Below are positions 1-34,556 of a DNA stretch of 34,556 bases, one piece after another (the stretch's first letter is position 1; each line of letters opens with the position of its first letter). The DNA is taken from assembly GCA_023663905.1 (NCBI GenBank), contig JAMPGO010000001.1:639448-674003 (forward strand). The letters run 5' to 3'. Below the pieces are notes generated by a model. The model did no database searches and was not told the DNA's origin. It saw only the letters and a program-made list of their open reading frames with translations. Source of the stretch: Ruminococcus flavefaciens. GTDB lineage: Bacteria > Bacillota > Clostridia > Oscillospirales > Ruminococcaceae. The position numbers and the translations under genes were made by a program.

Positions 1-548
1 TGTTACGCTGTCAGGAATTTTTACTGATTTTAAGGAGCGACAACAATTAAATGCATACTCTCCAATGCTCGTGACACCCTCAGGAATAACAACGTCTCCT
101 GAGCAGGTACTAGTGTCAATCAGAATATTATTAACAATAACAAACAGATTTTCCTCCTGTTTTGATTTAAGCCACGCTGTTCCACTAAATGCCTGCATTT
201 TTATACTTGTTACACTTTCGGGAATCTCTATTGATTCTAAAGATTCACAGTTAAAAAATGCGCTGTCTTCAATGCTTGTTACACTGTCAGGGATTTCTAT
301 TGATGTCAAAGATTTGCAGGTATCAAATGTACACCATTCAATACTTGTTACACCGTCAGGAATTTTTATTGATGTTAAAGATTCACAATGCTGAAATGCA
401 AAACTTTCAATGCTTGTTATACTATCGGGGATTTCTATTGATGTCAGAGATGTACAATAATAAAACGCACTACTTCCAATACTTGTCACACTGTCAGGGA
501 TTTCTATTGATGTCAAAGATGTACAGGAATAAAATGCACGACTTCCTA
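1..548 (-). repeat. Tandem 69-bp coding repeats of the LRR array
   Basis: Degenerate direct repeats with a 69-base period encode the 23-residue leucine-rich repeats. The shared core reads as IPDSVTSI on the minus strand. They are a recombination-prone tract and could change copy number. Confidence 0.8.
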
Positions 549-795
549 TTTTTGTCACAGGCACACCGTCGATTTCGGACGGAATAACAACCTCAACGGC
601 AGATTCATCGCATTCTGAAATCTCGATATAATCGCCATAGTTTTTATACGTAAGATTCTCATATGTTCCCTCTGTATAATAAGCCGCACTTGCTGTAACT
701 GCCGTAATATTATTGGAAATATCCACCACAGACGGCACAGCTCCGCCCACAACACAACAAGCAAGTACTCCGGCAGCAATTTTTCTGATATTCAT
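1..795 (-). CDS. BspA-type leucine-rich-repeat surface protein, C-terminus outside window
   Basis: The reading frame starts at ATG 795 and is open to the left edge, giving 265 residues without a stop, so the gene is cut by the window. It opens with a signal peptide (MNIRKIAAGVLACCVVGGAV), then a short domain with TYENLTYKNYGDYIEIS, then at least seven LRR_5 repeats of about 23 residues with the pattern CTSLTSIEIPDSVTSI. This is the BspA/TpLRR family, secreted or surface proteins used for adhesion. A stretch without repeats (around LKSKQEENLFVIVNN) interrupts the array. The N-terminal domain closely matches the LRR protein at 28923-29963, which ends in a dockerin, so a dockerin beyond the edge is likely but unseen. 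The ribosome binding site is a GGGGG run 10 bases before the ATG. Function beyond binding or adhesion cannot be told. Confidence 0.9.
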   Translation of the reverse strand, partial: MNIRKIAAGVLACCVVGGAVPSVVDISNNITAVTASAAYYTEGTYENLTYKNYGDYIEISECDESAVEVVIPSEIDGVPVTKIGSRAFYSCTSLTSIEIPDSVTSIGSSAFYYCTSLTSIEIPDSITSIESFAFQHCESLTSIKIPDGVTSIEWCTFDTCKSLTSIEIPDSVTSIEDSAFFNCESLESIEIPESVTSIKMQAFSGTAWLKSKQEENLFVIVNNILIDTSTCSGDVVIPEGVTSIGEYAFNCCRSLKSVKIPDSVT

Positions 796-825
796 AATAT
801 AAAACCCCCAATAAGTGTTTGTATA

Positions 826-854
826 ACTATAACATTTTTTTTTTTTTTTGTCAA
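826..854 (-). promoter_or_regulatory. Sigma-A promoter of the LRR gene with homopolymeric A spacer
   Basis: On the minus strand TTGACA (854-849) is followed by exactly 17 bases and TATAGT (831-826), with an extended -10 TG. The spacer consists of 15 consecutive A plus TG. A gain or loss of one A would change the -35/-10 spacing, a known mode of phase variation in other bacteria. Confidence 0.85.
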
Positions 855-926
855 GTAATCTGTAGGTGTTGCATAAAAATTCTGTGATATAGCCAAAAAT
901 CAATGCATTTGCAGAAAAAAATTGTC

Positions 927-953
927 AAAAAAAGCGAACCCCGAAGGGTTCGC
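927..953 (-). terminator. Intrinsic terminator of the GH26 gene
   Basis: A perfect 8-bp stem GCGAACCC/GGGTTCGC closes on a TTCG tetraloop and is followed by seven T on the minus strand, 22 bases after the GH26 stop. Confidence 0.92.
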
Positions 954-974
954 CTGTTATTTGTGAGCCGTTTA

Positions 975-3278
975 TTATTCGATTTCAGGAAGCTCGCTAA
1001 TCATCTTAGCCTTGAGCTTCTGGATTGCGAGTGCGTCCATACCTGTAACGCCGTCGCCGGGATTGTAGCAGTCAGCATTTGCAGCGCCCTGTGCGGAAAG
1101 TGCATACTTATCCTTGTTGCCGAGATGCTGAATGATAGCAGCTGCATCGGCAACATCAACAACACCGTCCTCGTTAGCGTCGCCGAGAAGTGTAACTTCA
1201 ACCGTTTCACCGCCGGGTGTTACTGTAGTAGTTGTGCCTGAATCGTTCTTGAGATATGCGGAAACAATCTTTACACCGTCAGTTGAAGCGGATTTCTCAT
1301 CCTCCTGAGCATACCACACCTGTCCCTCATATACGGTAGCCTTGCCGAGTTCAGCCTTGATTTTCTCAATAAGAGCCTCGTCCTCGATAACATCTGTGCC
1401 GAGCGAGCAGTTAAGGAAGTTGTCAACAACATTAACAGCCACAGAACCGCTCTTCTTTGCTTCCCACTGGATGTTAGCCCAGTAATATTCGCCGTCAAGC
1501 TCAACTGTTACACCGAGACCGCCGTTTGCATACTCAATATTCTCGGGAAGCTCAACATCGATATAGAAGTCCTTTGAAGCTTCGGGAAGTGTTACCTGAT
1601 AGCTCTTCTTGGTCTTATCGTAGATAACCTTGCCGTAGTTCTTGGTCGGGTCAGCCTCTGTAGTAACTGTTGTGGTAGTCTTTGACGGGTCAGCAGTTGT
1701 TGTGGGCTTTGTCTCAATCGGGTCGGGCTTGGGAGTTTCCTTTGTGTAGAGGTCGGCAGGAAGCTCGTCAAGAGTGATACAATATTCGCTCTGATACATA
1801 TCAATAGTATCCTGCTCTGTGTTGAATCTCGGGTCTGATACAAAGTTGATGTCGGGCGAACCGCCGTCGTACCAAGTCATAAAGTAGAGCCAGCCTGCCT
1901 TTTCAGACGTAAGGTTATCAACAGTCGAGAAGCTGTCGTTTTCAGCCATTGCAACCATTTTTGCGCTGTCGTATTTTTCCATAATGCCATAGAAAGTGGA
2001 GCTGATTGCACTGTCGTTGTGCTTGATTACTGCGCTTCCTGTAGACCAGTCTGTGCAGTTGTACTTGTCGTATCCGATGATGTCAACATACTCATCGCCC
2101 GGATACCAGTCCTGCGAATACTCGTAGTTATAGCTGTTCCATACCCAGATAAGGTTGTGACAGCCGTATGTTTCTGTAAGGGTCTTGTATGTGTACTTCC
2201 AGAGTTCCTTGTAAGCCTCAGAACCTTCTCTGCCCCACCAAAACCACGAGCCTGTTTCTCCGCCGCCGCCTTCAGCTTCGTGAAGAGGTCTCCAAAGTAC
2301 CGGAACACCTTCGGCTTCCAGCTTCTTAAATTCCTTTGCAAGAACTTCAAGTGCGTCAAGGTAATACTCATTCTCCTTTGTACCCTCTGTAGCAGCCTTT
2401 GAAGGTGAGAAGTCAGTATTCTGACTGTATGTTGTCTTGGCGAAATCAAGTGTAGTGCCGAGCGTATAGCTTGCAAAATCATTCGGAACATTCAGGTGGA
2501 AAGAAGCCGTAGCAATACCGTTCTTATTCTTTACCCAGTCAATAGCACGGTCGGTTGAGCCGTCGTCGTTCTGTCCGAAAAGAACACAGCATCTGTTGCC
2601 GTAATCGAATCCTCTGATAGCAGGATAGTGACCTGTGAGGTTGTTGAGATACTCAAATTCCTGCTCATAGTCGTGCGGTCCATACTGGTAGATTTCCTGC
2701 TGACCTGAGATAATGCCGTTGCCGTAAACGCTTGCAAGATAAGACATAAGCGCTCTTGTCTCGTCGGTTGCCTCAACGTCACAGCAGGTTGTCTGTGTAG
2801 CCTTGATTTCAGCAAGCTGTGCGGATTCAACAGTGAGATAGTCGAAGTTAGTCCAGCCCCACGACTTGCTTATAGTAACCGTATTTTTGCCCTCGTTGAG
2901 CTTTACAGTCATAGAAATCGGCTCAAAACCGCTGTCGGAAATGCTAATCTGACCCTGGTCAACGTCATTTACAGCGAGGTTCTGAATCTTTGAACCGCCG
3001 ATACCCTGTGCGTAAATAGTTACGGCATACATACCTGTTGACGGAACTTCAACGTCAATGCTGACAGTACCGTCATCCTCCATACGTGCAACCTTTCCAC
3101 CGCTTGCGCCTGTCTCGGCAGTTGCTGAAACAGTACCTGTAAATGTACCGTCCTCGAACTCATATTTTGCAGGCTCATCGGCAGCAACAACGCTTGAAAT
3201 GCTTATTGCTGTGCCGTTGAGCGCCATAGCAGCAGCCATAACAGCAGCTCCTGCTTTTCTCATAAATTTTGAATACAT
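975..3278 (-). CDS. Secreted GH26 beta-mannanase with CBM35 and dockerin
   Basis: 767 residues. Order: signal peptide (1 to about 33); CBM35-like module (about 38-150, starting YEFEDGTFTG, with WGWTNFDYLTVE near its end); GH26 catalytic domain (about 165-510); Thr/Pro linker; a beta-rich domain of about 150 residues (near 540-685) I cannot name; a second Thr linker; and a two-repeat type I dockerin (GDANEDGVVDVADAAAI and a second repeat with GDGVTGMDALAI). The GH26 acid/base is E334 in WRPLHEAEGG and the nucleophile E446 in VAMAENDS. GH26 enzymes of this kind hydrolyse internal beta-1,4-mannosidic bonds of mannan and glucomannan, and the dockerin would plug the enzyme into a scaffoldin outside the cell. 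The start at 3278 is preceded by GGAGGG with 8 bases of spacing. It is a single-gene transcript with its own promoter and terminator. Confidence 0.93.
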   Translation of the reverse strand: MYSKFMRKAGAAVMAAAMALNGTAISISSVVAADEPAKYEFEDGTFTGTVSATAETGASGGKVARMEDDGTVSIDVEVPSTGMYAVTIYAQGIGGSKIQNLAVNDVDQGQISISDSGFEPISMTVKLNEGKNTVTISKSWGWTNFDYLTVESAQLAEIKATQTTCCDVEATDETRALMSYLASVYGNGIISGQQEIYQYGPHDYEQEFEYLNNLTGHYPAIRGFDYGNRCCVLFGQNDDGSTDRAIDWVKNKNGIATASFHLNVPNDFASYTLGTTLDFAKTTYSQNTDFSPSKAATEGTKENEYYLDALEVLAKEFKKLEAEGVPVLWRPLHEAEGGGGETGSWFWWGREGSEAYKELWKYTYKTLTETYGCHNLIWVWNSYNYEYSQDWYPGDEYVDIIGYDKYNCTDWSTGSAVIKHNDSAISSTFYGIMEKYDSAKMVAMAENDSFSTVDNLTSEKAGWLYFMTWYDGGSPDINFVSDPRFNTEQDTIDMYQSEYCITLDELPADLYTKETPKPDPIETKPTTTADPSKTTTTVTTEADPTKNYGKVIYDKTKKSYQVTLPEASKDFYIDVELPENIEYANGGLGVTVELDGEYYWANIQWEAKKSGSVAVNVVDNFLNCSLGTDVIEDEALIEKIKAELGKATVYEGQVWYAQEDEKSASTDGVKIVSAYLKNDSGTTTTVTPGGETVEVTLLGDANEDGVVDVADAAAIIQHLGNKDKYALSAQGAANADCYNPGDGVTGMDALAIQKLKAKMISELPEIE

Positions 3279-3334
3279 TTTTTATGCCCTCCGTTCCATA
3301 CGTCTGTTTACTGTATGTTTATCATTGTACTTTA

Positions 3335-3363
3335 ATTATAACGTCTTTTCTTAAAGAAATCAA
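3335..3363 (-). promoter_or_regulatory. Promoter of the GH26 mannanase gene
   Basis: Minus strand: TTGATT (3363-3358), 17-base spacer, TATAAT (3340-3335). The predicted leader is about 50 nt. No clear terminator for the upstream six-gene operon is visible between 3364 and 3477; a CGAATTTG/CAAAATTCG near-palindrome at 3394-3420 has no T tract. Confidence 0.8.
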
Positions 3364-3477
3364 GTTATTCACGGATTTTTTTCAATCTGGCCCCGAATTT
3401 TGTATAAATAAACAAATTCGAGATACACTTTTTGACATATCAGTAGAATGCAGATTAAATATTACTTAAATTATGGC

Positions 3478-4089
3478 TTAAAAAATACCAAGCACTTTTC
3501 CGTCCGACCTGCGCATTATAACATACGGCGGCATAGCAGGAGTATCAACTCCTCTGCCGTCCTCGGTTATTCCGGCAGGTGGATTAGGCATAACCCAGCA
3601 GGCATCGTATTCGTCAAAAAACTGCACTGAATACGGCTTATTTCTCCGCTGATATTTCACTTTTTCGCCGTCAATTTCAACAAAATCGGCTTCCGCACGC
3701 TCTATCACAGCTGAATCGCCGATTTCAATAAGAACAGCTCTTGCCTTCTCAACAGCGTCCTCCTCAGAGGTGATTTCGCCAAGCACTCTTTCGGATAATT
3801 CCTCTACCCTGCCTGTCATATATTCAACAGTATTGTCAATGAGGGACTGTGAACCGCCGTGCAGTGCCTTTTCTACATCTTCAAGTATCTGCCTTTCAAC
3901 CATTTCGGGCGACGGAACAGAGGTTGTTGAAGCCGTTGCGGGTGCGGTTGTATGAGTGCCTGTTGATGTTGAAGTTTCAGCCGTTGTAATTTTCTCCGCC
4001 GGACTGACAGGTATTTCACTTTGCGGATTTTCCGCACATCCTGTCAGCATAATCAGGGCAAGCGACAATAAAATAAATCTATATTTCAA
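3478..4089 (-). CDS. Putative lipoprotein with NTF2-like C-terminal domain
   Basis: I place the start at TTG 4089, giving 203 residues that begin MKYRFILLSLALIMLTGC, a textbook lipoprotein signal with lipid-carrying Cys at residue 18. The longer frame to 4137 would put 16 charged residues ahead of the signal and lies wholly inside the sirtuin gene. The start overlaps the sirtuin stop by 11 bases, so translation is probably coupled. A Thr/Ser-rich spacer follows the Cys. The C-terminal part (AVEKARAVLIEIG ... ACWVM ... PPYVIMRRSDGKVLGIF) resembles NTF2-fold proteins of the polymorphic-toxin immunity type; this is pattern recognition only. No toxin gene adjoins it. It is the last gene of the six-gene operon. 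Role unknown. Confidence 0.8.
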   Translation of the reverse strand: MKYRFILLSLALIMLTGCAENPQSEIPVSPAEKITTAETSTSTGTHTTAPATASTTSVPSPEMVERQILEDVEKALHGGSQSLIDNTVEYMTGRVEELSERVLGEITSEEDAVEKARAVLIEIGDSAVIERAEADFVEIDGEKVKYQRRNKPYSVQFFDEYDACWVMPNPPAGITEDGRGVDTPAMPPYVIMRRSDGKVLGIF

Positions 4090-4801
4090 GGCTCTCAAAC
4101 ACCTCTCCGATATTTTCGCAGATAAGCAAATCCGCATTATTATCGTACTGCGTAGGCGATTTATTGATAATCACGAGATTCTGTCCCTTGAAATAGCGAA
4201 TAAGCCCTGCCGCAGGGTACACGTTCAGCGAAGTACCGCCGATTATAAGCGTATCGCTCTCCGCAATCGCCTGTATTGCACCATTAACCACGTCGTTGTC
4301 AAGGGATTCGCCGTAAAGCACAACGTCGGGCTTGATAATTCCACCGCATTCGTCGCACCTCGGTATGCCGTCGCTTCCGAAAACATATCCGCCGTCAAAA
4401 AATTTACGGCACTTTATGCAATAGTTTCTGTGAATGCTTCCGTGAAGCTCATAGACGTTCCTGCTTCCTGCAAGCTGATGAAGCCCGTCAATATTCTGCG
4501 TGACCACAGCCGTAAGTTTACCCGATTTTTCGAGTTCCGCAAGCTTTATGTGCGCAGGATTCGGCTTTGCGCCCATACAGTTCATCTTTGCGTGATAGAA
4601 GCGGTAAAATTCGCTGATATTACGGCTGAAAAACATACTGCTGAGGATTGTTTCGGGCGGATATTCCCACTGCTGATTATACAAGCCGTCAACGCTTCTG
4701 AAATCGGGAATACCGCTTTCCGTCGATACACCTGCTCCGCCGAAAAATACTATTTTACCTGAGTTCCTGACTATCTCCGAAAATCTCTCTATGCTGTTCA
4801 T
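4079..4801 (-). CDS. cobB: SIR2-family NAD-dependent protein deacylase (sirtuin)
   Basis: 240 residues from ATG 4801. GAGGTG lies 6 bases upstream; a GTG nine bases further up falls on that site and is rejected. The family hallmarks are all present: GAGVSTESGIPDFRS (NAD binding), TQNIDGLH, the catalytic His in ELHGS, two zinc Cys pairs (CIKC and CDEC), and GTSLNVYPAAG. Sirtuins remove acyl groups from protein lysines in the cytoplasm using NAD. The gene sits between yjbQ (10-base gap) and the lipoprotein (11-base overlap) in the same operon. Length is normal for bacterial class U/III sirtuins. The gene symbol follows common usage; the exact acyl preference cannot be read from the sequence. 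Confidence 0.93.
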   Translation of the reverse strand: MNSIERFSEIVRNSGKIVFFGGAGVSTESGIPDFRSVDGLYNQQWEYPPETILSSMFFSRNISEFYRFYHAKMNCMGAKPNPAHIKLAELEKSGKLTAVVTQNIDGLHQLAGSRNVYELHGSIHRNYCIKCRKFFDGGYVFGSDGIPRCDECGGIIKPDVVLYGESLDNDVVNGAIQAIAESDTLIIGGTSLNVYPAAGLIRYFKGQNLVIINKSPTQYDNNADLLICENIGEVFESLEI

Positions 4802-4811
4802 AACACACACC

Positions 4812-5099
4812 TCACACTATTTTTACAAAAAACTGCCTGTTCTCGGATTCATTACGCTCGCAGAAGTATATTTTCTGGTGCTTGCCGAGAAGCAGTTTTC
4901 CGCCCGCAATAATCACCGTCTCGGAATTATTCGCCTTTATATCCGAATCAGCTTTAAGCATTATCGAAGCGGTCGTATGCGGACAGAATACCACGCAGAT
5001 TCCCTCATAAACACCGCTTTCAGCCACAGCCTCCGCAACTTCCGCCGTTATATCGGTAAGACCACTGCAAGCGGTCTGCAAATCAAATTTAAATAACAT
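4812..5099 (-). CDS. yjbQ: Shortened YjbQ (UPF0047) family protein
   Basis: 95 residues from ATG 5099, which has GGAGGA 7 bases upstream; the longer frame to 5123 starts inside that site. The front (EGICVVFCPHTTASI) and back (IIAGGKLLLGKHQKIYFCE) match the UPF0047/YjbQ family, called secondary thiamine-phosphate synthase in some annotations. Family members are about 130-140 residues. Here roughly 35-40 central residues are absent, the part that normally carries NE..DP, the H-x-GN-x-x-H region and nearby conserved His. The frame is clean, with no stop or shift, so this is a compact protein rather than a sequencing error. Catalytic ability is doubtful. It lies between a hypothetical gene and the sirtuin gene in the operon. 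Confidence 0.8.
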   Translation of the reverse strand: MLFKFDLQTACSGLTDITAEVAEAVAESGVYEGICVVFCPHTTASIMLKADSDIKANNSETVIIAGGKLLLGKHQKIYFCERNESENRQFFVKIV

Positions 5100-5115
5100 A
5101 AACACGTCCTCCTTG

Positions 5116-5514
5116 TCAGTCATAGATTACCTTAAAATGCTCCGAGACTTTTCTCATATATCCGTAATCTTCCCGAATATCGAAAAAGCCTTTGAGCGTA
5201 TCGAGAGATTCTTTCTGATACATCTTGTTAAAGTAACGTTTTCCTTTAATAGCAGGCGGACTTTTGAAATGCTTGCACACATATATAATCTTGGAAATAT
5301 CCACGTCGGGAAATTCAACATCATCGCAGGCAAAAATATAAAACTTGCGGTCGCTCGTGATAAACTCGTAGTTGCCTGCGTTGCCCCAGTGATACTGCAT
5401 CCACATTTTAGGGTATTCTCCGTATTTTTCGGCTTTTTTATTTTCCTTCTCAACCATACGCTTAATCTTGACAAGCTCCTTTTTCAGTTCAAAAAGCAGT
5501 TTTTTGTTAGTCAT
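5116..5514 (-). CDS. Hypothetical protein, Lys-rich
   Basis: 132 residues from ATG 5514. The ribosome binding site GGAG is embedded in the last codons of nth, and the start lies 5 bases after the nth stop. The first 35 residues (NKKLLFELKKELVKIKRMVEKENKKAEKYG) are highly charged and probably helical. The rest has aromatic stretches (MWMQYHWGNAGNYEFI, KFYIFACDDVEFPDVD) and no signal peptide or membrane segment, so it is expected in the cytoplasm. I do not recognise the family. Its place in the operon says it is real and co-expressed with nth and yjbQ. Confidence 0.75.
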   Translation of the reverse strand: MTNKKLLFELKKELVKIKRMVEKENKKAEKYGEYPKMWMQYHWGNAGNYEFITSDRKFYIFACDDVEFPDVDISKIIYVCKHFKSPPAIKGKRYFNKMYQKESLDTLKGFFDIREDYGYMRKVSEHFKVIYD

Positions 5515-5519
5515 AAAAA

Positions 5520-6167
5520 TCAATCTCCTTTTTTCTGCATATCAGCATAATATTTACAAAAATAGCTCAGCGGACAAGCCGTGCATTTCGGACTTCTCGC
5601 CCTGCAAATATCCCTGCCGAACTGCACGGTCTGGTGACAGAAATGGCTTGATATTTCGGGCGGAAGCAGTTTTTTCAAATCCTTTTCAACCTTCGCAGGC
5701 TCTTTGTGTTCAGTAAGCCCCAGTCTGCCTGTAATCCTGATACAATGGGTATCGGTAACGACAGCAGGCTTCTTATAAATATCGCCCATAACAAGGTTAG
5801 CCGTTTTCCTGCCGATTCCGTGAAGCTTAAGCAGGTCGTCCATATTATCGGGAAGCTCACCGCCGAAATCCTCGAGAATCTGCCTTGCCATTTCCTTAAG
5901 ACTTTTCGCCTTTGTGTGGTAAAATCCGCAGGGCTTTACATCCTGCTCCAGCTCTTCGAGGTCGGCATTTGCAAAGGACTGCAAATCGGGATATTTTACA
6001 AAAAGCGTTTTGGTCACGACATTTACCCTTGCGTCCGTACACTGCGCCGCAAGCCTTGCCGCAAACATAAGCTCATAGGGCTTTTTATATGTAAGGGTGC
6101 AGTCAATATCGGGGTATATCTTTTCAAGCTCTTCAATTGCAAGATTAGCAATTTCCTGTGTAGTCAT
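5520..6167 (-). CDS. nth: Endonuclease III, base-excision repair glycosylase
   Basis: 215 residues, the usual length. The helix-hairpin-helix LHGIGRKTANLV contains the catalytic Lys, the catalytic Asp is in VVTDTHCIR, and the C-terminal iron-sulfur loop has the expected spacing C-x6-C-x2-C-x5-C (CRARSPKCTACPLSYFC). The enzyme removes oxidised pyrimidines from DNA and nicks the abasic site. The start ATG 6167 overlaps the upstream stop as ATGA and has AAGGAG upstream. It is the second gene in the operon starting at 6529. Confidence 0.96.
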   Translation of the reverse strand: MTTQEIANLAIEELEKIYPDIDCTLTYKKPYELMFAARLAAQCTDARVNVVTKTLFVKYPDLQSFANADLEELEQDVKPCGFYHTKAKSLKEMARQILEDFGGELPDNMDDLLKLHGIGRKTANLVMGDIYKKPAVVTDTHCIRITGRLGLTEHKEPAKVEKDLKKLLPPEISSHFCHQTVQFGRDICRARSPKCTACPLSYFCKYYADMQKKGD

Positions 6168-6529
6168 AATTCATTCTCCTTATCTTCAAAAAAGTTTTTC
6201 TTCTCAAGAATCCTGTCGTACACCTTATACATCTGCTGAACTGTATTTTCCAGGAAATAATAGTGCTTTATATAGAATGCCAGCAGAATAAGTATCATTG
6301 TTACGAGAAGCAGAAGGGCGAAATTCTCGGCAAAGATAAATGCGCATATAAAAATCGACAGCACTATTGCAAACATCATCGTCACAAGGAAGTGAACGAT
6401 TCTCTCGTGCTGCATAAAAGCAATCTTGTCCTTGTGTTCGGCAAGAATCTTTTCAATATCATTCAGCGAAACACAGCTGTTGAGTCTCTGTTCAGTCAGG
6501 TTCATATAATTTTTCAGATATTCAGTCAT
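6164..6529 (-). CDS. Small membrane protein with two transmembrane segments
   Basis: 121 residues. A charged N-terminal part of about 45 residues is followed by two hydrophobic segments (HFLVTMMFAIVLSIFICAFIF and FALLLLVTMILILLAFYI) and a charged C-terminal tail of about 30 residues. Both ends probably face the cytoplasm. The family is not recognised. It is the first gene of the operon, with GGGAG 9 bases before the ATG, and its stop overlaps the nth start by 4 bases. Small proteins of this look often precede nth in Ruminococcus-like gene orders, but I cannot confirm that here. Confidence 0.8.
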   Translation of the reverse strand: MTEYLKNYMNLTEQRLNSCVSLNDIEKILAEHKDKIAFMQHERIVHFLVTMMFAIVLSIFICAFIFAENFALLLLVTMILILLAFYIKHYYFLENTVQQMYKVYDRILEKKNFFEDKENEL

Positions 6530-6552
6530 ATTCTCACGCTCCCGTTAATTAG

Positions 6553-6581
6553 ATTATACAGCTTTTTATGTAATAAGTCAA
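6553..6581 (-). promoter_or_regulatory. Promoter of the six-gene operon (6529 to 3478)
   Basis: Minus strand: TTGACT (6581-6576), 17-base spacer, TATAAT (6558-6553). The T tract of the preceding terminator ends just before the -35 box, so this is a compact gene boundary. Confidence 0.88.
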
Positions 6582-6582
6582 C

Positions 6583-6618
6583 AAAAAAACAGCCGTTCTG
6601 AGTAAAAAAACGACTGTT
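6583..6618 (-). terminator. Intrinsic terminator of the two-component operon
   Basis: A 10-bp stem AACAGTCGTT/AACGGCTGTT with one G-T pair and an 11-base loop is followed by a run of T on the minus strand, a few bases after the kinase stop. Confidence 0.82.
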
Positions 6619-6624
6619 TTTATT

Positions 6625-8424
6625 TTACATTTTCACGATAAAGCAGATACTCCTGCCTTCCTCGTTTTCAACCTCGATTTTGAACTTGTGCTTGTCGATA
6701 ATCGATTTGGCAATGGCAAGTCCGAGACCGTAACCGCCCGTTGAACGGTTGCGGGATTCATCGCTTCTGTAGAAACGCTCGAAAATCCTGTATTTATCCT
6801 CCTCTTTAACACCGTTGCCTGTATTATAGACAGAGAACACGGTTTTTCCGTCCTCTCGGGTAAGCGAAACACGTACAGTACCGCCGTCCTTGGAATATTT
6901 CAGGGCATTATCAATAAAAATCCCAGCCATCTGCTTGATATGCTGTTCGCTTCCGAAAACGGTAATATTCTCCTCGATATTCAGGACAAAGTTTTTGTTT
7001 GATTCAAATGCCTGACACTCGAACGGAAGTGCGGTATTCGTTATAGCCTGACTGAGATTGAACTCCGTCTGTATAAAATTTCCAGTCTTATTTTCGAGAC
7101 GTGTAAGGCTGAGCAAATCATTTACCAGAACATTCATTCTGTCAGCCTGGTCCTGAATATAGTTGAGCCATTTATTATCGCCGATTTCGCCCGAAAGAAC
7201 ATCCGCATTCGCCGATATGACAGTAAGCGGAGTTTTAAGCTCGTGGCTTGCGTCGGAAATAAACTGCTTCTGCTTTTCAAAAGTATATTTCAGCGGACGG
7301 ACAATCAGACCGCTTATGAAGTACGCACCTATTGATAATACAACAATGCTGATAAATCCGACAATAAAAGTGGTGCGTTTAAGCTTGTGCATAATATTCA
7401 TTTCCGACGTTCTGTCGGTAAGCACCATAACAGTACCGTTGACTTTTTTCTCCGTGCAGAAGCTGTAGTTATCAGCCATACCCGATTTATCCTTGCTGTT
7501 GAGTATCTGTGTTATGTAATTCTGCGCCGTCTCTTCTGTCATATCATCATTATTAAGGGAAGCAACATACGCACCGTCGTTGTCAGCCATAATAACAAAG
7601 AAATTGATAGAATTAAGCGATTTAGGGACAGGCTCGCTTAATTTACTTTTGCTGAAGCTGTCCTCGGGAGGAGCAGGCTGTTTTTCACTGTCCGTCACCT
7701 TGTAAGTATTAAAAAGAGGTACAAAACTGATACAGGCAGTAGGCATAAAACCGCCACCGCCCCAGACTTCACGGTCGGGATGCGCTCTGCCGTCGTTCCA
7801 GTCCTGATTCTGATTGCTGTCATAATCGTGATTATCCCAGTCCCTGTGATTCCACCAGTCATCGTGCCAAGGGTCGGGAAACTGCTCGTTGGGATATTCA
7901 CCCCGTTCGCCCTGATTCGGGTCGTCCTCGGGATTATCCGTATCGGGCTGTGGCTCATAAGTCGGCGGAACAGGTTCAGTATCCTGTTGTGCAGGAGGGT
8001 CAGTCGGAGGGTCTGTCTCTTCTTCGGAATACGGCGGTTCAGTATCAGGGGCAATCGTCGGCGGATTTGTCTCGTCAGTGACTTCCTCTGTATCGCTCTC
8101 CGTAACTGTTTCCGCCGTTGTTGACTTTACTGTCGAGGTATGCGACGATGATGTCACGGAAGTTGTAACCGCAGTCGTCGTTGATTCCTCTGTGGGAAGT
8201 TCCTTTTTAGGCGGTTCGTCGTTCTTGTGCGGATTCGTAAACGTGAAGCTGTCCGTACTGCTGTTGTACTCCACACCCGAAGCAACCTGCTCCAGCACAA
8301 CGTTTACCTGCCTTTCCATAAGCACATCCATAATGATATTTATACCGCTTAGCAGGGCAATAAAAATGGCAATAAGAATTGCGGTTATAATCCCGAAAAA
8401 TTTAAGCTGAACTTTTCTGAACAC
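6625..8424 (-). CDS. Sensor histidine kinase with long low-complexity extracellular region
   Basis: 599 residues from GTG 8424, chosen because AGAGG lies 9 bases upstream; the GTG at 8433 abuts that site. Layout: TM1 (about 10-31); extracellular region of about 320 residues; TM2 (about 351-375); then HisKA with H394 in SDASHELKTPL; and HATPase with FIDNALKYSKDGG and GGYGLGLAIAKSI. The kinase core is orthodox. The outside part is not: about residues 72-185 are Thr/Ser/Pro/Glu-rich like a linker, residues 186-221 are packed with His, Asp, Trp and Asn (PWHDDWWNHRDWDNHDYD) ending in WGGGG, and a folded segment follows up to TM2. The His/Asp patch could bind metal or a surface ligand; this is inference. 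It pairs with the response regulator, whose stop lies 11 bases upstream. Confidence 0.94.
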   Translation of the reverse strand: MFRKVQLKFFGIITAILIAIFIALLSGINIIMDVLMERQVNVVLEQVASGVEYNSSTDSFTFTNPHKNDEPPKKELPTEESTTTAVTTSVTSSSHTSTVKSTTAETVTESDTEEVTDETNPPTIAPDTEPPYSEEETDPPTDPPAQQDTEPVPPTYEPQPDTDNPEDDPNQGERGEYPNEQFPDPWHDDWWNHRDWDNHDYDSNQNQDWNDGRAHPDREVWGGGGFMPTACISFVPLFNTYKVTDSEKQPAPPEDSFSKSKLSEPVPKSLNSINFFVIMADNDGAYVASLNNDDMTEETAQNYITQILNSKDKSGMADNYSFCTEKKVNGTVMVLTDRTSEMNIMHKLKRTTFIVGFISIVVLSIGAYFISGLIVRPLKYTFEKQKQFISDASHELKTPLTVISANADVLSGEIGDNKWLNYIQDQADRMNVLVNDLLSLTRLENKTGNFIQTEFNLSQAITNTALPFECQAFESNKNFVLNIEENITVFGSEQHIKQMAGIFIDNALKYSKDGGTVRVSLTREDGKTVFSVYNTGNGVKEEDKYRIFERFYRSDESRNRSTGGYGLGLAIAKSIIDKHKFKIEVENEEGRSICFIVKM

Positions 8425-8435
8425 TCCACACACCT

Positions 8436-9104
8436 CTATTTAAGGAAATAGCCTATTCCACGGGCTGTCTTAATCTGAACGTCGGCGGAGACGGAAGCAA
8501 TCTTCTTGCGCAGAAACGATATGTACACTTCAATGTTGTTATACTCCACATCGCTCTCGCTTCCCCAGATTTTCTCAATAATACGCTCTTTGGGAAGAAT
8601 CTGCCCGTGATTCGCAATAAGCATTTCCATTATGTAGTATTCTTTAAGGCTGAGCTTCATATCGTTGCCCTTACAGCTTATGGAACAGGTGTTCTTGTGA
8701 AGCGCAAGACCGTTGTATTCAAAGCGGTTTTCGTCAACAAGCTCGCCCTTGCGCCTCGTCAATGCACGCACTCTCGCAAGAAGCTCGCCTGTAACAAACG
8801 GCTTCGTGAGATAATCGTCAGCTCCGCAGTCCAGACCGTTTATCTTGTCGTCAATTTCGCTTCGTGCAGTCAGCAGAAGAACAGGTGTGCTGATTTTTTC
8901 CCTGCGCAGATTCCTGAGAACGTCAAGTCCGTTCATTCCGGGAAGCATTATATCAAGAATAATGCAGTCATAAACGCCTGTAAGTGCGTTGTCAAGACCT
9001 GAAATGCCGTCGTTGAACATATCAACGGAGTACATATTTCTCCTGAGAAGCTCGGAAAGAGCGTCGGCAAGCTGAATTTCGTCCTCCACAATAAGTATTT
9101 TCAT
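8436..9104 (-). CDS. OmpR/PhoB-family response regulator
   Basis: 222 residues. The receiver domain has the acidic pair E7/D8, the phospho-acceptor D51 in CIILDIMLPGMNG, the Thr in LLLTARSE and the Lys in YLTKPF. The C-terminal winged-helix domain (about 125-222) has the family ending NNIEVYISFLRKKI...IKTARGIGYFLK. It is phosphorylated by the adjacent kinase and binds DNA. The start at 9104 has AAGGGGGA upstream. It is the first gene of a two-gene operon divergent from ppdK. Targets cannot be read here, but TTTTAAGA-type repeats lie upstream of its own promoter. Confidence 0.95.
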   Translation of the reverse strand: MKILIVEDEIQLADALSELLRRNMYSVDMFNDGISGLDNALTGVYDCIILDIMLPGMNGLDVLRNLRREKISTPVLLLTARSEIDDKINGLDCGADDYLTKPFVTGELLARVRALTRRKGELVDENRFEYNGLALHKNTCSISCKGNDMKLSLKEYYIMEMLIANHGQILPKERIIEKIWGSESDVEYNNIEVYISFLRKKIASVSADVQIKTARGIGYFLK

Positions 9105-9137
9105 AATAAATCCCCCTTGAAAAATTCTTTATACCTT

Positions 9138-9170
9138 ATTATAACATAAAAGCTTTAAAAAATCTTAAAA
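9138..9170 (-). promoter_or_regulatory. Promoter of the two-component operon
   Basis: Minus strand: extended -10 TGT-TATAAT (9146-9138) with no good -35 at the right distance. The region upstream carries AT-rich direct repeats (TTTTAAGA, TTTTTTAAAGC), as expected where an OmpR-type regulator activates its own gene. This is an inference from base pattern. Confidence 0.6.
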
Positions 9171-9246
9171 TTCATTTGATTAATATAAAAAAATATATAT
9201 CATCTCCACGCTCTTTTTTTGAAAGCCACCCCGATTTTGTAACTTT

Positions 9247-9264
9247 TTGTGCAAATTGCTACAA
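9247..9264. promoter_or_regulatory. Inverted-repeat operator candidate upstream of ppdK (Rex-like)
   Basis: TTGTGCAAATTGCTACAA is an imperfect 18-base inverted repeat with TTGT/ACAA ends, like Rex redox-repressor sites. A larger perfect repeat, GATTTTGTA (9233-9241) and TACAAAATC (9260-9268), encloses it. It lies about 50 bases upstream of the ppdK -10. A similar TTGT...ACAA element precedes nifJ. Confidence 0.4.
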
Positions 9265-9315
9265 AATCAACGATGAATTTTTGTCTTATTATATATGGTA
9301 ATTTTTAGCAAAGTG

Positions 9316-9324
9316 TGTTATAAT
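9316..9324 (+). promoter_or_regulatory. Extended -10 promoter of ppdK
   Basis: TGT-TATAAT at 9316-9324 is an extended -10. The -35 position (about 9296-9301, TGGTAA) is weak, which suggests an activator or reliance on the extended -10. The predicted leader is about 60 nt. Confidence 0.7.
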
Positions 9325-9392
9325 ATATATAAGTCGGACAGACTGTATTGATGTTCCGTCCGGTCAAAGTAAAAAAATGGAGGTATATACCA

Positions 9393-12017
9393 ATGGCAAA
9401 AAAATATTGCTACCTTTTCTCAGAAGGTAATGCTGATATGAGAGAGCTTCTCGGCGGTAAGGGTGCTAACCTTGCTGAGATGACTAATATCGGTCTTCCT
9501 GTTCCGCAGGGCTTCACAATCACAACAGAGGCTTGTACTCAGTACTATGAGGACGGCGGTATCTCTGATGAGATTATGGCTGAAATCAGCGAGTATATCG
9601 TAAAAATGGAAGAAATTACAGGCAAGAAGTTCGGCGACAAGGAGAACCCGCTCCTCGTTTCTGTTCGTTCAGGCGCAAGAGCTTCAATGCCCGGTATGAT
9701 GGATACAATTCTTAACCTCGGTCTTAACGAGACTGTTGTTGAAACAATCGCTGAAAAGTCAGGCAACGCTCGCTGGGCTTGGGACTGCTACAGAAGATTT
9801 ATTCAGATGTACTCCGACGTTGTTATGGAAGTCGGCAAGAAGTACTTCGAAGAGCTTATCGACGAGATGAAGGCTAAGAAGGGCGTTACTCAGGACGTTG
9901 AGCTTGACGCTGACGACCTCAAGGAGCTTGCTTCACAGTTCAAGGCTGAATACAAGAACAAAATCGGCACAGACTTCCCGTCTGACCCGAAGGAACAGCT
10001 TATGGGCGCTATCAAGGCTGTATTCCGTTCTTGGGATAACCCGAGAGCTAACGTTTACAGACGTGACAACGATATTCCTTTCTCCTGGGGTACTGCTGTT
10101 AACGTACAGTCAATGGCATTCGGTAATATGGGCGACGACTGCGGTACAGGTGTTGCATTCACACGTGACCCTGCTACAGGCGAAAAGAAGCTTATGGGTG
10201 AGTTCCTTACAAACGCACAGGGCGAGGACGTAGTTGCAGGTGTTCGTACTCCTATGCCTATCGCTCAGATGGCTGAAACATTCCCGGAGGCTTATGCTCA
10301 GTTCGTTGAAGTTTGCCAGACTCTTGAAAATCACTACCACGATATGCAGGATATGGAGTTCACTGTTGAAAACAGAAAGCTCTTTATGCTCCAGACAAGA
10401 AATGGTAAGAGAACTGCTCAGGCTGCTCTTAAAATCGCTTGCGACCTCGTTGACGAGGATATGAAGACAGAGCAGGAAGCTGTTGCAATGATTGACCCGA
10501 GAAACCTCGACACACTTCTTCACCCGCAGTTCGATACAGCTGCTCTCAAGGCTGCTACACCTATGGGCAAGGGTCTCGGCGCTTCACCCGGTGCTGCTTG
10601 CGGTAAGGTTGTATTCACAGCTGACGACGCTGTTGAGTGGGCAGAAAAAGGCGAAAAGGTTGTTCTTGTACGTCTCGAAACATCACCTGAAGACATCACA
10701 GGTATGAAGGCTGCACAGGGTATCCTTACAGTACGTGGCGGTATGACATCACACGCTGCTGTTGTTGCTCGTGGTATGGGCGAATGCTGTGTATCAGGCT
10801 GCGGCGACATCAAGATGGACGAAGCTAACAAGAAGTTCGAACTCGGCGGCAAGGTATTCAACGAGGGCGACTATATCTCAATCGACGGTACAACAGGTAA
10901 CATCTACGACGGCGTTATCCCGACTGTTGACGCTCAGATTGCAGGCGAATTTGAGAGAATTATGACTTGGGCTGACAAGTACAGAACTCTTAAGGTAAGA
11001 ACAAACGCTGATACACCTGCTGACGCTAAGAAGGCTCGTGAGCTCGGCGCTGAGGGTATCGGTCTCTGCCGTACAGAGCATATGTTCTTCGACCCTGAGA
11101 GAATCGCTGCATTCCGTGAGATGATTTGCTCAGATACAGTTGAAGAGAGAGAAGCTGCTCTTGCTAAGATTGAACCTATGCAGCAGGCTGACTTTGAGGC
11201 TCTCTATGAGGCTCTCGAGGGCAACCCTGTTACAATCCGTTTCCTTGACCCGCCTCTCCACGAATTCGTTCCTACAGAAGAAGCTGACATCGTTGCTCTT
11301 GCTGAAGCTCAGGGCAAGTCCGTTGAAGCTATCAAGAACATCATTGCAGGTCTCCACGAGTTCAACCCGATGATGGGTCACAGAGGATGCCGTCTTGCTG
11401 TAACATATCCTGAAATCGCTAAAATGCAGACAAACGCTATCATCAAGGCTGCTATCAACGTTAAGAAGAATCACGCTGACTGGAACGTTAAGCCCGAGAT
11501 TATGATTCCGCTCGTTGGCGACATCAAGGAGTTCAAGTTCGTTAAGAAGGTTGTTGTTGAAACTGCTGACGCTGTTATCGCTGCTGCCGGTGTTGAGCTT
11601 GAATATGAAGTTGGTACAATGATTGAAATTCCTCGTGCTGCCCTCACAGCTGACGAAATCGCTGCAAACGCTGACTTCTTCTGCTTCGGTACAAACGACC
11701 TCACACAGATGACATACGGCTTCTCACGTGACGACGCAGGCAAGTTCCTCAACGCTTACTACGACAAGAAGATTTTCGAGAACGACCCGTTCGCTAAGCT
11801 CGACCAGGTTGGTGTTGGTAAGCTTATGGAAACAGCTATCAAGCTCGGTAAGCCCGCAAACGAAAAGCTCCACTGCGGTATCTGCGGTGAGCACGGCGGT
11901 GACCCGACTTCTGTTGAGTTCTGCCACAAGATTGGTCTGGACTACGTTTCCTGCTCACCTTTCCGTGTTCCGATTGCACGTCTCGCTGCTGCTCAGGCTG
12001 CTATCGCTAACAAGTAA
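9393..12017 (+). CDS. ppdK: Pyruvate, phosphate dikinase
   Basis: 874 residues from ATG 9393, the same length as the clostridial enzyme. GGAGG lies 9 bases upstream; an upstream in-frame ATG at 9348 lies before that site and is rejected. Domains: ATP-grasp nucleotide-binding (about 1-340, with GGKGANLAEM), swivelling phosphohistidine domain with catalytic H454 in GGMTSHAAVVARG, and C-terminal TIM barrel (GLCRTEHMFF, GTNDLTQMTYGFSRDD, CGICGEHGGDP). It interconverts PEP + AMP + PPi and pyruvate + ATP + Pi in the cytoplasm, and in such fermenters serves PPi-linked glycolysis. Codons are strongly biased (GCT, CTC/CTT, AAG, ATC, GTT), unlike neighbouring genes, as expected for a very abundant protein. 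It is a single-gene transcript. Confidence 0.98.
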   Translation: MAKKYCYLFSEGNADMRELLGGKGANLAEMTNIGLPVPQGFTITTEACTQYYEDGGISDEIMAEISEYIVKMEEITGKKFGDKENPLLVSVRSGARASMPGMMDTILNLGLNETVVETIAEKSGNARWAWDCYRRFIQMYSDVVMEVGKKYFEELIDEMKAKKGVTQDVELDADDLKELASQFKAEYKNKIGTDFPSDPKEQLMGAIKAVFRSWDNPRANVYRRDNDIPFSWGTAVNVQSMAFGNMGDDCGTGVAFTRDPATGEKKLMGEFLTNAQGEDVVAGVRTPMPIAQMAETFPEAYAQFVEVCQTLENHYHDMQDMEFTVENRKLFMLQTRNGKRTAQAALKIACDLVDEDMKTEQEAVAMIDPRNLDTLLHPQFDTAALKAATPMGKGLGASPGAACGKVVFTADDAVEWAEKGEKVVLVRLETSPEDITGMKAAQGILTVRGGMTSHAAVVARGMGECCVSGCGDIKMDEANKKFELGGKVFNEGDYISIDGTTGNIYDGVIPTVDAQIAGEFERIMTWADKYRTLKVRTNADTPADAKKARELGAEGIGLCRTEHMFFDPERIAAFREMICSDTVEEREAALAKIEPMQQADFEALYEALEGNPVTIRFLDPPLHEFVPTEEADIVALAEAQGKSVEAIKNIIAGLHEFNPMMGHRGCRLAVTYPEIAKMQTNAIIKAAINVKKNHADWNVKPEIMIPLVGDIKEFKFVKKVVVETADAVIAAAGVELEYEVGTMIEIPRAALTADEIAANADFFCFGTNDLTQMTYGFSRDDAGKFLNAYYDKKIFENDPFAKLDQVGVGKLMETAIKLGKPANEKLHCGICGEHGGDPTSVEFCHKIGLDYVSCSPFRVPIARLAAAQAAIANK

Positions 12018-12054
12018 TTTTTAACTTGTTCTATGCTCATATGATATAAAAAAT

Positions 12055-12085
12055 CTCCCTGTGCTGAAAAGTGCAGGGAGTTTTT
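12055..12085 (+). terminator. Terminator of ppdK, probably bidirectional
   Basis: CTCCCTG/CAGGGAG stem extended by wobble pairs, six-base loop, then TTTTT. On the minus strand the same hairpin is followed by ATTTTTT, so it can also stop the converging gene at 12129-13211. Confidence 0.88.
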
Positions 12086-12095
12086 GCGTATAAAC

Positions 12096-12130
12096 AACAA
12101 ATCCCTTGAAAAATCAAGGGATTGCTTGTT
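12096..12130 (-). terminator. Hairpin overlapping the stop of the ADP-ribosylglycohydrolase gene
   Basis: AATCCCTTG (12100-12108) pairs with CAAGGGATT (12115-12123), with AACAA/TTGTT able to extend the stem. It touches the minus-strand stop codon. There is no T tract, so it may protect the transcript end or act with the next hairpin. Confidence 0.5.
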
Positions 12131-13211
12131 AAAATACGGGATTGATATATTTTCTTGTCCATTCCTCATCATAAGCGGGATTCTTCCCGAGATTCTGGCT
12201 CGATTTATAAAGGTCGTCGGCAAGCTCGGTAATCACATCGTACATCTCGAGATTCTTTCTGAATTTATCGGGAATGCCTTTAAGTCCGAGGTACGCTCCG
12301 AGAATATTGCCCGTGACAGCGCCTGTTGAATCGCTGTCGCCGTTATGATTGACAGCCGTAATCACAGCCTTTTCAAAGTTGTCGGAATATTTTATAGCGC
12401 AGTAAAGGGCGATTGCAAAAGTCTCCTCCGCAACCCAGCCCTCGCCGAGCTGGTGAATTGCATCGAGGTCGTCAATATTGCTTTTGGCAAGATGTATTGC
12501 CTTTGAAACAAGATTATTAAGCTTCTGAGCGTGTTCGGAATCGCCGAAAATCTTATCGCACAGAACAGGAAGCTCAAAAGCGGATTTTTCAATTGTAGAA
12601 TCGTGGTAAGTAAGCTGATAAATCAGGTAGGAGAGCATAGCCGAAGGTATATAGCCGAGTTCGTGACCGTGAGTTATTGCAGAGCATTCCGCCGCACATA
12701 TAGCGCATTCGTTCGGGGAATCCTTGAAGAAAAGCCCTATCGGTGCAATACGCATAACTCCGCCGCAGCCTTTGCTGTCATTTATCGGCTTGTCGAGATT
12801 GCCTTTCTGCCCCGACATAAGCGCAGAAATACAGGTGTTTCCGGGCGCACGTCTCTTATAAAGCTGTGGAACGCCCATAATCCAGAATTTATATAAGCTG
12901 TCTTTTTCGCCCGACTGCGTTGCAAGCCAGTCTCTGTATGCGGAATAGATATAGTCCGAAATATCGTCATACGATTTTCCGAGAGCCTGCTGTGTGATTC
13001 CGTAAATCAGACCGTTTGCGGTGAACATAGTCATCTGCGTATCATCAGAGACAATCGCCTTGCCGTCGGTGAGTTCATATTTTGTAATACCATTTTCGCC
13101 ATATTTGTTAAAAATTTCACTTTCATTCATAAACTCCACAGGATAGCCCAGAGCGTCGCCGACAGCTCCGCCGATAAGACATCCACGAAATTTATCTTGT
13201 AATTTTTTCAT
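12129..13211 (-). CDS. ADP-ribosylglycohydrolase (DraG) family protein
   Basis: 360 residues. The N-terminal GCLIGGAVGDALGYPVEF, the metal site SDDTQMT (D56, D57, T58) and the C-terminal NHNGDSDSTGAVTGNILGA are the two-magnesium signature of the DraG/ARH fold. Members remove ADP-ribose from proteins or small molecules; the substrate cannot be told. The start at 13211 has GGGAGG 10 bases upstream. It stands alone, convergent with ppdK and divergent from spoVAC, with no ADP-ribosyltransferase (DraT or toxin) nearby. A broad housekeeping or nucleoside role is as likely as reversal of protein modification. Confidence 0.93.
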   Translation of the reverse strand: MKKLQDKFRGCLIGGAVGDALGYPVEFMNESEIFNKYGENGITKYELTDGKAIVSDDTQMTMFTANGLIYGITQQALGKSYDDISDYIYSAYRDWLATQSGEKDSLYKFWIMGVPQLYKRRAPGNTCISALMSGQKGNLDKPINDSKGCGGVMRIAPIGLFFKDSPNECAICAAECSAITHGHELGYIPSAMLSYLIYQLTYHDSTIEKSAFELPVLCDKIFGDSEHAQKLNNLVSKAIHLAKSNIDDLDAIHQLGEGWVAEETFAIALYCAIKYSDNFEKAVITAVNHNGDSDSTGAVTGNILGAYLGLKGIPDKFRKNLEMYDVITELADDLYKSSQNLGKNPAYDEEWTRKYINPVF

Positions 13212-13236
13212 AAAAAATCAGCCTCCCATACAATTT

Positions 13237-13265
13237 ATTGTAACATATTATTGAATTTGTGTCAA
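13237..13265 (-). promoter_or_regulatory. Promoter of the ADP-ribosylglycohydrolase gene
   Basis: Minus strand: TTGACA (13265-13260), 17-base spacer, TACAAT (13242-13237), with an extended TG. No clear sigma-A promoter is seen for the divergent spoVAC between 13266 and 13334. Confidence 0.87.
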
Positions 13266-13334
13266 CATTTTATTTTAAATAAATGTATATTTTTATGAAT
13301 TTCTGAAATAATATCATCAAAGGAGGCGGTAAAA

Positions 13335-13778
13335 ATGAACATAACACCACAGGCATACAGCGAAATGAGCCGTCAGGCTGAGCCGAAATCCAGGGCAGGA
13401 GTAAATACGCTTACGGCATTTCTCGTCGGCGGAGGAATCTGCGTAATAGGTCAGCTTATCCGCAACGCTTTTGAAACAGCAGGATTTGATACCGAAAAAT
13501 CGGCACTCTGGACTTCCGTTATACTTGTAAGTCTAAGCGCATTCTTCACAGGTCTGGGCTGGTACGAGCGACTTGCAAAGCACGCAGGTGCGGGAACGCT
13601 TGTGCCTATAACAGGATTCTCAAACGCTATCAGCTCATCGGCGATTGAGGCAAAATCAGAGGGACTTGTACTCGGAGTAGGTGCGAAAATCTTCACAATA
13701 GCAGGTCCTGTTATTCTCTATGGCTGTGCTTCGGCATTCGTCTACGGACTTATCTACTATATTTTCACACGTTTCTGA
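13335..13778 (+). CDS. spoVAC: Stage V sporulation protein AC (SpoVAC)
   Basis: 147 residues, full family length. It shows the SpoVAC signature blocks NTLTAFLVGGGICVIGQLI, GAGTLVPITGFSNAISS, EAKSEGLVLGVGAKIFTIAGPVI and several transmembrane helices. In spore formers SpoVAC is a channel subunit for dipicolinic acid uptake into the forespore and works with SpoVAD and SpoVAE. Here neither partner adjoins it: the divergent gene is a DraG homologue and the next gene a CAP-dockerin protein. AGGAGG lies 8 bases before the start. No convincing sigma-F/G promoter was found. It may be a relic, may act with distant partners, or may be reused as a membrane channel. Confidence 0.93.
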   Translation: MNITPQAYSEMSRQAEPKSRAGVNTLTAFLVGGGICVIGQLIRNAFETAGFDTEKSALWTSVILVSLSAFFTGLGWYERLAKHAGAGTLVPITGFSNAISSSAIEAKSEGLVLGVGAKIFTIAGPVILYGCASAFVYGLIYYIFTRF

Positions 13779-13797
13779 GTTATTTTCACAAAATCTG

Positions 13798-13826
13798 TTG
13801 CGGAAATTTCTTTGGTATGATATAAT
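13798..13826 (+). promoter_or_regulatory. Promoter of the CAP-dockerin gene
   Basis: TTGCGG (13798-13803), 17-base spacer, TATAAT (13821-13826). The transcription start would fall near 13833. Confidence 0.75.
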
Positions 13827-13838
13827 TAACATATCATA
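13816..13838. promoter_or_regulatory. Operator-like inverted repeat over the -10 of the CAP-dockerin gene
   Basis: Perfect 8-base arms TATGATAT (13816-13823) and ATATCATA (13831-13838) with a 7-base spacer straddle the -10 box and the start point, the usual place for a repressor. Confidence 0.5.
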
Positions 13839-13855
13839 TCAAAGGAGCTGAAATA

Positions 13856-15100
13856 ATGAAAAAAATAATCTCTCTTATAATTTCAACGGCGATGAGCCTT
13901 ACAGTCATATCCGCATACAATAACAGCTGTGCTTCGGCATCATCGGGAATCAGCGTTGCGGAACACTCTCCGCAGGAAATAAAGCAGTATATTGACTCTC
14001 ACCCGTTCGATGACTGGGCTGACGACGGATTTGCAACCAAGCCGTCAACGTCCTATCCGTATGTTACAGGCGCACTCGACGACAGCTCGCTTCAGAATGC
14101 CCTTAATACGCTCAACTGTATGAGATATATTGCAGGGCTTCAGGAAGTATCGCTGAACAGCGAATACAACGAACTCGCACAGTCGGCTTCATTAGTCAAC
14201 TGCGTAAACAATGAAGTCTCCCACTATCCCACACAACCCGACGATATGCCCGATGATATTTATGCCAATGCCTATTACGGTGCTTCGCATTCAAACCTGT
14301 TCGGTGCGTATATTTCAGGATTCCCCTATTTTCTGAACGTTTCATACAGCATAACGGCATATATGAACGACAGCGATTCTTCAAATATTGCGAGAGTTGG
14401 TCACAGAAGATGGTGTCTCAATCCTGCAATGCTTGAAACGGGATTCGGTGCGGTTGAGAATCACTCCGCTATGTATGCGTTCGATATGCAGAGAAATGCG
14501 ACGGAGACAGGTGTATGCTGGCCTGCGCAGAATATGCCGACAGACTATTTCTACAGCGATACAGCGTGGAGCATATCTATGGGCAGATACGTTGACAGCG
14601 AGGACGTGAGCGTAACCCTTACAAGGAAATCCGACTCAAAGGAATGGATTTTCAGCAGTTCTTCCGCTGACGGCGATTTTTATGTTGACAACAGCAATCG
14701 TGGACAGACAGGCTGTATAATTTTCAGACCGTCGGGTATTTCAGATTACTATGCAGGCGACGTTTTTGACGTAAAAATCGAGGGACTTGACGAGCCAGTT
14801 GAGTACAGCGTAAACTTCTTTTCGCTCGATTATATTACTGACGAGCCTGCTGTATATTCGCCCGGCGATGTCAATGCAGACGGCGAAATAAATGCAAAGG
14901 ACGCTTCTGCCATTCTTGCGGAATACTCGGCTTTGTCAACACAGCAGGCTTCCACATTCAGCGACGGACAGAGAAAATCGGCTGACGTAAACAGCGACGG
15001 CGAGATTAATTCAAACGACGCTTCCGTTATCCTCTCCTACTACTCTTATCTGTCAACAGGCGGTGAAGCAGATATATCGGGCTGGCTGAATCAGCATTAA
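13856..15100 (+). CDS. Secreted CAP-domain protein with dockerin
   Basis: 414 residues. Signal peptide (1 to about 27), then a domain with the SCP/PR1-like CAP pattern: NTLNCMRYIAGL, LNSEYNELAQSASLVN, SHYPTQP, ASHSNLFG and GHRRWCLNP with conserved His and Arg. A beta-rich segment follows, then a dockerin (about 340-405) with two calcium loops, DVNADGEINAKDASAIL and DVNSDGEINSNDASVIL, joined by YSALSTQQ and ending in YSYLST. CAP proteins have no single known role; some bind lipids or are proteolytic. The dockerin indicates attachment to a scaffoldin or the cell surface. The CAP domain resembles the clostridial type. AAAGGAGCT lies 8 bases before the ATG. It is a single-gene unit with its own promoter and terminator. 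Confidence 0.88.
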   Translation: MKKIISLIISTAMSLTVISAYNNSCASASSGISVAEHSPQEIKQYIDSHPFDDWADDGFATKPSTSYPYVTGALDDSSLQNALNTLNCMRYIAGLQEVSLNSEYNELAQSASLVNCVNNEVSHYPTQPDDMPDDIYANAYYGASHSNLFGAYISGFPYFLNVSYSITAYMNDSDSSNIARVGHRRWCLNPAMLETGFGAVENHSAMYAFDMQRNATETGVCWPAQNMPTDYFYSDTAWSISMGRYVDSEDVSVTLTRKSDSKEWIFSSSSADGDFYVDNSNRGQTGCIIFRPSGISDYYAGDVFDVKIEGLDEPVEYSVNFFSLDYITDEPAVYSPGDVNADGEINAKDASAILAEYSALSTQQASTFSDGQRKSADVNSDGEINSNDASVILSYYSYLSTGGEADISGWLNQH

Positions 15101-15111
15101 CAGCTCCGCCG

Positions 15112-15138
15112 ACAGACCTCTTCTGCGGGTCTGTTTTT
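15112..15138 (+). terminator. Terminator of the CAP-dockerin gene
   Basis: ACAGACC (15112-15118) pairs with GGTCTGT (15128-15134), followed by a T run to 15138. Confidence 0.8.
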
Positions 15139-15148
15139 ATATTCGCAT

Positions 15149-15181
15149 AAAAAAGAAGTCCGGTGTTTTTTCCCGGACTTC
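15149..15181 (-). terminator. Terminator of the candidate small RNA
   Basis: Perfect 9-bp stem GAAGTCCGG/CCGGACTTC with a 9-base loop, followed on the minus strand by six T. On the plus strand it is followed by purines, so it works only leftwards. Confidence 0.85.
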
Positions 15182-15266
15182 AAAGAAGAAAAAATAAAAA
15201 AATGTGTAGAACAAAAGAAAGGAGACAACAAAACGAGTGATAAATAATTCAATATTATTTAACACT
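15149..15266 (-). ncRNA. Candidate small RNA of about 118 nt with anti-Shine-Dalgarno tract
   Basis: The minus strand carries a near-consensus promoter (15301-15273) and a strong terminator (15181-15149), with no gene between them. The predicted RNA begins with a hairpin (perfect 8-bp stem TAAATAAT/ATTATTTA, 15261-15241). It continues with an unstructured U/C-rich stretch containing GTCTCCTTTCTTTTG (15226-15212) and ends in the terminator stem. A CU-rich single-stranded loop complementary to GAAAGGAG is typical of Gram-positive sRNAs that block ribosome binding sites. A GTG-started reading frame through it has no ribosome binding site and is mostly Phe. It lies 355 bases upstream of nifJ on the other strand. 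This is inference from layout; no known RNA family is claimed. Confidence 0.55.
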
Positions 15267-15272
15267 GTACTT

Positions 15273-15301
15273 ATTATATCCTATTTTTGGGTTTCAGTCA
15301 A
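15273..15301 (-). promoter_or_regulatory. Strong promoter driving the candidate small RNA
   Basis: Minus strand: TTGACT (15301-15296), 17-base spacer, TATAAT (15278-15273). A 7-base inverted repeat, GTTTCAG (15291-15297) and CTGAAAC (15324-15330), flanks the -35 region and may be an operator. Confidence 0.82.
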
Positions 15302-15515
15302 GTGAATTTCAAAAAAAAGTCATCTGAAACACGGGATTTTGTCATTTTTAACAATTATAAATACGTTCCTTTTAACATAATACACAGTAATTTGCCTGTT
15401 GAAAGTGCTGATTTGATATTTATTTAACAAACAGGATTTTTCCTGCCCGAAAAAAGTTTTGCTCACTCGCGTTTGCCGTTGCTAACTTTTGTTAATTAAA
15501 TATCACAAAAAATTA
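15302..15515. other. AT-rich non-coding stretch upstream of nifJ
   Basis: No gene is supported here. It holds short hairpins such as CAGGA-TTTT-TCCTG (near 15430-15443), and at 15489-15508 the element TTGTTAATTAAATATCACAA, with TTGT/ACAA ends like a Rex site, 7 bases before the nifJ -35. The rest shows nothing I can name. Confidence 0.4.
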
Positions 15516-15544
15516 TTTACAAATTCAAAAGTTTATGTTATAAT
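15516..15544 (+). promoter_or_regulatory. Promoter of nifJ
   Basis: TTTACA (15516-15521), 17-base spacer, extended -10 TGT-TATAAT (15536-15544). The leader is about 70 nt. Confidence 0.87.
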
Positions 15545-15620
15545 GTTATATGAAGTTATAAGCGTGTTTTTTATAACGCTCGTAAATCTTGAAAAATTTT
15601 TAAAACGGAGGTTATTCCCA

Positions 15621-18600
15621 ATGGCAATAAAAAGAAAAATGAAAACTATGGACGGCAACAACGCCGCTGCCTGGGTTTCATATCCATTTACCGACGTAGC
15701 TGCTATTTATCCTATCACTCCATCGTCCGTTATGGCTGAAGTCACTGACAGCTGGTCAGCAAAGGACAAGAAGAATCTTTTTGGTCAGCCTGTTACTGTT
15801 GCTGAAATGCAGTCCGAAGCAGGCGCAGCAGGTACGGTTCACGGTTCGCTCTCTGCCGGTGCATTGACAACAACATACACCGCTTCTCAGGGTCTTCTCC
15901 TGATGATTCCGAATATGTACAAAATCGCTGGCGAGCTTCTCCCGAACGTAATCCACGTTTCCGCCCGTTGCGTATCTTCTCACGCTCTCAATATCTTTGG
16001 CGACCATTCCGATATATATGCCTGCCGTCAGACAGGATATGCAATGCTCTGCTCATCAAATGCGCAGGAAGTTATGGATTTGGGCGCAGTAGCTCACCTC
16101 TCAACAATCAAGGGCAGAGTGCCTTTCCTCCACTTCTTCGACGGTTTCCGTACTTCTCACGAAATCCAGAAAATCGAAACGTGGGATGATTCCACACTCT
16201 ACGACCTTCTCGACAAGGACGCTGCACAGCGTTTCAGAGACGGCGCACTTCACCCCGAAACACCTGTTCTCCGTGGCTCGGCTCAGAACCCTGATATATT
16301 CTTCCAGGCACGTGAAGCCTGCAACAAATACTATGACGCTCTTCCTGCTATCGTTGAAGATTATATGAATAAAGTAAACGAACTCATCGGCACAGACTAC
16401 AAGCTCTTCAACTACTACGGCGCACCCGATGCAGAGCATATCATCGTTGCTATGGGTTCTGTCAATGATACTATCGAGGAGACTATCGACTACCTCAACG
16501 CAAACGGCGGTAAGTACGGTCTCGTTAAGGTAAGACTTTACAGACCTTTCGTTGCAGACAAGCTTGTTGAAGTTATTCCCGACAGCGTAAAGAGAATTTC
16601 CGTTCTCGACAGAACAAAAGAACCAGGCTCTCTCGGCGAACCGCTCTATCTTGATGTTGTTGCAGCTCTCAAGGGTACAAAATTCAACGACGTTCCGATT
16701 TTCACAGGTCGTTACGGTCTCGGCTCAAAGGATACTGTTCCTGCTCAGATTGTCGCTGTATTCAAGAACACAGAAAAGCCACGCTTCACAATCGGTATCA
16801 ACGACGACGTTACAAATCTCTCGCTTCCTCTCGAGGAAAACCCCGATTCTGCTCCTGCTGGAACAACAGCTTGCAAATTCTGGGGACTTGGTTCAGACGG
16901 TACAGTCGGCGCAAACAAGAACTCTATCAAGATTATCGGCGACCATACCGACCTCTATGCACAGGCTTATTTTGCATACGATTCAAAGAAATCAGGCGGT
17001 GTAACTATCTCTCACCTCCGTTTCGGAAAAACTCCTATCAAGTCAACATACCTCATCAACAAGGCTGACTTCGTTGCCTGCCACAATCAGAGCTATATTG
17101 ACAAATACGATATGGTTTCCGACATCAAGCCCGGCGGTACTTTCCTCCTCAACACAATCTGGGATATGGACGGTCTTGAAGCTAATCTTCCTGGACAGGT
17201 TAAGAGATATATCGCACAGAACAACATCAACTTCTATACAATCAACGGCGTAAAGCTCGGCGAAGAAACAGGTATGGGTACAAGAATCAACACAATTCTC
17301 CAGTCCGCATTCTTCAAGCTTGCAAATATCATTCCTTTCGAGGACGCTCTCGGCTATATGAAATCCGCAGCTGAAGCTTCATACAGCAAAAAGGGTCAGG
17401 ACGTTGTTGAGAAGAACTGGAACGCTATTGACGCTGGTCACCAGAATATCGTAAAAATTGACGTTCCCGATTCCTGGAAGGAAGCTTCCGATACTCAGAT
17501 GGGTATGAGCGCAGTTTCCTGCGACGACCAGAAGCTTGCCGACTATGTAAACAATATTCAGATTCCGTGCAATGCTCAGAAGGGTGACACTCTCCCCGTT
17601 TCAACATTCGTTGATATGGCTGACGGCACATTCCCGCAGGGTTCAGCTGCATTTGAAAAGCGTGGTATCGCCGTTAAAGTGCCTGAATGGATTCCCGAAA
17701 ACTGTATTCAGTGTAACCAGTGCGCTTACGTTTGTCCGCACGCTGTAATCAGACCTGTTGCAATGACACCTGCTGAGGTTGAATCTGCTCCTTCAGGCAT
17801 AAAAACTCTCGATTTCAAGCCTGCTGTCGGCGACCTCAAGTTTACAATGACAGTTTCAACCCTCGACTGTACAGGATGTGGCGTATGCGCTAATATATGC
17901 CCTGCAAAGAACAAGGCTCTTGTTATGCAGCCTATCGCTTCACAGATGGAACAGCAGGAAGTATTCAACTACGGTGTTACTATTGACGAAAAGCCCGAAG
18001 TTTCTGCTAAATTCAAGGCTGATACAGTTAAAGGCTCACAGTTCAGACAGCCACTCCTTGAATTTTCAGGCGCTTGTGCAGGATGTGGTGAAACTCCTTA
18101 TGCTAAGCTCGCTACTCAGCTCTTCGGCGACAGAATGATGATTGCAAACGCTACAGGATGTTCGTCAATCTGGGGCGGTTCTGCACCTTCAACTCCTTAC
18201 ACTGTCAACAAACAGGGCAGAGGTCCTGCTTGGAGCAACTCGCTCTTCGAGGACAACGCTGAGTTCGGCTATGGTATGTATCTTGCACAGGAAACCCTCC
18301 GCAAGAGAGTTACAGACAAGGTTCTCGCACTTCAGGCTAAGGCTGAAAAGCAGGAAGTCAAGGACGCTATTGCCGAGTATCTTGACACATACAACGACGG
18401 AGCTAAGAACGCTGTTGCTACAGACAAGCTCGTTGCTGTACTCGAAGCCTGCGGTTGTGATGACGCTAAGGCAATCCTTGCTGAAAAGCTCTATCTCTCA
18501 AAGAAATCGCAGTGGATTTTCGGCGGTGACGGCTGGGCTTACGACATCGGTTTCGGCGGTCTCGACCACGTAATCGCTTCAGGCAAGAACGTTAATATCC

Positions 18601-19166
18601 TCGTATTCGATACAGAAGTTTACTCAAATACAGGCGGACAGGCTTCAAAATCCACACCTACAGGCGCAATCGCACAGTTTGCAGCAGCAGGTAAGGTAAT
18701 GAAGAAGAAGGACCTCGCAGGTATCGCTATGAGCTACGGCTACGTTTACGTTGCTCACGTTGCTATGGGTGCGAATATGAACCAGTGTATCAAGGCTTTC
18801 GCTGAGGCTGAGGCTTACGACGGTCCGTCAATCATCATCGCTTACGCTCCTTGTATCAACCACGGTATCAAGACAGGTATGGCTACTGCTCAGGCTGAGG
18901 AGAAGAAGGCTGTTGAAGCAGGTTACTGGCATCTCTACAGATACAACCCTGCACTCAAGGACGAGGGCAATAATCCGTTTATGCTCGATTCAAAAGCTCC
19001 TAACACGGACGAGTACAAGAACTTCCTTATGGGCGAAGTACGTTACAACTCGCTTGCACGCTCCAATCCCGAGAGAGCAGAAAAGCTGTTTGACGCTGCT
19101 GTTGCAAATGCTAAGGACAGATACGACTACCTCACAAGACTTACAACTCTCTACGGTCAGGACTAA
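15621..19166 (+). CDS. nifJ: Pyruvate:ferredoxin (flavodoxin) oxidoreductase
   Basis: 1181 residues from ATG 15621, which has GGAGG 9 bases upstream; the longer frame to 15489 runs through the promoter and is rejected. It is the single-chain, all-domain enzyme: N-terminal pyrimidine-binding domain (YPITPSSVMAE), domain II, the EKR-type linker, a two-cluster ferredoxin domain (CIQCNQCAYVCPHAVI and CTGCGVCANICPAKN), and a C-terminal thiamine-diphosphate domain (GACAGCGETPYAKL, ATGCSSIWGG, GDGWAYDIGFGGLDH). It oxidises pyruvate with CoA to acetyl-CoA and CO2 and reduces ferredoxin or flavodoxin, the central oxidative step of this anaerobe and a source of hydrogen. Codon bias matches ppdK, suggesting very high expression. 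It has its own promoter and terminator. Confidence 0.98.
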   Translation: MAIKRKMKTMDGNNAAAWVSYPFTDVAAIYPITPSSVMAEVTDSWSAKDKKNLFGQPVTVAEMQSEAGAAGTVHGSLSAGALTTTYTASQGLLLMIPNMYKIAGELLPNVIHVSARCVSSHALNIFGDHSDIYACRQTGYAMLCSSNAQEVMDLGAVAHLSTIKGRVPFLHFFDGFRTSHEIQKIETWDDSTLYDLLDKDAAQRFRDGALHPETPVLRGSAQNPDIFFQAREACNKYYDALPAIVEDYMNKVNELIGTDYKLFNYYGAPDAEHIIVAMGSVNDTIEETIDYLNANGGKYGLVKVRLYRPFVADKLVEVIPDSVKRISVLDRTKEPGSLGEPLYLDVVAALKGTKFNDVPIFTGRYGLGSKDTVPAQIVAVFKNTEKPRFTIGINDDVTNLSLPLEENPDSAPAGTTACKFWGLGSDGTVGANKNSIKIIGDHTDLYAQAYFAYDSKKSGGVTISHLRFGKTPIKSTYLINKADFVACHNQSYIDKYDMVSDIKPGGTFLLNTIWDMDGLEANLPGQVKRYIAQNNINFYTINGVKLGEETGMGTRINTILQSAFFKLANIIPFEDALGYMKSAAEASYSKKGQDVVEKNWNAIDAGHQNIVKIDVPDSWKEASDTQMGMSAVSCDDQKLADYVNNIQIPCNAQKGDTLPVSTFVDMADGTFPQGSAAFEKRGIAVKVPEWIPENCIQCNQCAYVCPHAVIRPVAMTPAEVESAPSGIKTLDFKPAVGDLKFTMTVSTLDCTGCGVCANICPAKNKALVMQPIASQMEQQEVFNYGVTIDEKPEVSAKFKADTVKGSQFRQPLLEFSGACAGCGETPYAKLATQLFGDRMMIANATGCSSIWGGSAPSTPYTVNKQGRGPAWSNSLFEDNAEFGYGMYLAQETLRKRVTDKVLALQAKAEKQEVKDAIAEYLDTYNDGAKNAVATDKLVAVLEACGCDDAKAILAEKLYLSKKSQWIFGGDGWAYDIGFGGLDHVIASGKNVNILVFDTEVYSNTGGQASKSTPTGAIAQFAAAGKVMKKKDLAGIAMSYGYVYVAHVAMGANMNQCIKAFAEAEAYDGPSIIIAYAPCINHGIKTGMATAQAEEKKAVEAGYWHLYRYNPALKDEGNNPFMLDSKAPNTDEYKNFLMGEVRYNSLARSNPERAEKLFDAAVANAKDRYDYLTRLTTLYGQD

Positions 19167-19185
19167 TCTCCTGCTACTGAAATAT

Positions 19186-19216
19186 AAATCCTCGCCCAAA
19201 TCGGGCGGGGATTTTT
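19186..19216 (+). terminator. Terminator of nifJ
   Basis: A 12-bp stem AAATCCTCGCCC/GGGCGGGGATTT (one T-G pair) with a 5-base loop, ending in TTTTT. Confidence 0.93.
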
Positions 19217-19307
19217 AGTGTACTCTCAGAATTTAAAAGAAATGGCGCAATTCAACACGCCCCAGTAGTAATGAGTATATATTCTACATTCAACAAATAA
19301 TAAAAAT

Positions 19308-19334
19308 CCTGTACTTTTGTACAGGTGATTTTTT
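19308..19334 (+). terminator. Terminator-like hairpin directly before the phosphopantetheinyl transferase gene
   Basis: Perfect stem CCTGTAC/GTACAGG with a TTTT loop, then TGATTTTTT, running straight into the AAGGA ribosome binding site of the next gene. On the minus strand it is followed by ATTTTTATTATT. It could be a second nifJ terminator or an attenuator in the next gene's leader. No clear promoter is seen between 19217 and 19307. Confidence 0.7.
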
Positions 19335-19347
19335 AAGGACTGATAAA

Positions 19348-19896
19348 ATGCTTATGATTTCTATAAAAGACATTCCACGAGGCGAACAGCACGCACACGC
19401 ACACAAGCTTCTTCGAGAATGCCTTAAACCGCTTAATATAGCCTATTCCGCTGATACTGCCATAGCTAAAAACAAGTACGGCAAGCCGTCGCTGGCGGAT
19501 TTTCCTGACGTGAAATACAATATCTCACACGCTGACGGCATATGTGCGTGCATTATTTCAAAATACGAATGCGGTATCGACTGCGAGAGCGTTCGGGAAT
19601 ACCGTCCGCTGGCAATGAAGCGTGCCTTTTCCGAGGACGAAAAAAATACAGTTCTCTCTGCTGTGGAAGCCGAAAGGGATATGCTTTTCTTCCGTCTCTG
19701 GACTCTCAAGGAAGCGTATATCAAGGCGGTCGGAATGGGTCTGTCTTTTCCTATGAATCAGGCGAATTTCAGCTTCGAGGGCAATAAAATCCACTCCAAT
19801 ATCACGGATTGCCGTTTCAGGCAGTATATTCTAAGGGACGGAAAATTTATCGTCGCTGTTTGTGAACAAATTGTAAACATTTCCTGTGAATCTTGA
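19348..19896 (+). CDS. 4'-phosphopantetheinyl transferase, Sfp type (short form)
   Basis: 182 residues, shorter than the 220-240 of Sfp. The core motifs are intact: KYGKPSL (43-49), YNISHADG (57-64), the magnesium motif GIDCE (76-80) and RLWTLKEAYIKAVGMGL (116 on) with W118, K121, E122 and K126. The enzyme moves phosphopantetheine from CoA onto a Ser of carrier proteins. The N-terminal part is trimmed relative to Sfp. No carrier-protein, polyketide or peptide synthetase gene is in the window, so the partner is unknown. AAGGA lies 8 bases before the ATG, immediately after a terminator-like hairpin. Its stop codon TGA lies inside the -35 box of htpG. Confidence 0.92.
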   Translation: MLMISIKDIPRGEQHAHAHKLLRECLKPLNIAYSADTAIAKNKYGKPSLADFPDVKYNISHADGICACIISKYECGIDCESVREYRPLAMKRAFSEDEKNTVLSAVEAERDMLFFRLWTLKEAYIKAVGMGLSFPMNQANFSFEGNKIHSNITDCRFRQYILRDGKFIVAVCEQIVNISCES

Positions 19897-19921
19897 CATT
19901 TTATTATTAAAGCGTTATACT
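19893..19921 (+). promoter_or_regulatory. Promoter of htpG
   Basis: TTGACA (19893-19898), 17-base spacer, TATACT (19916-19921). The -35 box contains the TGA stop of the preceding gene. Confidence 0.9.
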
Positions 19922-19925
19922 TATA

Positions 19926-19952
19926 TTAGCACTCAGGCAAAGAGAGTGCTAA
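19926..19952. promoter_or_regulatory. CIRCE operator (HrcA binding site)
   Basis: TTAGCACTC, nine bases, GAGTGCTAA: a perfect match to the CIRCE consensus. It covers the predicted start point of htpG, so HrcA bound here should block transcription until heat or misfolding stress. Confidence 0.96.
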
Positions 19953-19974
19953 TTTGCTTATGGAGATGTTAAAA

Positions 19975-21876
19975 ATGGAAACAAAACAGTTCAAGGCAGA
20001 GTCAAAACGACTTCTTGATATGATGATTCACTCAATTTACACTCACAAGGAAATTTTCCTCCGTGAGCTTATTTCAAACGCAAGCGACGCTATTGATAAG
20101 CTCTATTTCAAGTCCCTTACAGACGACAAAGTCGGTCTCGGCAAAGATGATTTTGCTATCTGGATTTCTGCCGACAAGGACAGCCGTACTCTTAAAATCA
20201 CGGACAACGGCATTGGTATGACAGCAGAAGAACTCGAAAATAATCTCGGTACTATCGCAAACAGCGGTTCTTTCAAATTCAAGAACGAGAATCAGCTTGA
20301 CGGCGACAGCCAGATTATCGGTCAGTTTGGTGTGGGATTCTACTCCGCATTTATGGTTGCTAAAAAAGTAACGGTAATTTCAAAGGCTTATGGCTCTGAT
20401 ACGGCTTATCAGTGGGAATCCGAAGGCGTTGACGGCTATACAATCACCGAAGCCGACAAGGACAGCGTAGGTACTGAAATTATTCTTGAACTTCTTGATG
20501 ATACAGACGATGAGAAATACGGCGAATTTCTTGATATGTACCGTATAAAAGGACTTATCAGCAAATATTCCGACTATATCCGCTTCCCCATTAAAATGAA
20601 CGTTACCCACAGACGTCCTGTTGAGCAGTCCGATGAGGATAAGGAAGCAGGAAAAGCTCCTGAATACGAGGATTACATCGAGACCGAAACGCTCAACAGT
20701 ATGGTTCCTCTCTGGAAGAAAAACAAATCCGAGCTTAAGGAAGAGGATTACAACCACTTCTATACAGAGAAGTTTATGGACTACAGCCAGCCTTTGAAAT
20801 ACTCGCACGTTGTGAACGAGGGTATGCCGAGCTACAACGCACTGCTGTATATTCCCGCAAACGCTCCGTATGATTTCTATACAAAAGAGTACGAAAAGGG
20901 CTTACAGCTTTATTCAAACGGTGTGCTGATTATGGACAAGTGCGCCGACCTGCTTCCCGACTATTTCAGCTTCATAAAGGGACTTGTTGACAGCGACGAC
21001 CTCTCGCTTAATATTTCCCGTGAAATGCTCCAGCACGACAGACAGCTCAAAGTTATCGCAAAGAGTATTGAGAAAACTGTTACCAATGAGCTGAAAAAGA
21101 TGCTCAGGAACGAGCGTGAGAAGTACGAGGACTTCTGGAAGGCTTTCGGCTTACAGCTTAAATACGGTGTTTACAGCGGATACGGACTTAACAAGGACAA
21201 GCTTCAGGATTTGCTTATGTTCACATCATCGAACGGCAAGCTTGTTACTCTTGACGAGTACGTTACGGCAATGCCCGAGAATCAGAAGTATATTTACTAT
21301 GCTACAGGCGACAGCGTTGCACGTATCGAACAGCTTCCGCAGACCGAGCTTGTAAAGGACAACGGCTTTGAGATTCTCTACCTCACTGACAATGTTGACG
21401 AGTTTGCAATCAAGACCCTTATGACATACAAGGAAAAAGAGTTCAAGAATGTTTCTGCCGATGATTTGGGAATCGACAATACCGAGAAGCAGGAGGAAGT
21501 CAAGGCTAAGGAAGAGGAGAATGCCGATATGCTTAAGGATATGGCTGAGGCTCTTGACGGCAAGGCTAACAAGGTTATCCTCTCAAAGCGCCTTAAATCG
21601 CACCCTGTATGCCTTACAAGCGAGGGCGAAATTACTCTTGAAATGGAAAAGGTACTCAATTCTATGCCCGGCGACCAGAAGGTCAAGGCGCAGAGAGTTC
21701 TTGAAATCAACCCTGAACACGAGATTTTCAGCAAGCTCAAATCCATTGCAGAATCGGGCGACAAGGATAAGCTTGCAAAGTACGCTAATCTGCTCTATAC
21801 TCAGGCACTTCTTATTGAGGGTATGGAAATCGAGAATCCTGTTGAATTTTCAAACCTTATCTGCGAACTTATGTAA
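19975..21876 (+). CDS. htpG: Molecular chaperone HtpG (Hsp90)
   Basis: 633 residues from ATG 19975, chosen because GGAG lies 9 bases upstream; ATG 19960 and ATG 19966 flank or overlap that site. The N-terminal GHKL ATPase domain has [27 protein letters not shown] and [14 protein letters not shown]. The middle domain carries LNISREMLQ with the catalytic Arg, and a complete C-terminal dimerisation domain follows. It is a cytoplasmic ATP-driven chaperone for client protein remodelling. The perfect CIRCE at its start point places it in the HrcA regulon, together with groESL and dnaK elsewhere. A strong terminator follows. Confidence 0.98.
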
Positions 21877-21884
21877 AAAAGCAC

Positions 21885-21913
21885 AAAAGGGAGCTGTTTC
21901 AGCTCCCTTTTTT
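21885..21913 (+). terminator. Terminator of htpG, abutting the next ribosome binding site
   Basis: Perfect 12-bp stem AAAAGGGAGCTG/CAGCTCCCTTTT with a TTT loop and trailing T. The T run is directly followed by AAAGGAG, the ribosome binding site of the SUKH gene. Confidence 0.93.
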
Positions 21914-21926
21914 AAAGGAGATTTCT

Positions 21927-22571
21927 ATGAAATTAAGCAAATACGAAGCGCTGGATTATCCTATGGATTTCCCTGAACGCATTAAAAAACTCGCTGAACT
22001 TGCAGGCGAAGCAGATAAGAACTGCGAAGTATTCGGCTCGGGAAAGTACAAGTATACATTTAATCTTCCTGCCAAAATCGCAGGTGTGCGTAAATTTGAG
22101 GAAAAATATAATATACGTATTCCTGCTGATTTTGTTGAATATTTAACAGAAGTCGGCAATGGCGGTGCCGGTGTAGACTATGGTGTGTATTCATTGCAGG
22201 ATATGGACGTATTCAATGAAGGACATCTTCTTGATAATGACTATGACAAGACAATTTTCGACTATGACAATTACGAGGAAGTCTGGAAGAATCTTATTAC
22301 CGAGATGGACAAGACCGACGATGACGAGATATACAAGCAACTGACAAACGGCTGGCTTGTAATCGGAACATCAGGATGTACTTACGACTATATTCTTATA
22401 TGCAAGGGCAATAATTACGGAAAAATCGCCATTGTTGACTGGAATATGGAAGCAGAGAACTATCCGAAAATTCTGGCTAATTCATTTGAAAGCTGGATTG
22501 AGAACTATTTTACGAAAATCATTGAGGGCGATTTGATTGACCACGGTTATTTTAAGACTGTCAGAAAATAA
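21927..22571 (+). CDS. SMI1/KNR4 (SUKH) family protein
   Basis: 214 residues. The stretch KFEEKYNIRIPADFVEYLTEVGNGGAGVDYGVYSL and the later GWLVIGTSGCTYDYILICKG ... IVDWN are the SUKH fold pattern. Many SUKH proteins are immunity proteins against nucleic-acid-cleaving polymorphic toxins, but others stand alone with unknown roles. No toxin gene adjoins it. The ribosome binding site AAAGGAG follows directly on the htpG terminator and no separate promoter is visible, so it probably relies on read-through. There is no signal peptide. It ends at a terminator shared with serA. Confidence 0.85.
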   Translation: MKLSKYEALDYPMDFPERIKKLAELAGEADKNCEVFGSGKYKYTFNLPAKIAGVRKFEEKYNIRIPADFVEYLTEVGNGGAGVDYGVYSLQDMDVFNEGHLLDNDYDKTIFDYDNYEEVWKNLITEMDKTDDDEIYKQLTNGWLVIGTSGCTYDYILICKGNNYGKIAIVDWNMEAENYPKILANSFESWIENYFTKIIEGDLIDHGYFKTVRK

Positions 22572-22599
22572 AAAAGAGGAGCATTGCGCTCCTCTTTTT
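22571..22599. terminator. Bidirectional terminator between the SUKH gene and serA
   Basis: A 12-bp stem AAAAAGAGGAGC/GCTCCTCTTTTT with a 5-base loop. It ends in T on both strands and separates two converging genes. Confidence 0.93.
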
Positions 22600-22610
22600 G
22601 TTATATATGC

Positions 22611-23774
22611 TTACTTGCTGATAACTCTTACACGGATAACACCGTCAACAGCATTGATTGTGCCTTCCACAGAAGCAGGAACTTCGCCTGTAACATCAAG
22701 CATTGTATAAGCGAAATCGCCCTTGCTTGCATTAGCCATATTCTCGATATTGATTCCCTCGTTTCCTACAGCGGAAGTGATAGAAGCAATAGTTGTAGGC
22801 ACGTTCTTGTGGATTACGCAGATTTTTGTGCCGACAGCATTCATTGAGAGGTTCGGGTAGTTAACGCTGTTTCTGATATTGCCGTTCTCGATGTAGTCAA
22901 TGATTTCCTCAGCGGCCATAACAGCGCAGTTATCCTCGCTCTCAGGAGTTGAAGCACCGAGGTGCGGAAGAACGATAACGTTTTCCTCGCCGAGTACAAC
23001 ATCATCTGCAAAGTCTGTAACGTACTTTGCAACCTTACCAGCCTTGATAGCGGAAATTACAGCCTCGCTGTTGATAAGCTCGCCACGTGCAAGGTTAATG
23101 AGACGAACGCCGTCTTTCATAATGGCAATCTGCTCGGAGTCGATAGTATTCTTTGTCTGCGGAGTATACGGCATATGAATTGAGATATAGTCGCTGTTCT
23201 TGTAAAGCTCGTTGATGTCGGTAACAACCTTTACGGACGGCTCAAGGTGAAGAGCTGCGCCTACAGAGAGGTACGGGTCATAGCCGATAACTTTCATACC
23301 GAGAGCATCGGCAGCGTTTGCAATCTTACCGCCGATTGCGCCGAGACCGATGATACCGAGTGTTTTTCCTGCAATCTCAGGACCTGCAAACTTGGACTTA
23401 CCGCCCTCAACAGTCTTGGGAGCGTCCTCTGTGCCTTTGAGTGAAGCAGCCCACGCAGCAGCCTCTGTGATTTTTCTTGAAGCGAGAAGCAATGCACAGA
23501 TAGCGAGTTCCTTAACAGCATTGGAGTTAGCACCCGGAGTATTGAATACACAGATACCCTCCTGCGCACATCTGTCAACAGGAATGTTGTTTACACCTGC
23601 TCCTGCACGTGCAATACAGAGAAGCTTGTCGCCGAATGTCATATCGTGCATTTTTGCACTTCTTACCATAATAGCGTCAGGATTTGCGCAGTCATCGGCT
23701 ACAGCATACTTGCTCTTATCAAAAATATCTGTACCGATAGCAGAAATCTTGTTAAGTGTCTGAACGTTGAACAT
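22611..23774 (-). CDS. serA: D-3-phosphoglycerate dehydrogenase
   Basis: 387 residues, the short form with one ACT domain. It has RAGAGVNNIPVD, the NAD-binding GIIGLGAIGGKIANAA, the catalytic Arg in INLARGELIN, the catalytic His in LPHLGASTPES, and a C-terminal ACT domain (about 315-387: ICVIHKNVPTTIASI). It oxidises 3-phosphoglycerate to 3-phosphohydroxypyruvate, the first step of serine synthesis; the ACT domain may bind serine. AGAGG lies 9 bases before the start at 23774. It follows serC by 30 bases in one operon. Confidence 0.97.
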   Translation of the reverse strand: MFNVQTLNKISAIGTDIFDKSKYAVADDCANPDAIMVRSAKMHDMTFGDKLLCIARAGAGVNNIPVDRCAQEGICVFNTPGANSNAVKELAICALLLASRKITEAAAWAASLKGTEDAPKTVEGGKSKFAGPEIAGKTLGIIGLGAIGGKIANAADALGMKVIGYDPYLSVGAALHLEPSVKVVTDINELYKNSDYISIHMPYTPQTKNTIDSEQIAIMKDGVRLINLARGELINSEAVISAIKAGKVAKYVTDFADDVVLGEENVIVLPHLGASTPESEDNCAVMAAEEIIDYIENGNIRNSVNYPNLSMNAVGTKICVIHKNVPTTIASITSAVGNEGINIENMANASKGDFAYTMLDVTGEVPASVEGTINAVDGVIRVRVISK

Positions 23775-23804
23775 TTCAGTCTACCTCTTTCTTAAATTAT
23801 TTAA

Positions 23805-24890
23805 TCAGGAATTTTCTTCCTCAAATTTCTTCATAAACTCAACGAGCTTTTCAACACCCTCGATAGGCATAGCGTTGTAGATAGAAGCTCTCATACCGCC
23901 GACAGTTCTGTGACCCTTGAGGTTCTCGAAACCTGCTGCCTTTGATTCAGCAACAAACTTCTTGTCAAGCTCGTCGTTTCCTGTAACGAAGGGAACGTTC
24001 ATAAGTGAACGGTCAGCCTTTTCAACAGTAGCCTTGAACATCTTGCTCTGGTCAAGGAAATCATAGAGAATAGCAGCCTTCTTTTCGTTGTGAGCCTTCA
24101 TAGCCTCGAGACCGCCCATTTTCTTAATCCACTTGAATACCTTTCCGCAGATGTAAATACCATAGCAAGGCGGAGTGTTGTAGAGTGAATCGTTGTCAGC
24201 CTGAATCTTCCAGTCCATCATTGTAGGTGTGCATTTAAGCGCAGGACCGTCAGCAATCAAGTCCTCACGGACAATAACAATCTGAACACCTGAAGGACCA
24301 ACGTTCTTCTGAACACCGCCGTAAATAACACCGTACTTTGTAACGTCAACAGGCTCGGAAAGGAAACAGGATGAAACGTCAGCAACAAGCTCCTTGCCCT
24401 TTGTGTTCGGGAGAGTCTTGAATTTTGTACCGTAGATAGTGTTATTCTCGCATATGTAAACATAGTCTGCATCTTCGGGAATATCAAGGTCGGAACAGTC
24501 AGGGATGTATGAGAATGTCTTATCAGCCGAAGAAGCAACTGCTACAGCCTCGCCGTATTTCTGAGCTTCCTGATAAGCCTTTTTAGCCCACTGTCCTGTG
24601 ATGATGTATGCAGCCTTTCCGTTCTTCATAAGGTTCATAGGAACGCCTGCGAAGAGAAGTGAAGCACCGCCCTGTAAGAATATAACCTTGTAGTTGTCAG
24701 GGATATTCATAAGGTCACGTAAATCCTGTTCAGCTTCCTTGATGATAGTATCATAAGCCTTTGAACGGTGGGACATCTCCATTACGGACATACCTGTACC
24801 CTTGTAGTCAAGCATTTCGTCTCTTGCTTCTTCGAGAACTTCTTCCGGAAGAACAGCAGGACCTGCACTGAAGTTATAAACTCTGCTCAT
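23805..24890 (-). CDS. serC: Phosphoserine aminotransferase
   Basis: 361 residues from ATG 24890 (MSRVYNFSAGPAVLPEEV), with GGAGG 8 bases upstream; the longer frame to 24953 would run through the leader. The SerC motifs include FSAGPA, GGASLLFAGVPMNL, ADVSSCFLSEPVDV followed by YGGVQKNVGPSG with the PLP-binding Lys, and GHRTVGGMRASIYNAM at the C-terminus. It converts 3-phosphohydroxypyruvate and glutamate to phosphoserine and 2-oxoglutarate. It is the first gene of the serC-serA operon; no serB was seen in the window. Confidence 0.97.
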   Translation of the reverse strand: MSRVYNFSAGPAVLPEEVLEEARDEMLDYKGTGMSVMEMSHRSKAYDTIIKEAEQDLRDLMNIPDNYKVIFLQGGASLLFAGVPMNLMKNGKAAYIITGQWAKKAYQEAQKYGEAVAVASSADKTFSYIPDCSDLDIPEDADYVYICENNTIYGTKFKTLPNTKGKELVADVSSCFLSEPVDVTKYGVIYGGVQKNVGPSGVQIVIVREDLIADGPALKCTPTMMDWKIQADNDSLYNTPPCYGIYICGKVFKWIKKMGGLEAMKAHNEKKAAILYDFLDQSKMFKATVEKADRSLMNVPFVTGNDELDKKFVAESKAAGFENLKGHRTVGGMRASIYNAMPIEGVEKLVEFMKKFEEENS

Positions 24891-24968
24891 TATAAAAACC
24901 TCCATAAAAAATATATCAGAACATAATTTTAATAATAATTCTGATGTCAGCAACAGCCATACATCTAT

Positions 24969-24997
24969 ATTATACTATCATTGACAAAATAAGTCAA
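24969..24997 (-). promoter_or_regulatory. Promoter of the serC-serA operon
   Basis: Minus strand: TTGACT (24997-24992), 17-base spacer, TATAAT (24974-24969). An inverted repeat ATTGAC/GTCAAT (24980-24998) overlaps the -35. The leader of about 70 nt has a 7-base ATCAGAA/TTCTGAT hairpin just before the ribosome binding site. Confidence 0.87.
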
Positions 24998-25057
24998 TAT
25001 CTATTGCGATTTTTTTTGTAAAATTAACGGGAATTTCAGATGTTTGTTACCCGCAGT

Positions 25058-25085
25058 AAACAAAGACGGCAGAAAATCCGCCGTC
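25058..25085 (-). terminator. Terminator of metG
   Basis: Stem GACGGCGG/CTGCCGTC with one G-T pair and an ATTTT loop, followed by TTTGTTT on the minus strand. Confidence 0.78.
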
Positions 25086-25104
25086 CGTTGCTTAATTAAT
25101 TCAT

Positions 25105-27072
25105 TTATCTTATCTTCGAGCCGACAGGAATGCTGTCGTCAACAAAAATAACCTTGATTCCGTCAGGAGTATCGGCGGCGCAAATCATACCGTTGCTTTC
25201 AACACCACGGAGCTTCACGGGCTTGAGATTAGCAATAAGCTGGATTTTTCTGCCGATTAAATCTTCGGGCGAATAATACTGTGCAATGCCTGAAACAACC
25301 TGTCTGCCACCCATACCGTCATCAAGCTGTAAGCAGAGAAGCTTGTCGGATTTCTTCACCTTTTCTGCGGAGAGTACCTTTGCAACACGGATTTCAACCT
25401 TTGCAAAATCATCAATAGTAATCTCGGGCGCAAGCTCGATTTCCTGCGGAGCTTCACCCTTTTCCTCAGCGGAAAGCTTGGACTGCGCTTCGGTCATATT
25501 CTTCTGAATGATAGCGTTAAGTTCCTCGATTTCCTTGTTTACGTCAATACGTGGAAAGAGAATCTCGCCCTTGTGAACAGTAACGTTCTCGGGAAGTATT
25601 CCGAATACAGACAGCTTGCCATACTCAACATCGGATTCAGTAGCGCCAATCTGCTCCCATACCTTCGGCATAGTCGTCGGCATAAACGGGCTGAGAAGTG
25701 CGGAAATAATTCTGATAGCGTCGAGAAGATTATAGAGAACAGTCGCAAGCCTTGCCTTTTTAGTCTCATCCTTGCCGAGCTTCCACGGTTCGGTCTCGTC
25801 AATATACTTGTTTGCACGGTCAACAGCCTTGAAAATCTCTTCAAGAGCCTGCTTGATTTTAGTCTCGTCCATATGCTTCTCAACTTCCGCAAAAGAATTG
25901 AGTACGACGGACTTGAAATCATCATCAAGCGCATCGGCTTCACGCTCTGTGGGAAGAGTACCGCCGAAATACTTATCAGCCATTGCAACGGTCCTTGAAA
26001 CAAGATTGCCGAAGCCGTTTGCGAGGTCTGAATTGATTCTGTTAATCATAATTTCGTTGGAAAACGAGCTGTCCGCACCGAGAGCCATTTCACGAAGTAT
26101 GTGGTATCTGATAGAGTCACAGCCGTAACGTTCGCCGAGTACAAACGGGTCAACAACATTGCCGAGAGATTTGCTCATCTTTTCGCCGTTGAACGTAATC
26201 CAGCCGTGTACAGCGAGGTGCTTAGGAAGCTCAACATCGAGCGCCATAAGGATAGCAGGCCAGATAATAGCGTGGAATCGCATAATATCCTTTGCAACCA
26301 TATGGACATCGGCAGACCAGTATTTATCAAAATCGTTGTACTTGTCATTCATATAGCCGAGAGCTGAAATATAGTTTGAAAGTGCGTCAATCCAGACATA
26401 GACAACGTGCTTGTCATCGAAAGTCACAGGGATTCCCCACTTGAATGTAGTTCTTGATACGCATAAATCCTCGAGACCGGGCTTTATAAAGTTGTTTACC
26501 AGCTCCAGCGCACGTGTTTTCGGGCGGAGGTAGTCGGTTTCGGTGAGAAGCTTTTCAATGCGCTCGGCAAACGGAGACATCTTGAAGAAATAAGCCTCTT
26601 CTTTGGCAAATGCAACAGGTCTGTGGCACTCGGGACAACAGCCGTTTTCGTCAAGCTGTGAATCAGTCCAGAAGCTCTCGCAGGGAGTGCAGTATTTTCC
26701 CGAATATTCGCCTTTATAGATATATCCCTTATCGTAGAGGGTCTTGAAAATCTTCTGCACGGTTTCAACGTGATAGTCGTCGGTAGTTCTGATAAATCTG
26801 TCATAGCTGATATTCATATAGCTCCACAGGCTCTTAAATTTTCCGACGATTTCATCAACAAATTCCTTCGGAGTAATGCCCTTTTCGGCGGCTTTCTGCT
26901 CAATTTTAAGACCGTGTTCGTCCGTACCGGTAAGGAACATTACATCATAACCCTGCATTCGCTTGAAACGGGCAATGGAATCGCAGGCAACTGTAGTATA
27001 GCAGTGACCTATGTGAGGGTTGCCCGACGGATAATAGATAGGCGTGGTGATATAAAAGGGTTTTTTTGACAT
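25105..27072 (-). CDS. metG: Methionyl-tRNA synthetase
   Basis: 655 residues from ATG 27072 (MSKKPFYITTPIYYPSG), with TTGGAG upstream; the longer frame to 27090 overlaps that site. Class I motifs are PHIGHCYTT (HIGH) and GEKMSKSLGN (KMSKS). A four-Cys zinc knuckle is in YCTPCESFW...GCCPECHRP. The C-terminal tRNA-binding (EMAP/CsaA-like) domain (about 545-655) contains EIRVAKVLSAEKV and NLKPVKLRGVESNGMI. It charges tRNA-Met in the cytoplasm. It is a single-gene transcript with a short leader, too short for a T-box or SAM riboswitch. Confidence 0.98.
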   Translation of the reverse strand: MSKKPFYITTPIYYPSGNPHIGHCYTTVACDSIARFKRMQGYDVMFLTGTDEHGLKIEQKAAEKGITPKEFVDEIVGKFKSLWSYMNISYDRFIRTTDDYHVETVQKIFKTLYDKGYIYKGEYSGKYCTPCESFWTDSQLDENGCCPECHRPVAFAKEEAYFFKMSPFAERIEKLLTETDYLRPKTRALELVNNFIKPGLEDLCVSRTTFKWGIPVTFDDKHVVYVWIDALSNYISALGYMNDKYNDFDKYWSADVHMVAKDIMRFHAIIWPAILMALDVELPKHLAVHGWITFNGEKMSKSLGNVVDPFVLGERYGCDSIRYHILREMALGADSSFSNEIMINRINSDLANGFGNLVSRTVAMADKYFGGTLPTEREADALDDDFKSVVLNSFAEVEKHMDETKIKQALEEIFKAVDRANKYIDETEPWKLGKDETKKARLATVLYNLLDAIRIISALLSPFMPTTMPKVWEQIGATESDVEYGKLSVFGILPENVTVHKGEILFPRIDVNKEIEELNAIIQKNMTEAQSKLSAEEKGEAPQEIELAPEITIDDFAKVEIRVAKVLSAEKVKKSDKLLCLQLDDGMGGRQVVSGIAQYYSPEDLIGRKIQLIANLKPVKLRGVESNGMICAADTPDGIKVIFVDDSIPVGSKIR

Positions 27073-27124
27073 AAAAATCGCTCCAATCAAATAAATTAAT
27101 CCGCAAAGGGAACGGACTATTAGT

Positions 27125-27153
27125 ATTATAACACAAAAAAATGAATTTGTCTA
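27125..27153 (-). promoter_or_regulatory. Promoter of metG
   Basis: Minus strand: TAGACA (27153-27148), 17-base spacer, extended -10 TGT-TATAAT ending at 27125. It diverges from the GH25 promoter about 20 bases away. Confidence 0.83.
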
Positions 27154-27171
27154 TGATTTTTCAAAAAATTA

Positions 27172-27200
27172 TTGACTTATTTGCAAAAATAGGGTATTAT
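27172..27200 (+). promoter_or_regulatory. Promoter of the GH25-manA operon
   Basis: TTGACT (27172-27177), 17-base spacer, TATTAT (27195-27200); a TATAAT three bases further on is an alternative -10 with a 20-base spacer. Confidence 0.72.
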
Positions 27201-27233
27201 AATATCAGTGTATGAACGGATAAGGAGATATTA

Positions 27234-27953
27234 ATGAAGAATAAAAAACAAATTGCTTTTTCTGCCGTCGGAGGATTGCTGACGGCTGTAACAGTTTTTT
27301 TCGGGGCTGTATTTTCCACAGCCCAGCCAAGCAGAATAAAGTACCCTGTTTTCGGGGTGGACGTTTCAAACTATCAGGGCGAGATAAACTGGCAGACCAT
27401 AGAAAAACAGGGTGTGAAATTCGCCTTCATCAAAGCAACGGAGGGAAGCGGTCACGTTGACGAATCCGTGCGGACTAATCTACAGAATATCGCCGAAACA
27501 AACGTCCGCAAGTCCTGCTATCACTTTTTCAGCTTCGACAGTGCGGGCGAAACTCAGGCGGAGAATTTTATTGCAACGGTCGGCAAAGATGAAATAGATA
27601 TGCCTCCTGTTGTGGATATTGAATACTACGGCGACAAATCGGACAACAAGCCGAGCTGTGAGGAAGCGGAAAAGATACTCACTCCCCTGCTTGATATGCT
27701 GGAAGATTACTACGGCACAAAGCCGATAATATACACAACTCTTCCTGTGTATTACAGATATATCCACAAAAACTACAGCGACTATCCTCTGTGGCTTCGC
27801 TGTACGCAGTTTGAACCCGATTTATTTGAGTGGGATTTCTGGCAGTACAGCGACAAGGGAATGCTTGACGGCTACGACGGTCACGAACCCTGCATTGATT
27901 ACAACGTTTTCTGCGGAACTGTGGAGGAATTTGAGAAATACTATGATATTTAA
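27234..27953 (+). CDS. GH25 family lysozyme (N-acetylmuramidase)
   Basis: 239 residues. An N-terminal membrane anchor or signal (about 7-30) is followed by a GH25 domain over the rest: FGVDVSNYQGEINW with the first conserved Asp, KFAFIKATEGSGHVDE, CYHFFSFDSAGETQAENF, VVDIEYYG with the catalytic Asp/Glu pair, PIIYTTLPVYYRY and WDFWQYSDKG. GH25 enzymes cut the muramic acid-glucosamine bond of peptidoglycan. With a single anchor and no wall-binding domain it probably acts on the cell's own wall. AAGGAG lies 7 bases before the start. The 3' end overlaps manA by 11 bases. Confidence 0.94.
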   Translation: MKNKKQIAFSAVGGLLTAVTVFFGAVFSTAQPSRIKYPVFGVDVSNYQGEINWQTIEKQGVKFAFIKATEGSGHVDESVRTNLQNIAETNVRKSCYHFFSFDSAGETQAENFIATVGKDEIDMPPVVDIEYYGDKSDNKPSCEEAEKILTPLLDMLEDYYGTKPIIYTTLPVYYRYIHKNYSDYPLWLRCTQFEPDLFEWDFWQYSDKGMLDGYDGHEPCIDYNVFCGTVEEFEKYYDI

Positions 27954-28857
27954 ATTAAAAGCACCTGTCAAGGACTATATATGGGGCGGTACTAGGCTAA
28001 GCGAGGAGTACAATAAGCCAAAAGAAGGCGAGACAGTCGCCGAAAGCTGGGAACTAAGCTGTCATCACGACGGTCTCAGCATTATAGACGGTATGGATAT
28101 TCCGCTTGTGGAGTACCTCGCAGAACACCCCGAAGCTATGGGCGAAAACTGCCGTAAATTCGACGATTTCCCGATATTAATCAAGCTTATTGACGCAAGG
28201 GATAATCTGTCCGTGCAGGTTCACCCGAATGAAAAATACGCACAGGAACACGAGGGCGAACACGGCAAAACCGAAATGTGGTATATTATCGACTGCGAGC
28301 CTGATTCGTCTATTATCTACGGCTTCAGGGACAAAATCAGCAAAAAGGATTTCCGTCAGGCGATTGAAAACAACACGCTTCTTGATAAGCTCAATGTTGT
28401 GCCTGTGCATAAGGGCGATGTGTTTCTGATTAGGGCAGGTACACTTCACGCAATCGGCAAAGGCTGTCTTATTGCGGAAATCCAGCAGAGTTCAAATGTG
28501 ACGTACAGGGTGTATGACTACAACAGAGGCAGGGAACTTCATATAGACAAGGCACTTGACGTAACACAACGTACTTCCCTGCCTGCTCCTGAACAGAATC
28601 ACGAAAAAAATCTCCTTGCAGAATGTGAATATTTCAAGGTGTACAAGGAAGATATAAAAAGAAAAAGCAAATGGCACAAAAATGAAAAATCATTTACTCA
28701 TATCCTGATACTTGACGGCTATTGTGAAATAATTTCATTTTATGGCGATGGCTATGCTCAGTTATACAGTGCAGGAAAAGGCGACAGCTTTTTTTTAGAA
28801 GCCGGCGATAACTGGTATATAAAAGGAAGATGCAGTGTAATCTATACTACGATATGA
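27943..28857 (+). CDS. manA: Mannose-6-phosphate isomerase, type I (short form)
   Basis: 304 residues from ATG 27943, inside the end of the GH25 gene; the frame further up is a shadow of that gene. GGAGG lies 15 bases upstream, a long gap, so coupling to GH25 translation is likely. Zinc ligands are seen in SVQVHPNEKYA (Gln, His), HGKTEMWYI (Glu) and AGTLHAIG (His); the conserved Arg lies in VTYRVYDYNR. It interconverts mannose-6-phosphate and fructose-6-phosphate, which fits growth on mannan released by the GH26 enzyme in this window. The length is typical of Firmicutes forms. Confidence 0.95.
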   Translation: MIFKLKAPVKDYIWGGTRLSEEYNKPKEGETVAESWELSCHHDGLSIIDGMDIPLVEYLAEHPEAMGENCRKFDDFPILIKLIDARDNLSVQVHPNEKYAQEHEGEHGKTEMWYIIDCEPDSSIIYGFRDKISKKDFRQAIENNTLLDKLNVVPVHKGDVFLIRAGTLHAIGKGCLIAEIQQSSNVTYRVYDYNRGRELHIDKALDVTQRTSLPAPEQNHEKNLLAECEYFKVYKEDIKRKSKWHKNEKSFTHILILDGYCEIISFYGDGYAQLYSAGKGDSFFLEAGDNWYIKGRCSVIYTTI

Positions 28858-28858
28858 C

Positions 28859-28887
28859 TTGACATAATCGGAAATATACGGTAAAAT
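28859..28887 (+). promoter_or_regulatory. Promoter of the second LRR-dockerin gene
   Basis: TTGACA (28859-28864), 17-base spacer, TAAAAT (28882-28887). The -35 starts one base after the manA stop. No terminator for manA is visible. Confidence 0.85.
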
Positions 28888-28922
28888 ATATATAGATTAT
28901 TTTCCTGAACGGAGGATTTTTT

Positions 28923-29963
28923 ATGAAAATAAGAAAAATTATCGCAGGAATTATGACATCCGCACTCCTGCTCAATACAGCGCCTGTTTGCAGTAATAAT
29001 TTCCGCCTCATAACAAATGCGGAATCTCTTGATTATGTTATTGATTATACAACAGGCACTTATGAAAACCTCCAGTATAAAAAATACAGCGACTACATCG
29101 AGATTTCGGATTGTGATAAATCCGTAACAGAAATTATAATTCCTTCCGAAATAGATGATTTACCTGTTACAACTATCGGCAATGGTGCATTCGGCAAATG
29201 TACAAGTCTTATATCAGTAACAATCCCCGACAGCGTTACAATCATTGATGGCAATGCATTCATCGGCTGTACAAACCTTACATCAATAAACATTCCTGAC
29301 AGCATTACAAGTATCGGCTACAGTGCATTTTTCATCTGTTCAAGTCTGAAATCAATAACAATCCCTTATGGTGTTACAGAAATTGGTGAAAATACATTCT
29401 CCGGCTGTACAAGTCTTACATCAATAACAATTCCCGACAGTGTTACATCTATCGACACCAGTGCATTCCACAACTGCAAAAGTCTGTTGTCAATAACAAT
29501 TCCTGACAGTGTTACAAGCATTGGCGGATATGCATTCCGTAACTGTACAAGCCTTACGTCAATAACAATTTCCAATAATGTTACAAGTATTGGTCAATAT
29601 GCATTCCGTGACTGTACAAATCTGAAATCAGTAACAATAAAAAATCCTGAATGTAAAATATATGACAATGAGTATACTATAAATATTGGCATAATATATG
29701 GCTATGAAAATTCAACTGCACAGGCATATGCCGAAAAATACGGCTATACATTTGAGGTTTTAGACGAAGCACCTGAAATCGGGACAGGCGATATAAACGG
29801 AAACGGTACTACAGATGTTGCCGATTTGGTACTCCTGAACAGGCACATACTCGCACAGATAACGCTTACGGCACAGCAGTGCGAAAGAGCCGATTTATGC
29901 AAAGACGACAGAATTGATATATCTGACGTTATTGAACTCAGAAAACTTGTCACGTCCGATTAA
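28923..29963 (+). CDS. BspA-type LRR protein with dockerin
   Basis: 346 residues. Signal peptide (about 1-33), a short domain (GTYENLQYKKYSDYIEIS) nearly shared with the LRR protein at 1-795, seven LRR_5 repeats (about 80-245), then YENSTAQAYAEKYGYTFEVL, the usual cap of BspA arrays. The C-terminal dockerin (about 285-346) has GDINGNGTTDVADLVLLNRHIL and a second repeat, LCKDDRIDISDVIELRKLV. The LRR part suggests binding to protein or carbohydrate at the surface, and the dockerin suggests attachment through a cohesin. GGAGG lies before the ATG at 28923. It is a single-gene unit. Confidence 0.93.
   Translation: MKIRKIIAGIMTSALLLNTAPVCSNNFRLITNAESLDYVIDYTTGTYENLQYKKYSDYIEISDCDKSVTEIIIPSEIDDLPVTTIGNGAFGKCTSLISVTIPDSVTIIDGNAFIGCTNLTSINIPDSITSIGYSAFFICSSLKSITIPYGVTEIGENTFSGCTSLTSITIPDSVTSIDTSAFHNCKSLLSITIPDSVTSIGGYAFRNCTSLTSITISNNVTSIGQYAFRDCTNLKSVTIKNPECKIYDNEYTINIGIIYGYENSTAQAYAEKYGYTFEVLDEAPEIGTGDINGNGTTDVADLVLLNRHILAQITLTAQQCERADLCKDDRIDISDVIELRKLVTSD
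29180..29640 (+). repeat. Tandem 69-bp coding repeats of the second LRR array
   Basis: Direct repeats with a 69-base period (core encoding SLTSITIPDSVTSI). They are homologous to the repeats at 1-548 but in opposite orientation. Confidence 0.8.
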
Positions 29964-29965
29964 TT

Positions 29966-30008
29966 ATCAGCTTAAATTTTTACTCACGCACTTGACATCA
30001 GCTTAAAT
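29966..30008. promoter_or_regulatory. Direct repeats at the glucokinase promoter
   Basis: The 12-mer ATCAGCTTAAAT occurs at 29966-29977 and again at 29997-30008, 31 bases apart (about three helical turns). The second copy covers the end of the -35 and the spacer. It looks like a two-site operator. Confidence 0.5.
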
Positions 30009-30020
30009 ATATGATATAAT
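29992..30020 (+). promoter_or_regulatory. Promoter of the glucokinase gene
   Basis: TTGACA (29992-29997), 17-base spacer, TATAAT (30015-30020): a full consensus promoter. Confidence 0.92.
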
Positions 30021-30055
30021 ATTGATAAATTATTTTATAAACGGAGGAAATTTTT

Positions 30056-31012
30056 ATGAAATACTATGTGGGAATCGACCTTGGCGGTACTAATATCGTT
30101 GCAGGCGTTGTTGATGAGGATTACAACATCATCGCAAAGGCAAGCACAAAGACAAACTGCCCTCGTCCCGACAAGGAAATTGCTGACGATATGGCTAAAA
30201 TGGCTTTACAGGCTGTTGCTAATGCAAATCTCACAATTGACGACATCGAGTGGATTGGTATCGGCACACCCGGTATCGCAAACAGCGCAACAGGTATCAT
30301 CGAATTTGCAGGAAATCTCGGATTCGTTAATACTCCTATGGTGAAGTACATCAAGGAGACTATTGACAAGCCCGTATTTATCGAGAACGACGCTAATGCC
30401 GCCGCTTACGGCGAGTACGTTGCAGGTGCTGCAAAGGGTGCAAAGAATGCTGTATGTATCACTCTCGGCACAGGTGTCGGCGGTGGAATTATCGTTGACG
30501 GCAAAATCTATGCAGGCTCAAACTTTGCAGGCGCTGAAATCGGTCACACTGTTATCGAAGTTGACGGCGTACAGTGTTCCTGCGGAAGAAAAGGCTGTTT
30601 CGAGGCTTATTCCTCTGCAACAGGTCTTATCCGTATGACAAAAGAGGCTATCGCTGAACACCCTGACTGCAAAATGGCTGAATCGGCTAACGAAAAGGGT
30701 AAGGTTACTGCTCGCACTTCTTTTGACTGCATGAGAGCAGGGGACAAGTACGCTAAGGCTGTCGTTGACAAGTACATAAAGTACCTCGCAGCAGGTATCA
30801 CGAACACAATCAACATCTTCCAGCCTGATGTGCTTTGTATCGGCGGCGGCGTATGCAATGAGGGCGACCCGCTTCTTCTTCCTGTAAAGGCACTCGTTCA
30901 GAGTGAGGATTTCGCAAGAAATTCCGCAAAGAATACTAAAATCGTTATCGCTGAACTCGGCAACGACGCTGGTATCATAGGAGCTGCTTTCTTAGGTAAG
31001 GCTAATGCATAA
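30056..31012 (+). CDS. glcK: ROK-family glucokinase
   Basis: 318 residues. N-terminal ATP site GIDLGGTNIVAGVVD; sugar-binding IENDANAAAYGEY with catalytic Asp; LGTGVGGGIIVDGKIYAG; EIGHTVIEVDG; and the ROK zinc motif CSCGRKGCFEAYSSA. It phosphorylates glucose with ATP in the cytoplasm. There is no N-terminal helix-turn-helix, so it is a kinase rather than a NagC-type repressor. GGAGG lies 9 bases before the start. The gene overlaps the next by 8 bases. Direct repeats at its promoter suggest regulation. Confidence 0.96.
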   Translation: MKYYVGIDLGGTNIVAGVVDEDYNIIAKASTKTNCPRPDKEIADDMAKMALQAVANANLTIDDIEWIGIGTPGIANSATGIIEFAGNLGFVNTPMVKYIKETIDKPVFIENDANAAAYGEYVAGAAKGAKNAVCITLGTGVGGGIIVDGKIYAGSNFAGAEIGHTVIEVDGVQCSCGRKGCFEAYSSATGLIRMTKEAIAEHPDCKMAESANEKGKVTARTSFDCMRAGDKYAKAVVDKYIKYLAAGITNTINIFQPDVLCIGGGVCNEGDPLLLPVKALVQSEDFARNSAKNTKIVIAELGNDAGIIGAAFLGKANA

Positions 31013-31367
31013 AAGAAATAATCCTATGACTATCCATGCGGAACGTGACAGCGTATGTATGGGCGATGACTGCAATGCTCCGAACGCAGAGGAACTTCCG
31101 TACAATTCTGATGAATGTCTCTATGAATTTCTTGTAAACAGGGTAGCGAAATATGTCCCGAAATGCACTGAATCCGTATGGGTTATCCTAAATTACTCAA
31201 ATAAGAAAGTCGGCTATATTACATTTGATAAGAACTGTGATATAACCTGTACGCTCGCAATCAAGAATACTTATGTCTATAAACTGGGCGGTTCGATATT
31301 CTGTAGAAAATACAGCTACAGAGAAATCGAGGAAAAACACCCTGAATACAAAAGCTTATTAAAATAA
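31005..31367 (+). CDS. Small Cys-containing protein of unknown function, coupled to glucokinase
   Basis: 120 residues from ATG 31005, overlapping the glucokinase stop; an ATG at 31026 is a possible alternative without a clear ribosome binding site. No signal peptide or membrane segment. The N-terminal part has HAERDSVCMGDDCNAPN, with a C-x4-C pair and acidic residues, then a predicted helix (DECLYEFLVNRVAKYV) and beta strands (VWVILNYSNKKVGYITF, CTLAIKNTYVYKL) ending in SIFCRKYSYREIEEKHPEY. I have the impression that related small proteins with SVCMGDDC occur in other Ruminococcus genomes, but cannot confirm it. Function unknown. A strong terminator follows. Confidence 0.8.
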   Translation: MHKRNNPMTIHAERDSVCMGDDCNAPNAEELPYNSDECLYEFLVNRVAKYVPKCTESVWVILNYSNKKVGYITFDKNCDITCTLAIKNTYVYKLGGSIFCRKYSYREIEEKHPEYKSLLK

Positions 31368-31372
31368 AATTT

Positions 31373-31426
31373 CGGCTGTATGCACAAATTTTCATGATGA
31401 TTTTTGTGCATACGGCTGATTTTTTT
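31373..31426 (+). terminator. Terminator of the glucokinase operon
   Basis: A 16-bp stem (31373-31388 with 31403-31418, two wobble pairs), 14-base loop, then seven T. Confidence 0.9.
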
Positions 31427-31493
31427 ATCTCCTGCAACAAAATCCCATTTTTTTTACACTGTATTTATGAATTAATTCAAAGGAGGGATTTTA

Positions 31494-31994
31494 ATGAATG
31501 ATTTCTCCGCAGATGTAAAGCTTGCCATGAACGGAAGTACAGAAGCTTTCGCAAGACTTTACTCACTTGTATACAAGGACTTATATCACATAGCTCTCTA
31601 CAGTCTCAGGAGTACGCATGATGCGTGCGACGTTGTAAGCGATACGGTGCTTGACGCTTTCGGCACTATCGGGAAACTCAGGGACGAAAAGGCGTTCAGG
31701 AGCTGGATAATGCGTATACTTTCGGCGAAAATCAAGCAGAAACAGCGTGACTATTTCACCGATACAACAGTACTTACGGACGACAATGAACCCGAAAATG
31801 AGTTTGATTTTGAAAATATCGAACTGAAACAGGCTCTTGAAAATCTTGAACCGCAGGACAGAATTATATTGTCCATGTCGGTACTGGAGGGCTATACAAG
31901 TGAGGAAATATCAGAAATCTGCGATATAAAGGCAAATACAGTGCGTTCGAGGCTTGCTCGCATAAAAAAGCGGTTAAGACTTGAACTCTCATGA
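31494..31994 (+). CDS. ECF-type RNA polymerase sigma factor
   Basis: 166 residues. Region 2 (about 10-80: AFARLYSLVYKDLYHIALYSL, DACDVVSDTVLDAF, FRSWIMRIL) and region 4 (about 105-162: LEPQDRIILSMSVLEGYTSEEISEICDIKANTVRSRLARIKKRL) define a sigma-70 ECF factor. AAAGGAGGG lies before the ATG. The stop overlaps an ATGA of the next frame, and the partner gene follows at 32009 as a putative membrane anti-sigma. A standard sigma-A promoter is not evident in 31427-31493, which fits self-driven transcription, but no ECF -35/-10 pair could be settled. Confidence 0.94.
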   Translation: MNDFSADVKLAMNGSTEAFARLYSLVYKDLYHIALYSLRSTHDACDVVSDTVLDAFGTIGKLRDEKAFRSWIMRILSAKIKQKQRDYFTDTTVLTDDNEPENEFDFENIELKQALENLEPQDRIILSMSVLEGYTSEEISEICDIKANTVRSRLARIKKRLRLELS

Positions 31995-32008
31995 AAGGAG
32001 TTTGCAGA

Positions 32009-34294
32009 ATGAATAACGATAAGGAAATCAGGGAAATACTCGAATCGGAAGAAGTACCCGAAGAACTCAGCCCCGAAAACGTAAAGAAAATGCTTGACGA
32101 AAAAACGTCCGCAAAGAAAAGGAAGAAGATTTCCGTTGCGGGACGTATCACGGCGACTGCTGCTGCCTGTGCGGTAATTGTCGGGGCAACGGCAGGTTCA
32201 GTACACCTGCTCCGCAGTAAGCCTGATAGCGGATCTAATAAATGCGTTGAACCAAATTACAGCAGTGACAGCAATAGTTATGCTGTAAGTTCTGTGGAAA
32301 CGGCAACTTTGGAGCAGGTAAATGCTCCGTATATGAACGGTGCGGAAAGCTATGAGCAGGTTTATAAGCTTATTGAGAAATCCAACAAGAAGTTAAAAAG
32401 AGAGCAGGCACGCAATTTCGGCATAAAGAGCAACAGCGCAATTTTTTTAGAGGAAACGGCTGATACTTCAACGGCAGAAAGCGCATATGATGACAGTTAT
32501 ACGGAAGATTCAGGCGAATATATCAACTATGGTGATAATATTTATGCGGACAACGAATATATTCAGGAAACAGAACCTGTGGACGATGAGCAGACGGAAT
32601 CGGGCGGAAAAGACTACTCCGATACTTACAATCAGGAGGAGAACGTTCTTGAGGCTGATATTGTCAAGACTGACGGCGAAAAGATTTATTACTTGACAAA
32701 CAAGTGGATTACAGGCGGATTCAATGACGACGGTATCTATGTAAACTATGCAGGCAATTCGTATAATATCCCTGTAATCAACATCGCTTCTGTTGACAAC
32801 GGCATTTTTACAGATTCCGTACAGCTCGATGTAACGCCCGAAACTTACCTTGACGACGGCTGGAAGCAGGATATATTCGTGAATGATATGTACCTGTACA
32901 ATGATATGATTGCAGTTATTGGCACTGTGCATTCTTACTGTGAAACATATGATGAGGAAGAAGAATATTATAAATGGGAAGATGATTCCAAGTGCTTTGT
33001 CTCGTTCTATAACAAAAATGCTGAATTTATCGGCACTTACTGGCAGGACGGCTACTATAAGGACGTGCGTATTGCGCCTGACGGATATATGTATCTTGTT
33101 TCAACTTACAATTCAGTCAGCTTCGAAGATATAGGCTCGTGTGATAACACTGCAAGATATATTCCCGAGTGCGGAACTGACGACAGCCTGTATTGTTTAC
33201 CGCCCGAAGATATACTTCTTCCCGAAAAGGAACTTGACAACGGTTACAATCTGAGTTATACTATTATAGGAAGCATTGACCTTACAGTATCATCACAGTT
33301 TACTCCGACTGATACCAAGGCGCTCGCAGGATATACAGGCGACCTCTATACTTCTGCTGATAATATCTACACAACTGTCGGCTGGGAAGATACTGACATC
33401 ACGAGAATATCCGTCAGCGGTGGAAATATCGTTCCTGTCGCTTCGGGTACGGTTGAGGGCTACGTCAAAGACCAGTTCTCTATGAGCGAGTACGACGGAT
33501 ATTTCCGCATTGCAACGACTATCAACAAATGGGAAGATAACGGCAACTTCTTTACCGATATGATTGGTATTTCCACAGAATCCACGCATATACAGGACAA
33601 CAGGGTTTACATCCTTGATATGGATTTGAATCAGGTCGGATGCGTAAGCGGTTTCGGAGAAAACGAGACTATTAAATCCGTGAATTTCAGCGGAAATATG
33701 GGCTATGTTGTAACTTATGAGCAGACTGACCCTCTTTTTGCAATCGATTTGTCAAATCCTGCCGAGCCGTTTATTACGGACGAATTTAAGATACTCGGCT
33801 ACAGCACATATATGCAGAACTGGACGGACGGACTTCTTCTCGGTTTCGGCATTGACGCTGACGAAAACGGTGTGCAGACAGGCATAAAACTTGTTATGTT
33901 CGATAATTCCGACCTGTATAATCTTCAGGAAGTCGGACTGTTCTCTGTAAATAATACTGATAACAGCTATGTCGGTTCAATCGGAACGTGGAACAGAAAA
34001 TCACTTCTTATTGCACCCGAAAAGAATCTCATCGGTATTCCGCTGACAATATGGAACGATGATGCTATAAGCGATACGAGCGAATATATGTTCTTTGAGT
34101 ATACCGACGGCGGATTTGTGCAGAAGGGCGAAATTGCGAAAATAATCAGCTATGATGACAAATACGATGATTCTGATTCAAGCTACTACGACAGGGCGCT
34201 GTATATCGGCGATTATGTGTACGTTGTTTCGGCTGGCGGTTTCGTTTCGGCTGATATTGATACTGTCACGATAACAGACGAGGTTGATTTTTAA
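32009..34294 (+). CDS. Membrane-anchored beta-propeller protein, putative anti-sigma factor
   Basis: 761 residues from ATG 32009, which has AAAGGAG 8 bases upstream; ATG 31991 lies before that site. A short cytoplasmic tail of about 45 residues (EVPEELSPENVKKMLDEK, then KKRKK) precedes one transmembrane segment (ITATAAACAVIVGATAGSV). Outside, an acidic Asp/Glu/Tyr-rich spacer leads to a large domain of the Beta_propel type (ADIVKTDGEKIYYLTN, VNDMYLYNDMIAVIG, DVRIAPDGYMYLVSTY, GDLYTSADNIYTT, VNFSGNMGYVVTYEQTDPLFAIDLSNP). The gene pair and topology suggest that the tail holds the sigma factor and the propeller senses something outside; the role is inferred. The tail is much shorter than in classical anti-sigma domains. 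The last residues sit close to the stop with no cell-wall anchor. Confidence 0.82.
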   Translation: MNNDKEIREILESEEVPEELSPENVKKMLDEKTSAKKRKKISVAGRITATAAACAVIVGATAGSVHLLRSKPDSGSNKCVEPNYSSDSNSYAVSSVETATLEQVNAPYMNGAESYEQVYKLIEKSNKKLKREQARNFGIKSNSAIFLEETADTSTAESAYDDSYTEDSGEYINYGDNIYADNEYIQETEPVDDEQTESGGKDYSDTYNQEENVLEADIVKTDGEKIYYLTNKWITGGFNDDGIYVNYAGNSYNIPVINIASVDNGIFTDSVQLDVTPETYLDDGWKQDIFVNDMYLYNDMIAVIGTVHSYCETYDEEEEYYKWEDDSKCFVSFYNKNAEFIGTYWQDGYYKDVRIAPDGYMYLVSTYNSVSFEDIGSCDNTARYIPECGTDDSLYCLPPEDILLPEKELDNGYNLSYTIIGSIDLTVSSQFTPTDTKALAGYTGDLYTSADNIYTTVGWEDTDITRISVSGGNIVPVASGTVEGYVKDQFSMSEYDGYFRIATTINKWEDNGNFFTDMIGISTESTHIQDNRVYILDMDLNQVGCVSGFGENETIKSVNFSGNMGYVVTYEQTDPLFAIDLSNPAEPFITDEFKILGYSTYMQNWTDGLLLGFGIDADENGVQTGIKLVMFDNSDLYNLQEVGLFSVNNTDNSYVGSIGTWNRKSLLIAPEKNLIGIPLTIWNDDAISDTSEYMFFEYTDGGFVQKGEIAKIISYDDKYDDSDSSYYDRALYIGDYVYVVSAGGFVSADIDTVTITDEVDF

Positions 34295-34343
34295 GTTCAA
34301 TGCTTCATTAAATTATTATTTTCACGATATGGAGTGATAATTT

Positions 34344-34556
34344 ATGAAGAAGATTTTATGTACTCTCGCCGTAGTTTCCCTGCTCCTGACAGGGTGCGGT
34401 AAACAGGGTATTATTGTTGAGGATATGGGCGAAGTTACAAATATACGTACTTCAACAGAAAATGACATTTCATCAAAAAGAAAGATACAGGAAACCACAA
34501 CTGCCGAAATATCTTCCGCAGAAGATACGGCTTCAACAGCTAGAGAGACTTCTGCG
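34344..34556 (+). CDS. Lipoprotein, C-terminus outside window
   Basis: 71 residues are visible to the right edge. It begins MKKILCTLAVVSLLLTGC with the lipid-carrying Cys at residue 18, then a short stretch and a Thr/Ser/Glu-rich spacer. GGAG lies 9 bases before the ATG. It follows the beta-propeller gene by 49 bases with no terminator or promoter in between, so it is probably the third gene of the sigma operon. The functional domain lies beyond the window. Confidence 0.82.
   Translation, partial: MKKILCTLAVVSLLLTGCGKQGIIVEDMGEVTNIRTSTENDISSKRKIQETTTAEISSAEDTASTARETSA

Follow-up and report, generated by a model that had tools for sequence, protein, structure and literature searches.

A probable small RNA of many Ruminococcaceae with an almost invariant CU-rich core and probable pairing sites in mRNA leaders

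The window analysed here is a stretch of 34,556 nt from Ruminococcus flavefaciens (contig JAMPGO010000001.1, positions 639,448–674,003 of the forward strand). On its minus strand, from 15301 to 15149, we identified in order a near-consensus promoter, a 5′ hairpin, an unpaired CU-rich tract and an intrinsic terminator; promoter, tract and terminator had all been proposed in a first-pass annotation, which named no strand. A promoter scan placed the −35 element TTGACT at 15296–15301, with five of six columns invariant across the 50 aligned genus sequences described below, and the −10 element TATAAT at 15273–15278, after a 17-nt spacer. This promoter (15301–15273), which agrees with the earlier description, matches the consensus at 11 of 12 positions and would start transcription near 15266. 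Promoter-like sites are about twice as frequent in the 3 kb scanned as expected from shuffles (12 versus 5.0), so the promoter is unconvincing by itself; the locus stands beyond chance because it is conserved in 55 of 60 genomes of the genus.

The 5′ hairpin, previously given as 8 bp, is present at 15236–15266 of the minus strand with a larger stem, composed of four outer and eight inner pairs with a 1×1 mismatch; its sequence varies within the family and its pairing is kept. The conserved core CACTCGTTTTGTTGTCTCCTTTCTTTTGTTCTACACAT (15202–15239, same strand) is mostly unpaired in the predicted fold, its first four nucleotides closing the 5′ stem, and CTCCTTTCTTTT lies inside the unpaired stretch, as had been noted. 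Within the core, CTCCTTTCT (15216–15224, minus strand) is complementary to AGAAAGGAG and resembles what we take to be the 3′ tail of 16S rRNA, only 9 nt being alike. The 34-nt segment at 15202–15235 (minus strand) is complementary to the leader sites of the related genus g415 discussed below. The intrinsic terminator (15149–15181, minus strand) has the 9-bp stem and T6 reported earlier, and a loop of 9 nt. The predicted RNA folds with a minimum free energy of −23.8, compared with −14.0 ± 2.9 for shuffles (z −3.4).

The minus strand contains two ORFs of at least 20 residues (51 and 42 aa), and both extend across the terminator, in line with the earlier view that there is no good reading frame. 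A coding role was rejected on this ground and because all 38 core positions are invariant, including the third codon positions of any frame. The divergent neighbour is nifJ (15621–19166, plus strand), recognised as pyruvate:ferredoxin oxidoreductase by its Pfam POR domains; a second promoter, TTTACA-17-TATAAT with TG before the second hexamer (15516–15544), is placed as would suit this gene. The ORF at 13856–15100, convergent with the small RNA (sRNA), ends in a type I dockerin domain and is followed by a terminator-like site at 15111–15135. An inverted repeat at the −35 element, taken here as GTTTCAG...CTGAAAC, had been read as a sign of regulation. This idea was abandoned, since the arms occur in one of 50 aligned rows, that of the window itself.

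With a 157-base blastn query the sRNA was found in 55 of 60 same-genus genomes (E ≤2.8e-14), whereas among 39 genomes of other families of the order the same query gave nothing better than 1.3e-4. The promoter, CU tract and terminator, on whose conservation in relatives the first-pass annotation had made its reading depend, proved to be conserved there. We scored 50 of the 60 alignment rows, leaving out five other copies and five that were cut, held N or carried a long insertion. All 38 core positions are invariant across the scored rows and the −35 and −10 boxes nearly so, and the surrounding sequence has drifted, with identities of 0.47 in the spacer, 0.63 in the tail and 0.58 in the terminator. 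Two genus copies (L098 and L099) carry a long insertion within the 5′ hairpin, with the core unchanged.

In a wider sample of the genus, a 24-mer of the core was matched at up to three mismatches in 98 of 110 genomes, 97 of them with none; these are pattern matches whose context was not checked one by one, and a few of the genomes also carry phage-type copies. Among well-completed genomes of the genus the figure was 57 of 59. Across the family, a 23-mer at up to three mismatches was present in 76 of 247 genomes (69 with none). The other seven matches comprise three that are not sRNA copies by their context and four divergent copies judged to be sRNAs by promoter or hairpin context; L467, L468 and L470 are without the 3′ ACACAT end, and L469 has TTATCTCC. 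Of 126 genera, 35 were named in this tally, three of them resting only on non-sRNA matches as judged by eye, which leaves some 32 genera. In genus g415 the core is exact over 24 nt in all 29 genomes. One genome (G965) contains two exact core copies (L526:363–396 and L527:1202–1235), one of them on a short contig, which may be a second gene or an assembly duplicate. Order- and class-wide searches at up to three mismatches in 27 nt matched 14 of 295 and 4 of 391 genomes, all from the RNA's own family. A scan of named genomes returned at least 120 stretches; among the matches listed, the titles name R. flavefaciens and R. albus, numerous assemblies of Oscillospiraceae or Clostridia, and a single one labelled Alistipes. 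Rfam 15 gave no match at the gathering threshold in the window, with only matches far short of their thresholds around the RNA (E 0.23–5). In 16 related loci it identified eight tRNAs and a skipping-rope RNA, all of them away from the core. We found no description of this RNA in the open-access literature, although prior mention elsewhere is possible.

The same anatomy recurs in 123 unique host copies with full flanks, collected by blastn and core-pattern searches. A promoter with up to three mismatches in 12 positions precedes 122 of them (120 with at most one mismatch), and all 122 have a terminator consisting of a hairpin and a T run; the median length is 118 nt. The 5′ segment, represented by 99 distinct sequences, folds below −3 kcal/mol in 110 of the 122 copies. 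The outer helix covaries: across 32 distinct combinations of arms a mean of 7.16 of the 8 pairs can form, compared with 6.00 (maximum 6.50) when the 3′ arms are re-dealt; 22 of the 122 copies were unscorable, and the test somewhat favours pairing because the arm offset was chosen for best fit. Changes on both sides of the helix, together with the invariant core, point to conservation of structure in the hairpin and of sequence in the core. The core has a mean predicted openness of 0.75, which exceeds 0.8 in only 58 of 122 copies and is as low as 0.40.

The genomic surroundings are less constant. Of 132 copies, only 53 have a nifJ-cluster protein nearby, in most cases encoded divergently on the upstream side, and other lineages have other neighbours. 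We therefore rejected nifJ as a shared cis target, and the variation by lineage implies that the sRNA acts in trans and is not part of nifJ. A trans-acting sRNA is generally expected to have a stand-alone gene with its own promoter and terminator, which is present here by sequence, and mRNA sites elsewhere that evolve compatibly with pairing, which were observed in genus g415 and not clearly in the window's genus.

The g415 sites came to light as opposite-strand matches in one genome during the family search, after which the 29 genomes of this genus were scanned. Several contain tandem complementary sites, compared with no match in the 29 genomes to a reversed-pattern control. In total, 21 leader sites were identified in eight genomes, with 28–32 of 34 positions identical to the perfect complement of the core; in shuffles of one leader the best of 300 reached 24 of 34, compared with 30 for the real sequence. 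Seven of the eight genomes have two or three sites per leader, and 12 of the 13 gaps between sites measure 77–80 nt, the remaining one 65 nt. The predicted duplexes lie between −46.2 and −47.4 kcal/mol for 20 sites and at −35.9 kcal/mol for one. Where the first gene is present, the 3′ end of the sites lies 35–40 nt or more before its start codon.

The substitutions within these sites follow a distinct pattern. Outside position 21, 56 of 61 keep pairing as G·U, an A-to-G change at eight columns turning the A–U pair with the RNA into G·U; these are not 61 independent events because the sites of an array are related by descent. Of the five non-pairing substitutions, a single degenerate site of L518 accounts for three and an end position in L464 for two, and no pair-breaking change recurs outside position 21 except at end position 1 (one C, one T). 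Position 21 itself, where a G would complete GGAG, is A, C or T in all 21 sites. We read this pattern, from the aligned sites, as selection to pair with the core without making a ribosome-binding site in the leader; the broken position may also be relevant to RNase cleavage. Base pairing of the core with the g415 leader sites is thus very likely on comparative grounds, and in this genus at least, contact with the partners most likely extends beyond a seed to the entire core.

The operon behind the array contains, in order, a gene without a Pfam match (313 aa in L464), a short ORF and a gene for a Band 7/SPFH (flotillin-type) protein, as judged from a Pfam scan of one copy of each gene. The flotillin-type gene was found in seven of the eight array loci, the contig of L517 ending before it. 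By eye, L518 has only a remnant of the first gene and L520 lacks it, and in both the sites and the downstream flotillin gene remain.

Outside the arrays, single sites overlapping a Shine-Dalgarno (SD) sequence were found before a DegV gene (L471) and a gene for an ABC-type ATPase named by eye (L472), each with 27 of 34 identities, and at related small genes in two genomes (L473 and L474). Weaker single sites (25–26 of 34) precede PadR-type regulators in three genomes (L521, L522 and L525; Pfam on L521 only). Further single sites lie before a serpin-type lipoprotein (L466, 29 of 34) and, in the window's own genus, before a VWA lipoprotein (L538, 25 of 34). One leader, by eye that of a lipoprotein (L528, genome G972), has two weaker sites, one with 27 and the other with 25 of 34 identities, separated by about 166 nt, and is a candidate second multi-site target. 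Sites before one gene family in three genus genomes (L534, L535 and L539) were set aside, as they overlap the end of an upstream frame and may be coincidence. Our scan of 539 loci, a set enriched by retrieval in which most top sites are the opposite strand of the RNA gene or phage copies, yielded 13 complement sites with 25 of 34 identities and others that score higher, compared with one reversed-pattern match at 25; a site at 25 of 34 also occurs in L302, from a genome outside the family.

Genome-scale searches gave a more restrained picture. The window's genome contains five forward and one reverse long complements, including the RNA's own complement, versus one and one in the control. For complements of 16 nt, the 36 genus genomes searched gave fewer matches than to the reversed control (276 versus 322, own complement included), as did 24 other genomes (133 versus 169). 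Across 110 genus genomes there were few further complementary sites and almost no long target stands out. A 5′-leader scan of 334 genes in the window's genome was at chance level, and for start-region pairing at 334 genes in 400 kb of this genome the signal was weak, with 4 of 40 flank-shuffled controls reaching the real value. Target prediction, as suggested in the first-pass annotation, has thus yielded sites for 34 nt of the core in genus g415 and signals that are weak or near chance in the window's own genome. Pairing with 23S rRNA was rejected over the 23S region examined, where the best duplex (−26.9) did not surpass the mean best of 20 shuffled cores (−30.0); the 16S search returned none in five genomes, the stretch before 23S being N.

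Copies of the core also occur in phage sequences. An exact 21-mer scan of viral contigs gave 13 matches, and two scans with 17-mers returned 61 and 43 stretches, of which many are chance matches. Named phage and plasmid collections gave chance-level matches only, the best among the 20 listed for each having E 1 (phages) and 0.3 (plasmids). By eye, the phage copies judged to be real begin with a −10-like box and a strong 5′ hairpin whose sequence is unrelated; the core and a second hairpin, lacking a T-run, come next, often with a tRNA behind them. Their core is more variable than that of the host, at either end. Among 35 hand-picked loci (three of them bacterial), 29 were unique and scorable; in these, the 72 nt before the core fold with a mean z of −3.0, a −10-like box is present in 27, a count taken with no chance control, and predicted openness of the core is only 0.58. 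Each of the three loci tested for neighbours has a transcription regulator nearby, and two also have HNH, terminase or portal genes.

A tRNA lies within 260 nt in 23 of 85 core-like loci, a set with four bacterial loci and many chance matches; 20 of these tRNAs are Met(CAT), two Leu and one Gly, with 15 distinct sequences. All 20 Met tRNAs have A11:U24 and a 1×72 mismatch (17 G×A, 3 C×A), which we take to be initiator marks, and the full GGG/CCC anticodon stem is present in only two. These initiator-type tRNA-Met(CAT) genes follow the core at a distance of no more than 260 nt, in loci that are phage or prophage-like (L101, L107, L109, L111, L113–L116, L118, L119, L325, L332, L341, L342, L345, L351, L352, L356, L362 and L364). 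Their presence is notable because, where a host nuclease cuts the tRNA-fMet anticodon, phages generally avoid encoding that tRNA, according to the excerpted text of PMC10264068. In L110 (85–110) and L355 (about 2788) the core RNA precedes a tRNA read as Leu(CAA); on the 162-kb contig of L110 a second tRNA-Leu follows, and the preceding CGTTTTGT is the same as in host copies. The contig of L119 carries a skipping-rope RNA (RF02924, 51.1 bits; 6419–6517) about 2 kb behind the core RNA. Six core-less loci of related phages (L399, L401, L403, L409, L413 and L414) have anti-SD-like tracts shortly before the terminase small subunit gene, which match up to 9 nt of what we assume to be the 16S tail (L399 best, with 9 nt). 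A class of other anti-SD RNAs in such terminase-linked phages was not upheld, the mean longest match in 20 segments being 5.55 versus 4.86 in shuffles, and this is a lead only.

We consider it probable, from sequence comparison, that this locus encodes a stand-alone sRNA of about 115 nt, a conserved regulator of many Ruminococcaceae whose core pairs in trans with mRNA leaders and mainly alters the fate of the transcript. A sigma-A-type promoter and a Rho-independent terminator would give the RNA, in which the 5′ hairpin and terminator would cap an almost invariant, largely single-stranded CU-rich core. This core would form duplexes of up to 34 nt in trans with purine-rich sites GUGUAGAACAAAAGAAAGNAGACAACAAAACG in mRNA 5′ leaders, the clearest case being the tandem sites in the leader of the flotillin-type operon of genus g415. 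The RNA would mainly change the fate of whole transcripts, through leader stability or processing and with an effect of either sign, and would cover the SD only at some single targets; phage core copies may act on the same targets. We infer a role in transcript fate from the position of the sites ahead of the start region and from their avoidance of GGAG. Sites that are leader-borne, multiple and SD-free, and that survive loss of the adjacent gene, favour transcript control over plain SD blocking.

The earlier reading of the locus was that of a trans-acting repressor at ribosome-binding sites. A free-standing, trans-acting, base-pairing sRNA is retained in our interpretation, whereas blocking of ribosome-binding sites agrees poorly with the best sites, which lie upstream of the SD and have no GGAG in any of the 21 cases. 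In its full form this alternative holds that the CUCCUUUCU tract covers ribosome-binding sites on several mRNAs and blocks initiation like the streptococcal csRNAs, the arrays being a lineage-specific extra. The exact complementarity of the tract to AGAAAGGAG, the SD-overlapping single sites and the advantage of the real core over 36 of 40 flank-shuffled controls at 334 start regions all accord with it, although chance matches at start regions are likely because the sequence is SD-like, and the window's genus shows no excess of long complements; we regard it as possible and on balance rather unlikely. The arrays might instead be sponges, carried in an abundant leader, that titrate the sRNA, whose real targets would be short-seed mRNAs missed by a search for long complementarity. 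Repeated sites at regular spacing, a central mismatch that avoids the SD and the persistence of the array after decay or loss of the first gene would all suit a sponge. However, the arrays still precede a kept flotillin-type gene in seven of eight loci, and genus g415 is the only one in which they were observed, the core being equally invariant in genera that yielded none. As the main explanation this is unlikely in our judgement, but a sponge role of the arrays is compatible with transcript control.

Two further readings place the function of the core outside mRNA pairing. Its near letter-for-letter identity over some 32 genera exceeds the usual need of multi-target pairing, and could instead reflect a protein or ribosome recognition element, such as a decoy of the 16S 3′ tail, held invariant by a protein partner that the phage copies would titrate; the frequent position of those copies beside initiator-type tRNAs likewise points to translation initiation. 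Yet sites complementary to 34 nt explain much of the conservation in one genus, pairing with the 23S region is no better than with shuffled cores, and presumably only 9 nt are like the 16S tail, so that we hold this reading to be improbable. That the shared core is a phage DNA attachment site, and not a functional RNA, is disfavoured and very improbable: host and phage share identical stretches of up to 26 nt and more, but the phage copies have their own hairpins and −10-like boxes and lie, in the loci tested, between a regulator gene and terminase or HNH genes, and the host copies keep promoter and terminator. Alongside transcript control by the host RNA, we put forward only tentatively, and as a rather doubtful scenario, that phages of Ruminococcaceae took over the pairing core from a master sRNA of the host and joined it with an initiator-type tRNA of their own in a single RNA module ahead of the terminase genes. 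Such a module would act on translation initiation and on the host leader-site regulon, including the flotillin membrane operon, in late infection, and the host RNA would answer to this exchange or have arisen from it.

By plan, the closest kind of known RNA is that of the CiaR-dependent csRNAs of streptococci, which in the excerpted text of PMC3091779 typically have two stem-loops and an unpaired SD-complementary stretch, although forms with one stem-loop or more complex folds also exist. The same excerpt describes a genomic location that varies between species, with one case on a plasmid, a conserved nonamer containing UCCUAAA that a few csRNAs are without, and an anti-start codon whose placement lets the RNA pair with SD and start codon at once (PMC3091779). 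Two stem-loops enclosing an unpaired anti-SD stretch are also predicted for the RNA studied here. In contrast to the csRNAs as excerpted, it is without UCCUAAA, and its CAU lies 3′ of the anti-SD CTCC, which excludes collinear pairing with the start codon. Its 34–38-nt core is almost invariant, and its best sites, located in upstream leaders, have a disrupted SD-like GGAG, two further differences.

Gram-positive sRNAs of the RsaE/RoxS type have a conserved C/U-rich single-stranded pairing region, a feature shared by the present RNA, which differs in that no Rfam family was matched in the window and only tRNAs and the skipping-rope RNA in the 16 other loci. DapZ shares a GcvB-like pairing region. 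RsaE is named, and GcvB and DapZ are given as two RNAs with the same class of targets, in the excerpted text of PMC4098024. The host RNA and the phage copies may likewise be two RNAs acting on one target class; here, in contrast, the core common to both is near identical, and a phage region beside a tRNA is one of the carriers.

The RNA described here is without an Rfam 15 match in the window and the 16 related loci, yet occurs in nearly every sampled genome of its genus. The tandem leader sites of genus g415 permit a direct compensatory-mutation test of the pairing. With a core unchanged over 23 nt in 69 of the 247 family genomes sampled, and with phage copies that often stand beside an initiator-type tRNA, two questions become testable: why the conservation of some pairing regions extends far beyond a seed, and why phages carry particular tRNAs.
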